Positions 1 through 64,000 of a DNA stretch of 64,000 nucleotides are shown in pieces (the stretch's first letter is position 1; every line of letters begins with the position of its first letter). The notes beneath the pieces are model-generated. The model did not search any database, was not told where the DNA came from, and was given only the letters and a program-made list of their open reading frames with translations. The position numbers and the translations under genes are program-made. Origin of the DNA: Candidatus Harrysmithiimonas galli (GTDB lineage Bacteria; Bacillota; Bacilli; CAJFEE01); contig CAJFEE010000003.1 in NCBI GenBank assembly GCA_904373265.1, positions 1 through 64,000 on the forward strand, in the 5' to 3' direction.

Positions 1-49
1 TTTTTATACAGTATATATTTTTTTCCAATTTTTTGCAGAGGAAAATTTA

Positions 50-124
50 CCGTTCATGCGCAGTTTTCGACGGTTCATGCACGGATTTTGACGTTTCATA
101 CACAGTTACCGACGTTTCGCGTCA
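50..124. repeat. imperfect 21-bp tandem repeat, about 3.6 copies
   Basis: Units start at 50, 71 and 92, each 21 bp, with a partial unit at 113-124. The shared core reads roughly c-g-n-t-t-c-a-t-n-c-r-c-n-g. The block is clearly more G+C-rich than its surroundings. Because 21 is a multiple of three, each frame repeats a 7-residue pattern (on the minus strand resembling ETSKSVH / EPSKTAH), but stop codons close the frames nearby and no start with a ribosome binding site is seen. It may be a remnant of a coding repeat or a spreading intergenic repeat. Confidence 0.65.
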
Positions 125-273
125 TTTTTTCATTTTTTTTTGGAGTATAAAATCACTTTATGAAAAAGCATTGAAACAGTAAGGCTTTGGCAGTTTTTTA
201 TGGAGTGGGAGAACGAAGCATTATGTAAAATATAGAACGTCTCCTTTTTTATTTAAAATTTTATTGATGAATC

Positions 274-339
274 AAAAGAGGCTGGAACATAACTGGCTTT
301 AAATAACGAAAAAAAGAGGAGGTAGTCCCAGCCTCTTTT
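274..339. repeat. 12-bp inverted repeat with 42-nt loop (GGCTGGAACA type)
   Basis: AAAAGAGGCTGG at 274-285 is perfectly complementary to CCAGCCTCTTTT at 328-339. The left end continues as GCTGGAACATAA and the right end is preceded by GTC. The same two end motifs recur around the element at 18316-18498, so these look like two members of one family of intergenic elements. The right half also forms the permease terminator, which is an alternative pairing. Confidence 0.6.
309..339 (-). terminator. intrinsic terminator of the permease gene
   Basis: In minus-strand RNA an 8-bp stem AAAAGAGG/CCTCTTTT with a 12-nt loop is followed by a run of T. It lies about 100 nt past the stop of the amino-acid permease gene. 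The same AAAAGAGG arm can instead pair with the more distant arm at 274-285, so two structures compete. Confidence 0.6.
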
Positions 340-435
340 CAAGCTGAACTCTATCTAGCCCTTATAATTTTTATCTTCTCAAGAAAAAACAAGGATGTTC
401 AGCAAAATAAATATATAGTAAAACCAAGTATTCTC

Positions 436-1773
436 TTACTTCTGGTTCTGTATCGTTCTTTGATAGTAAATTACAGCCCCAATCATCACCAATATACAAA
501 AAAATGCATAATAAACAAACAATGGATTTTGCATTCCACCCAATAAAACAATTCCAGATCCAAGTATAGCCATAATTGGATTAAAGATTCCCCGTATCTT
601 TCCTATAATTTCTTTTCTTTTATACATTTGAATCACCTTTATATAAAGCACCGCCAAAAGCACATAAGTTATCGCCACAGAAATTTCTGATACATCGGAA
701 TTAGGAAGTAGATTAAATTTTTGCGTAATATAATGAATAATTGTCCAAATCACAGAAATAACAAAAGCAATCAAAGCCGCATAGACAGGCGTTTCGTATT
801 TTGGATGAATTTTTTGCACAATCTCGGCATATGGGAACATCTGTAAAAGTGCCAATGAATAAGGCAGGCGGATATAACCAAGTACCAACCCATTGACCGT
901 TCCCATAACTGAAACAATAATAAAAATTAAAATGGCTTTCGCTCCCCAATATCCTGCAATTTGCTCAGCTGCATAATATACATGTGCATCTCCCATTTCA
1001 ACTACGCGATCTGGACCTACCAGCACACTGATACCAACAAAATATAAAACATAGGTAATCAGGACAAAAATTGGAGCAATGGTTAATGCACGTGGCAAGT
1101 TCACCTTTGCATTTTTGATTTCATGACTAATCGAAGTAGAAACAATCCACCCATCATATGAAAAGGCAATCGGACCGATGGCCATCAACCAAGAAAAAGA
1201 TTGTACCGATTCTACAGCCTCTTTTGGAATAGCCATTGCTGGATCTCCAAAAATCAATCCCAAAACGGCAATCAAAAACAACGGAATCAGCTTGATCACA
1301 GTCGCTGTCGTTTGAAAATAACCACCCAAGCGGGCAGAAAAAGTATTCAACAAAAATGTAAACGTAAAAAAACCAAAACCAATCAGAATTTGTCCTTCTA
1401 AAGTTGTTTTCCAACCAAAAAGTATCGACATATAGATACCAACTACCCATGAAACAACTGCAACCAATGTTGGAAAATAAATAAATATTTGAAACCAACC
1501 AAAAATACAACCGATGCGGTGACCAATAAAGGTATTGGCATAAGTAACCAACCCTCCAGGTAAATTGGTACGTGCAGCCAATTCTCCAATGCTTAATCCG
1601 CCAAAAATAATGGCAATGGCTCCTATAACGAATACAAGCACACCATATAAAATATTCCCTTCTGTATAAACGAGGATATTATCACCCTTAAAAAAAATCC
1701 CAGAACCAATGACAATTCCTAAAATCATAGCAATTGCTGTCCATAAAGAGTACTTTTCTTTAGGCTGCTGCAT
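436..1773 (-). CDS. APC-family amino-acid permease
   Basis: This is an integral membrane amino-acid transporter of the APC superfamily, about 445 residues with about 12 hydrophobic segments. The first segment carries the family glycine-rich motif GIVIGSGIFF (residues about 18-27), the backbone-binding loop for the amino-acid substrate. The overall form resembles the LAT-like Ser/Thr exchanger group, but the substrate cannot be read from sequence. The ATG at 1773 was chosen over the upstream in-frame GTG at 1782 because AGGTG lies six bases before it. The gene stands alone, with gene-free DNA on both sides and its own terminator. Confidence 0.85.
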   Translation of the reverse strand: MQQPKEKYSLWTAIAMILGIVIGSGIFFKGDNILVYTEGNILYGVLVFVIGAIAIIFGGLSIGELAARTNLPGGLVTYANTFIGHRIGCIFGWFQIFIYFPTLVAVVSWVVGIYMSILFGWKTTLEGQILIGFGFFTFTFLLNTFSARLGGYFQTTATVIKLIPLFLIAVLGLIFGDPAMAIPKEAVESVQSFSWLMAIGPIAFSYDGWIVSTSISHEIKNAKVNLPRALTIAPIFVLITYVLYFVGISVLVGPDRVVEMGDAHVYYAAEQIAGYWGAKAILIFIIVSVMGTVNGLVLGYIRLPYSLALLQMFPYAEIVQKIHPKYETPVYAALIAFVISVIWTIIHYITQKFNLLPNSDVSEISVAITYVLLAVLYIKVIQMYKRKEIIGKIRGIFNPIMAILGSGIVLLGGMQNPLFVYYAFFCILVMIGAVIYYQRTIQNQK

Positions 1774-2118
1774 AAAATTCACCTGACTTTTTATAATTCA
1801 TGTATCGATTGATTTTTCTCTACAACCTAGACATTTTCTCAAACTAGAATCCTTGCTGTTTTTAAGATTTCCTAAAAAATATATTTTATAATACAAATGC
1901 AAAAAATTTCTCTGTATATAAAAAATGTTACATGAATTTCATATAGCAAAATCGGAGTAATTTCCAAAACAAAAGCGCAAAAAATTAAGAAGTCGCCTAC
2001 ACTAGAACAGAATTTTTCTTAATTTTAAAATTCTTGACTAGTTTGAATTAGACAACTTCTAATATCTTTTTTATCATATGCCCTCATTGAAGATGTTTTA
2101 TTCGATATTTGAAAAAAT
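1774..2118. other. intergenic region with structured terminator
   Basis: There is no gene here. The stretch holds the upstream region of the permease gene and, at 1988-2060, the long imperfect hairpin that follows the polyphosphate kinase gene. I could not pick a convincing permease promoter. Confidence 0.5.
1978..2062 (-). terminator. large branched terminator after the PPK2 gene (AGAAGTTGTCT family)
   Basis: In minus-strand RNA the arms AGAAGTTGTCTA (2060-2049) and TAGGCGACTTCT (1999-1988) form a 12-bp stem containing two G-U pairs, followed by AATTTTTT. An inner stem is built by ACTAG/CTAGT and AGAATTTT/AAAATTCT. On the plus strand the G-U positions become A-C mismatches, so the structure belongs to the minus-strand transcript, which fits a terminator for the upstream gene. 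The outer stem closely resembles the element at 10724-10810. Confidence 0.6.
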
Positions 2119-3645
2119 TTAGAGTCTTGCGTGAATGGCATCAATTAAGCAAGAAATTGCCTTTAAACGAGCAAATTTTTTATCATTTCCTTCAATAATT
2201 GTCCATGGGGCAAAACCTGTAGAAGTTCGTTGAATCATATCATCTGCTGCTTCTTCATATTGTGCCCACTTTTCACGGTTTCTCCAATCTTCATCTGTAA
2301 TTTTCCAGCGTTTCTCTGGCGTATTCATTCGATCTTGAAAACGTGCCAGTTGTTCATCTGGACTGATATGAATCCAGAATTTCATTACAATTGCACCCCA
2401 GTCAACCAATTGCTTTTCAAATTCATTGATCTCATGATAGGCTCGCTGCCATTCTTCAGGTTTACAGAATCCCTCAATCCTTTCAACCATTACACGTCCA
2501 TACCAACTGCGGTCATAAAATGTTACATGTCCAGTTTTTGGAAGCTGCTGCCAAAATCTCCATAGATAATGATGCCGAAATTCATAACTGTTCGGTGCAG
2601 CAATCGGAATGACTTCATATCCCCTTGGATCCAATGCCTCTGAAATCCGTTTAATGCTTCCGCCTTTTCCAGCTGCATCCCAACCTTCATATATAATTAC
2701 AACTGGAATTTTATCACGATATAACCGATTATGAAGCTCTGATAGTTCCTTTTGTTTTTCTTTTAAAATGCGTTTATATTTTTCTGGATCAATGGTTTTT
2801 GCCAAATTAATTTCTTGGAGTTTTTGTACCTTTACCAACGAAAAAGCATTTTGCACAGAAATAGGTTGAGCCACCATTGTATCTGTTGTTGCTGCCACTT
2901 CCTCCACTTCTTTTAGCTCGGTTTCTTTCGGATTTTGTCTTGCAGCCAATGCCTGCTCAATTTCATCAATTACAATTTTATACATTTCAATTGTTTTATA
3001 TCGTTTATCATGACTGCTTAAAACATGCCAAGGCGCATACTCTGTACTTGTATACTGTAACATACCATCAAAAGCAGAATAATATACATCATAATTTTCA
3101 TTTTGCTTCCAATCTGCATTGGTGACACGCCATGCTGTATTTTTATCGGATGCCAGCTTTTTCAAACGTTTGCCTTGCTCCTTTTGACCAATATGTAAGA
3201 AAAATTTAATGATTAAATACCCATCATCGGTTAACTGTCGTTCAAATGTATTGATGCCGTCTGCCCGATACAAAATTTCATCCACTTTTAAATCATCTTT
3301 GAGGGCAACCACAATATCTTGATACCAACTTCGATCAAAAATCGCTAGCTGTCCACGAACTGGAATTTTGCTCCAATGCCGCCATAAAAAAGGCTTTCTT
3401 TTTTCTTCTTTTGTTGACTCTAAAGTTGAATGAACTTTAAAATTACGCGGATCCAACTCTTCAATTAAACGGGCGATTGCTTTGCCCTTTCCACTTGCTG
3501 ACCATCCCTCAACCAAAATAATCACAGGAAGCTCTGCCTCTTTAACTTTTTGTTGTAAAACTTTAAGTTTCTCCTTTAACACTCTAATTTCTGGTTTATA
3601 CTCTTCCTCCATCATTGTTTTATGTAGATTAATTGTTTCTAACAT
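2119..3645 (-). CDS. pap: two-domain polyphosphate kinase 2 (polyphosphate:AMP phosphotransferase)
   Basis: The protein is 508 residues with two consecutive PPK2 domains. The N-terminal half has a Walker A loop GWSASGKG (about 47-54) and a lid/Walker B region beginning DRSWYQ. The C-terminal half has GWDAAGKGG and DRSWYGRVMVER. Fused class II PPK2 enzymes transfer phosphate from polyphosphate to AMP, giving ADP. The C-terminal half matches the usual catalytic motifs better; in the N-terminal half the residues after DRSWY diverge, so it may be less active or structural. The start has AAGGAAG a few bases upstream. It is cytosolic and monocistronic with its own structured terminator. The substrate class is inferred from domain duplication. 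Confidence 0.88.
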   Translation of the reverse strand: MLETINLHKTMMEEEYKPEIRVLKEKLKVLQQKVKEAELPVIILVEGWSASGKGKAIARLIEELDPRNFKVHSTLESTKEEKRKPFLWRHWSKIPVRGQLAIFDRSWYQDIVVALKDDLKVDEILYRADGINTFERQLTDDGYLIIKFFLHIGQKEQGKRLKKLASDKNTAWRVTNADWKQNENYDVYYSAFDGMLQYTSTEYAPWHVLSSHDKRYKTIEMYKIVIDEIEQALAARQNPKETELKEVEEVAATTDTMVAQPISVQNAFSLVKVQKLQEINLAKTIDPEKYKRILKEKQKELSELHNRLYRDKIPVVIIYEGWDAAGKGGSIKRISEALDPRGYEVIPIAAPNSYEFRHHYLWRFWQQLPKTGHVTFYDRSWYGRVMVERIEGFCKPEEWQRAYHEINEFEKQLVDWGAIVMKFWIHISPDEQLARFQDRMNTPEKRWKITDEDWRNREKWAQYEEAADDMIQRTSTGFAPWTIIEGNDKKFARLKAISCLIDAIHARL

Positions 3646-5069
3646 CCGGCTTCCTTCTTTCCTTTTTATAAAAATTTTCGAATAACAATCAGTTTCTATC
3701 TCACTTATCCATTTTATATGAAAGATAATAAAATCTCTACAAAAGAATTTGAGACATTTCCTCCTCTTAATCTTTTAGAACACCTTACTCCTTTCCACTG
3801 AAAAACTGAAATGTATACCCCTTTAAAAAAACCGTTACATAATAAAAGTAATAGATCGAATTCCTATGAAATCAACAAGAATAAACAAAATCTTGCATTC
3901 AATTGTGACCAAACAACCCTTGATAGAAAAATATGAACAAAACACAAATGATCACATAAGAACCATAAGTGAGTAAGTAGCGTGATGCACTTTAAACAAC
4001 TGCATTTATTATTATAAACTTAGAAAGCTAATTACTTAGAAATTTTTTGTATATAAAGAATATAATAAAATATACATAATCCAAAGAATTAAACTATAAC
4101 AACAATCTACAACATGAGAACAAGAACCATAGATTTCAAACAAAAATGAATTCCTGATTCACTAAAAAGAATATTATACATATATTTTTAATATTAAGTT
4201 AAATATTATCATTTATATTTAAAGCTTTATACAGATATTTCCATAAAACGATATATAAAAAGAGTAGATAAATATGATAAAATAATAAATACAAAAAAGA
4301 AAAGTTGACAACAAATAATTACACAACAAAGAAGTGAAGAAAACATTGTAAACTTGTAACATTTAGGAAAACTATACTTAGAGGATGAATAAAGAATATC
4401 ACATGTCATACAGTACGCTTACCGATTGAATCAAGATATATTTCAATGAAAAAACAAATATACATAAATGAAAAAGAAAACATCCAATTTCCAAATGACT
4501 CTAAGCGAATATCAAAAAGTGATTTTAGAAAGTTCACCAATTTCTAGCCAACAACTCAAATCAACCATACCAAAATGACTTCAATATTTTATGTCATATC
4601 TGCATATCTTTTATACTTCCAGTTAAAATAAACAATACAATGTAAGATCTATGCAAAATATGGAACCAATCTAAAAAATCAATGAAATTTCATATGTTGA
4701 ATAAACAAAAAAATTAATGATACAAAATAAAGAAGAAAATAAAAATAATAATAAAAAAATAAATAGTCAATGAAAACTACACTTTATTTAAGTAAGCAAA
4801 ACATTGCTCTTAAATTGATAGTTTGCTTGACTGCCAAAATGAAAAGAAACTGTAGCATCTATTGGTATGAAAAAACAAATATGAACAGAAAAAATATAAA
4901 CATATTCATTGTATATGTTTAAACAAAAAGAAAAAAATACTTTGAATATAGAAATATAGTTGAGTATATAAAAATAAATAGCCATTTTATAGAAATTTGT
5001 TGTAATATAAAACCATATGGTAAAATCTCATTTCGATATAATAATTTTAAAGAAAGGAAGATATTCATA
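3646..5069. other. 1.4 kb AT-rich gene-free region
   Basis: No credible gene was found. The DNA is extremely A/T-rich with frequent stops in all frames. Two short minus-strand frames (4227-4409 and 4788-4985) are low-complexity, lack ribosome binding sites and resemble no family. The right end must hold the promoter of the chemotaxis receptor gene and the left end that of the polyphosphate kinase gene. It could be decayed accessory DNA. Confidence 0.55.
4997..5042 (+). promoter_or_regulatory. possible promoter of the chemotaxis receptor gene
   Basis: TTGTTG at 4997-5002 is followed after 18 bp by TAAAAT at 5021-5026, and a perfect TATAAT lies at 5037-5042 without a good -35 at 17 bp. No clear sigma-D type site (TAAA, then about 15 bp, then GCCGATAT) was found. 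Which element is used cannot be decided from sequence. Confidence 0.3.
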
Positions 5070-6809
5070 ATGAAGAAAAGGAGTCTAAAGTCCTATATTT
5101 TTACATTAGGCGCCATAATGATCTTGATGGTAATTGCGATAAGTATAGTAAGTGTATACTATGCCTCAAAGCTATCTGTAACAAAAAGTTTACAAGCGAT
5201 AGGAGAAGAAACTGTAGGAAAAATCCTTTCAGAATTTGATAGTGAGCGGTATGAGGAATTTTTAAAACAACCAATAGAAAATGAGGAATATGAATTCTTT
5301 GTTAACCAGCTAAATGAAGCGCTTCATCAATATGGAGTTTCCTATGTATACACGCTAACATATGAGAATAATGAGTTAAAGATTATTATAGATGGAAGTA
5401 AACCACCTGTTAAAATCGGATCTTTAACAACAGGTACAACCTACAAAGATGCAAAAGATGCTTTTTCGGGTTTATTTACCAGTAGCGAATTAATAAAAGA
5501 TTCAGAATTCAGAAATTATATTTCTTCATTTGGTCCAATTAAAAATCAATCAGGCGAAGTTATTGGTGTATTAGGCGTAGATAGCAATCCAGATTTGATA
5601 AAGGAAATCAGTAATAGTATTTCAAGTAAAATTTTGTTGATTTGTTTTCTTGTCATTCTTATTTTTATCCTTGTAACTACACTAATTTCTAAGTTTCTCT
5701 TAGAGAAAAAGTTAAATCTTTTAAATAATATTACACAAACAACCAAGTATATTTCAGATGGGAATTTAACAGAGGCGAAAAAATTAATCCATGCAAATAA
5801 AATAGTAGATCAAACTGAAATCGGAGAGTTATATAATTCTTCAAAAAATATGATCGGAATACTCGAACAATTTATTTCTGGTATACAGCTTGCAAATAAA
5901 AATGTATACGCACAAAGTGAACTGCTGAATCATGTAATTTCTGAGATTAACAATCAAACAGAACATATTACCAATGCAATGAATGAAATAGCCTCTACTA
6001 CAGAATCAGAAGCAAACCTGGCCTCTAATTTAAATGATGTTATGCATGAATTTACCAATTTATATGAAGTCGCCACCACTTCTGGAGATAATATTGTAGC
6101 TTCTTCACAAAAGATACTTGAAGAAGCACATGTAAACTTAGGATTAATGACTCATTCTAAGGAAAATACAGAGGAAGTTTATCAAATCATTACAAATGCT
6201 GTGAATGAGGTACACAATCTAAACAAAGAGAATATGAAGGTATCTTCACTTGTTTCCCTAATTACAGATATTTCTGAACAAACCAATCTACTTTCGTTAA
6301 ATGCATCTATTGAGGCAGCACGTGCTGGAGAAAATGGAAGAGGTTTTGCAGTGGTTGCAAAAGAAGTGAGTAATTTATCCCAAGAAGTATCCAATTCTGT
6401 GAATGATATTAATACAATTGTAAATACAGTTATGAACAATTCGCTAAAAATGGTAGAAATTTTACAAAATGGACTAGAAAAAGTGGGGCAAGCTCGAGAT
6501 AATATTATAAATACAAGTTCAAATTTTGATCAAATGGTTCATACATTATCTGAAATGGGAAATCTTGCAAAACATATGCATACACAACTGCAACTCGTAT
6601 CTAAAAAAGAGGAGACAATGAGTGCATCCATTGCAGAAATTGCCTCTATTTCCGAACAAAATTCAGCTTGTACACAAGAAGTTTATAGTTCGAATCATGA
6701 AGTTCATGCATCTATTCAATCCTTGATTCAATCTACAACACACTTAAATCAAACAGCACTAGAATTAACTAACATGATAAATCAATTTAAAATAGATAAA
6801 AATATTTAA
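5070..6809 (+). CDS. methyl-accepting chemotaxis protein (transmembrane receptor)
   Basis: The protein is 579 residues and senses an extracellular ligand for the CheA/CheW complex. A membrane segment at about 12-32 and a second at about 187-207 bracket an extracellular sensing domain of about 150 residues, likely of the Cache type. A HAMP-like linker follows, then a long helical signalling domain. Its hairpin tip is the hallmark stretch around EQTNLLSLNASIEAARAGE (about 405-425) followed by GRGFAVVAKEV. It is the only plus-strand gene in the window, unlinked to the che genes that need it. AAAGGAAG precedes the ATG. The ligand is unknown. Confidence 0.93.
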   Translation: MKKRSLKSYIFTLGAIMILMVIAISIVSVYYASKLSVTKSLQAIGEETVGKILSEFDSERYEEFLKQPIENEEYEFFVNQLNEALHQYGVSYVYTLTYENNELKIIIDGSKPPVKIGSLTTGTTYKDAKDAFSGLFTSSELIKDSEFRNYISSFGPIKNQSGEVIGVLGVDSNPDLIKEISNSISSKILLICFLVILIFILVTTLISKFLLEKKLNLLNNITQTTKYISDGNLTEAKKLIHANKIVDQTEIGELYNSSKNMIGILEQFISGIQLANKNVYAQSELLNHVISEINNQTEHITNAMNEIASTTESEANLASNLNDVMHEFTNLYEVATTSGDNIVASSQKILEEAHVNLGLMTHSKENTEEVYQIITNAVNEVHNLNKENMKVSSLVSLITDISEQTNLLSLNASIEAARAGENGRGFAVVAKEVSNLSQEVSNSVNDINTIVNTVMNNSLKMVEILQNGLEKVGQARDNIINTSSNFDQMVHTLSEMGNLAKHMHTQLQLVSKKEETMSASIAEIASISEQNSACTQEVYSSNHEVHASIQSLIQSTTHLNQTALELTNMINQFKIDKNI

Positions 6810-6819
6810 ATAAAATAAA

Positions 6820-6867
6820 TCAAAAAGCAAAGAGTATTGATAAATTGTCAACCTCTTTGCTTTTTGA
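6820..6867 (+). terminator. strong terminator after the chemotaxis receptor gene
   Basis: A perfect 15-bp stem pairs 6820-6834 with 6853-6867 (TCAAAAAGCAAAGAG and its complement), with an 18-nt loop, followed by AATTTTTC. A/T-rich ends on both sides make it potentially bidirectional. Confidence 0.85.
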
Positions 6868-7282
6868 ATTTTTCACAACATACAATAAAAAATACTGGAT
6901 CCCCATTAATCATGTCCATCTTTCCTTTATTCTAAAGTATTGCTTTATCATCAAAAAATTATTATAAAATATTAAAAATATAAATTTTTATCTATTTTTT
7001 TAAATTTATTACTCAAAATATTCATTAATTAAAAATAAGAACTTTCATTTTATCTGTACCAAACGACACACCCAATCTATAATCTGAATAAATAAAAATA
7101 TATCATGCATTTATTTTACAAAACAAAAAATACTGTTGTATACTATGCCGCTCTATGTTTCTTTCCCTTCTCTTTTTAACAAAAACAAAATGTTACAAAT
7201 ATTTTAGCAAATATTCTTTTGAAGCCCAAAAGTTTCGGAATGAGCCACCAATCTGGTGATAACCTGTCTACAAAACTTTTAT

Positions 7283-7326
7283 AAAAAAAGAAATCCGTTA
7301 AAATCAGAATGACCCAAACGAATTTC
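7283..7326 (-). terminator. terminator of the small minus-strand gene
   Basis: In minus-strand RNA GAAATTCGTT pairs with AACGGATTTC (one G-U pair) over an 18-nt loop, followed by seven T. It begins about 25 nt past the stop codon of the small gene at 7353. Confidence 0.75.
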
Positions 7327-7352
7327 CTATTTTAATGATTCTATTGCTACAT

Positions 7353-7751
7353 TTACTGCTTTTCTTTTTCTTTGTCTTCTACTGCTGCCACCAATAACAA
7401 TTGCTCATCATCTTGACTGGCAATCTTATAAGAACGCAACTTATTTAAGGCAGAAACTCCTCCTCCAGCTACACCAATTTCAATTGCAGTCTCTGTTGTC
7501 TTTGCTCCAATAATCCCAATTGCAGTTGGAGCCGTATATGAATGTAATCCGAAAGAAACCTTTCGATAAGGTCCCATTAAAGTTAAAGTCGTAATTGGAA
7601 CAGTTATTGCACCCAATGCCATTGCCCATGGAATATCACTTGTGTGCTTAATCGTCAGCACACGTTGTACCAAATCTCCTTCAATATTAATTTCTTGTTC
7701 ATTGTTTTTTAAAGCTTTTCCCAATTGTGCTTCATTTTTTATCACTATCAT
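7353..7751 (-). CDS. small protein of unknown function, probably membrane-associated
   Basis: I do not recognise this 132-residue protein. It has a charged N-terminus (about 1-40), then two moderately hydrophobic glycine/alanine-rich stretches (about 47-65 and 77-105, the second with IGVAGGGVSAL), and a charged tail ending in several K/E residues. A membrane-spanning or membrane-touching core is likely, though the segments are weakly hydrophobic. The ATG at 7751 is preferred to the GTG at 7760 because AGGGG lies eight bases before it. The gene is monocistronic with a good terminator, which argues that it is real. Confidence 0.65.
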   Translation of the reverse strand: MIVIKNEAQLGKALKNNEQEINIEGDLVQRVLTIKHTSDIPWAMALGAITVPITTLTLMGPYRKVSFGLHSYTAPTAIGIIGAKTTETAIEIGVAGGGVSALNKLRSYKIASQDDEQLLLVAAVEDKEKEKQ

Positions 7752-8290
7752 GTTCTCCACCCCTGACCATTTTTCTATGTTTCTATTATCCCATAAAAAT
7801 TACTTTCATACAAATTGATAAGAAATTTTGTAAAAAACTTCACAAACCAAGCAAAATATCTTTATATTTTACAGAAAATTCAAATATATAATCTTTATAA
7901 CAAAAGCATAGAATCTTTCTATACAATCCAACAATTCATTCTTTATAAAAGATGGCTTTAGCAATGTAATCCTATTCCTTTTCTCTAAGATCACCCATCC
8001 AAATAGAAATAATGATCTCTTGCATATCCATTGCTTTGTCTTAATTTCCACGAATTATGTGCCACACTTGGTGACATTGTTCATTCAAATGGAACACAAA
8101 CACAACTGTTATATAACAGAATTTCAAATATAATATAGTACAGAAACGATATAAGCATGTACAACCATCTAGAAATAAAAACATATTACAAAAGTTATAC
8201 ATTTATTTAACCATAATTTTGTAGCGTGAAAAGGGCTCTTTTTGGTCACCATAATGAAAATCACGCCACAAAACACTTTCATATCAGGCT
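7752..8290. other. gene-free region downstream of pnp
   Basis: No credible gene is present; a 60-residue minus-strand frame at 7869-8051 lacks a ribosome binding site. A perfect 14-bp palindrome CTGTTATATAACAG lies at 8106-8119. A weak hairpin with 6-bp arms GCGTGA/TCACGC (8224-8229 and 8261-8266) lies shortly past the pnp stop and may end that transcript, although it lacks a T-run. Confidence 0.5.
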
Positions 8291-10390
8291 TTATTGCTCT
8301 GCCATAGCTTTTTTACGTGAAAGATTAACTCGACCCTGACGGTCTATTTCTGTTACTTTAACCAAAATTTGATCTCCGACTTTTACAACATCCTCAACTT
8401 TAGCTACACGTTCTGGTGCCAGCTCAGAAATATGAACCAGACCATCTTTCCCAGCAAAAATTTCTACAAAACATCCGAATTTTTCAATACGTTTTACCGT
8501 TCCCATATAGACTTGTCCAATTTCAACTTCTCGCACAATATCCTCAATCATAGCTTTTGCCTTTTCAATCATTTGTACATCTGTTGAAGCAATAAAGACT
8601 GTACCATCTTGCTCAATATCAATTTTTACGCCCGTTTCATCAATAATCTGGTTGATCTGTTTCCCACCTGGTCCGATGACATCTCGAATTTTATCCGGCT
8701 TAATGATCATTGAAACAATTTTCGGTGCATAAGGCGACAACTCAGTACGTGGCTCAGAAATAGTCGAAAGCATGTGATCCAAAATATGCATTCGACCGAT
8801 TTTTGCCTGATCTAAAGCTTCTTTTAAAATTTGACGGTTGATGCCGCTAATTTTGATATCCATTTGCAGGGCAGTAATTCCTTTTGCTGTACCTGCAACC
8901 TTGAAATCCATATCACCAAGGTGGTCTTCCATCCCTTGAATATCTGTTAAAATCGTATAATGCTCCCCTTGTGCAATTAACCCCATTGCAATCCCAGCTA
9001 CTGGCGCCTTAATTGGTACACCTGCATCCATCATTGCCATCGTACTTGCACAAATACTAGCTTGGGAAGTTGAACCATTGGACTCTAATACTTCCGCAAC
9101 CAAACGAATCGTATATGGAAATGTTTTTTCATCTGGTAAAATAACCTCCAACGCACGTTCACCCAATGCACCATGACCAATTTCACGACGACCTGGACCA
9201 CGAATCGGACCTGTTTCTCCAACAGAAAACTGTGGAAAATTATAATGATGCATAAATCGCTTAGATTCTTCCAATCCCAACCCGTCAATTACTTGCACAT
9301 CTCCCATAGCACCTAAGGTACATACACTGAGTGCTTGAGTTTGTCCACGGGTAAATAAGCCGGAGCCATGCGTTCTCGGTAACACACCTACCATAGAAGA
9401 CAATGGACGAATTTCATCAACTTTACGACCGTCGGGGCGCACCTTTTCAACGGTAATTAAACGACGAACTTCCTCTTTCACAAGTTTGCTTAAGATTTCA
9501 CCAACTTGCTTCATTTCATCGCTGTCCTCTTCCATACCTTCTTCCAAAAAGATATTTCTGACTTCTTCTTTTACAGCTTGAATGGCTTCTTCACGTGCAT
9601 GTTTTTCTACAACCTGCACGGCTGCATTGATTTTTTCCTCAGACAGTGTGCGAACATGTGCTTCCAATTCTGGATCCAATTCATAAAGTACAACCTCAAG
9701 CTTTTCTTTTCCAACTTGAGCTTGTATTTCTTCTTGAAAAGCAATCAGCTTTTTAATCTCCTCATGACCAAACATAATCGCTTCCAGCATAATCTCTTCA
9801 GGAACTTCCTTTGCACCCGCCTCAACCATATTAATGGCGTCCTTTGTGCCAGCAACGGTTAAATGAATATCACTTCTCTCAGATTCTTCAACATTTGGAT
9901 TAATCACAAATTTTCCATCCACACGACCAACGATTATACCAGCAATCGGTCCTTCAAATGGAATATCGGACACACATAAAGCCAAGGAAGAACCAATCAT
10001 TGCTGCAACTTCACTTGGACAATCTTGATCGACACTTAAGACCATACTGATAACCTGTACTTCATTTCGAAATCCATCTGCAAACAATGGACGAATCGGG
10101 CGATCAATCAAACGGCTTGTTAAAATCGCCTGTTCACTTGGTCGACCTTCTCTTTTAATAAACCCTCCTGGAATTTTTCCAACTGCATATAAACGCTCCT
10201 CATAATTTACGGTTAACGGGAAAAAACCGACATTTTTTGGTTCTTTCGATGCAGTTGCTGTAGATAGTACAACCGTTTCACCATAACGAATCAGAACTGC
10301 ACCATTGGCTTGCTTAGCCAATTGACCCGTTTCAACAATTAACGGTCTCCCTCCTAATTTGGTCGTAAAAACTTGTTTTTCCTGCGTCAT
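8291..10390 (-). CDS. pnp: polynucleotide phosphorylase
   Basis: This 3'-5' phosphorolytic exoribonuclease makes nucleoside diphosphates during mRNA decay. The 699-residue protein shows two RNase PH domains joined by a helical domain, then a KH domain (around [20 protein letters not shown], about 560) and an S1 domain (around [21 protein letters not shown], about 630), the standard order. The sequence is very close to Bacillus PnpA. The start at 10390 has AGGAG seven bases upstream and gives MTQEKQVF, aligning with the Bacillus start; the ATG at 10396 sits too close to the AGGAG. It lies downstream of rpsO, as in many bacteria, but separated by 545 bp with a structured terminator. Confidence 0.97.
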
Positions 10391-10935
10391 TTTCATACTC
10401 CTCTCATTTTACATCCTTATATGTAAATATATCATTCGTTCCATACTCTTATTATCCCCAAGCCTATCCAATTGTTTTCAATATAAGATGAAATTTTGTT
10501 CAAATTTTTATTGAAAACATGTATGAAACGATCTCATTGATTTCACATTTCAATATACCCAAATGCTATTTTAAATCCATCAATTGTATTGACGCATAAA
10601 CAGACAGGCAATGGGTACATAAAAACACTATATACTTGATATAAAAAAAGAATCTCTGTTCATTTCACACAAAATCTTGTTTATTATGATTTTAATATTT
10701 TACCAACATAAAGCCTAAAAAATAAGAAGCTGTCTGTAATTGGGGAGAGCAACTCGCGAGCCTAAGGCTTCGCCTAGCTTGCCATTACCGCAGGAGTCAG
10801 ACAACTTCTTACAACCTTCTTTAGAAAAATTTCCAAAAAATCTTTCGCTCAACTAGTTTATCCCGAAACTCTCCTCAGGACACTTACCAGATCAAGCAAA
10901 AACGCTTCATCTTTTTCACATAAGTCAATTTAAAA
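10391..10935. other. rpsO-pnp intergenic region
   Basis: This 545-bp gap contains the structured terminator at 10717-10810 and about 320 bp of A/T-rich leader before pnp. A pnp promoter is expected in 10400-10700, but several weak candidates exist and none stands out. Confidence 0.5.
10717..10810 (-). terminator. branched, GC-rich structured terminator or RNA element after rpsO (AGAAGTTGTCT family)
   Basis: In minus-strand RNA AAGAAGTTGTCTG (10810-10798) pairs with CAGACAGCTTCTT (10736-10724) in a 13-bp stem with one G-U pair, followed by ATTTTTT. Inside it GTAAT/ATTAC and GCAA/TTGC can pair, and two mutually exclusive inner hairpins exist: GCGAAGCC with GGCTCGC, and CTAGGC with GCCTTAG. The interior is far more G+C-rich than flanking DNA. 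It can terminate rpsO transcripts, but the elaborate interior suggests more than a plain terminator. Confidence 0.65.
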
Positions 10936-11205
10936 TTAGCGACGCAATCCGAGACGGTTAATCAATTCACGATAACGTGTAATATCTTTATTGCGTAAAT
11001 AAGTCAACAGGTTACGACGACGACCAACCATTTTCAATAAACCACGACGGGAATGATGATCTTTTTTATGTGTGCGTAAATGATCATTTAAAGAATTGAT
11101 TTGTGCCGTTAATACCGCAATTTGTACCTCCGGTGAACCTGTATCACTTTCGTGTGTTTTGTACTCATTAATAATTTGATTTTTACGTTCTTGTGATAAC
11201 GCCAT
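10936..11205 (-). CDS. rpsO: 30S ribosomal protein S15
   Basis: The 89-residue protein has the standard S15 length. It binds the central domain of 16S rRNA and helps nucleate the 30S platform. Hallmarks are [20 protein letters not shown] (about 23-42) and the [21 protein letters not shown] stretch near the middle. AGGAGG lies just before the ATG. It sits between ribF and pnp, the usual place in Firmicutes. Confidence 0.98.
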
Positions 11206-11239
11206 TTTTAAAATCCTCCTATAATTTTTTTATTCACCA

Positions 11240-11275
11240 GAATCCTCGCTTGCGTCGGAGTGTCGCAAAGCCAAG
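11240..11275 (-). promoter_or_regulatory. possible rpsO leader hairpin
   Basis: In minus-strand RNA GCTTTGCG (11271-11264) pairs with CGCAAGC (11254-11248), with one bulge and a nine-base loop, about 45 nt upstream of the rpsO start. S15 often represses its own mRNA through leader structures, and this hairpin is a candidate. No match to a defined S15 leader class can be claimed. Confidence 0.35.
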
Positions 11276-11308
11276 AAAATGGTAACATTCTTACAAAGCA
11301 TACTAAAT

Positions 11309-12274
11309 TTACTGAAAAAAATCAAGCAATACATGATTTTTTTTCGTGAAAAACTCGGCTGCATATTGCTTATCTAACTCTATTTGTTTTTTCAAATCAT
11401 CAATCTGAGTAAATTTCATTTCATCCCGAATTCGGGCAATCCAAAAAACTTCCATTTCTTCTCCATAAATATCTTGCTGAAAATGAAAAAGATGAACTTC
11501 AATTAAAGGTTCTTCCTGACACTTATAAAATGTCGGACGAAATCCGATATTGCATACACCACGATAATATCTCCCCTTTACCGATGCATATACAACATAT
11601 ACACCAGGAGACGGCACAACAAAGTGAGATGGAATGACAAGATTAGCAGTTGGAAAGCCTAAAATCCGACCACGTTGATCTCCAGTTACAACAATTGAGT
11701 AGCTGCTAAACGGTCTTCCCAATAATTCCATCGCCAACACAAATTCCCCAGACAAAATGCATTCCCGAATACGAGTAGAGCTTACCTTTTTATGCATATA
11801 CTGTTCCTCAGTTACAATTGTGTAACCAATATCTCCCAATTGATACTGCTCAATATCAGTAAAATGCCCCTCACCTTTTTGTCCAAAACAGAAGTCAAAG
11901 CCAGCCACCACATGCTTAGCATTTAATTGTTTTAAAATTTTATCAATAAAATCTTGCGGTTTTAACGCAGCAAGCGCTTGTTCAAATCTTAATTCATATA
12001 CTCTTTCAACCCCAAGCTCAGCCATTAATTTATATTTTCTCGCTTTTGGATAAAGTAACTGAGCCTTCTTTTTTGAAAGAATAACACGACTTGGATGCGG
12101 AAAAAAAGTTAAAACACATGGAATCAGTTGCTTTTCTTTTGCTTGATTCACACAAATTTGTATAACCTTTTGATGACCATGATGTACACCATCAAAATTC
12201 CCCATCGCCAAGGCAATCGGCTCATGAAAAGTATGCTCTGCTAACGTTTCCAGACGTATTTCAATAACCTCCAT
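11309..12274 (-). CDS. ribF: bifunctional riboflavin kinase / FAD synthetase
   Basis: The enzyme phosphorylates riboflavin to FMN and adenylates it to FAD. The 321-residue protein has the usual two domains. The N-terminal nucleotidyltransferase domain has the motif GNFDGVHHGHQKVI (about 25-38) and a later SSTRIRE. The C-terminal flavokinase domain has GRILGFPTANL (about 202-212) and GVYVVYA. GGGGG precedes the ATG by five bases. It sits nine bases behind truB, so the two are probably co-transcribed and coupled. Confidence 0.96.
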   Translation of the reverse strand: MEVIEIRLETLAEHTFHEPIALAMGNFDGVHHGHQKVIQICVNQAKEKQLIPCVLTFFPHPSRVILSKKKAQLLYPKARKYKLMAELGVERVYELRFEQALAALKPQDFIDKILKQLNAKHVVAGFDFCFGQKGEGHFTDIEQYQLGDIGYTIVTEEQYMHKKVSSTRIRECILSGEFVLAMELLGRPFSSYSIVVTGDQRGRILGFPTANLVIPSHFVVPSPGVYVVYASVKGRYYRGVCNIGFRPTFYKCQEEPLIEVHLFHFQQDIYGEEMEVFWIARIRDEMKFTQIDDLKKQIELDKQYAAEFFTKKNHVLLDFFQ

Positions 12275-12283
12275 GTTTTCCCC

Positions 12284-13207
12284 CTAATCCTCAGCCTCGT
12301 TCATACTAATAAAAACACGGACGGGCTGATAGAAATGATTCTCAGCTGGTTGGTATACTGCATAAACTTTTTTATTTTCATCAAAAATTCCGATCCACTT
12401 CTCATTCCGAAAAGATTCTGGTAACTGAATTTTTCTTCCATTTTTCACATCGGAAATAACAGCTATATCTACAATTGCTTGCGGTAAATGCCCTATTCCT
12501 TTTTCCATTGGAAACAATAACTGTTCAATTTTCTGTTTTTGTGCGGCTTGTTCAATTTCTTCCAGCGTGATACACTCATTCCATGTAAAACCACCAGATT
12601 TGGTTCTTTTTAACTTTGTCATATGTGCTGGATATCCCAGTATTTTTCCAATGTCAACTGCCAATGTTCGAATATATGTACCCTTACTGCATTTCACCCG
12701 AAAAGTAAAGTTTATTTCTGTTCCAGTAAAAATATCCTCCTGGCTTAGCAACTCAATTTCGTATATATGCACCGTTCGAACAGGTCTTTGAACTTCTTGT
12801 CCTTTACGCGCATATTCATAAAGTTTTTTTCCGTTCACTTTGACGGCTGAATACATCGGGGGAACTTGACGATACTCGCCAACAAATGATTGCAAAGCTT
12901 CTTGAATTTGCATATACGTATATTTTTTTTCTGACAAATCTTGGGCAATGATCTCTCCACCAGCATCCTCAGTCGTTGTAGCGGTTCCAATATTTACTGT
13001 GCAAATATATTCCTTATCACATTCAGTTAAAAATTGAACAACACGTGTTGCCCGTCCAATACAAATGGGTAAGACACCGGATACATCCGGATCCAATGTT
13101 CCTGTATGACCGATTTTCTTTGTCTTTAAAATTTTTCTCATACGCATGACTACATCATGACTCGTTAAACCACTCGGTTTAAAAATGGGTAGAATCCCTG
13201 TATACAA
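12284..13207 (-). CDS. truB: tRNA pseudouridine-55 synthase
   Basis: The enzyme converts U55 in the T-loop of tRNAs to pseudouridine. The catalytic motif GHTGTLDPDVSGVLPICIGRA carries the nucleophilic aspartate of GTLDP (about 35-40), and KTKKIGHTG precedes it. I chose a TTG start at 13207: GGAGG lies seven bases before it, whereas the ATG at 13213 is only one base from that GGAGG. The TTG start gives a protein beginning (M)YTGILPIFKPSG, which lines up with Bacillus TruB. About 307 residues, between rbfA and ribF as in Bacillus. Confidence 0.94.
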   Translation of the reverse strand: MYTGILPIFKPSGLTSHDVVMRMRKILKTKKIGHTGTLDPDVSGVLPICIGRATRVVQFLTECDKEYICTVNIGTATTTEDAGGEIIAQDLSEKKYTYMQIQEALQSFVGEYRQVPPMYSAVKVNGKKLYEYARKGQEVQRPVRTVHIYEIELLSQEDIFTGTEINFTFRVKCSKGTYIRTLAVDIGKILGYPAHMTKLKRTKSGGFTWNECITLEEIEQAAQKQKIEQLLFPMEKGIGHLPQAIVDIAVISDVKNGRKIQLPESFRNEKWIGIFDENKKVYAVYQPAENHFYQPVRVFISMNEAED

Positions 13208-13234
13208 GCTCATTCCTCCACTTATATCCTTTGG

Positions 13235-13576
13235 TTATTCTTGGTTTAGCTCTTTTAATAAACTTTCAATTCGATTTCCATAGGCAATAGATGAATCAAT
13301 CTCAAACTTAATTTCAGGTGTTATGCGTAGACGAATCCGGCTGCCGATTTCAGAACGAATAAATCCGGACGCACGCTCAAGTCCTTTTAATGTATCTTGC
13401 TCAGCTTTCTGATCTCCAAGTACAGAGATATAAACCATTGCTGTCTGTAAATCGCCTGTAACCTCTACATCAGTAATTGTCACAAAACCAATACGCGGAT
13501 CTTTTAATTTTCTACTGATAATATCTGTCAATTCCTTTTTCATTTGTTCCGCAACACGATCTGCACGAACATTCAT
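13235..13576 (-). CDS. rbfA: ribosome-binding factor A
   Basis: This is a small KH-like protein that binds immature 30S subunits and helps 16S rRNA 5'-end maturation. The 113-residue protein shows the family stretch [20 protein letters not shown] near the N-terminus and [18 protein letters not shown] later. The ATG at 13576 follows AGAGGTG by about five bases and matches the Bacillus start; the upstream ATG at 13594 has no such site. It is located between infB and truB. Confidence 0.95.
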
Positions 13577-13610
13577 ATTTTCACCTCTATTCATGCCAAA
13601 AAGGTTTACC

Positions 13611-16001
13611 TTAAGATTTTTTCACTGTACGCTCTACCTCTTCCATAACATAGGCCTCAATGGTATCCCCTTCTTTAATATCATTATAATTTTGAATGGT
13701 AATTCCACATTCATATCCCTTCATGACCTCTTTTACATCATCTTTAAAACGCTTTAAAGCTTCAATTTTTCCGTCATAGAGAATAACGCTGTCACGAAGC
13801 AATCGAACAGAACTATCACGGGTAATTTTTCCTTCCGTTACAAAGGAGCCAGCAATGGTACCAATTTTAGATACTTTAAATGTTTGTCGCACCTCTGCCT
13901 GTCCGATCACCTTTTCTTCATATTCAGGATCAAGCATTCCCTGCATTGCTGCTTCCATTTCTTCAATGGCTTTATAAATAATCGTATGCAGACGAATATC
14001 CACCTGTTCACGCTCTGCAGTACTTCGCGCATTGCCATCTGGACGAACATTAAAACCGATTACAATGGCATTAGAAGCAGAGGCCAAAATAATATCTGAT
14101 TCAGTAATTGCACCGACACCTGTATGAATAATTTTAATCTTTACACCCTCTACTTCAATTTTTTGTAAAGAACCAGCAACAGCTTCAGCAGAGCCTTGTA
14201 CATCGGCCTTTACAACAACATTAATTTCTTTGACATCGCCTTCTTTAATTTGATTAAACAAATCTTCAAGAGAAATTTTTACATTTTCTCCACGATGCTC
14301 TGCAACGGCTTTTTGCAAACGAGCTTCTCCAATCTGACGCGCCTTTTTCTCATCTGGGAATACTTGAAAACGATCACCAGCTTGCGGTACATCACTGAGT
14401 CCAGTAATTTCTACTGGCATGGAAGGTGGTGCTTCTTTTACACGACGACCAATATCATTTACCATTGCCCGAACTTTCCCAAATGTAGTTCCGACAACAA
14501 TCGGGTCACCCACTTTTAATGTCCCATTTTGTACCAATAAAGTCGCAACAGAACCTTTTCCTTTATCCCGATGAGCTTCAACGACAGTTCCCAATGCCAT
14601 CCGTTTAGGGTTGGCTTTTAATTCAGCAACCTCCGCGACCAATAAAATCATCTCTAAAAGCGTATCAATATTTTGATGGAATTTCGCAGATATTTCTACA
14701 AAAATGGTATCCCCGCCCCAATCTTCTGGAATAAGCCCATGCTCTGTTAATTCTTGTTTGACACGATCAGGATTTGCACCTGGTCGATCAATTTTATTTA
14801 CAGCAACAATAATGGGTACATCCGCTGCTTTTGCATGATTAATCGCTTCAATAGTCTGTGGCATAACACCATCATCTGCTGCAACAACGAGAATGGTGAT
14901 ATCGGTTACCTTTGCTCCACGTGCACGCATTGTTGTAAATGCTGCGTGACCTGGCGTATCCAAAAACGTAATTTGTTTTCCGTCAATCTCTACCTGATAA
15001 GCCCCAATGTGCTGAGTAATTCCACCAGCTTCACCTTCTGTAACTTTCGTGTCACGAATCGAATCTAACAATGTTGTTTTTCCATGGTCAACATGTCCCA
15101 TAATGGTAACAACTGGAGGGCGCTCTACCAAATCCTCTTCTGGATCATTGATTTCATAATCCTCAAAAATAGACTCATCCACATGAATATATTCTTCCAC
15201 TTCTACACCATAATCATCACAAATCAGTTCAATTGCATCTTTATCCAGATTCTGGTTTTTGGTTGCTACAATCCCTACCATAAACAGCTTTTTTATGACT
15301 TCTGAAGCTTCACGATGTAAGCGCATAGCCAGTTCGCCGACCGTAAGCGTCCCTTCAAATACAATTTTTTTTGGAAGCTCCATGACACGAGGGGGCTGTG
15401 TCTGTTTTTGATTTTGTTTTTTCTTTATTTTTTTATTATTTTTATTGCTACCAAAACGATTTCGCTCATTTTTAGCAAAAGTTTTGTTGCCTTGATTTGT
15501 TTTTTTATCGTTATAACCTGAATTGCTTCCAAGAGCGTCTGTTGAATTTCGAACTTGACCAGAAGTTGGATTCTGTACCTTTGTCACAGGATTGGATTTT
15601 CGTACTGTTGACTGATGATTTTGTTGTCCACGTGTTTTGCTTTGATTTTGAACAAGTGTACGGTTTTGCGCTGATGTCGAATGCTGTTTTTTACTTTTAT
15701 TCACATGATTTTCAGAGCGTTCACCGCCGTGTTTAGATGATTGGATTTCTTTTTTATCCAATGATAAAACAGAATTAGACTTTCTATTTATGGTATTATT
15801 CCGTTCTTTCAACACTTTTGTCTCTTTCTTTTCCTGTGCCCCTGGGCTTTTTAACATTTTTTCTAACCTTTGCGCCTGCTCCTCTGTAATTGTTGTCATA
15901 TGATTTTTCACTGGTATATCGAGTGTTTTCATTATCTCAATTACTTGTTTACTGGCCATGTTATGGTTTTTCGCAAATTCATGTACACGCATTTTACCCA
16001 T
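13611..16001 (-). CDS. infB: translation initiation factor IF-2
   Basis: This GTPase places initiator tRNA on the 30S subunit. The 796-residue protein begins [11 protein letters not shown], an IF2 N-terminal domain, then a long K/N/Q/S-rich linker (about 50-200), then a second IF2N domain. The GTPase domain starts near residue 300 with [20 protein letters not shown] and NKID, followed by the C-terminal domains. The ATG at 16001 has GGAGG eight bases upstream. It is preceded by the rnpM and L7Ae-like genes and followed by rbfA. Confidence 0.98.
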
Positions 16002-16034
16002 AAGCCTCACCTCCAAATTTATTTCCTTTCATTT

Positions 16035-16340
16035 TTATATATAAGTCATGAGTTTTTTCGTAAAACCGCTGTCACAAACAGCAATCACAACGCGTTCATC
16101 TTTCCCAATCGCATTCCCGAGAATTACCCGATGATCCCCAATAATGACCGGAACTTGATAGAAACAACATTTATTTTGAATTTTTTTCTTTGTCCCTTCT
16201 GATGCATCCCCAGCCAAAATAACACATTTTGCACGGTTGTTTTTAATTTCCTGAACGGACAATTCTTCTCCAGAAACAATTTTCCCTGCACGCATAGCCA
16301 GACCAAGTAGCCCATAAAATTTTTCTTTATTTTTGATCAT
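16035..16340 (-). CDS. rplGA: L7Ae/L30e-family ribosomal-type protein (YlxQ-like)
   Basis: The 101-residue protein has an L7Ae-type RNA-binding fold. The motif FYGLLGLAMRAGKIVSGEELSV near the N-terminus is typical of the YlxQ group, which binds kink-turn RNA. The ATG at 16340 lies inside the end of the preceding gene (14-bp overlap), implying translational coupling; the upstream ATG at 16364 has no ribosome binding site and would add residues not seen in relatives. Its position between rnpM and infB is the classical one. Confidence 0.88.
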   Translation of the reverse strand: MIKNKEKFYGLLGLAMRAGKIVSGEELSVQEIKNNRAKCVILAGDASEGTKKKIQNKCCFYQVPVIIGDHRVILGNAIGKDERVVIAVCDSGFTKKLMTYI

Positions 16341-16614
16341 GGAATAACTTCTCTCTTTCCACATAACGAATCATTTCATCATAGATTTCATCCGGCACTT
16401 TTATATCCAAATGTCGGTCCAAAATATGTTTTTTCTTGGCCTGCAAAATGTTCTCAGTCACTTTGCTAATATAAGCACCTCTTCCGGATTTTTTGCCCGT
16501 TAAGTCGACAAAAACTTCTCCCTCTTTTGTGCGTACAACACGAAGCAGATTTTTTTTCGGATGCATTTCATTGGATGCAACGCATTTACGCATCGGGATT
16601 TTTCTTTTTTGCAT
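16327..16614 (-). CDS. rnpM: YlxR/RnpM RNA-binding protein
   Basis: The 95-residue basic protein starts MQKRKIPMRKCVASNEM and carries the family core VRTKEGEVFVDLTGKKSGRGAYISK. Family members bind RNA, and in Bacillus the protein has been linked to RNase P modulation and transcriptional effects. GGGAG lies five bases before the ATG. It follows nusA directly and overlaps the next gene. Function is assigned by family and gene order. Confidence 0.9.
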   Translation of the reverse strand: MQKRKIPMRKCVASNEMHPKKNLLRVVRTKEGEVFVDLTGKKSGRGAYISKVTENILQAKKKHILDRHLDIKVPDEIYDEMIRYVEREKLFHDQK

Positions 16615-16648
16615 AAATACTCCCTCCTAAAAAATCTTAATATTGATC

Positions 16649-17764
16649 TTATAAAAAATCATAATCGTCCAACGGAACATTTAATGATTCTTCTTGCTTT
16701 GGTATATCTACTTCTGTAAACAGACCCAATTCTTCAGCCTCAGATTGCGATTTAATATCAATTTTCCATCCCGTTAATTTAGCAGCAAGTCGAGCATTTT
16801 GTCCTTTTTTTCCAATTGCCAGCGATAATTGATGATCTGGTACGACTACCAAAGTAGACTTTTCATCTTCATTCATTTCTACTTTCAAAGCTTCTGCTGG
16901 TGAAAGCGCATTGGAAACAAAAATAATCGGATCCTCTGACCACTCAACCACATCAATTTTCTCACCCTTTAATTCATTGACAATTGCTTGTACTCGTGCA
17001 CCTTTTGCACCTACGCATGTCCCAACCGGGTCAATGTTTGGATCAACAGCATAAACGGAGATTTTTGAACGATCTCCCGCCTCACGAGCAACCGATTTAA
17101 TTTCTACAATCCCTTCATAAATTTCTGGAACTTCAAGCTCAAACAATCGTTTTAACAGTCCGGGATGTGTACGGGAAACAAAAATCTGTGGACCTTTGGA
17201 CGTTTTCTCAACTTTTGTTAAAAATACCTTAATTCGGTCATGTGGCCGAAAACTTTCATTTGGCATCTGCTCAGCTGGAGGCAAAATAGCTTCTATATTT
17301 CCAAGATTTACATAAATATAACGCGGATCTTGACGTTGAACGATTCCCGTCATAATATCTGATTCATGGTCAATGTATTTTGCATAAATAATACCACGTT
17401 CAGCCTCTCGTACACGCTGTGTGACCACTTGCTTTGCTGCTGTTGCCGCAACACGCCCAAAATTTTTCGGGGTTACTTCCTCTTCATATATATCTCCGAG
17501 CATATAGTGTGGATTTTTTTTCAGTGCGTCCTCTAAAGCAATCTCTAAACGATTATCGTATACTTCCTCAACAACTTCTTTTCTTGCAAATACACGAATG
17601 TCACCTGTATCTGGATTTAAATCAACCCGAACGTTTTGTGCTTGATTAAAATTCTTTTTATAAGCTGAAATCATCGCTGTTTCAATGGCTTCAATAATAA
17701 TATCCCGGCTGATTCCTTTCTCCTTTTCTAGGCATAACAATGCATCCATGAATTCTGCATTCAT
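16649..17764 (-). CDS. nusA: transcription elongation/termination factor NusA
   Basis: It binds RNA polymerase and controls pausing, termination and antitermination. The 371-residue length equals Bacillus NusA. It has an N-terminal polymerase-binding domain (LEKEKGISRDIIIEAIE), then S1 (about 135-200), KH1 (around PVGTCVGAKGARVQAIVNEL) and KH2 (around LAIGKKGQNARLAAKLTGW). The ATG at 17764 is used because GGAGG precedes it and the N-terminus MNAEFMDAL aligns with relatives; the longer frame to 17809 would overlap rimP. The gap to rimP is 17 bp. Confidence 0.97.
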   Translation of the reverse strand: MNAEFMDALLCLEKEKGISRDIIIEAIETAMISAYKKNFNQAQNVRVDLNPDTGDIRVFARKEVVEEVYDNRLEIALEDALKKNPHYMLGDIYEEEVTPKNFGRVAATAAKQVVTQRVREAERGIIYAKYIDHESDIMTGIVQRQDPRYIYVNLGNIEAILPPAEQMPNESFRPHDRIKVFLTKVEKTSKGPQIFVSRTHPGLLKRLFELEVPEIYEGIVEIKSVAREAGDRSKISVYAVDPNIDPVGTCVGAKGARVQAIVNELKGEKIDVVEWSEDPIIFVSNALSPAEALKVEMNEDEKSTLVVVPDHQLSLAIGKKGQNARLAAKLTGWKIDIKSQSEAEELGLFTEVDIPKQEESLNVPLDDYDFL

Positions 17765-17781
17765 CTTTGTCGACTCCTCCT

Positions 17782-18255
17782 TTAAGCGAATAAAATAGCC
17801 AAACGACAAGCTGCAATCTTGTCATATGGAATCGTAGTTTCTGTTTTTCTTGTTTTTTCAGTCACCAGTAATGTGATTTTATTTTCTTCAAAAGAAAGCA
17901 AAATTCCTTCATAAGACTTTACACCGTTTAATGGCTCATACAGTGTAACAAAAATATTTTTTCCAATTGATTTGATATAATCTTCTTTTTTCTTTAATGG
18001 TCGCTCAGCTCCTGGAGAAGAAACTTCTAAAATATACTCCTGTGCAATTGGATCAACAACATCAAGCATTTCGCTGATTTTCTCACTAACAATCCCACAT
18101 GTATCCAAATCAATACCGTTTTCTTGATCAACATAGACACGCAAAAAATAATTTGGACCTTCCTTAACAAACTCTACATCAACCAATTCCACATGCAATG
18201 GCTCTACAATCGGCAAAATATGCTCATGAACAATTTCAACAATTCTTTTTGACAT
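17782..18255 (-). CDS. rimP: ribosome maturation factor RimP
   Basis: The protein assists 30S subunit assembly. At 157 residues it closely matches Bacillus YlxS, including VELVDVEFVKEGPNYFLRVY (about 23-42) and EVSSPGAERPLKKK. The ATG at 18255 gives MSKRIVEIV, which aligns with the Bacillus start, and GGGAGG lies upstream; the ATG at 18285 has no ribosome binding site. It is the first gene of the rimP-nusA-rnpM-infB-rbfA-truB-ribF run. Confidence 0.95.
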   Translation of the reverse strand: MSKRIVEIVHEHILPIVEPLHVELVDVEFVKEGPNYFLRVYVDQENGIDLDTCGIVSEKISEMLDVVDPIAQEYILEVSSPGAERPLKKKEDYIKSIGKNIFVTLYEPLNGVKSYEGILLSFEENKITLLVTEKTRKTETTIPYDKIAACRLAILFA

Positions 18256-18315
18256 ATGTTTCACAGACCTCCCACATTTTTTCAAATTTTTTCAATCTGG
18301 TATTTTTGACTTTTT

Positions 18316-18498
18316 AGAAGCTGGAACAAAGCAAATCTTTAGGAATCCGAAAACACACAGAAATACGATTCTATTTCCCATCATACAAATCGCCATAAGT
18401 TTCATAATCATAATTTCCCTTAAAATTGTGAAAATAATTGATTTTTTATGATAAAAACAAACCTTTTTTGAAAAACATCATTCTTGATCCCAGCTTCT
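18316..18498. repeat. 183-bp element with 9-bp terminal inverted repeat (GCTGGAACA type)
   Basis: AGAAGCTGG at 18316-18324 is complementary to CCAGCTTCT at 18490-18498. The ends read AGAAGCTGGAACAAA and GATCCCAGCTTCT, very like the ends of the element at 274-339 (AGAGGCTGGAACATA and GTCCCAGCCTCT). The interior is A/T-rich and has no gene. There is no T-run after either arm, so a simple terminator is unlikely. It could be a small mobile non-coding repeat or a structured leader of rimP. Confidence 0.5.
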
Positions 18499-18505
18499 GT
18501 ATATT

Positions 18506-18541
18506 GCATAAAAGAAAGAGTGGGTCACCCCCACTCTTTCT
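18506..18541 (-). terminator. terminator of polC
   Basis: In minus-strand RNA AGAAAGAGTGGG pairs with CCCACTCTTTCT in a 12-bp stem with a short GGTGA-type loop, followed by TTTTA. It lies about 110 nt beyond the polC stop. Confidence 0.85.
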
Positions 18542-18654
18542 CAAAAAGTAATTATAGATCATTTCTATTCTAACACATTCACTCGTAATTTGCAATATTT
18601 AGCCTCAACCATTTATTGTACAATAACCCAAATAAAAGGATTATGATACCCATT

Positions 18655-21600
18655 TCAAAACAAAGAGAGTTGATTTTGCTCAGGCATATCCCCTAAACAC
18701 CCAATTTTCTCTAGGTACTCTAAAATGGTTTTGGATATTTTGGAACGCTGCAATAAATCTTCTTTTGATAAAAACTCACCCTGCTCCCGCGCTTTTACTA
18801 GACTTTCGGCAGCGGCCATTCCCAGTCCTGGAATGGCGCGAAACGGCGGTAATAATTGATTTCCTTCTACAATAAAATTTTTATCATCTGAGCGATATAA
18901 ATCAATATTTTTAAAAGAAAAACCACGTTCGCACATTTCCAAAGCTAACTCCAATACCGTAAGCAAACTTTTTTCTTTTGGAAGTGCGTCCCTGCCTTTA
19001 GAGAAAATCTCATTCATCTTTGCCCGAATAGAATTGCTCCCTCGAATCATTACTTCAAGATCAAAATCCTCAGAACGAACTGAAAAAAATGAGCAATAAA
19101 ATAAAATCGGATGATATACCTTAAAATAAGCAATTCGAACTGCCATTAACACATATGCGGCGGCATGAGCTTTGGGGAACATATATTTAATTTTTTCACA
19201 AGATTCTATGTACCACTTCGGTACTTTGTTTTTAATCATTTCCTCGCGCCATTCATCTGGAACACCTTTTCCTTTCCGAACAGACTCCATAATTTTGAAA
19301 GCCAAAGATGGATCCAAACCTTGATAAATTAAGTATACCATAATATCATCACGACACCCGATCACATCTTTTAATTCACAGATTTTCTTTGCAATCAAAT
19401 CACTTGCATTATTTAGCCATACATCCGTTCCATGCGATAATCCAGAAATCTGGACAAGTTCTGAAAAAGTTTTTGGTTTGGTTTCTTCCAGCATTCCTCG
19501 AACAAACTTGGTACCAAATTCAGGTATCCCAAGCGTTCCAGTTTTGCACATAATTTGTTCTGAGGTAACACCTAAACTTTCTGTACCACTAAATAGTTTC
19601 ATAACTTCTGGATCATCAACAGGAATCTCTTTAGGATCCATTCCGCTTAGATCCTGAAGCATACGAATGACAGTCGGATCGTCGTGTCCAAGAATATCAA
19701 GTTTTAAAATATTATCGTGAATCGAATGGAAATCAAAATGTGTCGTTCTCCATTCTGAATTTTGATCATCTGCTGGATATTGTACTGGAGTAAAATCATA
19801 TACATCCATATAATCCGGGATAACAATAATTCCTCCAGGATGCTGACCCGTTGTCCGTTTAGCTCCAACACATCCTGCTGCTAGGCGTTCAATCTCTGCA
19901 TTTCTGACATAAATATTACAGTCACTTACATAGCTTTTTACATACCCATATGCGGTTTTCTCTGCTACTGTACCAATTGTGCCTGCTCGATACACATAAT
20001 CCTCACCAAACAATTCTTTTGTATAATTATGCGCATGTGGCTGATATTCACCAGAAAAATTCAAATCTATATCTGGTACTTTATCACCTTTAAATCCAAG
20101 AAATGTTTCAAAAGGAATATCTTGGCCATCTTTTTTCATTTTGGCTCCACACTTCGGACAAGCTTTATCTGGCAAATCAAATCCAGAACCATACTCACCT
20201 TCTAAAAAAAAATGAGAATATTTACAGTTTGGACAAACATAATGCGGTGGCAATGGATTTACCTCTGTAATTTCTGTCATAGTTGCAACCAATGAAGAGC
20301 CAACAGAACCTCGTGATCCAACTAAATATCCATCATCCAACGATTTTTTTACCAGCTTATGACTGATTAAATAAATTACAGCAAATCCATGTCCAATAAT
20401 GCTTTTTAGCTCTTTTTCAAGGCGTGCCTTGACGATTTCAGGCAATGATTCCCCATAAATAGCATGTGCCATTTTATAGCTCATTTCTCGGATTTCTCTA
20501 TCAGCTCCTTCGATTTTTGGTGTGTACAAGTCATCTTTAATCGGCTTTAGTTCATCAATCTGATCTGCAATAAAATTGGTATTATCAATCACAATTTCTT
20601 TTGCGATTTCTTCTCCAAGAAAAGAAAATTCCTCCATCATTTCATCTGTTGTACGAAAATGCACAATTGGCTGTTTCACCCGATTAAGTGGATTAGATTT
20701 TTGTGATGCAATTAAAATTTTTCGATAAATGGCATCTTGTTTTTCTAAATAATGCACGTTTCCTGTTGCTACAACAGGTTTATTTAATTTTTTCCCAAGC
20801 GCAACCAAGCGCCGAATAATCTCTTGCACCGCTCTTTCATCGCGCAAAGTTTCTTTTTCAATTAATGGAGCGTAAACTGCTGGAGGATGAACCTCGATAT
20901 AATCATAAAAGGATGCAATTCGCTCTACTTCCTCAGGATTTTTTTGCATAACTGCTTCAAACAATTCTCCTTCAGAACAGGCACTTCCAACCAAAAGCCC
21001 TTCCCGAAGTTGCATCAGTTGACTTTTTGGAATTCGAGGCACACGATAAAAATAATTGACATGCGACATAGAAATCAACTTAAATAAATTTTTTAATCCC
21101 ATTTCATTTTGTGCCAGCAAAACTGCATGTGTTGGACGTGAACGTTTGTAACCCTGTGCATTTTCAAAAGCAAAATTCAATTCTTCATGCGTTGTAATTC
21201 CTTTTTCTTCAGCTTCCTTTAACAATCGTAAAAATAAATACCCAGTTGCCTCCGCATCATAAATCGCACGATGATGCTGTGTTAACGCAATTTCAAACTT
21301 TTTACATAAAGTATTTAACCGATGATTCTTTAATTCAGGATGTAAAACCCTTGCCAACTCTAAAGTGTCAATCACTGCACTGTCAAATTCGCCAAGATTG
21401 TTTTTTGGATAATGTACCTTTAAAAAACCAGTATCAAAAGAAGCATTATGTGCAACTTGAATTGCCTCTCCAGCCCATTTCTTATATTCTTTTAGAACAA
21501 CATCGATGTCTCTTGCATTTTGCACCATATCATCTGTAATCCCTGTTAATTCAATCGTTGTCGCACTGAGCAAATGATGTGGATTGGCAAAAGATTCATA

Positions 21601-22977
21601 TCGGTCAATAACGGCACCATCATAAATTTTTACCGCTGCAATTTCAATAATTTGATCATAAACTGCAGACAATCCAGTGGTTTCAATATCAAATACAACA
21701 TACGTTTCTTCTTTTAAAATTCGCTTTGAAGGTCTGTAAGCAATATTTACTTGATCATCAACCAGATTGGCTTCTACACCATAAATAATCTTAATGCCAT
21801 GTTGCTTTCCAGCATGATAAGCCTCTGGGTAACTTTGCGCACCAAAATGATCTGTCACCGCAAAAGCCTGATGTCCCCATTTGGCCGCTTGCGCAATATA
21901 ATCTTTTGCATTTGCCATGCCATCTATGGCACTCATAAATGTATGCGCATGCAACTCTACACGCTTTGTCTCACCAGGATATATATCTTTTCGCTCTGGC
22001 GCTTGTATCTCCATAAAATCTCGAACAAACATAGACAACTCGCGTGCATACGAATCTTCTTCAACTTTTCCGCGTACTTTAACCCACATTCCTTTTTTGA
22101 TGTTTGAAAAGATCTCAACATCTGTTTTATCACGCGAAAACATTTTACAGGATATTGAGTCTGTATAATCTGTAATTTTAAATGTAAGCAATATTTTCCC
22201 TGTTTTTAACTCACGCGATTCCAATTGAAAAATGTAACCTTGAATCACCTTTCGTGCTTCCTCTTCAACAATGCTTTGAATCGGATCTGAATCCACTTGT
22301 GATAAATCATATCCGATTAAAACGACATCTGACAATATTTGAGAGTCAGATTGTATCATAGAAGACGTTTTCTTATTTCCATTATTGTTCTGATCATTTT
22401 GTTGCATAATCACTTTTTCAATATGTGCTTTATCTTCTAAATCCCTTTGCATATAAAAATCCGTTAATTCTTGTTCTTTTTGTTCAGTTCGTCGAACCGA
22501 AAAAGAAAATTTCTCAAGACCATACTTTTTGAATATATACTCTAGCTCAGGAAGAACAGAAGATCTAAAACAAGCAATCTGTGTATCATCTTTTAAAATA
22601 ATATCTAAGTTTGCCTCACCAATTTGATAACAGGATTCTGATAAAACAAACTGAAACATCGGCGTATTTGTAAATGCTTTTTGCAACAAAAATGGTACCC
22701 AAGTTTTTAATTGATCCAGTGTATATGTTTCAAAATGATAAAAAGCATCAATCTCACATAAACTTTGAAAACTATCTTTCAGCTTTCCTTCAAATATCAT
22801 AAATATCTCCATATCCAAAATATTTGGAAATGAAAAGTAAAATTGCCAAATCTTTGAATGTTTCAAAACAACGACTTCTTCAATTTTCCCATCTTGAAAT
22901 GCTGAAACAAAATGGACGGGTATCCCGATTTGTTCCAATAGAATTTGTAATTTTTCTTCCCCAACTTGTCGTGCCAC
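18655..22977 (-). CDS. polC: DNA polymerase III alpha subunit, PolC type
   Basis: This is the replicative DNA polymerase of Firmicutes with built-in proofreading. About 1440 residues, the usual size. The order is: N-terminal domain, OB fold, PHP domain ([15 protein letters not shown], about 340), inserted DEDD exonuclease ([17 protein letters not shown], about 430), a zinc-binding four-cysteine module (CPNC then CPKC, about 915-945), and the catalytic palm with [11 protein letters not shown] (about 970). I chose GTG at 22977 because GGAGG lies eight bases upstream; the GTG at 22986 overlaps that site. It follows proS across a 411-bp gap. Confidence 0.98.
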
Positions 22978-23388
22978 TCTTTGCACCTCCGTTATATTCC
23001 TTCATAAAATCAAATTCGGCCATGTCCTATATTTCGTTTCTCTTTATCTTGTTAATAAAAACTATTTATAAAATTTTAATTTTAAAATAAATATGCTTGT
23101 TTGATCATCTGTTTCTTCCTTGAGTATATCAAATCCATCATCTCTATTCGTTATAACTGAATTTCTTAAAGGAAAGAGACCAAAAATAAAAAATTCCCGA
23201 ATTTTATTGGTTTAATGAAGAGCAAGATGAAAAATTCACGGTTACTGGATACCTTCTCAAAGCAACCGCAAAAAATTTTTTATGTTATTCCTATATACAA
23301 AATCAGAAAACATAAAATCGCTCTAATGAACCAAAACAACTCCGGAAATCTATACAAAAAGTGAATCCTTTTTTGAAAATAAATGACA
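22978..23388. other. proS-polC intergenic region
   Basis: No gene is seen in this 411-bp gap. A possible proS terminator lies at 23233-23270: in minus-strand RNA GCGGTT pairs with AACCGT over a 20-nt loop, followed by GAATTTTTC. The part nearer polC should hold its promoter, not resolved here. Confidence 0.45.
23233..23270 (-). terminator. possible terminator of proS
   Basis: A six-base-pair stem with a long loop is followed by a short T-run in minus-strand RNA. The stem is weak, so this is tentative. Confidence 0.4.
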
Positions 23389-25080
23389 TTACAAACAACG
23401 ATTTAAAACTTCATCCACCAAACAAATCTCAGACACTTCGCCCGTCCTTGTTTTAAACTCTACTTCACCATTTATTGAACCTTTTCCGACAATAATTCGA
23501 TATGGAATACCAAAAAGATCAGCATCAGCAAATTTGACACCAGCACGTTCTGAACGATCATCGTACAAAACTTCAATATTTAATGCTTGTGCCTTTTGAT
23601 ACAAAGCTTCAGCCAGTTCGCGTTGTACAGAATCCTTCATATTTACTACAATCATATGAAGACGGTAAGGCGCAACTGATTTCGGCCAAATAATTCCTTT
23701 TTCATCATGATATTCTTCAATAATTGCAGAAATAAGTCTAGATACACCAATCCCATAGCAACCCATAATAATTGGCTGTTGTTTGCCATTCTCATCAAGA
23801 AACCGTGCATTCATAGCTTCACTGTAACGTGTACCCAATTTAAAAATATGACCGATTTCAATCCCCCGTGCAAATGCAACCACACCTTTTCCATCTGGAG
23901 AAGGATCTCCTTCCTGAATTAAACGAATATCTGCAATATGATGTACTTGATAATCTCTTCCCATATTTACATTGATAAAGTGAAAACCATCTTCATTTGC
24001 CCCACAGCAACCATTTTCTATTGCAGCAACTGCATAATCAGCAACAATCTCAACTTCTTTCTCTTGCAAGCCTACAGGACCCAACGAACCAAAATTCGCA
24101 GAGAAAATCTGTACTGCCTGACTCTCATCAGCCAACTCTACAACAGAGGCTCCAAAGAAATTTTTCAATTTAATATCGTTCACTTCATGGTCTCCACGAA
24201 CAAGCGCCACAACAAACTTTCCATCAACTTGGTATAGCATAGATTTAAAACATTGTTGAACAGGAACATGTAAAAATGCTGAAACTGCTTCAATGGTCTT
24301 TTGTTCTGGTGTTGCTACCTTTTGCATTTGGTCTAATGATTTTCCCGTCTTTTCATATATATCTGGACATGGAGCCATTTCAATATTCGCAGCATAGCCA
24401 GACTCTGTTGAATAAACAATGATATCTTCACCGATTTCGGATAAAGCCATAAATTCATGGGTATCCTTTCCACCCATCGCACCTGAATCAGCAATGACCG
24501 CACGAAAATTTAACCCTAAACGTGTAAAAATATTGGAATATGCCGTATACATTTTTTGATAAGTTTCATCTAAGCTTTCCTGATTGGCATGAAAAGAATA
24601 TGCATCCTTCATAATAAATTCTCTGCCCCGCAATAATCCAAATCTTGGACGCTTTTCATCGCGAAATTTTGTCTGAATTTGATATACATTTAATGGCAAT
24701 TTTTTATAGCTGTTTAAATCATTTCGAATTAAATCGGTAATAATTTCTTCATGTGTCGGACCAATCACAAAATCACGTTGATGCCGATCTTTTACACGCA
24801 TAAGCTCTGCACCATAACTATACCAACGACCGCTTTCCTGCCAAATCTCTGCTGGTGCAAGCGTTGGCATTAACAACTCAACCGCACCAGCATAATCCAT
24901 TTCCTCACGAACAATCTGTTCGATTTTCATTAATACACGCTTAGCCAACGGCAAATAGCTGTAAATTCCAGCGGCATTTTGTTTAATATATCCACCCCGA
25001 AGCAATAATTGATGACTTTTTGTATCTGCATCTGCAGGTACTTCTCGCAATGTCGGTGCAAAAAATTGACTTTGTCTCAT
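23389..25080 (-). CDS. proS: prolyl-tRNA synthetase (bacterial type with editing domain)
   Basis: The enzyme charges tRNA-Pro. At 563 residues it has the bacterial long form. It has class II motif 1 near the N-terminus, motif 2 with [22 protein letters not shown] (about 135-156), an inserted YbaK-like editing domain (about 225-400), motif 3 with [14 protein letters not shown] (about 440), and an anticodon-binding C-terminal domain. The ATG at 25080 has AAGGG eight bases upstream and yields [19 protein letters not shown] as in relatives; the GTG at 25098 is rejected. It directly follows rseP. Confidence 0.97.
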
Positions 25081-25113
25081 AAGTTTATCCCTTCCCACTT
25101 CTACAATTATGAT

Positions 25114-26367
25114 TTATTGAAAAAACAAATTCTTAATATCATTCCAAGTAACAGCAATCATCAAAAGCATCAATAACGCAAAACCGATAAAATGAACCAT
25201 TCCTTCTTTTTGTGGATCGATCGGCTTTCCTCGAATACCCTCAATGGCAAAAAAGAGCAGTCTCCCCCCGTCCAATGCTGGCAAAGGGAGCAAGTTCATA
25301 ATTCCCAAATTAATGCTTAAAAAAGCCATCCAATTAATAAATGTATAAAAACCAGATTGTACAACCTCATCTGTATAATTGTAAATCCCAACCGGACCAG
25401 ATAAATCCTGAATTGAAAACTGCCCTGTAATCAATTTGCCTACCGAATCTAAAATTCGCTTTGTCCAGTCTACTGTCTCAACAACCCCATACTTGAATGC
25501 TTGAACTGGACTTTTTTCTCTTGGCTGATATGCACCAATCTTACCGACCGATTTTCCTTCCTCTTCCACACGAGACGGTGTAACTTGGAAAGTCATCGTT
25601 TCATCTGCACGTTCCACCTCAAATGTCAATACTTGTTCTGGATTTTCACGAACTATTCCGACAACATTTTCCCAACTCTGAACCGATGTACCATTAATGG
25701 ATAAAATCTTGTCTCCTTCTGCCAAACCGGCTTGTAATGCAGCACCATCTGGTGTAAGCTGTCCCATAATGGGCTTTTCAGACGGAATCCCTTGAAACAA
25801 CGCAAGAAATGTAAATAAGACAAAAGCAAGCAAAAAATTCATTGCTGGACCGGCAAAAATGGTTAAAGCACGCTGACTTAATTTTTTTGCATGAAATTGC
25901 CGATGCGTAGGTGCAATCTGATAACTTTCTTTACCAAGCATTACTTCACAACAATCCCATACCTGATAAACAGAGATTTCACCCATTTCATCTCGACCGC
26001 TGATCTCCAACTTTTTCTCCAAATCGGCAGACTCCACTTCAATTACTTTTACATTTGGAATTGATGCAAAACCTTTGGTATAAATTTTTTCAACCTCATT
26101 TTTTGCATTCAATAAAAGCCCCACTCGTTGTCCTGGTTTAATAGAAATTATTTCACCATCTTCTCCAGCCATTTTTACATAACCACCAATGGGAAATAAG
26201 CGAATCGTATACAATGTTTCGTTTCTTTTAAAAGAAAAAAGCTTTGGACCAAATCCGATTGCAAAATCACGGCAAAGAATACCTGCTCGCTTTGCAAAAT
26301 AAAGGTGACCCAATTCATGAAAGAATACGAGTACCCCAAACATAATAATAAACGCAATAATGGTCAT
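25114..26367 (-). CDS. rseP: site-2 intramembrane metalloprotease RseP/RasP
   Basis: This membrane zinc protease cuts transmembrane substrates such as anti-sigma factors and leftover signal peptides. The 417-residue protein has the HELGH zinc site in the first membrane segment (about 17-21), a PDZ domain (about 200-270), and the third ligand motif in NLLPLPALDGGRLLF near the C-terminus between hydrophobic segments. The loop between residues 75 and 150 is rather long. The start at 26367 follows AGGAG by eight bases. It is flanked by dxr and proS as in Bacillus. Confidence 0.95.
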   Translation of the reverse strand: MTIIAFIIMFGVLVFFHELGHLYFAKRAGILCRDFAIGFGPKLFSFKRNETLYTIRLFPIGGYVKMAGEDGEIISIKPGQRVGLLLNAKNEVEKIYTKGFASIPNVKVIEVESADLEKKLEISGRDEMGEISVYQVWDCCEVMLGKESYQIAPTHRQFHAKKLSQRALTIFAGPAMNFLLAFVLFTFLALFQGIPSEKPIMGQLTPDGAALQAGLAEGDKILSINGTSVQSWENVVGIVRENPEQVLTFEVERADETMTFQVTPSRVEEEGKSVGKIGAYQPREKSPVQAFKYGVVETVDWTKRILDSVGKLITGQFSIQDLSGPVGIYNYTDEVVQSGFYTFINWMAFLSINLGIMNLLPLPALDGGRLLFFAIEGIRGKPIDPQKEGMVHFIGFALLMLLMIAVTWNDIKNLFFQ

Positions 26368-26391
26368 CAATTTGTCTCCTTTATTTTCATT

Positions 26392-27546
26392 TTAACCTCT
26401 TGAATGAATCCACTGACAGACCTGTGCTCTCGTTTTTAAATCCTCTGCCTCAATCGTTTCCAGGCTTGGATCAAAAATGGCACAATGTGCTTCCAATGCT
26501 CGATAAACAAGTGTTTCAATTTCTAAAAACGGAATTTTACGTTGTAAAAAAGCTTCTACTGCAACTTCATTTGCTGCATTCAAAATCGTTGGCATCGTTC
26601 CACCCGTTTTTCCGGCATCAAACGCATACTTCAACATAGGATAACGCACATAATCAACAGCTGAAAAATGCAAAGTAGCAATTTCCGATAGATTCAATCG
26701 CTGTGTATTTAAAAACATTCTGTTTGGATACGAAAGAGCCAGTTGAATCGGAACACGCATATCTGGATTTCCCAGATTTGCCATAACACTTGAATCTTTA
26801 AATTCTACCAATGAATGAATGACGCTTTCTTGATGTAACAAGACTTCAATTTTATCATATGGCATATGAAAGAGCCAATGTGCTTCAATAACTTCCAATC
26901 CCTTATTTAACATCGTCGCAGAATCGATCGTAATTTTAGCACCCATTGACCAATTCGGATGGTTCAAAGCTTGTTCTACCGTGACATACTGTAATTGTTC
27001 TCTTGATAAATCTCGAAAGCTTCCACCCGATGCAGTTAAAATTAACTTTTCGACTTCATCAGAATGTTCTCCCCTCAGACATTGAAAAATTGCGGAATGT
27101 TCACTATCCACCGGTATCATTTTTACATTTGCCTTTTTGACAGCCTCCATTACCAAGTGTCCACCTGTCACTAAAGTTTCCTTATTGGCTAGTCCAATGT
27201 TTTTTCCTGCTTCCAAAGCTTTTAAAGTCGGCCTTAAACCTACACTGCCTACCACCGCTGTGATTAAGCAATCCATTTCATCATAAACTGCAACTTCAAT
27301 AAGTCCTTTTTCTCCAAATACAAATCGTACATTGGAAAAATATAAGCTTCTTAATTGTTCTGCATCTTCTTTTCTTTCACAACAAACCAATTGTGGATGA
27401 AATTCTTTAATAATTTCTATAGCTGTCTCCTTGTTCCTTCCAAAAGAAAAACAGCATAAAGAAAATTGATCCGGATGCTGCCGAATCACATCCAGTGTTT
27501 GTAAACCAATAGAACCCGTTGCACCAAGCAATCCAATCTTTTTCAT
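26392..27546 (-). CDS. dxr: 1-deoxy-D-xylulose 5-phosphate reductoisomerase
   Basis: This enzyme catalyses the second step of the MEP isoprenoid pathway: DXP and NADPH give 2-C-methylerythritol 4-phosphate. The 384-residue protein shows the NADPH loop [14 protein letters not shown] at the N-terminus, NKETLVTGG, metal-site residues in [13 protein letters not shown] and the LTASGGSFR loop. Two adjacent ATG codons exist (27549 and 27546); the second has better spacing from AGAGG. Placed after cdsA and before rseP, it supplies isoprenoid precursors for the neighbour uppS. Confidence 0.97.
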
Positions 27547-27563
27547 CATTCACCTCTTAACAC

Positions 27564-28346
27564 TTACTGCAAATATGTAAAAATAAAATAGAAAATTGGC
27601 ATCACATAAATTAAACTGTCAAAGCGGTCTAAAATTCCTCCATGACCTGGCAAAATACTCCCAGAGTCCTTTACCCCATAATGACGTTTAAATGCTGACT
27701 GGACAAGATCGCCAAATTGTGCAGTTATACTGATCAGCACGGACAACCAAATTGTTGAAAACGAGATCCAATGCAACTTATAAAAAAGGACACCAATCAA
27801 AAGTCCAAAAGCAATTCCGCCAATAAAACCTTCCACCGTTTTATTTGGACTAATTTGTGGCCATAATTTTTTTTTGCCCAACTTACGCCCAATCAAATAT
27901 GCTCCAGTATCCGTTGCCCATACAGTAAACAAAGGATACAAAAATAAAATGAGCCCTAACTCGCGAACCAATGCCATGCATGAAAATCCAAGAGTAATAT
28001 AAAGAACGAATAAAAGCAATGCTCCTGCTGAATCAAACTCAAAAATATTTTTCGTTGTTACAGTGCAAGCCAAAAGACATAAAGCAAATAAAATAAACAA
28101 AAATTCTTTATAACAAGGAATAGACAACCTCTCATAAAAATCATATGGAGCAATCAAAAAAATTACAACTAAAAAGGACAAAATTCCATAGGAGGAAGGA
28201 ATTTGTAACTTTTTCATTTGAAAAAATTCAAATAAAGCTATGATTCCAAGTACAATCATAAAAATATGAAAAATCGTTCCTCCTGAGAAAACAATTGGCA
28301 TGAATATGCAGATTGCAATAATAGTCGTAATGACTCGTTGTTTCAA
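27564..28346 (-). CDS. cdsA: phosphatidate cytidylyltransferase
   Basis: This multi-pass membrane enzyme makes CDP-diacylglycerol from phosphatidate and CTP. The 260-residue protein has about eight hydrophobic segments and the C-terminal family signature spanning SAFKRHYGVKDSGSILPGHG and GGILDRFDS, with SPNKTVEGF earlier. The start is TTG at 28346, with GAGGG six bases upstream. It is between uppS and dxr. Confidence 0.96.
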   Translation of the reverse strand: MKQRVITTIIAICIFMPIVFSGGTIFHIFMIVLGIIALFEFFQMKKLQIPSSYGILSFLVVIFLIAPYDFYERLSIPCYKEFLFILFALCLLACTVTTKNIFEFDSAGALLLFVLYITLGFSCMALVRELGLILFLYPLFTVWATDTGAYLIGRKLGKKKLWPQISPNKTVEGFIGGIAFGLLIGVLFYKLHWISFSTIWLSVLISITAQFGDLVQSAFKRHYGVKDSGSILPGHGGILDRFDSLIYVMPIFYFIFTYLQ

Positions 28347-28364
28347 AAAAATCCCTCGCTTTAC

Positions 28365-29135
28365 CTATAAACCGCCAAATCTTCTATGACGATTTTGATA
28401 TTCTAAAATCATTGCCATAAAAATTTCCTCTGAAACATCCGGCCATAAAATTTCTGAAAAAATTAATTCACTATATGCGATTTGCCATAGCAAAAAATTG
28501 CTGATTCTTTTTTCACCGCTGGTTCGTATCAACAAATCTACATCCGGTAAATGATGTGTCATCAAATAATCTTCAATGGTATCACGGGAGATATCTTTCG
28601 GATGTAGTTTTTTTTGTTCAACATCTTGTGCAATTTGTTGAACTGCTTTACAAATCTCATCCTGCGAACCGTAGTTCAAAGCAAAATTTAAAACCATTCC
28701 CGTATTTTGCTTCGTTTGTTCACAAGCACGAGTCAACGCTTCTTTTGTATGCAAAGGTAATGGGTCGATTTCACCAATACTCATCACACGAATATTTTTT
28801 TCAACCAATTCTGGGACAAATGTATCAAAAAAATCACTTGGAAGCTTCATTAAAAATTGAATTTCTTCTTGTGGCCTTTTCCAATTTTCTGTGGAAAAAG
28901 CATATAAAGTCAATACTTTAATTCCAATTTCTGAAGCTGCTCGCGTCACTTTTTTTACTGCATTCATTCCTTCTTTATGACCTGCGATTCGAGGCAATCC
29001 ACGATTTTTTGCCCATCTCCCATTTCCATCCATAATTATCGCAACATGCAATGGTATAGATGATACATCCAATTGTATCAAATCTTGTTTTTTATGCACA
29101 AAAATTTTTGCTACCTGATTTAACCGTTTGAACAA
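28365..29135 (-). CDS. uppS: undecaprenyl diphosphate synthase (cis-prenyltransferase)
   Basis: The enzyme makes the C55 lipid carrier for cell-wall synthesis by cis-addition of isoprene units. The 256-residue protein has IMDGNGRWAKNRGLPRIAGH (catalytic Asp about 36), STENWKRP, and the C-terminal LLIRTSGEKRISNFLLWQ. The start is TTG at 29135, with GGGGG eight bases upstream. Its N-terminal 25 residues are longer and more basic than needed for the fold. It lies downstream of frr beyond a terminator, so it probably starts its own operon. Confidence 0.96.
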   Translation of the reverse strand: MFKRLNQVAKIFVHKKQDLIQLDVSSIPLHVAIIMDGNGRWAKNRGLPRIAGHKEGMNAVKKVTRAASEIGIKVLTLYAFSTENWKRPQEEIQFLMKLPSDFFDTFVPELVEKNIRVMSIGEIDPLPLHTKEALTRACEQTKQNTGMVLNFALNYGSQDEICKAVQQIAQDVEQKKLHPKDISRDTIEDYLMTHHLPDVDLLIRTSGEKRISNFLLWQIAYSELIFSEILWPDVSEEIFMAMILEYQNRHRRFGGL

Positions 29136-29294
29136 TTTTCATTCCCCCAAAACAAGAAATACGCGACCATCCAAGATTTTTTGGTTTTGTAAGACTGAAT
29201 ATGAGCAAGTTGACAACTTTTTGTTTTCTGTCAAAAATTTTTTATTCAATATCCCATCAACATCATTTAATAGCAGACCGATTTCTTGTCTTTT

Positions 29295-29328
29295 CTAAAA
29301 AATCCCCTTTCCTAAGGAAGGGGATTTC
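29295..29328 (-). terminator. terminator between frr and uppS
   Basis: In minus-strand RNA AAATCCCCTTCC pairs with GGAAAGGGGATTT, at least ten base pairs with a small loop, followed by TTTTTTA. It closes the rpsB-tsf-pyrH-frr unit and separates it from uppS. Confidence 0.9.
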
Positions 29329-29384
29329 TACAAAGGTCTATTAAGATTTTAGCATTTCAGAAGCAGAAAATGAATAGTTTTTCT

Positions 29385-29942
29385 TTAAACTTCCATAATC
29401 TCTTTTTCTTTTTCTTTTGTTAATGTGTCAATCTTGGCAACATGTTGATCGGTTACTTTCTGAATCTCTTCTGTAAGACTACGCAATTCATCTTCTGTAA
29501 TCTCACCATTTTTTTCAAGCTTTTTTAATTCATCATTTCCATCTCGACGAATATTTCGAACAACAATTTTTGCCTCTTCAGCATACTTTTTCACAACTTT
29601 TGTTAACTCTCGGCGACGTTCCTCTGTTAAAGCGGGAACGGCCAAACGAATAACAGAACCATCATTTGTTGGGTTCAATCCCAAATCAGATTTTTGAATC
29701 GCTTTTTCAACTTCCCCCAATGATGATTTATCATAAGGCTGAATAACAAGCATGCGCGCTTCTGGCACAGAAATTCCGCACAATTGGTTTAATGGAGTAA
29801 AGACACCATAATAATCCACCATAATCTTATCAAGCAAAGATGCATTTGCACGACCTGCCCGTACTGAGGCCAATTCACGTGTATATGCGACAATTGCCTT
29901 ATCCATTTTTTCCTTTGTTGTCTGAATAACAGATTGAGTCAT
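29385..29942 (-). CDS. frr: ribosome recycling factor
   Basis: Together with EF-G it splits post-termination ribosomes. The 185-residue protein has the standard length and the family stretches [18 protein letters not shown] (about 24-41), [20 protein letters not shown] and [23 protein letters not shown], contained in the last codons of pyrH, lies eight bases before the ATG; only two bases separate the genes, so translation is likely coupled. Confidence 0.98.
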
Positions 29943-29944
29943 GA

Positions 29945-30706
<762 letters not shown>

Positions 30707-30721
30707 TTACTTCAATATTTT

Positions 30722-30750
30722 GAAAAAGGGAACACAGTGTGTCCCCTAGC
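30722..30750 (-). terminator. hairpin terminator between tsf and pyrH
   Basis: In minus-strand RNA GGGACACAC and GTGTTCCC pair (one mismatch) around a three-base loop, followed by TTTTTC. It probably reduces rather than abolishes read-through into pyrH. Confidence 0.65.
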
Positions 30751-30793
30751 AGAAAGAAACAGAGATAAAAAATTCTATCGCCAGTTTCTTTTC

Positions 30794-31585
30794 TTATTCA
30801 TTTCCTCGTACTTGATTCATGACTTCTTCAGCAAAATTGTCTTGACGTTTTTCAATGCCTTCTCCAACCTCGTAACGCACAAACATTTTTACTGTTGCCC
30901 CGGCTTTAGAAACAACTTGTCCAACTTTTTCATCCGGATTTTTCACAAATGCCTGTTGTGTTAAAACCTCACGCTCGCGCTCAATTTCATCAGCCTGAAC
31001 TTGATCTCTGGAAACATATTTCGGATTTACTGCAGCAATGTGCATAGCAACATCTTTTGCCACCTCTTCTGTTCCACCTTCCAGTACAGTTAAGACACCG
31101 ATACGTCCACCCATATGCAAATAAGTACCAAATGTTTCGTTTGCAGATTTTTCAACAAGCGTGAAACGACGTAAAGATATTTTTTCACCAATTGTTGAAA
31201 TCGCATTGTTAATATATTCAGCGACTGTTTCACCACTCTCCATTTTTTGCTTGGCTGCAGCTTCAACTGTATTCGGTTTTTCCGTCAAAATATGTTTTGC
31301 CAAATTTTGAATCAATGTTTTGAAATGATCATTTTTCGCAACAAAATCTGTTTCAGAGTTTACTTCCAAAATAACAGCTGCTTGATCATTTGATAAAATA
31401 TAAGTTAAACCTTCTGCAGCAACACGATCTGCTTTTTTGGCTGCTTTTGCAATACCATTTTCACGCAAATAATCAATTGCCTTTTCCATATCACCATCAG
31501 TATGTGTTAAAGCCTTTTTACAGTCCATCATACCTGCGCCTGTTCTTTCACGTAGTTCTTTTACCATTTGTGCAGTTACTGCCAT
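30794..31585 (-). CDS. tsf: elongation factor Ts, with shortened coiled-coil module
   Basis: It exchanges GDP for GTP on EF-Tu. The N-terminal UBA-like domain with the TDFVAKN core motif and the C-terminal [23 protein letters not shown] are intact. At 263 residues it is about 30 shorter than the Bacillus protein. The missing part is in one place: after [10 protein letters not shown] the chain goes straight to AFVKNPDEK, skipping the usual segment that contains the GKP...EKMVEGRLNKF...LL motif, half of the coiled-coil hairpin. The frame is open and clean across the junction, so this is an in-frame deletion rather than a frameshift. It follows rpsB. Confidence 0.96.
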
Positions 31586-31632
31586 AAATGAAATCCTCCT
31601 TCATCTACATAAAGATCATTCGATCTATTTTT

Positions 31633-31670
31633 TAAAAAAAGGCGATAAAAGATTATGCCTTCTATCACCT
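31633..31670 (-). terminator. attenuating hairpin between rpsB and tsf
   Basis: In minus-strand RNA AGGTGATAGAA pairs with TTTTATCGCCT (one G-U) over an eight-base loop, followed by seven T. It starts right after the rpsB stop and lies inside the rpsB-tsf unit, so it may lower tsf relative to rpsB expression. Confidence 0.75.
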
Positions 31671-31679
31671 ACTTATTTA

Positions 31680-32414
31680 TTACTCAGCTGCTTCTTCTAC
31701 AACTTCTGCAATTTGCTCATCTTCATCGTCAGCACTTTGCTTAACTTCTAAAATTGCATCTGCCATTTTGGAAGTTAATAATTTTACTGCACGAATCGCA
31801 TCATCATTTGCCGGAATGACATAATCAATTTCATCCGGATCACAGTTTGTATCTACAATACCTACAATCGGAATATGAAGCTTTTGGGCTTCAGCAACTG
31901 CAATGCGTTCCTTTCTTGGATCAACAACAAAAAGACAGCTTGGTAGTTCTTTCATTTCCTTAATTCCACCTAAAAACTTCTCAAGCTTTTCTTGTTCTTT
32001 TTTCAATGCAATGACTTCTTTTTTCGGCAAAACATCAAAAATTCCATCTTCTTCCATTTTCTCAATGTTTTTTAAGCGCTGAATACGTTTTTGAATGGTT
32101 TTGAAATTTGTCAAAGTACCGCCCAACCAACGTTGGTTTACGTAATAATTACCAGAACGTTCTGCTTCTTCCTTTACAGAATCTTGTGCCTGTTTTTTTG
32201 TACCAACAAAAAGAACTGTCCCACCATCCTGTGCAATTTCACGAATAAAATGATAGGCTTCTTCTACCTTTTTTACAGTTTTTTGTAAATCGATAATATA
32301 AATTCCATTTCTTTCCGTAAAAATATACTTTTTCATTTTCGGGTTCCAACGGCGTGTTTGATGTCCGAAATGTACCCCTGCCTCCAACAATTGCTTCATT
32401 GAAATAACTGACAT
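31680..32414 (-). CDS. rpsB: 30S ribosomal protein S2
   Basis: The 244-residue protein has the S2 hallmarks [20 protein letters not shown] (about 13-32), [35 protein letters not shown] and [16 protein letters not shown], plus an acidic tail. It sits at the 30S head-body junction and is needed for S1 binding where S1 is present. GGGAGG precedes the ATG. It has its own promoter (32521-32549) behind the motility operon and leads tsf, pyrH and frr. Confidence 0.98.
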
Positions 32415-32520
32415 TTGATTTCCTCCCTTGGTTTTTCATCCGCCTACTTCAACTTTAAAGAAAACCAGATTTCTGGCACCATCCTTCAAATACATAGACG
32501 TGTATATTAACAACTTTTAC

Positions 32521-32549
32521 AATATAACATATGGAAGATGAACTTGCAA
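32521..32549 (-). promoter_or_regulatory. sigma-A type promoter of rpsB
   Basis: On the minus strand TTGCAA (32549-32544) is separated by 17 bp from TATATT (32526-32521), matching the vegetative consensus at four of six and five of six positions. It lies about 105 bp upstream of rpsB. A small hairpin CCAGAAATCTGG lies in the leader. Confidence 0.65.
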
Positions 32550-32563
32550 CACTCAAGTATAAA

Positions 32564-33217
32564 CTATTGACGAAATTTCAACAACAATTCCAATTCTGTT
32601 CTACCCTTGTTTAACTTTTTGGCAATTTCATCTAACTCCATTCCTTGTTCTTGCAAAAGAAGTGCCTGTGCGGTTAGAGATTGTACATATATTTCTTCCT
32701 TCTCCACATTTTTATCAATCGGATTCTGTCCAACTGTTAAAGCAGGAATTTTCTTTCTAGCCTGCTCTTTTTTCTTATGGATTTCCTCTGATATATTTTT
32801 TGTTGACAGTTTCACTGGTTCATCAGAAGAAGTCAAAGAATTTTTTGACTTTATGTTCTTGCTTTGGCTTGCAACTGGCTTTTCATATATCAAAGCATCT
32901 GATTTTATTTGAGGCATCATTTGATTCACATTGGATTCTTTTGACATATTTGTCTGTGAACTTACCTTTTTTACAGAAGAAGTCAAATTTGAACGTTTCA
33001 AAGAATGAGTTGGAATTTGCTGAAGTTGCTTCAACAAATTTTCATTTTCTACACGTACTTCCATAAGATAGGACTCAAACAATTGCTCCATCTCTCTTTT
33101 TATTCGTGCATTCTCAGTAAGATCTTCTTTCAAACGATTTACCTTCAAAGATAACACAAATAACCAAAATATTAATAAGACCTGCATGGCAATGAACACA
33201 AACAGTAAAATCTCCAT
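32564..33217 (-). CDS. SwrB-like membrane-anchored motility regulator
   Basis: The 217-residue protein has an N-terminal membrane helix (about 3-25), a coiled-coil charged region, a long S/K-rich linker, and a conserved-looking C-terminus with LLLQEQGMELDEIAKKLNKGRTE and a final ELLLKFRQ, a helix-turn-helix-like unit. Bacillus SwrB has this same layout and position just upstream of rpsB, and it promotes flagellar basal body assembly and export activation. The match rests on architecture, C-terminal motif and synteny. The ATG at 33217 follows GAGGAG; the longer frame to 33244 is rejected. Confidence 0.65.
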   Translation of the reverse strand: MEILLFVFIAMQVLLIFWLFVLSLKVNRLKEDLTENARIKREMEQLFESYLMEVRVENENLLKQLQQIPTHSLKRSNLTSSVKKVSSQTNMSKESNVNQMMPQIKSDALIYEKPVASQSKNIKSKNSLTSSDEPVKLSTKNISEEIHKKKEQARKKIPALTVGQNPIDKNVEKEEIYVQSLTAQALLLQEQGMELDEIAKKLNKGRTELELLLKFRQ

Positions 33218-33227
33218 TTTTCTCCTC

Positions 33228-33545
33228 TTAACTTTTAAAATCAATTCTTTTCCCTTTATAAGGATGAGACATAATTACATTTGGATGCTCATCTTTAGAT
33301 TTAGGTTGGTCTTTGTTTTGTTGTTTATTTTCATGTGAATGTTTTGAATCTTGATCTTTAATTTCAGCTTCATCTTTTTTATCCAATTCACTCACTTGTT
33401 TTCTTGCTTTTTCTTCTTCTTTTGCAACTGAGGCTGCCATATTCTCCGCTGTGTGTGTACCACGATTTAATTCATGTTCTTGTATTTTTGCAGCATCAAC
33501 AACACGTGGCAGAGCAACCTGCATTTCAATCGATTTTAAGCCCAT
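33228..33545 (-). CDS. small charged protein of unknown function in the motility operon
   Basis: I cannot name this 105-residue protein. The N-terminus MGLKSIEMQVALPRVVDAAK looks conserved and ordered, the middle is a K/E/D/Q-rich coil or disordered stretch, and the C-terminus ends HPYKGKRIDFKS. From memory, proteins with the same two ends (an MQ-ALPR-DA start and a HPYKG--ID end) occur beside sigD in other spore-forming Firmicutes, but this needs a database check. It lies between fapA and the swrB-like gene with short gaps, so it is probably co-expressed with motility genes. No membrane segment is seen. Confidence 0.7.
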   Translation of the reverse strand: MGLKSIEMQVALPRVVDAAKIQEHELNRGTHTAENMAASVAKEEEKARKQVSELDKKDEAEIKDQDSKHSHENKQQNKDQPKSKDEHPNVIMSHPYKGKRIDFKS

Positions 33546-33569
33546 TATTATCTATCCCTACCTTTCCAT

Positions 33570-34976
33570 CTAAAAAGGTAAAAACACAATTTCATTTTCT
33601 TTTAATTTTACACGAACATGTGAATGCTCAACTTTAATCGTTTTTGCATACTTTCCAAAAGAGATGGTTACATTAGGAAAAATCGCCCCTTTGCAAACCA
33701 GCTCTGCTGTTTGACAAGATGCCTCTAAATCCTCAATACTTTTCAATTCTTCTTCGATATCCTTAACTTCCTTTAGAAGATTTTCATAGGATTTTTTTTG
33801 CATACCAATTAACTGTTTTTCTCGATCATTTAACTCACGCTGCTCTCGTTTAAAGCGTAAAAGCTTCTTAATAATTTCTTCCGAACGTTTTAATTCCTCT
33901 TTCTTTTCTGTATGCATTTTTCGTAACCTAGAAATTCGAATAATAATTTCTTGATCTACTCCAATAAATACATCGGTTTTTACAAAAAGATCATTTCCCA
34001 CATTTTGAATCACCAAGCCTTCAATACAGGAAATTTTCCCACCGTAAATACTTCCTTTTTCACAAGTAATTTTTCCAAAACATCGGCAATTGCTTTGAAT
34101 AATTGAATTTTCAATTATAACATCACCATTGACTGTAATATTTGCACCGTTTAAATAATGTGCATATAAATTGCCTCCAGCCTCAATGCTTATGGATTGA
34201 TCACCTAAAATTCCACCTCGAATTTTTATATCACCTTTTGCAATAATTGATGAATTATCGACCAAACCATTGACAAGTACATCTCCACCAGCCTTTATTA
34301 CAAAACCTTTTCCAACGCCTCCTCTAATTTCAACATTTCCAACAAAATCAATATTTCCAACACTCATATCTAAATCGCCATTGACTGTAAAAACAGGATT
34401 AACATCAACACCGTTTCTAATCCTCTTTACTTGTCCATCAATAGCTGCATAAATATAATTTCCCACCATTTTAGCATGTTTTCCAACTTTTACTGCCAAC
34501 CGTTTTCCTTTTTTATGCCATACAGTTTCTCCTAAAACATTTGTACCATCAATCCCTTTGGTTGGCGGATAATAAACAGCTAATAAATCACCACTTTTTA
34601 CATTTTGAATTACGAGTTTTTCCCGAAAATCTATATTATCTGAATTAGATAAATCATGCGAATGCTCTACATCCTCATGCTCATAAATTAAATATCCGTC
34701 CTCACCAGGAATCGGCACTGTTCCTTGCGCAACTACAACCGGAGCAATTACTGCTTTGAAATCACGACTTATTTTTTCCAAAACATCTTGCTTTAAACCA
34801 TATACAATATTTTTATTCTTTAAAAAAGAAACCAAATCTTCCATAGTAGATTTTGTATATAATTGTTCAATCTGTGATTTCATCTCAACTGTCATACTAT
34901 CAAAATCGAGTTCTTTGGGACTTATAGTTGCCTGCATATTATCCTTAGACAATATGATGTCGAAAATTCGATACAT
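33570..34976 (-). CDS. fapA: FapA family protein (DUF342, polymer-forming beta-helix)
   Basis: The 468-residue protein has the FapA layout: an N-terminal variable domain (about 1-160), a repetitive right-handed beta-helix core (about 165-330) with repeats such as VNGDLDMSVGNIDFVGNVEI and GDVLVNGLVDNSSIIAKGDI, and a long coiled coil (about 345-420) before a short C-terminus. The family is described as flagellar assembly protein A; its biochemical role is poorly defined. The gene is between sigD and two small genes. GAGGG precedes the ATG. Confidence 0.88.
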   Translation of the reverse strand: MYRIFDIILSKDNMQATISPKELDFDSMTVEMKSQIEQLYTKSTMEDLVSFLKNKNIVYGLKQDVLEKISRDFKAVIAPVVVAQGTVPIPGEDGYLIYEHEDVEHSHDLSNSDNIDFREKLVIQNVKSGDLLAVYYPPTKGIDGTNVLGETVWHKKGKRLAVKVGKHAKMVGNYIYAAIDGQVKRIRNGVDVNPVFTVNGDLDMSVGNIDFVGNVEIRGGVGKGFVIKAGGDVLVNGLVDNSSIIAKGDIKIRGGILGDQSISIEAGGNLYAHYLNGANITVNGDVIIENSIIQSNCRCFGKITCEKGSIYGGKISCIEGLVIQNVGNDLFVKTDVFIGVDQEIIIRISRLRKMHTEKKEELKRSEEIIKKLLRFKREQRELNDREKQLIGMQKKSYENLLKEVKDIEEELKSIEDLEASCQTAELVCKGAIFPNVTISFGKYAKTIKVEHSHVRVKLKENEIVFLPF

Positions 34977-34991
34977 ATGATTTCCCTCATT

Positions 34992-35753
34992 TCATTTACT
35001 TAATAGAATTTTTCTTAACCTAAGAAGACATTTCGAATGAATTTGAGAAACTCTGGAAGTACTTATACCCAATATAGAAGAGATTTCTGTTAAAGTTAGT
35101 TCTTCTTTATACAGAAACTGAAGAATAATCTGTTCCCTTTCATTTAAATCTTCTTTAATAATTCTCATCAGTTCTGTCATTTGTTCATGGACAAGTGCTT
35201 GCTGTTCAGGTGTCTTTAAATTCTCATCCTTAATGTTTACTTGCAATTCCTCATCCTCACTATCCCTTGCTAAATCTTCTACTGAAATAATGTTAGAAAA
35301 GAAGCTCTCATTAATCACTTGAACAACTTCATCTTCAGACATCTCAAGTACTTCGGAAATTTCTTTTGGTGTTACAGGGCGAAGATATTTTTGCTCTAAT
35401 TGCGTAGCAACCCTCTCAATTTTTTTTATTTTTTCTCTCGATGTTCTACTTAGCCAATCCTCTTTCCTTAAGTAATCAATAATTGCACCCTTAATTCTAA
35501 AAGAAGCATAAGTTTCAAATACAAGCTCACGATCCATATCAAATTTCTCAATTGCATCAAACAACCCAAAAAGCCCTTGTGAATAAATATCCTCTTGTCG
35601 AACATTTTTGGGTAGACCAATCAACATTCTTTGTGTATGAAATTTAACCAGTGGAATATATTTTTTTACCAAATAATTTCCAGCCGCATCATCTTTTTCT
35701 TTTTTCCATAATTCCCAGATCTTTTTTTCATCCACTGTTGCTAGCTCATTCAT
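34992..35753 (-). CDS. fliA: flagellar/motility sigma factor SigD (FliA, sigma-28)
   Basis: The 253-residue protein directs RNA polymerase to late flagellar, autolysin and chemotaxis genes. Region 2 contains EDIYSQGLFGLFDAIEKFD (about 54-72) and FETYASFRIKGAIIDYLRKEDW; region 3 has TPKEISEVLEMS; region 4 has LTLTEISSILGISTSRVSQIHSK near the end, the -35 binding helix. It follows cheD and a small membrane gene, the usual Bacillus position. GAGGTG lies just upstream. No sigma-D type promoter was found inside the window. Confidence 0.96.
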   Translation of the reverse strand: MNELATVDEKKIWELWKKEKDDAAGNYLVKKYIPLVKFHTQRMLIGLPKNVRQEDIYSQGLFGLFDAIEKFDMDRELVFETYASFRIKGAIIDYLRKEDWLSRTSREKIKKIERVATQLEQKYLRPVTPKEISEVLEMSEDEVVQVINESFFSNIISVEDLARDSEDEELQVNIKDENLKTPEQQALVHEQMTELMRIIKEDLNEREQIILQFLYKEELTLTEISSILGISTSRVSQIHSKCLLRLRKILLSK

Positions 35754-35777
35754 ATGTTACACCTCACACTGGTTCCG

Positions 35778-36182
35778 TTAATTAACGGTGGAAGATTCTT
35801 TTTCGGACTTTGCGAGTTCTGTCTTTACAAACTGAGCAACATCATTGTAATCTTTTTCCGTCATTTCTGAAGCGATTTGTTTTGAATTATCTGCTGCGTT
35901 GAAATTCTTATCTTCCTCAACAGCTACTTCACTTTTTTCCGTTTCAGATTCATCTGCTGTTATATTATCATCTGCTTCATCTAAGTTTTCTTTTATTAAA
36001 TCTGAAAAACTATAAAAGAAAATAAAACGAACCAACTCAAATAGCAGAAAAAACACAATAAAAGAAATGATTCCACGCACAAATGATGTCAGAACTGCAT
36101 TCACATTGTAACTCATAAAAAACGAAATAAGAAAACCAAGTGTGCCGGCAAAAATAGGGAAAAGCCAACGATTTGTTTTCAT
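35778..36182 (-). CDS. small membrane protein of unknown function between cheD and sigD
   Basis: I do not recognise this 134-residue protein. It has two predicted membrane helices (about 7-27 and 34-57) and then a highly acidic, probably cytosolic tail, with a short mixed helix (about 105-125). Its ATG overlaps the cheD stop as TAATG, so it is translated in step with cheD, and sigD follows 24 bp later. Its place suggests a role in motility or envelope function, but that is inference only. Confidence 0.72.
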   Translation of the reverse strand: MKTNRWLFPIFAGTLGFLISFFMSYNVNAVLTSFVRGIISFIVFFLLFELVRFIFFYSFSDLIKENLDEADDNITADESETEKSEVAVEEDKNFNAADNSKQIASEMTEKDYNDVAQFVKTELAKSEKESSTVN

Positions 36183-36667
36183 TATATTTCTTCATCTCCT
36201 TTTGTTACCATCCGAACCTTAAGTACACCAGACTCCGGAAAAAATTCGATGGTTCTCCCACACGAACCGCCTACACTTTCAGCAACAAGCGGGATGTTTA
36301 AATCTTTCAATATTTTTTTTGTCATTTCAACATTTCGTGGTCCGACACGTAAACCTGTGTTTTGTCCTAAAACTGTGAACATCTCCGCACCACCTGCAAT
36401 TTTAGCATATATATTTTTGGCAGTAGCTCCCTTTGCCAACAACTTTTTATACAAATAAGGTATAGCGGTATCCGCAAATTTTGCTACTTTTATTCCATCT
36501 GATATATGAATATTGGATTCTGGTAACATAATATGCGCCATTCCTCCAATTTTTTTCACATGGTCATATAAAACAATCCCTACGCAAGATCCAAGACCAA
36601 TTGTTTTTATAGAATCTGGAGGTGTTACAGTATCTAATTCCGCAATGCCAATTCTTTTTTCAGACAC
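36182..36667 (-). CDS. cheD: chemoreceptor glutamine deamidase CheD
   Basis: CheD deamidates specific glutamines of chemoreceptors and stimulates CheC phosphatase. The 161-residue protein has the catalytic set Thr22, Cys28 and His45 within TIGLGSCVGIVLYDH and GGMAHIMLP. The GTG start at 36667 is preceded by GAGGTG. It is next to its partner cheC. Confidence 0.96.
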   Translation of the reverse strand: MSEKRIGIAELDTVTPPDSIKTIGLGSCVGIVLYDHVKKIGGMAHIMLPESNIHISDGIKVAKFADTAIPYLYKKLLAKGATAKNIYAKIAGGAEMFTVLGQNTGLRVGPRNVEMTKKILKDLNIPLVAESVGGSCGRTIEFFPESGVLKVRMVTKGDEEI

Positions 36668-36676
36668 ATAATCACC

Positions 36677-37297
36677 TCACAAGTTTAATCCTAATGCAGA
36701 AAAAATTGTATGAAAACTTTTATGCGTCGGTAAAAACAGAATTTCTGAATCAACTTGAGACTTTTCACCATGTAAAATGGTATCTATAATCAATCCATGA
36801 TCACTTTCTACAGAAGCCATTAACAAACCTTCTGTAATAATTGTTGATATCATATCCATAATAACAATCGGGGCAGACAAAGAAAAACGTAAACCTACCA
36901 TATCAGAAAACGAAGCCAAATAATTTCCTGATAAAATATTACCAAACTCACTTAATGCAGATTTTCCATCACTTTGGTACTTCGGATTAGAAATATCAAA
37001 GTCCGCAATATTAAATAAAGAACGTAGAAAATGGTTTGCAGCCAATTTATGAAAAACAATAAAAATACAACCATTGATATCTCCAGAAAAATATTGGCAA
37101 ACCGAATACACGATAGACTCAGGACCCTCTATTTCATTTATAATTTGATTGATTGTTTCTAAACGCACATTCGGAATCGATATGGTTATCTTTTTATTTA
37201 ATATTTCAGAAAGAGCAGTTGCTGCATGCCCAGCACCTATATTTCCAATCTCTTTTAAAGCGTCCAGATGAAATTGTGTAATATGATCAAATACCAT
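36677..37297 (-). CDS. cheC: CheY-P phosphatase CheC
   Basis: The 206-residue protein dephosphorylates CheY-P and binds CheD. It has two active-site helices of the E-x-x-N type: LKEIGNIGAGHAATALSEIL near the N-terminus and SEFGNILSGNYLASFSD near the middle. It lacks a FliN-like domain, which distinguishes it from FliY. The ATG at 37297 has GGAG eight bases upstream; the GTG at 37306 is rejected. Confidence 0.95.
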   Translation of the reverse strand: MVFDHITQFHLDALKEIGNIGAGHAATALSEILNKKITISIPNVRLETINQIINEIEGPESIVYSVCQYFSGDINGCIFIVFHKLAANHFLRSLFNIADFDISNPKYQSDGKSALSEFGNILSGNYLASFSDMVGLRFSLSAPIVIMDMISTIITEGLLMASVESDHGLIIDTILHGEKSQVDSEILFLPTHKSFHTIFSALGLNL

Positions 37298-37308
37298 AAA
37301 AAACACTC

Positions 37309-37767
37309 CTATTGGACAGGATCTACATTCAATGCTCTATTTAAATTCAACAAAAGCAGTAAACGTTTATCTATAGAATAAACTCCATCTACATATGCAA
37401 CTTCTTTTCCACCTATCACATCAGGTGAAGGTTCGATATTTTTCATATCAATATCCAACACATCACTTGCATCATCAACCAACAATCCCACTTCAGAATT
37501 ATTAACATTAACAAGAATAATACGTGTAGACTCTGTAAATTCTGATACTGGTAAATCCAGACAAATTTTCAAATCAATAACTGGTGTAATCACACCACGT
37601 AAATTAATCACACCCTTTACCTCTGGTGCTGCTCCAGGAACGCGAGTAATTTTTAATAATTTTTCTAAACCTTGTACTTGACTAACCGGAATTGCAAATT
37701 CTTCATCATGTAGTTGAAAAACAATATATTTTTTTTTCTCAAAATCCATTTCTTCAAATTCGTTCAT
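37309..37767 (-). CDS. cheW: chemotaxis adaptor CheW
   Basis: CheW couples receptors to CheA. The 152-residue SH3-like protein shows YIVFQLHDEEFAIPVSQVQG and GVINLRGVITPVIDLKICL. The ATG at 37767 has GGAGGGG six bases upstream; the longer frame to 37797 overlaps cheA and adds residues not seen in the family. It follows cheA directly. Confidence 0.96.
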   Translation of the reverse strand: MNEFEEMDFEKKKYIVFQLHDEEFAIPVSQVQGLEKLLKITRVPGAAPEVKGVINLRGVITPVIDLKICLDLPVSEFTESTRIILVNVNNSEVGLLVDDASDVLDIDMKNIEPSPDVIGGKEVAYVDGVYSIDKRLLLLLNLNRALNVDPVQ

Positions 37768-37796
37768 AACTAACCCCTCCTTTATGTGTGGTACCA

Positions 37797-39905
37797 TTAT
37801 TTTATCAATGCATTACAGTCAATAATTAAAGCAACTTCTCCATCGCCCAATATGGTCGAACCAGAAATCGCAAAAATATTTTGTAAATAATCCCCTAATG
37901 ATTTTAATACGATTTCTTGTTGTCCAATAAAAGAATCAACAACCAAACCAGCAATCTTCTCACCTTTGCGAACAAGAATGACAGAATAAAAATCTTTATT
38001 TTCTTTTGTATCCTCGATTTCAAAAATATCCTTTAAGAACAACAGAGGAACAATTTTCCCACGAAAATCAATAACTTTCTGACTGTGTGCATTCAGCATA
38101 TCTGTTCGCTTAATAATTGCAGTTTCAATAACAGAAGATAACGGTATTGCAAATCTTCCAGAACCCAGTTCCACCAGCATTACAGAAATAATGGACAAAG
38201 TGAGTGGTAACTGTACTGAGAAAATAGAACCTTTTCCCAACTCTGAATCAATAGAAATTGAGCCACCCAATGAATTAATCGTATTGGTCACAACATCTAA
38301 ACCAACACCACGACCAGAAACATCTGAAACTTTTTCAGCAGTAGAAAATCCAGAGGCAAAAATCAACTGATAAACTTGCTTATCTGTTAATCCAGCTGCG
38401 TTTTTCTCGCTTAAAACACCATTAGAAACCGCTTTCTTTAAAATTTTTTCACGACTTAAACCATGTCCATCATCTTCTACCTCAATAAAAACATGGTTAC
38501 CACTATGATAAGCACGAAGTGTAATCGTTCCAATTGGATTCTTTCCGATTTTTTGACGCTCTTCTGGTGATTCCAAACCATGGTCTGCTGCATTTCTTAA
38601 TAAATGTACCAATGGATCTCCAATTTCATCTATAACTGTGCGATCCAATTCCGTTTCGGCACCTACCAATTTCAATTCGATTTTTTTTCCTAAATCTTTG
38701 GCCAACTGTCTTACCATTCTAGGAAAACGATTAAATACAGTCTCAATTGGTACCATTCGCATATTTAAAATAATATTTTGTAAATCACCTGTTGTACGAG
38801 ACATTCTTTCAACCGTTTCATTTAATTCCACATGATTTAGCTCGTTAGCTATTTGTTCCAATCTACCACGATCGACAACAAGTTCTTCAAATAGGTTCAT
38901 AAGTACATCCAAACGATCAATATTCACACGAATTGTTTTAGAAGCAGGTGGTTTCGAAATGGCTTTTTCAGTTGCCTCTTTGGACTTAGGTGGTGTTGAT
39001 TGGGCAGTCGAAAGTGGTGACGATTGCTCAACTGTTTTTACTTCTTGAACAGGCATTTCTGGCGGTGCACTTACCGCCACTGCCTCCGCAGCAGCCTCTA
39101 CAACAACCTTTTCAGATTTTTTATCTGCAATTAAGTCAATTTTTGTAATTTTTATCTCTTCGATTTCAGAGATTTTATTTAATCTTTCTAAAAGTGCATC
39201 TTTACCAGATTTAGTTAAAAGATACAATGTAAATTCTGTATCAAATTTTTCTTCTTCTAAATCTTGAGCCGGAGGGAGTGATTTAATCACTTCACCATGT
39301 TCCTCAATGGCTTCAAAAATCATATAAACACGAACTGCCTTGAGTACACAAGAGCTGACCAATTTAACTTGAATTTGATAGAGACTATTTCCTTGCTGTA
39401 AACCTTGTTTAATTACTTCACCTTCATAATCCTCAAATGGACTTTCATCTAATAATTTTACCGCATCGTTTTTTGGAGAAGCAGAGGTCTCTAGAGGCTT
39501 TGAATTTGAAATTGAAGCCGGACTTTCACCAGCTTCAATTTTCAAAAGTTTATCTACAACATCTGATACATCACATGAACCTTGACCACCAGTAGAAATA
39601 TCTGTAATCATTTCTTCCATATGATCTACTGCTTCCAAAATTACATCAATCAAAGATGTATCAGCCTTTACTTTTTGATTTCGGATTGCATCCAAAACAT
39701 TTTCCATTTTATGTGTGAGATTGGTCAAATCTTCAAAACTCATAGAAGCTGCCATACCTTTTAATGTATGCGCAGAACGAAAAATTTCATTTATAATTCC
39801 TAAATCATCTGTATTTTTTTCAAAAAGTAATAGTTGCTCATTGATATTTTGTAAATGCTCTCTGCTTTCTTCTAAAAATAATTCCAAATACTGATTAACA
39901 TCCAT
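37797..39905 (-). CDS. cheA: chemotaxis histidine kinase CheA
   Basis: The kinase autophosphorylates on His46 of the HPt domain (FRSAHTLKGMAA) and passes phosphate to CheY. About 702 residues: HPt (1-105), a CheY-binding P2 region after an S/P-rich linker (about 175-265), an A/P/E/S-rich linker, dimerisation P3 (about 315-380), an ATPase P4 with HLLRNAADHGLESPEER, DDGHGLS and GRGVGLDVV, and a CheW-like P5. The ATG at 39905 is preferred to the TTG at 39929. A gap of 137 bp separates it from flhG; this is where Bacillus has cheB, absent here. Confidence 0.97.
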   Translation of the reverse strand: MDVNQYLELFLEESREHLQNINEQLLLFEKNTDDLGIINEIFRSAHTLKGMAASMSFEDLTNLTHKMENVLDAIRNQKVKADTSLIDVILEAVDHMEEMITDISTGGQGSCDVSDVVDKLLKIEAGESPASISNSKPLETSASPKNDAVKLLDESPFEDYEGEVIKQGLQQGNSLYQIQVKLVSSCVLKAVRVYMIFEAIEEHGEVIKSLPPAQDLEEEKFDTEFTLYLLTKSGKDALLERLNKISEIEEIKITKIDLIADKKSEKVVVEAAAEAVAVSAPPEMPVQEVKTVEQSSPLSTAQSTPPKSKEATEKAISKPPASKTIRVNIDRLDVLMNLFEELVVDRGRLEQIANELNHVELNETVERMSRTTGDLQNIILNMRMVPIETVFNRFPRMVRQLAKDLGKKIELKLVGAETELDRTVIDEIGDPLVHLLRNAADHGLESPEERQKIGKNPIGTITLRAYHSGNHVFIEVEDDGHGLSREKILKKAVSNGVLSEKNAAGLTDKQVYQLIFASGFSTAEKVSDVSGRGVGLDVVTNTINSLGGSISIDSELGKGSIFSVQLPLTLSIISVMLVELGSGRFAIPLSSVIETAIIKRTDMLNAHSQKVIDFRGKIVPLLFLKDIFEIEDTKENKDFYSVILVRKGEKIAGLVVDSFIGQQEIVLKSLGDYLQNIFAISGSTILGDGEVALIIDCNALIK

Positions 39906-40042
39906 TATTATCTCATCTCCTCTTCTCAAGAATGCCTTTATTTTTAACTACGGTAAATACCCCTACGCATAAATTTTAACATAAAATCAAACGTAAACAT
40001 TACATTTTTTCAATTTATAACAATAACATCAAATTTATAACC

Positions 40043-40882
40043 TTAATTTAATAAACGTTTCTTAAATCTTTCAAGAAATGAAAGCTTACGTGGTACATAA
40101 GTCAAACCAAATTGACGACTCGCTATTTTATGAATGGCTATGCTAGCAGCAGCAGTCGGGTATTTAATGACCAAAGGTTCTTGTTCCAGCACACTTTTTA
40201 CGACATGTTTATCATCAGGAATCGAGCCCAGTACCTGAATTTCCTTTTTTAAAAATTGCTGAACGGTATTCTTTAACCGCTTTTGAAACTCCTTTGAATT
40301 GTTATGACCTGTAGAACGATTCATAATAACATTAATATGCATTTCATGATTTTTTAAAAGTAAAAATTTCACCATAGAATATGCATCCATTATGGATGTA
40401 GGTTCATAAGTTGTAACAATAAAAATCTCATCCATTGATAGCAAAACATCAATATACTGTAGGTTAATACCTGCACCCATATCAAAAATAACCAAATCAT
40501 ATTTCTTTTGAACATGATCAAATTCTTTTTGAAATTTTTCAAAGGTAAACCGATCAAATTGAATTGATTGATTTAAAGCGGAACCACCACCGATATAATC
40601 TAATTGAAACGGACCTTGTTCGGTTACGGTTGCCAACGAAATATTATTTATAAGTACATCCACAATAGAATGTGAAGCACTTTGTCCCATTAATACGTCA
40701 ATATTCCCCATACCAATATCAAAATCAATAAGGAGTACTTTAAATCCGCTTTTTGAAATCGACAGTGCATAATTTAAGGAAAAGATTGATTTTCCCACGC
40801 CACCTTTCCCGCTCATAATGGCAATAAATTTTGCATGATGCATCTCTGTATGATTACGTAAGTTTTCAGCTTGATCTTTCAT
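40043..40882 (-). CDS. flhG: MinD-like ATPase FlhG (YlxH)
   Basis: FlhG controls flagellar number and placement with FlhF and helps C-ring assembly. The 279-residue protein has the deviant Walker A loop SGKGGVGKSIFSLNYALS near residue 25, DFDIGMGNIDVLMG and FDMGAGINL, and a basic amphipathic C-terminal tail typical of membrane targeting. The ATG at 40882 has GAGGG eight bases upstream and overlaps the end of flhF by 17 bp, so translation is coupled. Confidence 0.94.
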   Translation of the reverse strand: MKDQAENLRNHTEMHHAKFIAIMSGKGGVGKSIFSLNYALSISKSGFKVLLIDFDIGMGNIDVLMGQSASHSIVDVLINNISLATVTEQGPFQLDYIGGGSALNQSIQFDRFTFEKFQKEFDHVQKKYDLVIFDMGAGINLQYIDVLLSMDEIFIVTTYEPTSIMDAYSMVKFLLLKNHEMHINVIMNRSTGHNNSKEFQKRLKNTVQQFLKKEIQVLGSIPDDKHVVKSVLEQEPLVIKYPTAAASIAIHKIASRQFGLTYVPRKLSFLERFKKRLLN

Positions 40883-41990
40883 ACTTACAGCCCTCAATAA
40901 ACAAATTAATTAAATAAAACAAGTCTGCATCTACAAAATCATCAGGTACATTCTGTCCATTTGTTATATAAGCGGTTCCAACTTTAAACTCATCCATTAA
41001 ATTAAACATCGCACCATAAGAATGCGTTTCATCTATTTTTGTAAAAATAAAACGGTAAATGGGCAACTTGGAAAATTGTTTATAGATCTTTTTCATATCC
41101 AAATATTTTCCAGTTAAAGCAAACACAAGAAAAACCTCAACATCATCATCATAATTAATAATTTTAGTTAAATTTAAGACATTTTCCTGATCTAAGAAAT
41201 TCCTTCCCGCGGAGTCAATAAAAACAACATCATAATCTGAAAATTTATTTTTTGCTGCAATAAAGTCTTGCGCATTGTAGCAGACTTCAAGCGGAACACT
41301 TAAAATTTGTGCATATGTTTTCAACTGTTCAATTGCAGCAATTCGATACGTATCAGTCGTAATAAAAGCAACCTTTTTCTCTTCATCTAAAACACATTTT
41401 GCTGCTAATTTGGCCAAAGTAGTTGTTTTCCCTACCCCAGTTGGACCAAGGACATTAACAAATTTTTTTGTAAAAGAAATCCCACCAAAATCGATATCTC
41501 TAAAAATATTTTTCAAATTAAAAGACAGTAAGTCATATACATCTTCTTTATTTTCAATACTTACATGTTCATAGTTTTTTAATATTTTTTCGATCAATGG
41601 TTCATCCAATTCCTGATTCATTAATTGATCTGAAAGTTCCTTTTTTGTAATCCATTGCTCTTTTTTCGGTTCTGATATTATAGGCTTGGCTGTTTGAACC
41701 ATCCTACTCCTTTTTACATCATCAACTTTTGGGGCATCCGAATCTCTCCAATACGTACTTAACTCATTTAAGGCTTGTTTCTCAATATGATCTGTATGAA
41801 TAGACCCCTCTTTCACTTTTGGTTCATCTAAAGCCGCAATGACCTCAACAAGTTTACGTTTGAAAAGACCGAATACTCCACCACTCTCAACAGTTTTTGA
41901 ATTTAAAATAACAGCATCCTCGCCCATTTCTTGCTTTACAATTTGCATGGCCTCAGCCATTGTAGGTGCAGATATTTTTTTTATTTTCAT
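40866..41990 (-). CDS. flhF: flagellar SRP-like GTPase FlhF
   Basis: FlhF sets the flagellar assembly site. The 374-residue protein has a basic, variable N-terminal region (about 1-130), then an NG domain with N bundle and GTPase motifs GPTGVGKTTTLAKLAA (G1, about 187-202), TTDTYRIAAIEQLKTYA, DSAGRN (G3) and TKIDET (G4). Its ATG overlaps the flhA stop as TAATG. Confidence 0.95.
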   Translation of the reverse strand: MKIKKISAPTMAEAMQIVKQEMGEDAVILNSKTVESGGVFGLFKRKLVEVIAALDEPKVKEGSIHTDHIEKQALNELSTYWRDSDAPKVDDVKRSRMVQTAKPIISEPKKEQWITKKELSDQLMNQELDEPLIEKILKNYEHVSIENKEDVYDLLSFNLKNIFRDIDFGGISFTKKFVNVLGPTGVGKTTTLAKLAAKCVLDEEKKVAFITTDTYRIAAIEQLKTYAQILSVPLEVCYNAQDFIAAKNKFSDYDVVFIDSAGRNFLDQENVLNLTKIINYDDDVEVFLVFALTGKYLDMKKIYKQFSKLPIYRFIFTKIDETHSYGAMFNLMDEFKVGTAYITNGQNVPDDFVDADLFYLINLFIEGCKYERSS

Positions 41991-44014
41991 TATTTAACAA
42001 CCCCAATACTTTGAACTTCTATATTTGAATCAAGTTCATTATATGAAAGCACAGCTATCATCGGGAAGAACCGTTCAATCAATTGCTTTAAATACATGCG
42101 AACGGCTGGTGAACATAAGAGAACTGGTGAAATGCCCTGTATAGAAGCCTGTTCAAGCTCATGCCCGACTGAATTAATCATTTGCTGTGATGCATCGGGT
42201 GATAAAGATAAATACGTTCCATGCTCAGTCTGTTCAATCGCATCAGCAATTGCCTTTTCATTTGCTCCAGACAGAGTAACAACCTTTAAAACACCTTCAA
42301 CTGCATATTGACTTGTAATCTGTCTTGCCAAAGCCTGTCGGACATATTCGGTTAACAAATCTGTATCTGTTGTAACTTTTCCATAGTCAGCTAATGTTTC
42401 AAAAATTACAGGCAAATTGCGAATGGACACACGTTCTTTTAGTAATTTACTTAAAACTTTTTGAATCTCACCGATTGACAATGGTGATGGTGTAATTTCC
42501 TCAACAAGAATTGGGTAAGATTCGCTTAAATGATCAACAAGTTGCTTCGTTTCTTGACGACCTAATAATTCAAATGCATGATTTCGAATCGTTTCGGTTA
42601 GATGCGTTGAAACAACCGATGGCGGATCTACAACTGTATAGCCCAAATATTCGGCTTGTTCCCGAACAGATTCTGTAATCCATTTTGCTGGCAAACCAAA
42701 TGAAGGCTCTATTGTATCTATTCCTTCAATACTATTATCATCTATGCCAGGACTCATTGCCAAATAATGATCCAAGAATAATTCACCGTTTGCTACTTCA
42801 TTCCCCTTTATTTTCAATACATACTCATTGGGCTGCAATTGAATATTGTCACGAATTCGGACAACTGGAATAACCATCCCCAATTCAATTGCCAGTTGTT
42901 TACGAATCATAACTACACGATCCAGCATATCTCCACCTTGACTTGCATCAGCTAAAGGAATTAAACCATAACCGAATTCAAATTCAATCGGATCCACGCT
43001 TAACAACTGAACAATACTTTCTGGACTACGCATCTCATTCGTATGTGTTTCCATTTCCTCTTCTTCAATTACATCTTCTGTTTTTTGCGGTTCTCGACTT
43101 AAAAAGTATCCACCTGCAAATAAAGCTAAAGCGATGGGTAATGTTAAAGTAAATCCAATCGGTGTGATACCCAAAAGCAAAATTACAGTGCCTGCTAAAT
43201 ATAATAATTTGGGGTAGGAAAAAAGCTGTCCAGTGACATCTGTACCCAAATTACCATCGGAATTTGCACGTGTTACAACAATACCTGTAGCTGTGGAAAG
43301 CAGCAAAGCTGGGATTTGACTCACCAATCCATCTCCTACAGTCATTAAACTGAATTGTACGGCTGCCTCACCAATTGGTAAACCCATTTGGACAACACCG
43401 ATAATAATTCCCATAATCAAGTTAATGATAACGATTATAATACCAGCAATGGCATCTCCTTTTACAAACTTACTTCCACCATCCATTGAACCATAAAAAT
43501 CAGACTCACGCTGAATTTTTTCACGTCGTTCTCTTGCTTGTGCTTCAGAAATTAATCCTGCATTTAAATCGGCATCAATTGCCATTTGCTTTCCTGGCAT
43601 GGCATCCAAAGTAAAACGTGCAGCTACTTCAGAAACACGCTCTGCACCTTTTGTAATGACCAAAAATTGAATAATCACCAGAATAAAAAATATGACCAAT
43701 CCAACGAGAACATTGCCTCCAACAACAAATGTACCAAAAGTTTCAACAACGCTACCTCCACTACCCGTTGTCAAAATCGCACGTGTAGTCGAAATATTTA
43801 AAGCCAAGCGATACAATGTTAAGATTAACAATAGCGTTGGAAAAATCGCGAATTCCAAAGGCTCTTTCATAGTCATCGTCATTAAAAGAACCAGCAAAGC
43901 TAAAGTAATATTCAATAGAATTAAAATACTAAGCAAAAAATGTGGTAAAGGAATTACCATCATGGCAATGATTAGAATTACCATGATTAAAACACTTAAT
44001 TCACGAACACGCAC
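41990..44014 (-). CDS. flhA: flagellar export gate protein FlhA
   Basis: FlhA is the large export-gate component of the flagellar type III apparatus. The 674-residue protein has eight membrane helices in the first 310 residues, including the FHIPEP region around GAERVSEVAARFTLDAMPGKQ, then a cytosolic domain docking chaperone-substrate complexes. The start is GTG at 44014 with GGAG eight bases upstream. It is between flhB and flhF. Confidence 0.97.
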   Translation of the reverse strand: MRVRELSVLIMVILIIAMMVIPLPHFLLSILILLNITLALLVLLMTMTMKEPLEFAIFPTLLLILTLYRLALNISTTRAILTTGSGGSVVETFGTFVVGGNVLVGLVIFFILVIIQFLVITKGAERVSEVAARFTLDAMPGKQMAIDADLNAGLISEAQARERREKIQRESDFYGSMDGGSKFVKGDAIAGIIIVIINLIMGIIIGVVQMGLPIGEAAVQFSLMTVGDGLVSQIPALLLSTATGIVVTRANSDGNLGTDVTGQLFSYPKLLYLAGTVILLLGITPIGFTLTLPIALALFAGGYFLSREPQKTEDVIEEEEMETHTNEMRSPESIVQLLSVDPIEFEFGYGLIPLADASQGGDMLDRVVMIRKQLAIELGMVIPVVRIRDNIQLQPNEYVLKIKGNEVANGELFLDHYLAMSPGIDDNSIEGIDTIEPSFGLPAKWITESVREQAEYLGYTVVDPPSVVSTHLTETIRNHAFELLGRQETKQLVDHLSESYPILVEEITPSPLSIGEIQKVLSKLLKERVSIRNLPVIFETLADYGKVTTDTDLLTEYVRQALARQITSQYAVEGVLKVVTLSGANEKAIADAIEQTEHGTYLSLSPDASQQMINSVGHELEQASIQGISPVLLCSPAVRMYLKQLIERFFPMIAVLSYNELDSNIEVQSIGVVK

Positions 44015-44049
44015 AACTGCATCTCCTCTATCCTATAACAAAATTTCTT

Positions 44050-45141
44050 TTATCTCGCTGTGACTTTATTTTTCAAACGGTATACATACGCCAAAATTTC
44101 TGCTACCGCCTTAAAAAATTCTTCAGGTATAGGCTGATTTAACTCGGTTTGATCATGAAGCGCACGAGCCAATGGACGGTTCTCTATTGTATGAACTCCG
44201 TTTGCCTGTGCAATCTGACGAATTTTCATTGCAACATAATCAACACCTTTAGCCACTACAATTGGCGCATCAGCTTTACTATCATCATATTTTAAAGCAA
44301 CTGCATAGTGAGTTGGATTGGTAATTACAACATCGGCATTTGGAATTTCCGCCATCATCCGACGCATTGCCATCTCTCTTTGCTTTTGCTTAATTCTCGA
44401 CTTTACTAAAGGGTCACCCTCTGTTTTCTTATATTCATCCTTAATGTCTTGTTTAGACATCCGCAGTTGTTTTTCATAATCATATTTTTGATACATATAA
44501 TCAAAAACGGATAAAATAATTAAAACAAGACCACCAACAAGACCAATATTGATCATTAAATTAAAAATCACTTCCAGCGATTCCACAATTGGAACTTGTG
44601 ACAATATTAGGATTTCTTGCAAATTAAAATATAAAAAAGAAAAAGTAACTGCTCCTACAAATAAAATTTTTAAAATAGATTTTATAAATTCAACCAATGC
44701 ACGAAGCGAATAAATCCGTTTAAAACCTTGAATTGGGTCGATTTTTGAAAGTTTCATTTGAAGCGGCTCGGTTGTAAATAAAATCCCAACTTGCGCATAA
44801 TTGATTGCGGCGGCTGCAACAAAACAGACAGCCATAACTGGTAAAAGTATAACAACAAAAACTGATAAAACATAAAAAACAACATCACGTAAATTGTTAA
44901 TTTCAGGAACAACTAAAATATATTGTGTAAAAAACGTATAAAACAATGAATGTGCTTGACTAAGAATTGTTGGACCATAAAGTTTCAAAAAACCAAAAGA
45001 AAGAAGGAGCATAACCGCAGTATTCAAATCCATACTCTTTAATACTTGACCTTTTTTACGAGATTCCTGCCGTCTACGAGGTGTTGCTTTTTCAGTTTTT
45101 TCACCGCTAAAAAACTGCAAATCCAGTTGAATAAAAAGCAT
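44050..45141 (-). CDS. flhB: flagellar export switch protein FlhB
   Basis: FlhB switches export from hook to filament substrates. The 363-residue protein has four membrane helices (about 30-215) and a cytosolic C-domain with the self-cleaving NPTH motif in VVITNPTHYAVALKYDD (about 265-281). The N-terminus carries the usual SGEKTEKATPRRRQESRKKG. It is one base behind fliR. Confidence 0.97.
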   Translation of the reverse strand: MLFIQLDLQFFSGEKTEKATPRRRQESRKKGQVLKSMDLNTAVMLLLSFGFLKLYGPTILSQAHSLFYTFFTQYILVVPEINNLRDVVFYVLSVFVVILLPVMAVCFVAAAAINYAQVGILFTTEPLQMKLSKIDPIQGFKRIYSLRALVEFIKSILKILFVGAVTFSFLYFNLQEILILSQVPIVESLEVIFNLMINIGLVGGLVLIILSVFDYMYQKYDYEKQLRMSKQDIKDEYKKTEGDPLVKSRIKQKQREMAMRRMMAEIPNADVVITNPTHYAVALKYDDSKADAPIVVAKGVDYVAMKIRQIAQANGVHTIENRPLARALHDQTELNQPIPEEFFKAVAEILAYVYRLKNKVTAR

Positions 45142-45142
45142 C

Positions 45143-45919
45143 CTATACTCCTCCGATAATTTCCATTAAAGAACGCATAACTTGAAACATAAAATAAAAT
45201 AACTTCTTTAAAACAATATAAAAAGAACCCATTGTTAAAATTAATACGATAAAGCTTACCAATATTTTTAAAGGTAAACCAACGACAAATACATTTAACT
45301 GTGGTACGGTTCTTGCCATAATTCCCAAAGATAGATCCACCAAAAACAAACATCCAACCAACGGAACCGCCATTTGAAATGCGATAATAAACATCTGCCC
45401 AAATACTCTTGCAACAAAATCTGCAAGTGAGGCAAAATTGGTATTTAAGACCATTTTTTCCAATGGAATAAACTCATAACTGTAAAAAATCCCATCTAAA
45501 ATCAAATGATGTCCATCCAAAATCAATAATACCAATAAAGCAAATATATATAAATACTGTCCAATTAACGGGCTTTGTGTACCTGTTTGCGGATCAATCA
45601 CATTCGCAATGGCAAAACCCATTTGAAAATCAATAAAACCACCAGCGACCTGGATCGCAGTAATAATAATAAAAGCAACCAAACCAATAGACAATCCAAT
45701 CAATGTTTCTCTTATCGCCAAATAAAAAAATGCTTCTGTATTCTCCAAATAAGAAAAATCCATTTGAATTGAAATAATTATAGCAAAAAATGTAGCTATG
45801 CCAATCTTTAACATACTTGGTATGGTGCGATACGAAAATAAAGGTACAGTTAAAAAAAAGGCAGATAATCGAATCAACACAAGAGAAAAACCCATTGTAT
45901 AGATAAATAAATAATCCAT
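45143..45919 (-). CDS. fliR: flagellar export protein FliR
   Basis: FliR is part of the FliPQR export channel core. The 258-residue hydrophobic protein has about six helical membrane segments and the family motifs FLTVPLFSYRTIPSMLKIGI and GGFIDFQMGFAIANVIDPQ. It lies between fliQ and flhB with gaps of 4 and 1 bp, so translation is likely coupled. Confidence 0.95.
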   Translation of the reverse strand: MDYLFIYTMGFSLVLIRLSAFFLTVPLFSYRTIPSMLKIGIATFFAIIISIQMDFSYLENTEAFFYLAIRETLIGLSIGLVAFIIITAIQVAGGFIDFQMGFAIANVIDPQTGTQSPLIGQYLYIFALLVLLILDGHHLILDGIFYSYEFIPLEKMVLNTNFASLADFVARVFGQMFIIAFQMAVPLVGCLFLVDLSLGIMARTVPQLNVFVVGLPLKILVSFIVLILTMGSFYIVLKKLFYFMFQVMRSLMEIIGGV

Positions 45920-45923
45920 GTAT

Positions 45924-46193
45924 TTATCCTATAAATCTCGGTAAATTTGATAAAATTTCAGTTCCAAATTTCACAAGTTGGTTTAACATCCAAGGACCTA
46001 GAAAAATTAATCCAATAAACACCCCAACAATTTTTGGAACAAAAGCCAATGTCTGTTCTTGTATTTGTGTTGTTGCTTGAAAGATCGAAACAATTAAACC
46101 GATTACCAACGCTAAAATCATTACAGGAGCAGCTACTAAAAGAATTGTATAAATCCCTTTAGAAGCTTGATCCAATACTATTTCTGCTGTCAT
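45924..46193 (-). CDS. fliQ: flagellar export protein FliQ
   Basis: This small channel subunit wraps the FliP/FliR core. The 89-residue protein has two membrane helices (about 16-38 and 52-72) with the family stretch SIFQATTQIQEQTLAFVPKI between them. It follows fliP by 15 bp. Confidence 0.95.
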   Translation of the reverse strand: MTAEIVLDQASKGIYTILLVAAPVMILALVIGLIVSIFQATTQIQEQTLAFVPKIVGVFIGLIFLGPWMLNQLVKFGTEILSNLPRFIG

Positions 46194-46208
46194 ATGAATC
46201 TATCCTTT

Positions 46209-46883
46209 CTAAACATTCACACTCTGCAGGAGAGATTTCACAACGAGATACCATCCGTCTACAAGTACAAATAGTAAAATTTTAAAAGGAAGTGAAATCA
46301 TAACCGGAGGAAGCATCATCATCCCCATAGACATTAGAATACTTGCAACAACCATATCGATAACCAAAAAAGGAAGAAAAATCATAAATCCAATCTGAAA
46401 AGCCGTTTTCATTTCACTGATTGCAAATGCTGGTACCAATGCTGTTAATGGGATATCTTGTATCGTTTCCGGGTTCTTAGAATTTGAATAAGATAAAAAT
46501 AATGATAAATCTTGAGGTCTAGTATTTTTTGCCATAAATTCTTTAATCGGAATCTGTGCTTTTTCATATGATTCTTCTAATGTAATCTCATTATTAAAAA
46601 GTGGTGATAAAGCAGTTTGATTGATCTCTTGAAACGTTGGTGCCATAATAAAAAAAGTCATAAACATCGCCAACGCGAGCAACACTTGATTTGGTGGCAT
46701 TTGTTGCGTTGCCAAAGAAGTACGAACAAAAGAAAGAACAATAATAATTCTAGTAAAAGAAGTCATCAATATTAATATCCCTGGTGCAACAGCTAGCACT
46801 GTTAACATTAAAAATAATTTTACAGATGTAGATACTGTAGTAGGATCTGCACCATTAAAAGATTGTAAAAATTCGTTCATCAT
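46209..46883 (-). CDS. fliP: flagellar export protein FliP
   Basis: This pore-forming core subunit of the export gate has 224 residues, the short form also seen in Bacillus. It has membrane helices at both ends and the motifs APGILILMTSFTRIIIVLSF and ISLPFKILLFVLVDGW. A 4-bp ATGA overlap joins it to fliO. AGAGG is seven bases upstream. Confidence 0.96.
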   Translation of the reverse strand: MMNEFLQSFNGADPTTVSTSVKLFLMLTVLAVAPGILILMTSFTRIIIVLSFVRTSLATQQMPPNQVLLALAMFMTFFIMAPTFQEINQTALSPLFNNEITLEESYEKAQIPIKEFMAKNTRPQDLSLFLSYSNSKNPETIQDIPLTALVPAFAISEMKTAFQIGFMIFLPFLVIDMVVASILMSMGMMMLPPVMISLPFKILLFVLVDGWYLVVKSLLQSVNV

Positions 46884-47578
46884 TTATGATCCTCTTTTTT
46901 CTTCCCTAATAATTCAAAAATTTCTTTCTTTTGTCCACTTAAATCAAGCATTTGTTTCTCAAAAATTTCTTTAAAATCACGATCTACAGGTTCTGAAACT
47001 TGATTCTTATTCAATTTTTTCAAACGGAATAATTTTGTAATCCATGTCTCTGTCACAAAAGCTTGATTCATCTTTTCATTATATTGTAGTACAAGTGACT
47101 CAACGTCATCTTTATTTGTGATTTCTTTTAAAAGACTAACATTTTCTCCAACACCAACAAGAAAAATCTTATCGCCAATCTTTAATAATTGAACATTTTT
47201 GTTTGCACCTAAAGAAATTCCTCCTAAGTTTTGAATCAAATCTTTTCCACTTATCATATTTGATTTTTTATTTAAAAATCGTAAGAGAAAATATAAAAGA
47301 CCTACAACGATTAAAAGCATAAACAATACTTTTATATAATCCCATATATCAATTTCTGGGACTGCACTTCCAGTATTAAGCTGCGTAGTATCAGTCTCTG
47401 GATTGTTCGGGTTTAATGTATCTGACTCTGAATTTCCCGGCTCAAGTGTTTTACCCTTTTCAATCGCATCAAAAACGTTATCCGAATTTTCTGCACTTAC
47501 TTCAAATGAAAATAGGTTCAAAGTGAGAGAGAAAAAAGTGATACAAACCAATATCACTCTAAAATTTACTCTTCTCAT
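46880..47578 (-). CDS. fliO: flagellar biosynthesis protein FliO (FliZ-like)
   Basis: FliO helps assemble FliP into the export gate. The 232-residue protein has an N-terminal signal-like hydrophobic stretch (about 7-25), an acidic/polar extracellular region, one strong membrane helix (about 83-105) and a cytosolic tail with GKDLIQNLGGISLGANKNVQLL, typical of the family. The family is weakly conserved; position between cheY and fliP supports the call. Confidence 0.88.
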   Translation of the reverse strand: MRRVNFRVILVCITFFSLTLNLFSFEVSAENSDNVFDAIEKGKTLEPGNSESDTLNPNNPETDTTQLNTGSAVPEIDIWDYIKVLFMLLIVVGLLYFLLRFLNKKSNMISGKDLIQNLGGISLGANKNVQLLKIGDKIFLVGVGENVSLLKEITNKDDVESLVLQYNEKMNQAFVTETWITKLFRLKKLNKNQVSEPVDRDFKEIFEKQMLDLSGQKKEIFELLGKKKEDHK

Positions 47579-47592
47579 CTTAACACCTCTGC

Positions 47593-47955
47593 TTATGATA
47601 AATTTTTAGAAATGGCTTCCAATACACGGTCTGCCTGAAACGGCTTAACAATAAAATCTTTCGCACCTGCCTGAATTGCATCAATAACCATTGCTTGCTG
47701 CCCCATTGCAGAACACATAATCACAACCGCATTGGGATTCTCAGCTTTAATGTTCTTCAAAGCAGTAATGCCATCCATCTCGGGCATGGTGATGTCCATC
47801 GTTACCAAGTCAGGTTTTAGCTCTTTATACATTGTAACAGCTTGCGCACCATCAGCAGCTTCCCCCACGACTTCATAACCATTTTTTACCAAAATATCTT
47901 TAATCATCATTCTCATAAAAGATGCATCATCAACGATTAAAATACGATGTGCCAT
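47593..47955 (-). CDS. cheY: chemotaxis response regulator CheY
   Basis: This single-domain receiver of 120 residues is phosphorylated by CheA on Asp54 (LVTMDITMPEMDG), with acidic pocket Asp9/Asp10 and the conserved lysine in IVKPF near residue 104. CheY-P binds FliM and changes motor behaviour. It sits between fliY, a phosphatase acting on it, and fliO. Confidence 0.96.
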   Translation of the reverse strand: MAHRILIVDDASFMRMMIKDILVKNGYEVVGEAADGAQAVTMYKELKPDLVTMDITMPEMDGITALKNIKAENPNAVVIMCSAMGQQAMVIDAIQAGAKDFIVKPFQADRVLEAISKNLS

Positions 47956-47980
47956 AATCTAAAAACTCCTTTTTAACTTT

Positions 47981-49204
47981 TTATTTTAATTGATTGATCC
48001 GATCTGACGGACTTAAAATTTCAATAATACGAACACCAAAATTCTCCTCTATGACAACGACCTCTGCTTTAGCAATCGGTCGATTATTAATTAAAATATC
48101 AATGGGTTCACCCGCTAATCGATCCAATTCAATAATAGAACCATGTCCAAATTCAAGAATTTCTTTTATTGTTTTTCTTGTTCTCCCCAACTCAACCGTA
48201 ACATTCAGAGAAATATCCATCAACATATTCAAATTGCGTGTTTCCGCCTGTCCCAACGGTTCAGGCTGAAAAGTTGCAAAAGTAGCTGGCTGTACATTTA
48301 CAGGAGGTGCCTGAGGTTGCACAGGTGGCTGTTGATACATTGGTTGTTGATACATTGGTTGTTGATACATTGGTTGTTGATACATCGGTTGTTGCTGAGG
48401 CATCTGCTGTTGAACCGGTGCAGGTTCCGGCATCGGTGGCACAACCGGTGCAGGTTCCGGGGAAGGCTCTTCAGATTGTGCCTTTGGTAAATCCTCTTGA
48501 ACCTTAAACTCAGGAAGTTGTGACAATAATGTATTGGCAAAATCAGGTGTAATCAGCTGCATAATATAACTGTCAATTAAATCACCTACACTTAATTGAA
48601 AAGAAACACGAATAAAAGAATCAACGACTGGAACCAACTCAGTATTATCATTAGAGTCAAAGTCTAATACCTTTACAACAGGCGGAGTAATATCAACTTT
48701 TGCATTAATCATTGTACTAAGTGAGGTCGCAGCTGAGCCCATCATTTGGTTCATCGCCTCTTGGACTGCACTTAACTCAATTTCATTTAGTTCACTCTTT
48801 TTATTTGAGCCATCTCCACCCATCATTAAATCTGCAATGATCGAAGCATCCTCTACTTCCATAATCAGCAAATTTGCACCCTCAAGTGCCTCCGTATAAC
48901 TCACTTGAATTGCCACAAAAGGCTCTTCAAATTCATTCAATAAAACTTCTCTTTTTATGTAAGAAATTGATGGTGTAGTAATTTCAACTTTTTGATTTAA
49001 CAATTTTGAAAGAGCGGTGGCAGATGAACTAAATGTTATATTACCAATTTCACCGAGTGTATCTTGTTCTTCTTTTGATAATATCTGATCAATATCAACA
49101 TTATTATTTTCATTATTTGCTGCCGTATTATCATTGTTGTTATTTGCACCAGATAACAAAGCTTCAATTTCTTCTTGAGAAAGCAAATCATCCATCATAT
49201 TCAT
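47981..49204 (-). CDS. fliY: flagellar switch protein and CheY-P phosphatase FliY
   Basis: FliY is the Firmicute C-ring protein with both FliN-like and CheC-like functions. The 407-residue protein starts with a CheY-binding-type helix (DDLLSQEEIEALLSG), then a CheC-like domain with two E-x-x-N helices (EIGNITFSSSATALSKLL and ELSAVQEAMNQMMGSAAT). A P/Q/M-rich linker with four exact MYQQP units follows, then a C-terminal FliN domain (LNMLMDISLNVTVELGRTR). It overlaps fliM by 17 bp. A start at the third codon (49198) would have better spacing from GGGGG. Confidence 0.96.
   Translation of the reverse strand: MNMMDDLLSQEEIEALLSGANNNNDNTAANNENNNVDIDQILSKEEQDTLGEIGNITFSSSATALSKLLNQKVEITTPSISYIKREVLLNEFEEPFVAIQVSYTEALEGANLLIMEVEDASIIADLMMGGDGSNKKSELNEIELSAVQEAMNQMMGSAATSLSTMINAKVDITPPVVKVLDFDSNDNTELVPVVDSFIRVSFQLSVGDLIDSYIMQLITPDFANTLLSQLPEFKVQEDLPKAQSEEPSPEPAPVVPPMPEPAPVQQQMPQQQPMYQQPMYQQPMYQQPMYQQPPVQPQAPPVNVQPATFATFQPEPLGQAETRNLNMLMDISLNVTVELGRTRKTIKEILEFGHGSIIELDRLAGEPIDILINNRPIAKAEVVVIEENFGVRIIEILSPSDRINQLK
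48331..48390. repeat. four tandem 15-bp repeats inside fliY
   Basis: The unit gttgatacattggtt occurs four times without gaps, the last copy with one substitution. On the coding strand each unit encodes five residues, giving the MYQQP repeats of the FliY linker. Slippage would change the linker in steps of five residues without breaking the frame. Confidence 0.9.
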
Positions 49205-50183
49205 CTTCCCCCTTTATTTCTTCTAAAATTTGAACTGCCATTTTTTTATTGATTTGACCAATTTGCCCGTAAAACTTGGACTCTTCTCCAACTTTCACTA
49301 ATAGGGGGGCATCTAATCTTTGTTCCAACTGGATTACATCTCCAATCTCTAAAGCCAAAAATTCTGATACAGAAATCTCAGTTCTTCCCAATTCCGCACT
49401 AATGGATAAATATGTATGCCGAATATTCTTTTTTAATGCAAGAACATTTTCCTCTTCTTCATGATCCGACTTATCTTGAATCCAATAATGTACAGATAAT
49501 TTAGACATAACTTTCTCCAACAGAACATGCGGAAAACATAAATTAATTTTATCGCTATAATCGCCAATTTGTAAAGTTAATGTAATGACAATCACTGTTT
49601 CATTTGGAGAAACAAGCTGTAAAAATTGAGGATTGACTTCCAATTCCTGTAAAAGAGGATTAATCTCTTCAACAGACTCCCAAGCTTCGGCTAAACAATC
49701 TATGGAGCTCTCAAAAAAATTGGACAAAATTTTGGTTTCTATTTCTGTTAAATCACCTTTTTTATTATAAATATCTCCACTTCCGCCCAATAAACGATCC
49801 AACATAACAAAAGCAATTGTCGGATTAACCTCCATAATCATTTTACCATCCAATTCTGGAATATCAAATACGTTTAAAATTGTCATGCTTGGTATGGAAC
49901 GTATAAATTCTTCATACGGCAGTTGATCAACGGAAGCAACATTTACTTGTGTATAAATACGTAATTGAGCAGAAAAAAAGTTTGTTAAAATGCGAGCAAA
50001 ATTCTCATGGATACGCACCAAACTTCTGATTTGATCTTTAGAAATTCTCAATGCACGTTTAAAATCATAATTTCTGAGCTTTGACTTTTCTTCATCTTTT
50101 TTTAGCTCATCTGCAGACATTTCCCCCATTGCAACTGCATTTAACAAAGCATCAATTTCACTTTGTGACAAAACATCAGCCAT
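49188..50183 (-). CDS. fliM: flagellar motor switch protein FliM
   Basis: This C-ring protein binds CheY-P. The 331-residue protein has the N-terminal CheY-binding peptide LSQSEIDALLNAV, a middle CheC-like domain lacking phosphatase residues (MEVNPTIAFVMLDRLLGG, about 120), and a C-terminal FliN-like domain (SAELGRTEISVSEFLALEIG). GGAGGT precedes the ATG. It lies between fliL and fliY. Confidence 0.97.
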   Translation of the reverse strand: MADVLSQSEIDALLNAVAMGEMSADELKKDEEKSKLRNYDFKRALRISKDQIRSLVRIHENFARILTNFFSAQLRIYTQVNVASVDQLPYEEFIRSIPSMTILNVFDIPELDGKMIMEVNPTIAFVMLDRLLGGSGDIYNKKGDLTEIETKILSNFFESSIDCLAEAWESVEEINPLLQELEVNPQFLQLVSPNETVIVITLTLQIGDYSDKINLCFPHVLLEKVMSKLSVHYWIQDKSDHEEEENVLALKKNIRHTYLSISAELGRTEISVSEFLALEIGDVIQLEQRLDAPLLVKVGEESKFYGQIGQINKKMAVQILEEIKGEDEYDG

Positions 50184-50223
50184 ATTTTAACCACCTCCAA
50201 TATTTGAGGCGAAATGTATGCGA

Positions 50224-50655
50224 TTATTGAATAATTTTTGAGGTAATAAAAACTTTGGTTACCTTTCCATTTTGCATATAAGCATTGATTTGAGAAAGCA
50301 AGGCATCTTGAAATTGCAATAATTGTTCCTTGTTTTGCAGATCCTCAGCAGAATATTGCAGCGCTTCCTTAATAACAATATCATTAAACTGGTAAATTCT
50401 TTGTGTCAATTCTTCTGCAGCTTTAACACCATCTGTTTGTAATTTAAAAGCAATTTTTATATAACTATCATTTTTTAAATTCGTCATAATTTCCGGAATA
50501 TCAACAGATTGTAAGACCAAATCTTCAATCGGAGGCTCTGTGGCAACAACCACTTTTGCGTCTCCCATCATTTTAAACATAAAGACAACACCAACTGCAA
50601 CAATGGCAATGGTTAAGATCAACACAACTGAGATGATCACAATTTTATTCTTCAT
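50224..50655 (-). CDS. fliL: flagellar basal body-associated protein FliL
   Basis: FliL surrounds the stator units and supports torque. The 143-residue protein has one N-terminal membrane helix (about 5-27) and an extracellular stomatin-like domain with IPEIMTNLKNDSYIKIAFKL. Its start and AAGGAG site lie within the end of flbD (11-bp overlap). Confidence 0.93.
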   Translation of the reverse strand: MKNKIVIISVVLILTIAIVAVGVVFMFKMMGDAKVVVATEPPIEDLVLQSVDIPEIMTNLKNDSYIKIAFKLQTDGVKAAEELTQRIYQFNDIVIKEALQYSAEDLQNKEQLLQFQDALLSQINAYMQNGKVTKVFITSKIIQ

Positions 50656-50872
50656 AATCAGACTCCTTTATTACCAATTCCTTGCGTCCGAGAATTTGTA
50701 TGGATCGATAAAAATTCATAATTTTATCATTTACTTCTTCAATCGGATTGGTTACAACAAATATTTTTCCGTTGCTTAATGTAATCGTTGTATCCGGATT
50801 GCTTTGCATTTGCTCAATCAGCAACGGGTTTACCAGAAAGGTTTTTCCGTTCAATTTATTTAATTCAATCAT
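50645..50872 (-). CDS. flbD: FlbD-family protein (SwrD-like)
   Basis: The 75-residue protein starts MIELNKLNGKTFLVNPLLIE and continues with SNPDTTITLSNGKIFVVTNPIEE, the full FlbD family signature. The Bacillus member SwrD increases flagellar power by supporting stator function. The start is uncertain: the ATG at 50872 fits the family, while an in-frame TTG at 50890 would add six residues; neither has a strong ribosome binding site. It is between flgE and fliL as in Bacillus. Confidence 0.9.
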   Translation of the reverse strand: MIELNKLNGKTFLVNPLLIEQMQSNPDTTITLSNGKIFVVTNPIEEVNDKIMNFYRSIQILGRKELVIKESDYEE

Positions 50873-50921
50873 AGAAAGGGGCTTAAGCAAGAAAAATCTC
50901 TCACTTAAGTCCTTCTCCCCC

Positions 50922-51941
50922 CTAACGTTTTAAATTTACAAGCTCTTGTAAAATCTCATCCGATGTTGTAATAATGCGTGAATTGGCCTGGAATGAACGC
51001 TGACCAACAATCATTTCTGTAAATTCCTCAGACAAATCAACATTGGACATTTCCAACGTACCAGAAACAACAGAACCACTTCCGCCACTTCTTGGCCAAA
51101 GTTCTTGCGGCTCACCAGAATTTGCTGAAACGGTATACAAATTCCCCCCGACTTTTTCCAATCCTTCTGCATTAGCAAATTTCGTTAACTGAATTTGACC
51201 GATTACACGTGGTTGAATATCTCCTTCATAGATCGCATTGATCGTACCATCCTGCCCAATAGAGAAAGATTTTAACTTTGGATTCGGAACAGGAGGGTTT
51301 TGTTGCGCTGCCACTACATAGGTAATTTGACCATTTTGATTTAACTGCTGAATATGTGTTACTTCAGACGGAATAAACAATTTTCTATCTTGAGGATCAA
51401 CGGCCACACCATTTTGACCTGGCTGAACTGTCGGATTGGCGGAAGGAACATTAGCAGGAACCTCACCACTCGGTACATTCCCTACGTTTTGTGGAACTTC
51501 GATATACATTTGCCCAATTAAGCTATAACCCTCTGAGCTAACCAAGTTTCCATCGGCATCCAAATAGAAATTACCAGCACGAGTATAAAAAGGTGTTCCA
51601 GAACCATCATAAACCGTAAAATAGCCATCCCCGCTAATGCCCAAATCCAAAGTACGATTGGTCGTTTGTAGGTTCCCCTGTGTAGCAATTGTATCAATGG
51701 AAGCAATTTGTGCACCCAAACCAACTTGCCGCGGATTGGTTCCTCCAACACCACCAATATTGGTAGCCGGAATACTAGAACCAGTTGCACCTGCCATATT
51801 TTGTGAAACCATATCTTTAAAAGTAATTCGACCTTTTTTAAAGCCATACGTATTGACATTGGCAATATTGTTTCCAACTACATCTAATTTTGTTTGCGAA
51901 TTTCTTAATCCACTGATTCCTGAATACATTGAACGTAACAT
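50922..51941 (-). CDS. flgE: flagellar hook protein FlgE
   Basis: The 339-residue protein polymerises into the hook. The N-terminus MLRSMYSGISGLRNSQTKLDV with NNIANVNTYGFKKGRITF is the rod/hook family signature; DLGISGDGYFTVYDG follows, and the C-terminus has SNVDLSEEFTEMIVGQRSFQ. The middle has a P/V/N-rich insert (about 155-195). It is short relative to many hook proteins, as in Bacillus, where the equivalent gene was once called flgG. The adjacent flgD cap and fliK ruler support the hook assignment. Confidence 0.93.
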   Translation of the reverse strand: MLRSMYSGISGLRNSQTKLDVVGNNIANVNTYGFKKGRITFKDMVSQNMAGATGSSIPATNIGGVGGTNPRQVGLGAQIASIDTIATQGNLQTTNRTLDLGISGDGYFTVYDGSGTPFYTRAGNFYLDADGNLVSSEGYSLIGQMYIEVPQNVGNVPSGEVPANVPSANPTVQPGQNGVAVDPQDRKLFIPSEVTHIQQLNQNGQITYVVAAQQNPPVPNPKLKSFSIGQDGTINAIYEGDIQPRVIGQIQLTKFANAEGLEKVGGNLYTVSANSGEPQELWPRSGGSGSVVSGTLEMSNVDLSEEFTEMIVGQRSFQANSRIITTSDEILQELVNLKR

Positions 51942-51994
51942 AGGGTTCTCTCCATTTCTTTTTATGAATTTTTTATCATGAAAATATTTGACTT

Positions 51995-52600
51995 CTAATT
52001 GACATTAGAAGAACCGACTGAATTGGTTGAGACATTCGGACTGATTGTGCCACTGTCTGCATCTGCTTCAGGATTTTCATCCTCCCCAGCATCGGGATTA
52101 TTGGCATCTTCTGTTAAAACTTTACCGATTGATTCGACATAACCAACATCTACAATTTTTCCGTTTTCCAAGGACAAAACTACGGATCCATCTATGAAAC
52201 TTACACCTGTTACAATAGAAGAACCTGTATCTTTTGTAATGGTACCATCTTCATTTTGTACCGGAATAATATAAGAAATTTCCTTTCCAATTAAAGTTGA
52301 ATACTGCATAACACTGTTAGACATTTGGAAGCTAAAATAAGTCGCCATTGTTTCATTCATAGCCATCAATTGTTCCAAAGTTGTAAATTGCGCCATTTGC
52401 GCAATGGATTCGGAATTATCCATTGGTTCCAACGGATCTTGATATCTGATCTGTGCCATTAGCAGTTTGAGAAATGCTTCTTTATCCAAATCAGCACCTT
52501 TTCCTGCATTGGGTCTTGAATTGGTTTGATTAACCAACTCTTGATCAACAGCTGTTATAGCACTATTCATCTGTGTATAAATATCATTTGCATCGCTCAC
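51995..52600 (-). CDS. flgD: hook cap protein FlgD
   Basis: FlgD scaffolds hook assembly. The 201-residue protein has the N-terminal family stretch DKEAFLKLLMAQIRYQDPLEP (about 37-57) with NSESIAQMAQFTTLEQL, then a shortened hook-cap domain and an acidic, S/N-rich tail. The GTG start at 52600 overlaps the fliK stop as GTGA, with GGAGG seven bases upstream. Confidence 0.94.
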   Translation of the reverse strand: MSDANDIYTQMNSAITAVDQELVNQTNSRPNAGKGADLDKEAFLKLLMAQIRYQDPLEPMDNSESIAQMAQFTTLEQLMAMNETMATYFSFQMSNSVMQYSTLIGKEISYIIPVQNEDGTITKDTGSSIVTGVSFIDGSVVLSLENGKIVDVGYVESIGKVLTEDANNPDAGEDENPEADADSGTISPNVSTNSVGSSNVN

Positions 52601-53958
52601 AGCTTAACCTCCTCCACAAATTCTTTTATGTTTTCCATATAATCCTTGAATGTAATCACCTGCGCTTCATCTTCAGACTCTCGCATATCCTGTGATTGGT
52701 CGTTTTGCTTTTTGCTTTGATCAGAATTTCCTAAGAAATCTCGCCCAGCTTGCTTTTGAAACTTCTCAAAATCTAAATTCGATGAAATCTCAAATTTATC
52801 AACTTGTATATTTTGTGCTGCAAACGAGTTTTTCAATCCAGAAAGATGAGATTCTATTAAGTTACGAACCTGTTCATTTTGCACATGCAGCTTGGCAACG
52901 AGCGAAGTTTGAGATTGAATCAATTCAATCCGAATCGTGCCCAAGGTTTCCGGATGCAATTTAATGACAAGTTTGTTAAACATAGCATTTTTCATAAAAC
53001 TACTACTTGAAAGAAGTTTTTCAAAATTTTTCATAAAACTTTCCGTATTGACTTGATTTCCGTTTGTATCCACCCGCAATGTCAGTTGTTGCACTTTCGG
53101 CATTTCTGATTGCCAAACGACTTTGGATGTGTCTGTTCTTAATAAAAATGGCTGCTGCTTACTACTGGTTTGCTTTTGACTCTGTTCTGTTTCACCTTCT
53201 TTGCTATTTTGCGATTGTGCACCAACAGACATAGAATGAATTGTTGGAGACACAACCGGTTTAGATTCACCAGCACTTGAATTCACTGGAGTTTTTGCAT
53301 CTGTTATTACCGTCTGACTATTTAATAGTTGACCATTATTCTTATATTCGGTGATTTTTGCTAACAGATGCAAAACCTTTGAATCAACTGCTGATAAGTT
53401 TTCCTGTTTTAACAAAATTTGCTGAAGTTGATTCATCATTTTTGTTAAATCATTAATTTGCGTTTTAGACAATGTATCTAAAAAACGCTGAAACTTCTCA
53501 TTAGAAAAATGAAAAATGGCTGACTCCATATTTTCTAACTGTAAAGCATTCCCAGAGCTTTCTTGAAAATAACTCATTATTTGCGAAACCAATGTATTTA
53601 ATTGAAGAAACAGCTGTTCAAGCTCTTGCTCAACGATTGTCGTATTCTCTAGTCCCTGTACTTCAGACAACAATGAAATCTGTTCATCCAGATTTAAAAG
53701 TAAATTTTGCAATTCATTTAAAAGATTTTGAAAAACGGCTTCATCTAAAACGGGAGAATCGATATTTTCAGCATTCTTTTCAATTCCGTTCAAATGAAGC
53801 GACTGATTCATTTGTTCAGCAAATGTACTTGCTTTCATATCGCTTTTGTTGCTTCCAGAAACAGGAGTAGAAGTAGCAGAAGATGTTGCCGATTTTGATT
53901 GGGTCATTGCATTTGCAGATGGTGCCATTTGTAAAGCCATTAACGCCGAAAAATCCAT
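52597..53958 (-). CDS. fliK: flagellar hook-length control protein FliK
   Basis: FliK measures hook length and triggers the substrate switch in FlhB. The 453-residue protein has a long Q/S/N-rich N-terminal ruler region and a C-terminal domain with VIKLHPETLGTIRIELIQSQ and LVAKLHVQNEQVRNLIESHL (about 335-385), the family core. The ATG at 53958 has AGAGG eight bases upstream. It is between motE and flgD. Confidence 0.93.
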   Translation of the reverse strand: MDFSALMALQMAPSANAMTQSKSATSSATSTPVSGSNKSDMKASTFAEQMNQSLHLNGIEKNAENIDSPVLDEAVFQNLLNELQNLLLNLDEQISLLSEVQGLENTTIVEQELEQLFLQLNTLVSQIMSYFQESSGNALQLENMESAIFHFSNEKFQRFLDTLSKTQINDLTKMMNQLQQILLKQENLSAVDSKVLHLLAKITEYKNNGQLLNSQTVITDAKTPVNSSAGESKPVVSPTIHSMSVGAQSQNSKEGETEQSQKQTSSKQQPFLLRTDTSKVVWQSEMPKVQQLTLRVDTNGNQVNTESFMKNFEKLLSSSSFMKNAMFNKLVIKLHPETLGTIRIELIQSQTSLVAKLHVQNEQVRNLIESHLSGLKNSFAAQNIQVDKFEISSNLDFEKFQKQAGRDFLGNSDQSKKQNDQSQDMRESEDEAQVITFKDYMENIKEFVEEVKL

Positions 53959-53973
53959 ACATACCACCTCTCT

Positions 53974-54627
53974 CTAATTTTTAATCTTTGTAATAGCCAA
54001 AGCCAAGTTTGCAGCAGTTTCAGGTGTCATCTTTTCCAAAATAGCTGTCATTGCATCATTTTTCATTCGTGATAGTAGTACAATGGCATCTTTTTCATCC
54101 CAATATTCAATCAGTTCAGCTGCTTTTTTTGGTGACATGGATTCAAAAGATTTCACAATCTCTGAATAATCCACTTCAGCCGCTTGCATAGCGTCCTGCT
54201 TTTGCTGCAATTGTTGCTTTAAATCTGTTATTTCTTTATTTAACTGCTCAATCAATTGGTTTTTATCTTCAACATCTTTGGTTAAAGCATCGATCTGTGT
54301 CACATATTCCGTATTGTTTGCTTCCAATTCGACGACTTTTTCTCCAATTTCCTGAATCTCTTTTTCTGCCGAATCTGAGTCATCGACAAGTGAGGAAATA
54401 AAAGGAATTTTACTTGCATATTTATTCATCGTATCAAATACATTGACATCAGCAACAAATAAAATGACCAAAACAACCATAACAGCAAACATAAGTGGAA
54501 TAATAACAACAAATAAAATCCATTGAAAAATCCCACCTTTTTTCTTTTCATCCTCTACATTTTCAGTCGGATCCAATTCCGATTGATTTTGTGGGATTTC
54601 TATTTTTTCCTTCGCTTGTTTAGCCAA
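53974..54627 (-). CDS. MotE-family / YlxF-like protein (MgtE-N-like C-terminus)
   Basis: The 217-residue protein has a cytosolic N-terminus, one membrane helix (about 33-57), a coiled coil (about 85-150), and a C-terminal helical domain with SMSPKKAAELIEYWDEKDAI and ILEKMTPETAANLALAI, like the magnesium-transporter MgtE N-domain. Related YlxF/MotE proteins act at the flagellar motor; MotE is a chaperone of MotC in other bacteria. The start is TTG at 54627 with AGGTG seven bases upstream, overlapping the end of fliJ's stop region. Exact function here is unknown. Confidence 0.85.
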   Translation of the reverse strand: MAKQAKEKIEIPQNQSELDPTENVEDEKKKGGIFQWILFVVIIPLMFAVMVVLVILFVADVNVFDTMNKYASKIPFISSLVDDSDSAEKEIQEIGEKVVELEANNTEYVTQIDALTKDVEDKNQLIEQLNKEITDLKQQLQQKQDAMQAAEVDYSEIVKSFESMSPKKAAELIEYWDEKDAIVLLSRMKNDAMTAILEKMTPETAANLALAITKIKN

Positions 54628-54633
54628 TTTTTA

Positions 54634-55080
54634 TCACCTTCTTGCTCGATTCATGAACATTTGAATGGAGATTTCATCCATTTGATTCATTTCGCTCTGT
54701 TTTAGTTGCTCCATAAAGAGAAGAAAGTCTTTTTCCTTCATTTTTTCGTATTTTTTCACTTCTATATTTGAATCTTTCAATCGACTTTCCATAATGTTCA
54801 TTTTATTTCTTGCTTCAATAACTTTTAATTGCCAAATTGAAATACTTTTCTCCAATGTTTCCAGATAATATTGATGCTGCTTTAAATCAAATACGGATAT
54901 CCCGTTTTTCATATGTTGTTCCTGTCGATCAATTATTTCTTCTTTACTTTTTAATAAATTATAGAGTTTCGTAGCCGCACGTTCAAATTCCGTTTTGGAC
55001 TGTTCAAAGTTCGCTCTAGCTTGATCTTTTTCATTCTCTTTGACATCTAATATTTTTTCAAAGCGGTATGCATAGGCCAA
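54634..55080 (-). CDS. fliJ: flagellar export chaperone FliJ
   Basis: FliJ is the coiled-coil stalk protein of the export ATPase, about 148 residues and nearly all helical, with YAYRFEKILDVKENEKDQAR at the N-terminus. Two ATG codons at 55089 and 55086 lie 0 and 3 bases from AGGAG, too close; a TTG at 55080 is nine bases away and gives the usual short FliJ N-terminus, so I use it with moderate certainty. It is between fliI and motE. Confidence 0.88.
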   Translation of the reverse strand: MAYAYRFEKILDVKENEKDQARANFEQSKTEFERAATKLYNLLKSKEEIIDRQEQHMKNGISVFDLKQHQYYLETLEKSISIWQLKVIEARNKMNIMESRLKDSNIEVKKYEKMKEKDFLLFMEQLKQSEMNQMDEISIQMFMNRARR

Positions 55081-55092
55081 TTTCATCATCTC

Positions 55093-56400
55093 CTAAACAT
55101 AAATTTGTTTTAATTGTTCCAATGCTTCACTTGCCGATACCTTTTCATCGGTAGCTTGCATCAAAAAATTACGAATGGGTTCATGATATTGTATAGCCGC
55201 ATCAATATTGGGAGAAGATCCTTTTTTATATGCACCAATATTGATCAAATCCTCCGCTTCTTGGTATGTGCTTAAAAAACTTCTTGTTTGAACAGCCAAT
55301 TCCTGATGTTCCTTTGAAACAATATGATTCATTACACGACTGACGCTTGCCAACACATTAATTGCTGGATATTGACCTTTATTTGCAAGTCTACGATCCA
55401 ATACAAGATGCCCATCTAAAATTCCGCGAACACAGTCTGTAATCGGTTCATTCATATCATCACCATCAACAAGTACAGTATAAAAAGCTGTAATGGAGCC
55501 TTTATCATTTGTCCCGGTTCGTTCTAATAAACGAGGCATTAATCCAAATACTGAAGGCGGATAACCTTTCGTCGTTGGAGGTTCTCCAATGGCCAAACCA
55601 ATCTCACGTTGCGCCATTGCAATGCGTGTAGTTGAATCAAGTAAAAACATAACATCCATACCCAGATCGCGAAAATATTCTGCAATGGTTGTTGCTGTAT
55701 AGGCAGCTTTTAAACGCATCAAAGCTGGCTGATCAGAAGTTGCCACAACTACAATAGAACGTTTCATCCCTTCCGGTCCTAAATCCCGTTCAATAAATTC
55801 CCGAACTTCCCGACCACGTTCACCAATTAAGGCTATCACATTCATTTTAGCGCTGGTATTTCTTGCAATCATTCCCATTAAAGTGGATTTCCCAACCCCG
55901 CTACCAGCAAAAATCCCCAACCTTTGACCTTTTCCGACTGTAAGCATGATATCAATGGCTCGAACTCCAGTTTCAATTGCTGAACAAATCGGCGGTCTCA
56001 TCATAGGATTAGGCGGATCTTGAACGGTTTGAATATTTTTCAATCCTTTAGGCAGACCAGAACCATCTACCGGAAAGCCTAAGGGATCGAGAATACTTCC
56101 AATTAAAGAACTTCCGATTTTTATTTCTAATGGCTTATTTGTCGTTTCAACAATGCTTCCAAGCGCGATGTCTTCTACATTGGTAAATGGCATCAAAACG
56201 ATAAACTCATCCCGAAATCCAACAACCTCAGCCATAATTTTCTTTTTTTGTCCTCTGCCTACATAGATATAACATACATCACCAATTGACGATTCGGGAC
56301 CACGTGATTCAATCATCAGCCCCATAACTTGTGTAACTTTACCAAAGTATTTATAAGAATCTATAGAGGAAATATGCGAAATTAGCTCTGCTGCCTTCAT
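55093..56400 (-). CDS. fliI: flagellar export ATPase FliI
   Basis: FliI is an F1-like hexameric ATPase that energises substrate unfolding. The 435-residue protein has Walker A GIFAGSGVGKSTLMGMIAR (about 162-180), GERGREVREF, Walker B VMFLLDSTTRIAMAQREIG and YPPSVFGLMPRLLER. The ATG overlaps the fliH stop as ATGA. Confidence 0.97.
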   Translation of the reverse strand: MKAAELISHISSIDSYKYFGKVTQVMGLMIESRGPESSIGDVCYIYVGRGQKKKIMAEVVGFRDEFIVLMPFTNVEDIALGSIVETTNKPLEIKIGSSLIGSILDPLGFPVDGSGLPKGLKNIQTVQDPPNPMMRPPICSAIETGVRAIDIMLTVGKGQRLGIFAGSGVGKSTLMGMIARNTSAKMNVIALIGERGREVREFIERDLGPEGMKRSIVVVATSDQPALMRLKAAYTATTIAEYFRDLGMDVMFLLDSTTRIAMAQREIGLAIGEPPTTKGYPPSVFGLMPRLLERTGTNDKGSITAFYTVLVDGDDMNEPITDCVRGILDGHLVLDRRLANKGQYPAINVLASVSRVMNHIVSKEHQELAVQTRSFLSTYQEAEDLINIGAYKKGSSPNIDAAIQYHEPIRNFLMQATDEKVSASEALEQLKQIYV

Positions 56401-57212
56401 TCTTCGTTGCCTCCCAACAATTCCATCAACCTTGATTTCATCTCCTTTATTTGTGTATCTAAGGAAACATCCACACGACCGATTTCAGAATCAATATAAC
56501 AATCATAAACCCCAATATCATCATCTGGAATGATATAAATCGGATCATCTATTGTAATTAATTGTTGTAATTCATTTTTATATTTTAAAATCCGTTCATA
56601 ATTATCAGGTGAAACACGAATTCGAATGCCACGCATCTCTTTGACTTGTTTTAAAGCAGATTTTACAAATTCAACATATAAGCTTTCATCTTGTAATAAA
56701 TTTTTTCTCAATACACGATTGGCAATTTCAACGGCTAGTTTCATGATCACTTCTTCACTGTCCACAATGTTTGCGACATAATCCTTATTAGAAAGCCCAA
56801 TAATTTTTTGTGCTTCCTCCAAGCGCTCATTGTAAGCAGATTTTCCCTCCAAAAGACCTTCCTGATAGCCACTATCATATGCATTTTGGTATGTTTCTTC
56901 TTTTAATTGTTCACATTCTTTTTGAAAGGCTTCCTGCTGAAGTCGAATCTCATTTTGAACCTCAGACAACCGCATATCAATGTCTTGCTCAATCCCTAAA
57001 ATTTCTTGTTCTAAGGATAGTTTTTTCTCATTTAAGGCTCGGACTTCTTGCTCAATTTCTTCTCTTGGATCATAAATCTCTTCTTCAAGAGGCAATTCTT
57101 CATCGTCGTCATTCAAAGAATCACTCGTTTCAGCAATAATTGGCTTGATATGAATCATAAACGAATCCTTGCCACTGCTTTTAGCAATATGCTTTTTTAT
57201 AATATTAGACAA
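56397..57212 (-). CDS. fliH: flagellar export regulator FliH
   Basis: FliH dimers bind FliI and dock it to the C-ring. The protein of about 271 residues has a short N-terminal FliN-binding region, a long E/Q-rich coiled coil (about 55-140) and a C-terminal FliI-binding domain. The start is chosen at TTG 57212: GGAGGTGAT within the last fliG codons lies just upstream and the product begins (M)SNIIKKHIAK, typical for the family. The ATG at 57221 is only two bases from GGAGG. Either start overlaps fliG. Confidence 0.88.
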   Translation of the reverse strand: MSNIIKKHIAKSSGKDSFMIHIKPIIAETSDSLNDDDEELPLEEEIYDPREEIEQEVRALNEKKLSLEQEILGIEQDIDMRLSEVQNEIRLQQEAFQKECEQLKEETYQNAYDSGYQEGLLEGKSAYNERLEEAQKIIGLSNKDYVANIVDSEEVIMKLAVEIANRVLRKNLLQDESLYVEFVKSALKQVKEMRGIRIRVSPDNYERILKYKNELQQLITIDDPIYIIPDDDIGVYDCYIDSEIGRVDVSLDTQIKEMKSRLMELLGGNEE

Positions 57213-58221
57213 TGATATCATCACCTCCGCCACGTGATACAATAATTTCGCCAGCTTCTTCCAATCGTCTAATGATACCAACAATTCTTGTTTGTGCTTC
57301 CTCAACATCCTTCAGGCGCACTGGTCCCATATACTGCATTTCTTCTTTAAAGTTTTCAGCCATACGTCCAGACATATTTTTAAAAATAATTTCCTGAACT
57401 TCTTCACTGCAAACTTTCAATGCATGCATTAAATCATTATTATCCGCTTCACGAATAACCCGCTGAATAGAACGACTGTCCAAAGTAACAATATCTTCGA
57501 AAACAAACATTCTTTTGCGAATTTCTTCGGCCAATTCAGGATCACGAACTTCAAGTGCATCCAAAATGGTTCTTTCTGTACTTCTGTCTACACCATTTAA
57601 AACTTCAACAACTGATTCAATACCACCAGTCAAAGTATAGTCCTGTGTGACAGCAGAAGATAATTTTGACTCAAGAACATGCTCAACCTCATAAATAATA
57701 TCTGGAGAAGTACTTTCCATCAAGGCTATTCTTCTTGCAATATCCGCTTGTATTTCTGGAGGAAGTGCTGATAACACTTGTCCAGCCTTCACAGGATCTA
57801 GATAAGATAGCACCAAGGAAATCGTCTGTGGATGCTCTCCTTGTATAAAGTTCAAAATTTGCATTGGATCAGCTTTGCGTGCAAAATCAAATGGTCGTAC
57901 CTGCAAGGAGGAAGTTAAGCGGTTTAAAATATTTTTTGCCTGTTCTTCTCCTAAAGCTTTTTCTAATATTTCTTTCGCATAATTCACGCCTCCTTGCGCA
58001 ATATAATCTTGCGCAAGTGCCATTTGATGAAACTCATCCAAAATCGCTTCCTTTGTATCGTTATCAACCATCTTAACACTTGAAATATCCAATGTCAGTT
58101 TTTCAATTTCTTCCTCTGATAAATACTTATAAATTTGCGCGGAAATATCTGGTCCTAAGGAAATAAGCAAAATTGCTGCTTTTTGTCTGTTGGTTAGCTG
58201 ATATGCATCTTTTTTAGCCAA
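57205..58221 (-). CDS. fliG: flagellar motor switch protein FliG
   Basis: FliG joins the MS ring to the C-ring and contacts the stator. The 338-residue protein has N, middle and C domains. EHPQTISLVLSYLDPVKAG (about 128-146) contains the EHPQ motif for FliM binding, and the C-terminal torque helix holds RSIQRVIREADNNDLMHAL with its charged residues. It is between fliF and fliH. Confidence 0.98.
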   Translation of the reverse strand: MAKKDAYQLTNRQKAAILLISLGPDISAQIYKYLSEEEIEKLTLDISSVKMVDNDTKEAILDEFHQMALAQDYIAQGGVNYAKEILEKALGEEQAKNILNRLTSSLQVRPFDFARKADPMQILNFIQGEHPQTISLVLSYLDPVKAGQVLSALPPEIQADIARRIALMESTSPDIIYEVEHVLESKLSSAVTQDYTLTGGIESVVEVLNGVDRSTERTILDALEVRDPELAEEIRKRMFVFEDIVTLDSRSIQRVIREADNNDLMHALKVCSEEVQEIIFKNMSGRMAENFKEEMQYMGPVRLKDVEEAQTRIVGIIRRLEEAGEIIVSRGGGDDIIV

Positions 58222-58233
58222 ATGATTTCCCTC

Positions 58234-59850
58234 CTAATTATCATCTACCATCCAGGTACGAATGAGTTTAGCAAACTCAGCTGGCCTTTCAGCAGCCAGT
58301 TTATCAAGATACTTTTTAGAAGTTGTAGCTTCTACAGGAGCAAGATGGACTTCATCGTCATCATCAGAAGAGATGGCCGAAAGCTCTTCGATAATATAAG
58401 CTTCTTCCTCCTCTTTTTTCTTGCGGTTTCTTAACAACAAGAAAACAAGTAATCCAATTAAAAGAAGCAAAACAACAAGAATACCGATACCAACAGTTGG
58501 AGATATACCCAATCTTTCAAAAAATCCAGTTGCAGCAACCTGTTTACCATTTAATTTTTGAACACTAATAGAAACACGTTGATTTAATTCATCGTCTGCA
58601 AGACTTTCACCTGTAGTATCTTTTGCAACAGTTGTACGAATAATCGTACTTAAAATATTTCTCACTTCTTCAACTGTCGCATCTTCCAATGATGCTCGAT
58701 CATCCGGATCTGGTGGCTCAATTGCAACTTGGATCCCTAAATCTCGAATTTTATAAGGCGCTTCAACAATTTCTTTTTGAATTCTTGAAACATCATAATT
58801 AATCCGTTCTTCATTGCTTTCATAGGTACCATTGTCAGTAGCATTTTGCGCAACCTGATAATCCACACCAGCAACGTCCCCATCAGTTTCTGCTGCCGGA
58901 ACGCCTCCTGCTGCGCCAGAACCCGTATAGTTTTCTGTAATCCGTTCTGCACTGATTGCTAAGCCTTCCATATTTTCTTCATCTACAGGAAGTACAAGAT
59001 TTTCTGATCGATTTTCTTGTTTGAAATCAATATCGGTTGTAACGGAAACAAAAACTTTATCTTGTCCCATCATAGTTCCAAGCATTTGCTGAACTTGTCT
59101 GCGAATATCTCTTTCAATTTCCTTTTTGATGCTCATCTGATTGGCAACAACCTGTGTATTATTTATTTCTTCTTCTGTTTTCATATCATAATACTGCGCA
59201 TATTGATCGATGATTTCAATATTTGTGACAGGCAGATTCGGAATTGCTTTTGAAATCAAATGGTATAACGCATTCACTTGCGACTGTTCAAATGTATGCC
59301 CCATTGCAAGTGTTAAAAAAACAGCCACTGATGATTCTGAGTTAGAATCTGAAATAAAAACACTTTCTTTGGGCAATGTAATCATTACATTCGCGTTTTC
59401 AATTCCTTTAATACCCTCTATCATTTTTTCCAATGAAGATTGTAATGTTGCAACTTTCAACATATTAAATTCATTGTCTGTTGTACTTAACCCAGAGTTT
59501 TCAGCAAAAAATGAATAACCAATATCACCCGTTTTCGGATATCCTTGTTCAGCTAGTTCAACAAGCAAATCTGATGCTTGTTCCTCTGGGACACTGATGC
59601 TTGTTCCGTCTGATGAAATCTTGATCGGTACACCTTTTTCATCCAAAACAGCTTTAATCTGTCCAATCGACTCAGCAGTTTGTCCGGTATATAAAGGGAC
59701 ATATTTCACTTGACTGGACAATATAAAAACAGCAACAATCGCGACAATTAGAGTAACTACACCACCAAGAATCAACGCACGCTGCTTCATTGTTCGCTCT
59801 TTCCAAACTGTCTGCCCCTTTTGGATGATCTCTTTCATTTTCGCGTTCAT
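58234..59850 (-). CDS. fliF: flagellar MS-ring protein FliF
   Basis: FliF is the foundation ring of the basal body. The 538-residue protein has membrane helices at about 24-45 and 445-470, enclosing the extracellular ring-building domains (YscJ-type, about 46-220), and a C-terminal cytosolic FliG-binding tail with KLAAERPAEFAKLIRTWM. The residues 275-345 hold a G/A/D-rich variable loop. It follows fliE. Confidence 0.97.
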   Translation of the reverse strand: MNAKMKEIIQKGQTVWKERTMKQRALILGGVVTLIVAIVAVFILSSQVKYVPLYTGQTAESIGQIKAVLDEKGVPIKISSDGTSISVPEEQASDLLVELAEQGYPKTGDIGYSFFAENSGLSTTDNEFNMLKVATLQSSLEKMIEGIKGIENANVMITLPKESVFISDSNSESSVAVFLTLAMGHTFEQSQVNALYHLISKAIPNLPVTNIEIIDQYAQYYDMKTEEEINNTQVVANQMSIKKEIERDIRRQVQQMLGTMMGQDKVFVSVTTDIDFKQENRSENLVLPVDEENMEGLAISAERITENYTGSGAAGGVPAAETDGDVAGVDYQVAQNATDNGTYESNEERINYDVSRIQKEIVEAPYKIRDLGIQVAIEPPDPDDRASLEDATVEEVRNILSTIIRTTVAKDTTGESLADDELNQRVSISVQKLNGKQVAATGFFERLGISPTVGIGILVVLLLLIGLLVFLLLRNRKKKEEEEAYIIEELSAISSDDDDEVHLAPVEATTSKKYLDKLAAERPAEFAKLIRTWMVDDN

Positions 59851-59906
59851 TCTGTTCCTCCACTACCTATAACATTCTTCTCTCTCACTTTAGCTGTTTT
59901 ACTCAA

Positions 59907-60209
59907 TTAAACAGACATTCTCATGATCTCTTGATAAGCTTCAACTACTTTATTTCTAAACTCTAAGGCTGCAGACATAGATATACTTGATTTTTGTGCT
60001 GCAACATACACTTGGTATAACTCCACATTTTCACCATTTGCCAAAGCATTGGTCATGTTATCAGATTGATTTTGCAAGTCATTTAATTGATTCATAGACT
60101 CCTTTAAAAAATCTGCAAAAGTAGAATTTCCTGTTGTACTTTGAATTGCTTTTTGTTGATTTTGCGTATTTAATGCGACACCTTGTGTATCCGTAACCGA
60201 TTGAATCAT
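59907..60209 (-). CDS. fliE: flagellar MS-ring/rod junction protein FliE
   Basis: FliE links the MS ring to the rod. The 100-residue protein has the family pattern TFADFLKESMNQLNDLQNQSD and the C-terminal helix KSSISMSAALEFRNKVVEAYQEIMRM. It lies between flgC and fliF. Confidence 0.95.
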   Translation of the reverse strand: MIQSVTDTQGVALNTQNQQKAIQSTTGNSTFADFLKESMNQLNDLQNQSDNMTNALANGENVELYQVYVAAQKSSISMSAALEFRNKVVEAYQEIMRMSV

Positions 60210-60233
60210 TTATATTCACCTAACTTTCCAGGA

Positions 60234-60695
60234 TTATTTTCCAATTTCCATCGTTTTCATCAATATAGATTTTGTTGCGTTTAAGGCTGTAATATTTGCC
60301 TCATATGCACGAGTTGCACTCATATAATCAACCGTTTCTTTCAGCAAATCTACATTTGGCATTTCAACATAACCTGCTTCATTTGCATCCGGATGTGTCG
60401 GATCATAAACCAATTTATAAGGATCATCATCCTCTTCAATTCTTGTGACACGAACACCTGCTCCAGCAACAGTCATTGTATTTGATTTTGCTTTTTTTAG
60501 ATGTGATGCAAACGTATTTGAATTTTTTTGTTCTTGGAATACTACCGTTTTTCGTGTATACGGACGCCATTCCCCATTTACCAATGTTCCTCTAGTTGTC
60601 TGTGCATTCGCAAGGTTTGAAGAAATTACATCCATTCTAAGTCGTTGTGCTGTTAAAGCGGTCGCAGTAATATTCATTCCATTAAATACTGACAT
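60234..60695 (-). CDS. flgC: flagellar rod protein FlgC
   Basis: The 153-residue proximal rod protein has N-terminal LRMDVISSNLANAQTTRGTL and C-terminal VDLLKETVDYMSATRAYEAN, the rod-family ends that form the coiled core. It is two bases behind flgB. Confidence 0.96.
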   Translation of the reverse strand: MSVFNGMNITATALTAQRLRMDVISSNLANAQTTRGTLVNGEWRPYTRKTVVFQEQKNSNTFASHLKKAKSNTMTVAGAGVRVTRIEEDDDPYKLVYDPTHPDANEAGYVEMPNVDLLKETVDYMSATRAYEANITALNATKSILMKTMEIGK

Positions 60696-60697
60696 GG

Positions 60698-61090
60698 TTA
60701 TTTCCCACCTTTTATAACATTTGATAAACTATTAAACTTTCCGTTAAGTCGGTCAATCATACTATAGTAATAAATTTGATTTTCCGCAGATTCAAGCATT
60801 TCCAATTCTATGTCTACATTGTTTCCGTTATTATTTGTAAAAGTATCACTGCGTTCTTTTACAACTGCTGGACCTTCCACCTGCGTAGAAAAATCAATAT
60901 GTCTTGCATCTGTTTTTAATGCCTTTAAAGATTGATTCAACTCATCAGAAAAAGAAATTCTTACAACATCCTTTGCTTTATAATTCGGTGTACTTATATT
61001 GGCAATATTGTTATTGATGGTTTGATCTTTCAATGTAGAATAGCCCAAACTTCTCTCCAAATTTGTAAATGTTGATGAAAATAGCTGCAT
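60698..61090 (-). CDS. flgB: flagellar rod protein FlgB
   Basis: The 130-residue proximal rod protein has NNNIANISTPNYKAKDV near the N-terminus. It is the first gene of the long motility operon. AAGGAGGG lies about ten bases before the ATG. Confidence 0.96.
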   Translation of the reverse strand: MQLFSSTFTNLERSLGYSTLKDQTINNNIANISTPNYKAKDVVRISFSDELNQSLKALKTDARHIDFSTQVEGPAVVKERSDTFTNNNGNNVDIELEMLESAENQIYYYSMIDRLNGKFNSLSNVIKGGK

Positions 61091-61260
61091 ATGCTTTCGT
61101 CCCTCCTTGTCTTTATATAAAAATTTTCACAGTCATAACAACAAAATAACAAACCTATTCAAATCTACTTTGTATAAATCAATTATACAAAAAAAACTAA
61201 GTCATCATACAATATTTTTTTAGATTTATCCTTTTTATGGGTAAATAGTCCTTTTAAAAA

Positions 61261-61287
61261 TGTATATTTTTTGACAAAAAATATACA
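61261..61287. promoter_or_regulatory. perfect 27-bp palindrome upstream of flgB
   Basis: The 13-base arm TGTATATTTTTTG is followed by one base and its exact reverse complement. There is almost no loop and no T-run beyond the arms, so it fits a dimeric regulator's operator better than a terminator. It does not match the CodY consensus AATTTTCWGAAAATT. Confidence 0.5.
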
Positions 61288-61877
61288 TGCCTAATGATTC
61301 TAATATAAATATTGAAGAATGTAAAATATTTATTTGATTTACAGTCAATTATTTTCCATACGAAAACCATTTATCACTTTGAAACACTAAAAATAATGAA
61401 ACAAAATATCACCATACGGTTATAAATAATTTGGTTATTTGAAGGAATTTTTCTCTGTGTTTGCTATCCATATTTTGTACCCCTCATGTTACAAAATGAT
61501 TCTTGCATTCAAAAAAATTTTATGATTTTCAAAATAAAATTTCATGTATAGCTTCATTATTGATATAAACAACTACACCATTTTATATACCCAAATACTA
61601 TATATCAAAAACAAAAATCATATACCAAATCATCAATAAGATTCCTCAATTCATTCTATCTTTTTTGCCATAAGCATCTCACAATTATGTAAACCTTCTA
61701 AAACAAATACTGCAAATTGCCTTGATATATTCGACGCTAAAACAAAGTATGTACAAAATAAATTACAAAAATCATTTTATTTTCTTTTCAGCCAGTTTTT
61801 CATTAGATCGTTTCTCCACTATAAAACACAAAGACCATATTAAAACAGAAATTCTTATAGCATATCCTTATAAAATA

Positions 61878-61918
61878 TGCTCTGTCTGATCATAAAAATT
61901 TCATGATCAGACAGAGCA
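61878..61918 (-). terminator. strong terminator after codY
   Basis: A perfect 16-bp stem (TGCTCTGTCTGATCAT and its complement) encloses a nine-base loop. In minus-strand RNA it is followed by TATTTTA. It insulates the motility operon from codY transcripts. Confidence 0.85.
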
Positions 61919-61960
61919 CTTAGCTTCCTTTTTTACAGCCACAGCCATGATTAAAAGCAA

Positions 61961-62737
61961 CTAAGATCTTAAACGTTTCAATTCATAAAGGAATTTATCA
62001 TTTAATACTTTAATAAATGTGCCTTTCATACCCAAAGAACGTGATTCAATTACACCAGCACTTTCAAGCTTTCTCAATGCATTTACAATCACTGATCTTG
62101 TAATGCCTACACGATCTGCAATTTTGCTTGCAACCAATAGTCCTTCAGAACCTTGTAATTCAATAAAAATATGCTCAATCGCTTCCAACTCACTATAAGA
62201 CAAAGAACCGATTGCCATTTGTACAACAGCTTGACTTCTAGCTTCCTCTTCAATCACTTCAGATTTCTCACGTAAAATCTCCATACCAACAAGTGTTGCT
62301 CCACATTCTCCCAAAATCAAATCTTCTTCAGAAAACTCCTGAGTACAACGAGACAAGATTAAAGAAGCCAATCTTTCTCCTCCGCCTAATACCGGAATAA
62401 TTGTAGATAAGCCATCTTTAAATGCTTCTTTACTTTCTTTTGGATAAATACTGTAGCGGCTGTCTACTTTAATATTTTGAGCTGTTTCCATAATATCCAT
62501 TAAAGATTCGGCATATTCAAGCGGAAATTGTCTTTCCTCCAAAATATCTTCCATTCTTTCGCTTTCAATTTCTTCATAAATTGAATACCCCAAAAGCTTT
62601 CCTCTTCTTGAAATAATATACACATTTGCACCAATTACAAGCTGTAATGCTGTTGCCATTTCTTTAAAATTCACAGCTTTTCCATTCGCCTGCTGTAATA
62701 ATCGATTAATTTTTCTTGTTTTTTCTAATAATGTCAT
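61961..62737 (-). CDS. codY: global transcriptional regulator CodY
   Basis: CodY senses GTP and branched-chain amino acids and represses stationary-phase, nutrient-uptake and often motility genes. The 258-residue protein has an N-terminal GAF domain (about 1-155) and a winged helix-turn-helix with [20 protein letters not shown] (about 205-224). It follows hslU and precedes the motility operon, as in Bacillus, where CodY also represses the fla/che operon; no consensus CodY box was recognised here. Confidence 0.97.
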
Positions 62738-62770
62738 ATTCTTTTCCTCCTAAAAAATTTATTATTTGTT

Positions 62771-64000
62771 TTATAAAATATATTGACTTAAGTCACGATT
62801 TTTAGAAATCGATTTCAACTTATCGTCTACATATTGAGCAGTAATCGTAATTTTCTCCAAATGAATATCTGGCGCTTCAAATAGAAGTTCCTCTAAAAGT
62901 TTTTCTACAATCGTATGAAGTCTTCTAGCCCCAATATTTTCAGTTTCCTGATTCACTTCAAACGCAATTTCTGCAATGCGAGTGATGGCATCCTCACAAA
63001 AATCAACGGTTATCCCTTCTGTTTGTAGCAATGCGATATATTGCTTTGTAATGGCATGATCCGGTTCTGTCAAAATATTTTTAAAATCTTCAACAGATAA
63101 GCGATTTAATTCTACTCGAATCGGGAAACGACCTTGAAGCTCTGGAATTAAATCTGAGGGCTTCGAAATATGAAACGCACCAGCTGCAATAAATAAAATG
63201 TAATCTGTTTTTACTGGTCCATATTTCGTGTTGATTGTTGAACCTTCTACAATAGGTAAAATATCACGCTGTACACCTTCTCTTGACACATCAGCGCCAT
63301 GCTGATTAGCTTTTGCAGCAATCTTATCAAATTCATCAATAAAAATAATTCCCATTTGTTCAGCGCGTTTTACTGCCTCTTGAGATACTTCATCCATATC
63401 AATCAGCTTCTGCGCCTCTTCATGAATCAATAATGGCCGTGCTTCTTTAACGGTACATTTTCTTTTTTTTATTTTTTTGGGCATTAATGCACCAAGTGCA
63501 TCCTGCATATTTAATCCAAATTGCTCTAAATTCTGATTTGCACCTAATAAATCCATTAAGCCCCCGGTTTGTTGTTCCACCTCAATTGTTACCATCTCAT
63601 CTTCTAGCTCTCCGCTTTGCAACGCAGCAAACTTTTCTGCACGCAATCTTTGCAAGGTTTGTTGCTCCTCATTTACACTTGGCTGCGCAGCTTGATGATT
63701 TTGTTGACCTTGGAATAAAAATTCAAGCGGATTTTTAAACTCCGATTTTTTTTGTTTTTCTGGAACAAGCAACTCAATTAAACGTTCATTGGCTCGTTCT
63801 ACCGCCCGGCTGTGTACAGCAGTCATTTTTTCATCTTTAACCATGCGAACAGATGTTTCTATCAAGTCGCGAACCATAGATTCAACATCACGCCCTACAT
63901 ATCCAACCTCTGTAAATTTTGTTGCCTCAACTTTTACAAATGGTGCTCCAACCAATTTCGCCAAACGACGTGCAATTTCAGTTTTCCCGACACCAGTCGG
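62771..64000 (-). CDS. hslU: HslU/ClpY ATPase subunit of the HslUV protease (5' end missing)
   Basis: This AAA+ unfoldase feeds proteins to HslV. The visible 409 residues start inside the Walker A motif [14 protein letters not shown] at the window edge, so about 50 N-terminal residues are missing. [14 protein letters not shown] follows, then the I domain (about 95-220) with a variable Q/H-rich part, Walker [13 protein letters not shown], the sensor region and the C-terminal [21 protein letters not shown]. hslV is expected beyond the edge. Confidence 0.97.

Follow-up and report, generated by a model that had tools for sequence, protein, structure and literature searches.

A probable decayed copy of a Bacillales hairpin repeat as candidate rpsO terminator in Candidatus Harrysmithiimonas galli

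Repeats located at the 3' ends of genes, as exemplified by REP elements, can stabilise mRNA. In bacteria other than the one considered here, PNPase is known to be controlled via leader structures. Structured intergenic repeats have been described among Bacillus species, such as Bhal-1 of Bacillus halodurans (PMC2267715), an intergenic stem-loop repeat family with a 74 nt model and 36 copies, and bcr1 of the Bacillus cereus group, a structured intergenic repeat with mobile-element traits that is grouped with MITEs. According to the title of a reference cited in PMC2267715, bcr1 is specific to the B. cereus group.

The window analysed here is a stretch of 64,000 nucleotides from Candidatus Harrysmithiimonas galli, and it carries a GC-rich hairpin-forming element between rpsO and pnp (Table 1). 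We consider that this element probably derives from an interspersed, hairpin-forming repeat of Bacillales, of which it would be a worn copy, and that it now most likely serves as the intrinsic terminator of rpsO.

Table 1. Features of the rpsO-pnp region (positions within the window)
Feature	Positions	Strand	Description	Basis
Whole element	10722-10812	minus	probable decayed member of the Bacillales hairpin-repeat family; outer stem of 15 pairs (10798-10812/10722-10736)	
U6 run	10717-10722	minus	3' of the outer stem; putative intrinsic-terminator tail	sequence
GACTCCTGCGG	10788-10798	minus	most conserved 5' block of the repeat; inner end of the outer stem	
59-nt stretch	10749-10807	minus	71% identity, ungapped, to repeat copy L175 (sister genome)	
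Inner helices GGCAAGCTAGGCGAAGCC/GGCTCGCGAGTTGCT	10747-10784	minus	correspond to P3 and P4 of the family	CM alignment
rpsO	10936-11205	minus	stop 125 nt upstream of the element stem	ORF list
pnp	8291-10396	minus	downstream of the element	ORF list

The element as an rpsO terminator

The earlier note had described a 13-bp outer stem that ends in a T-run and encloses a GC-rich interior. This organization was confirmed, with a stem GUAAGAAGUUGUCUG/CAGACAGCUUCUUAU of 15 pairs, including one internal G-U, followed on the minus strand by UUUUUU. The interior has a G+C content of 58%, a level reached by just 0.2% of the 59-nt stretches of the window; the average is 35% over the window and 32% in the intergenic region. 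The minus-strand RNA from 10812 to 10722 is predicted to fold at -37.4 kcal/mol (z = -4.1), and none of 200 shuffled sequences was equally stable. For the region 10710-10825, the predicted fold is -41.5 kcal/mol on the minus strand versus -34.7 kcal/mol on the plus strand. The single internal G-U and the U-run fit a minus-strand transcript, as was argued previously from G-U pairing, though a single pair of this type carries little weight. As for the additional pairing proposed for the interior, the P3 and P4 helices are recovered in the covariance-model alignment. Folded alone, the interior is no more stable than its shuffles (z = 0.07), and its folds therefore provide no independent evidence for an RNA function.

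In relatives, rpsO is closed by a short perfect hairpin followed by a T-run (AAGCGGGA..TCCCGCTTTTTT in Bacillaceae). Similarly, the sister genome, which is the single other genome of the same family that was compared, carries a canonical hairpin terminator 97 nt past the rpsO stop. This canonical terminator is missing in the source genome, where the element lies 125 nt past the stop, and a pattern scan of positions 10380-11320, blind to loops as long as that of the element, detected no other terminator-like site. The outer stem stands directly before the U-run on the transcribed strand, the arrangement of an intrinsic terminator, and could plausibly close the rpsO transcript. With the canonical terminator lost and no candidate other than the element left between rpsO and pnp, the element has probably taken over rpsO termination. 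A branched interior of 60 nt is, however, unusual for a terminator. In the rpsO-pnp gap of Paenibacillus (L078, L079), rpsO is followed by a different long and branched element resembling a terminator, whose sequence is not evidently similar to that of the window element.

The earlier note had also suggested that the proximity to pnp may matter. The closest matches of pnp are Bacillaceae PNPases (81% identity). The element precedes this gene and is oriented in the same direction of transcription, and leader control of PNPase elsewhere offers a precedent. Nevertheless, a leader or attenuator regulating PNPase is a highly improbable explanation: the element stem is about 325 nt from the pnp start and nearer to the end of rpsO, neither the sister genome nor the compared relatives, which carry a plain terminator at this place, have a conserved counterpart, and homologous repeats occur beside many unrelated genes and pair without strand preference across the family. 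The Rfam scan proposed earlier yielded no match above the gathering score, either for the window, where sub-threshold matches were implausible, or for five repeat-bearing loci. Altogether, there is no sign that the element acts as a switch controlling pnp. In the pnp start region of two of the collected loci (L045, L071), the Listeria sRNA family rliD of Rfam scored above the gathering score, antisense to the pnp leader; rliD had no match at this score in the window.

Homology to a Bacillales hairpin repeat

The lead to the family was GACTCCTGCGG, which begins a GC-rich repeat in several of 80 Bacillaceae loci around pnp. In the element, this sequence is an exact match to the conserved GACTCC(T/A)GCGG-type block, and nowhere else in the 2.7 Mb genome does it occur perfectly. 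Like its counterparts in nearly all members of the family alignment, it marks the inner end of the outer stem. Comparison of the element with 0.95 Mb of other genomes by blastn gave as top match the repeat copy L175 of the sister genome (59 nt, E 2.4e-4), and many further matches were repeat copies in the identical register. Against repeat copies only, the element scores 38.3 bits, whereas the best of 2000 dinucleotide shuffles reached 28.3 bits. A profile HMM trained on other genomes, without the element, matched it at E 0.035 for the loci collected at that stage.

Covariance models, a type of search suggested in the earlier note, were built for the repeat and run on the window and the source genome. 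The first and longer model, R1, which carried AT-rich flanks and a long inner hairpin, missed the element in the window (8.8 bits, E 6.9, rank 10; not significant) and had no match at E up to 10 over the source genome. R2, by contrast, is a core model for which no window sequence was used. Its top match within the window is the element (10725-10807; 20.0 bits, E 0.0017), ahead of the next match at 12.2 bits, and genome-wide the element comes second (E 0.07). R2 includes a short subfamily of the sister genome that, like the element, is devoid of the long inner hairpin; since this subfamily was chosen for its resemblance, after the resemblance had been seen, the E-values of R2 are somewhat flattered and the shuffle test weighs more. 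The most inclusive model, R3, contains the element itself, so that its score for the element is not evidence of membership.

The 5' half and the inner helices of the element are retained, including P3 and P4 with the bulged A in P4, and the outer stem is still paired, as seen in both the covariance-model alignment and the fold. In the 3' half, the GGAAAGC block of the family is gone: the conserved CGGAAAGC, which pairs with the 5' block to form P2, is replaced by CCCCAATTA, and for this reason we refer to a decayed copy and not to an intact member. To judge from these sequence comparisons, the GC-rich interior is accounted for by descent from the repeat. It is unlikely that the element is just an ordinary terminator whose GC-rich insert arose by chance and resembles the repeat by coincidence. 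It is true that the outer stem and U6 suffice for a terminator, that the matching stretch is just 59 nt, that the R1 match is not significant and that the interior folds as its shuffles do, but such a coincidence has to be weighed against a score reached by 0/2000 shuffles, the many copies matching in one register and the helix-by-helix agreement of the covariance-model alignment.

By BLAST, the element has no second copy in its own 2.7 Mb genome, the single representative of its genus in the comparison, and is thus single-copy. The first genome match of R2 is another relic (L251 1501-1594, corresponding to G000:C28:49508-49601, minus strand), with the stem AAAAATTGCTTG/CAAGCAATTTTT. Its neighbours are a LysR-type regulator gene and an L-lactate-permease-like gene, and it lies upstream of the latter. 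Within the window, a large hairpin at 1986-2062 on the minus strand (z -5.4) has the same outer stem AGAAGTTGTCT, followed by a T-run, and an AT-rich interior. The kinship of this hairpin with the element, presumed in the earlier note, was not established: the two have an 11-nt outer stem in common, of which the genome yielded no further instance, but the match of 1988-2060 to R3 has E 1.6 and is not significant. This hairpin is possibly a more decayed relative of the repeat.

The repeat family and its mode of spread

Repeat copies are about 80-140 nt long and GC-rich, with nested, co-linear helices: an outermost helix, an outer helix and three inner helices. Two-sided changes are observed at 24 of the 37 pairs of the family alignment. 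Compensatory changes in the stems, which the earlier note had named, for the inner stems, as support for a functional RNA, are seen across the family, with a covariation score of 0.357 in the first family alignment versus 0.118 for shuffled and at most 0.110 for slid alignments. On 94 distinct sequences of the sister genome the corresponding scores are 0.279 and 0.094; since this alignment was fitted to the model, the first count weighs more. Together with the homology of the element to a multi-copy Bacillales repeat, these changes support the reading as a mobile structured repeat that the earlier note had listed among its options.

With a limit of E 10, the sister genome gave 103 matches, most of which are highly significant; about 95 have E < 0.1, and the total amounts to some 100 copies. 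The repeat was present in 13 of the 61 genomes of the relatives set and in 32 of 40 named Bacillales genomes, with copies at many unrelated loci; it was not found in the sampled species of the B. subtilis group, Anoxybacillus caldiproteolyticus, Paenibacillus, Brevibacillus and Aneurinibacillus. Rfam 15 holds no family for the repeat, and copies in L015, L025, L045, L071 and L073 remained unmatched there even at E up to 1. Plasmid matches were limited to four Peribacillus/Priestia records, and the phage search gave none.

Selection on one RNA strand would make G-U cells more frequent than A-C cells at paired positions. Their numbers are about equal (28 vs 32 in one set and 90 vs 107 in the other, leaving aside one fixed U-G column), pointing to a DNA-level palindrome of the REP/MITE type and not to a one-strand RNA. 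Most copies follow the 3' end of one or both flanking genes. With gene orientation taken from long open frames and not from curated annotation, convergent pairs outnumber divergent ones around copies by 26 to 4 among 77 (p = 6e-5), and by 24 to 1 in an earlier subset. A still functional RNA made from the repeat, either trans-acting or a 3'-UTR stabiliser, would agree with the stable fold of the element and with mRNA stabilisation by 3'-end repeats, by analogy with REP, but it is very unlikely given that pairing shows no strand preference across the family and that the interior has drifted.

Near-identical dispersed copies are present in G026, from which we infer that the family could have spread by mobile, transposition-like copying. 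For the filled and empty sites compared (L071/L077 and L063/L054), the flanks are too diverged for defining insertion ends. Mobilisation by a RAYT was rejected, since the presence of PF01797 does not follow that of the repeat: Y1_Tnp (PF01797) had no match in the repeat-bearing G001, G016, G036, G052 and G053, that is, in the sister genome with its roughly 100 copies or in four more genomes of good completeness. Many sister-genome copies (L230, L232, L236, L238, L240-L245, L247-L250) have the small perfect palindromes GAAATGCATGCATTTC, GGGAAAAGTATACTTTTCCC and CGAAACGCATGCGTTTCG swapped in at the same repeat positions and helices, which, on sequence comparison, we interpret as nested hairpin exchange. 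Copies also occur as inverted pairs in the same region, with roughly 130-270 nt between them (L134/L166, L131, L063, L171).

For the rpsO locus, we propose that a repeat copy inserted downstream of the gene, as most copies adjoin a gene 3' end. Its interior would then have drifted, while the outer stem stayed paired and ended in a U-run. The element would now most likely terminate the rpsO transcript and shield its 3' end, replacing the simple GC-rich terminator of relatives. More generally, and only tentatively, we suggest a structured DNA repeat that is widespread among Bacillales, has no entry in Rfam 15, gathers at gene 3' ends, swaps small nested palindromes between copies with no RAYT-type transposase involved, and can be recruited as terminator of a core gene, here rpsO.

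Comparison with described systems

As a relic, the single element is of little importance alone. It led, however, to a covarying repeat family that most of the tested Bacillales genomes contain, often in dozens of copies, and that is not in Rfam. Such repeats can serve as terminators and mRNA 3' ends, and they can inflate structured-RNA screens; their occurrence without a RAYT transposase raises the question of the copying agent.

The simple rpsO terminator of Bacillaceae occupies the same place as the element and has probably the same role, but it is a short perfect hairpin and is absent from the source genome. Literature searched by sequence word and topic gave no clear description of the repeat, with the possible exception of Bhal-1 in PMC2267715. 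Bhal-1, too, is a stem-loop repeat located between genes, in a related bacterium, and, compared by description only, may be the same family, so that the novelty of the repeat family is uncertain. Set beside the repeat by description only, bcr1 is also a structured intergenic Bacillus repeat with mobile-element traits but, as reported by title, confined to the B. cereus group. With REP/BIME, ERIC and other palindromic intergenic repeats, the Bacillales repeat has in common a short imperfect palindromic structure, multiple intergenic copies, an enrichment downstream of genes and pairing kept equally on either strand. It differs from them by its greater length, several nested helices and occurrence in Bacillales and, compared with REP mobilised by RAYT, by its lack of dependence on a Y1_Tnp (RAYT-type) transposase.
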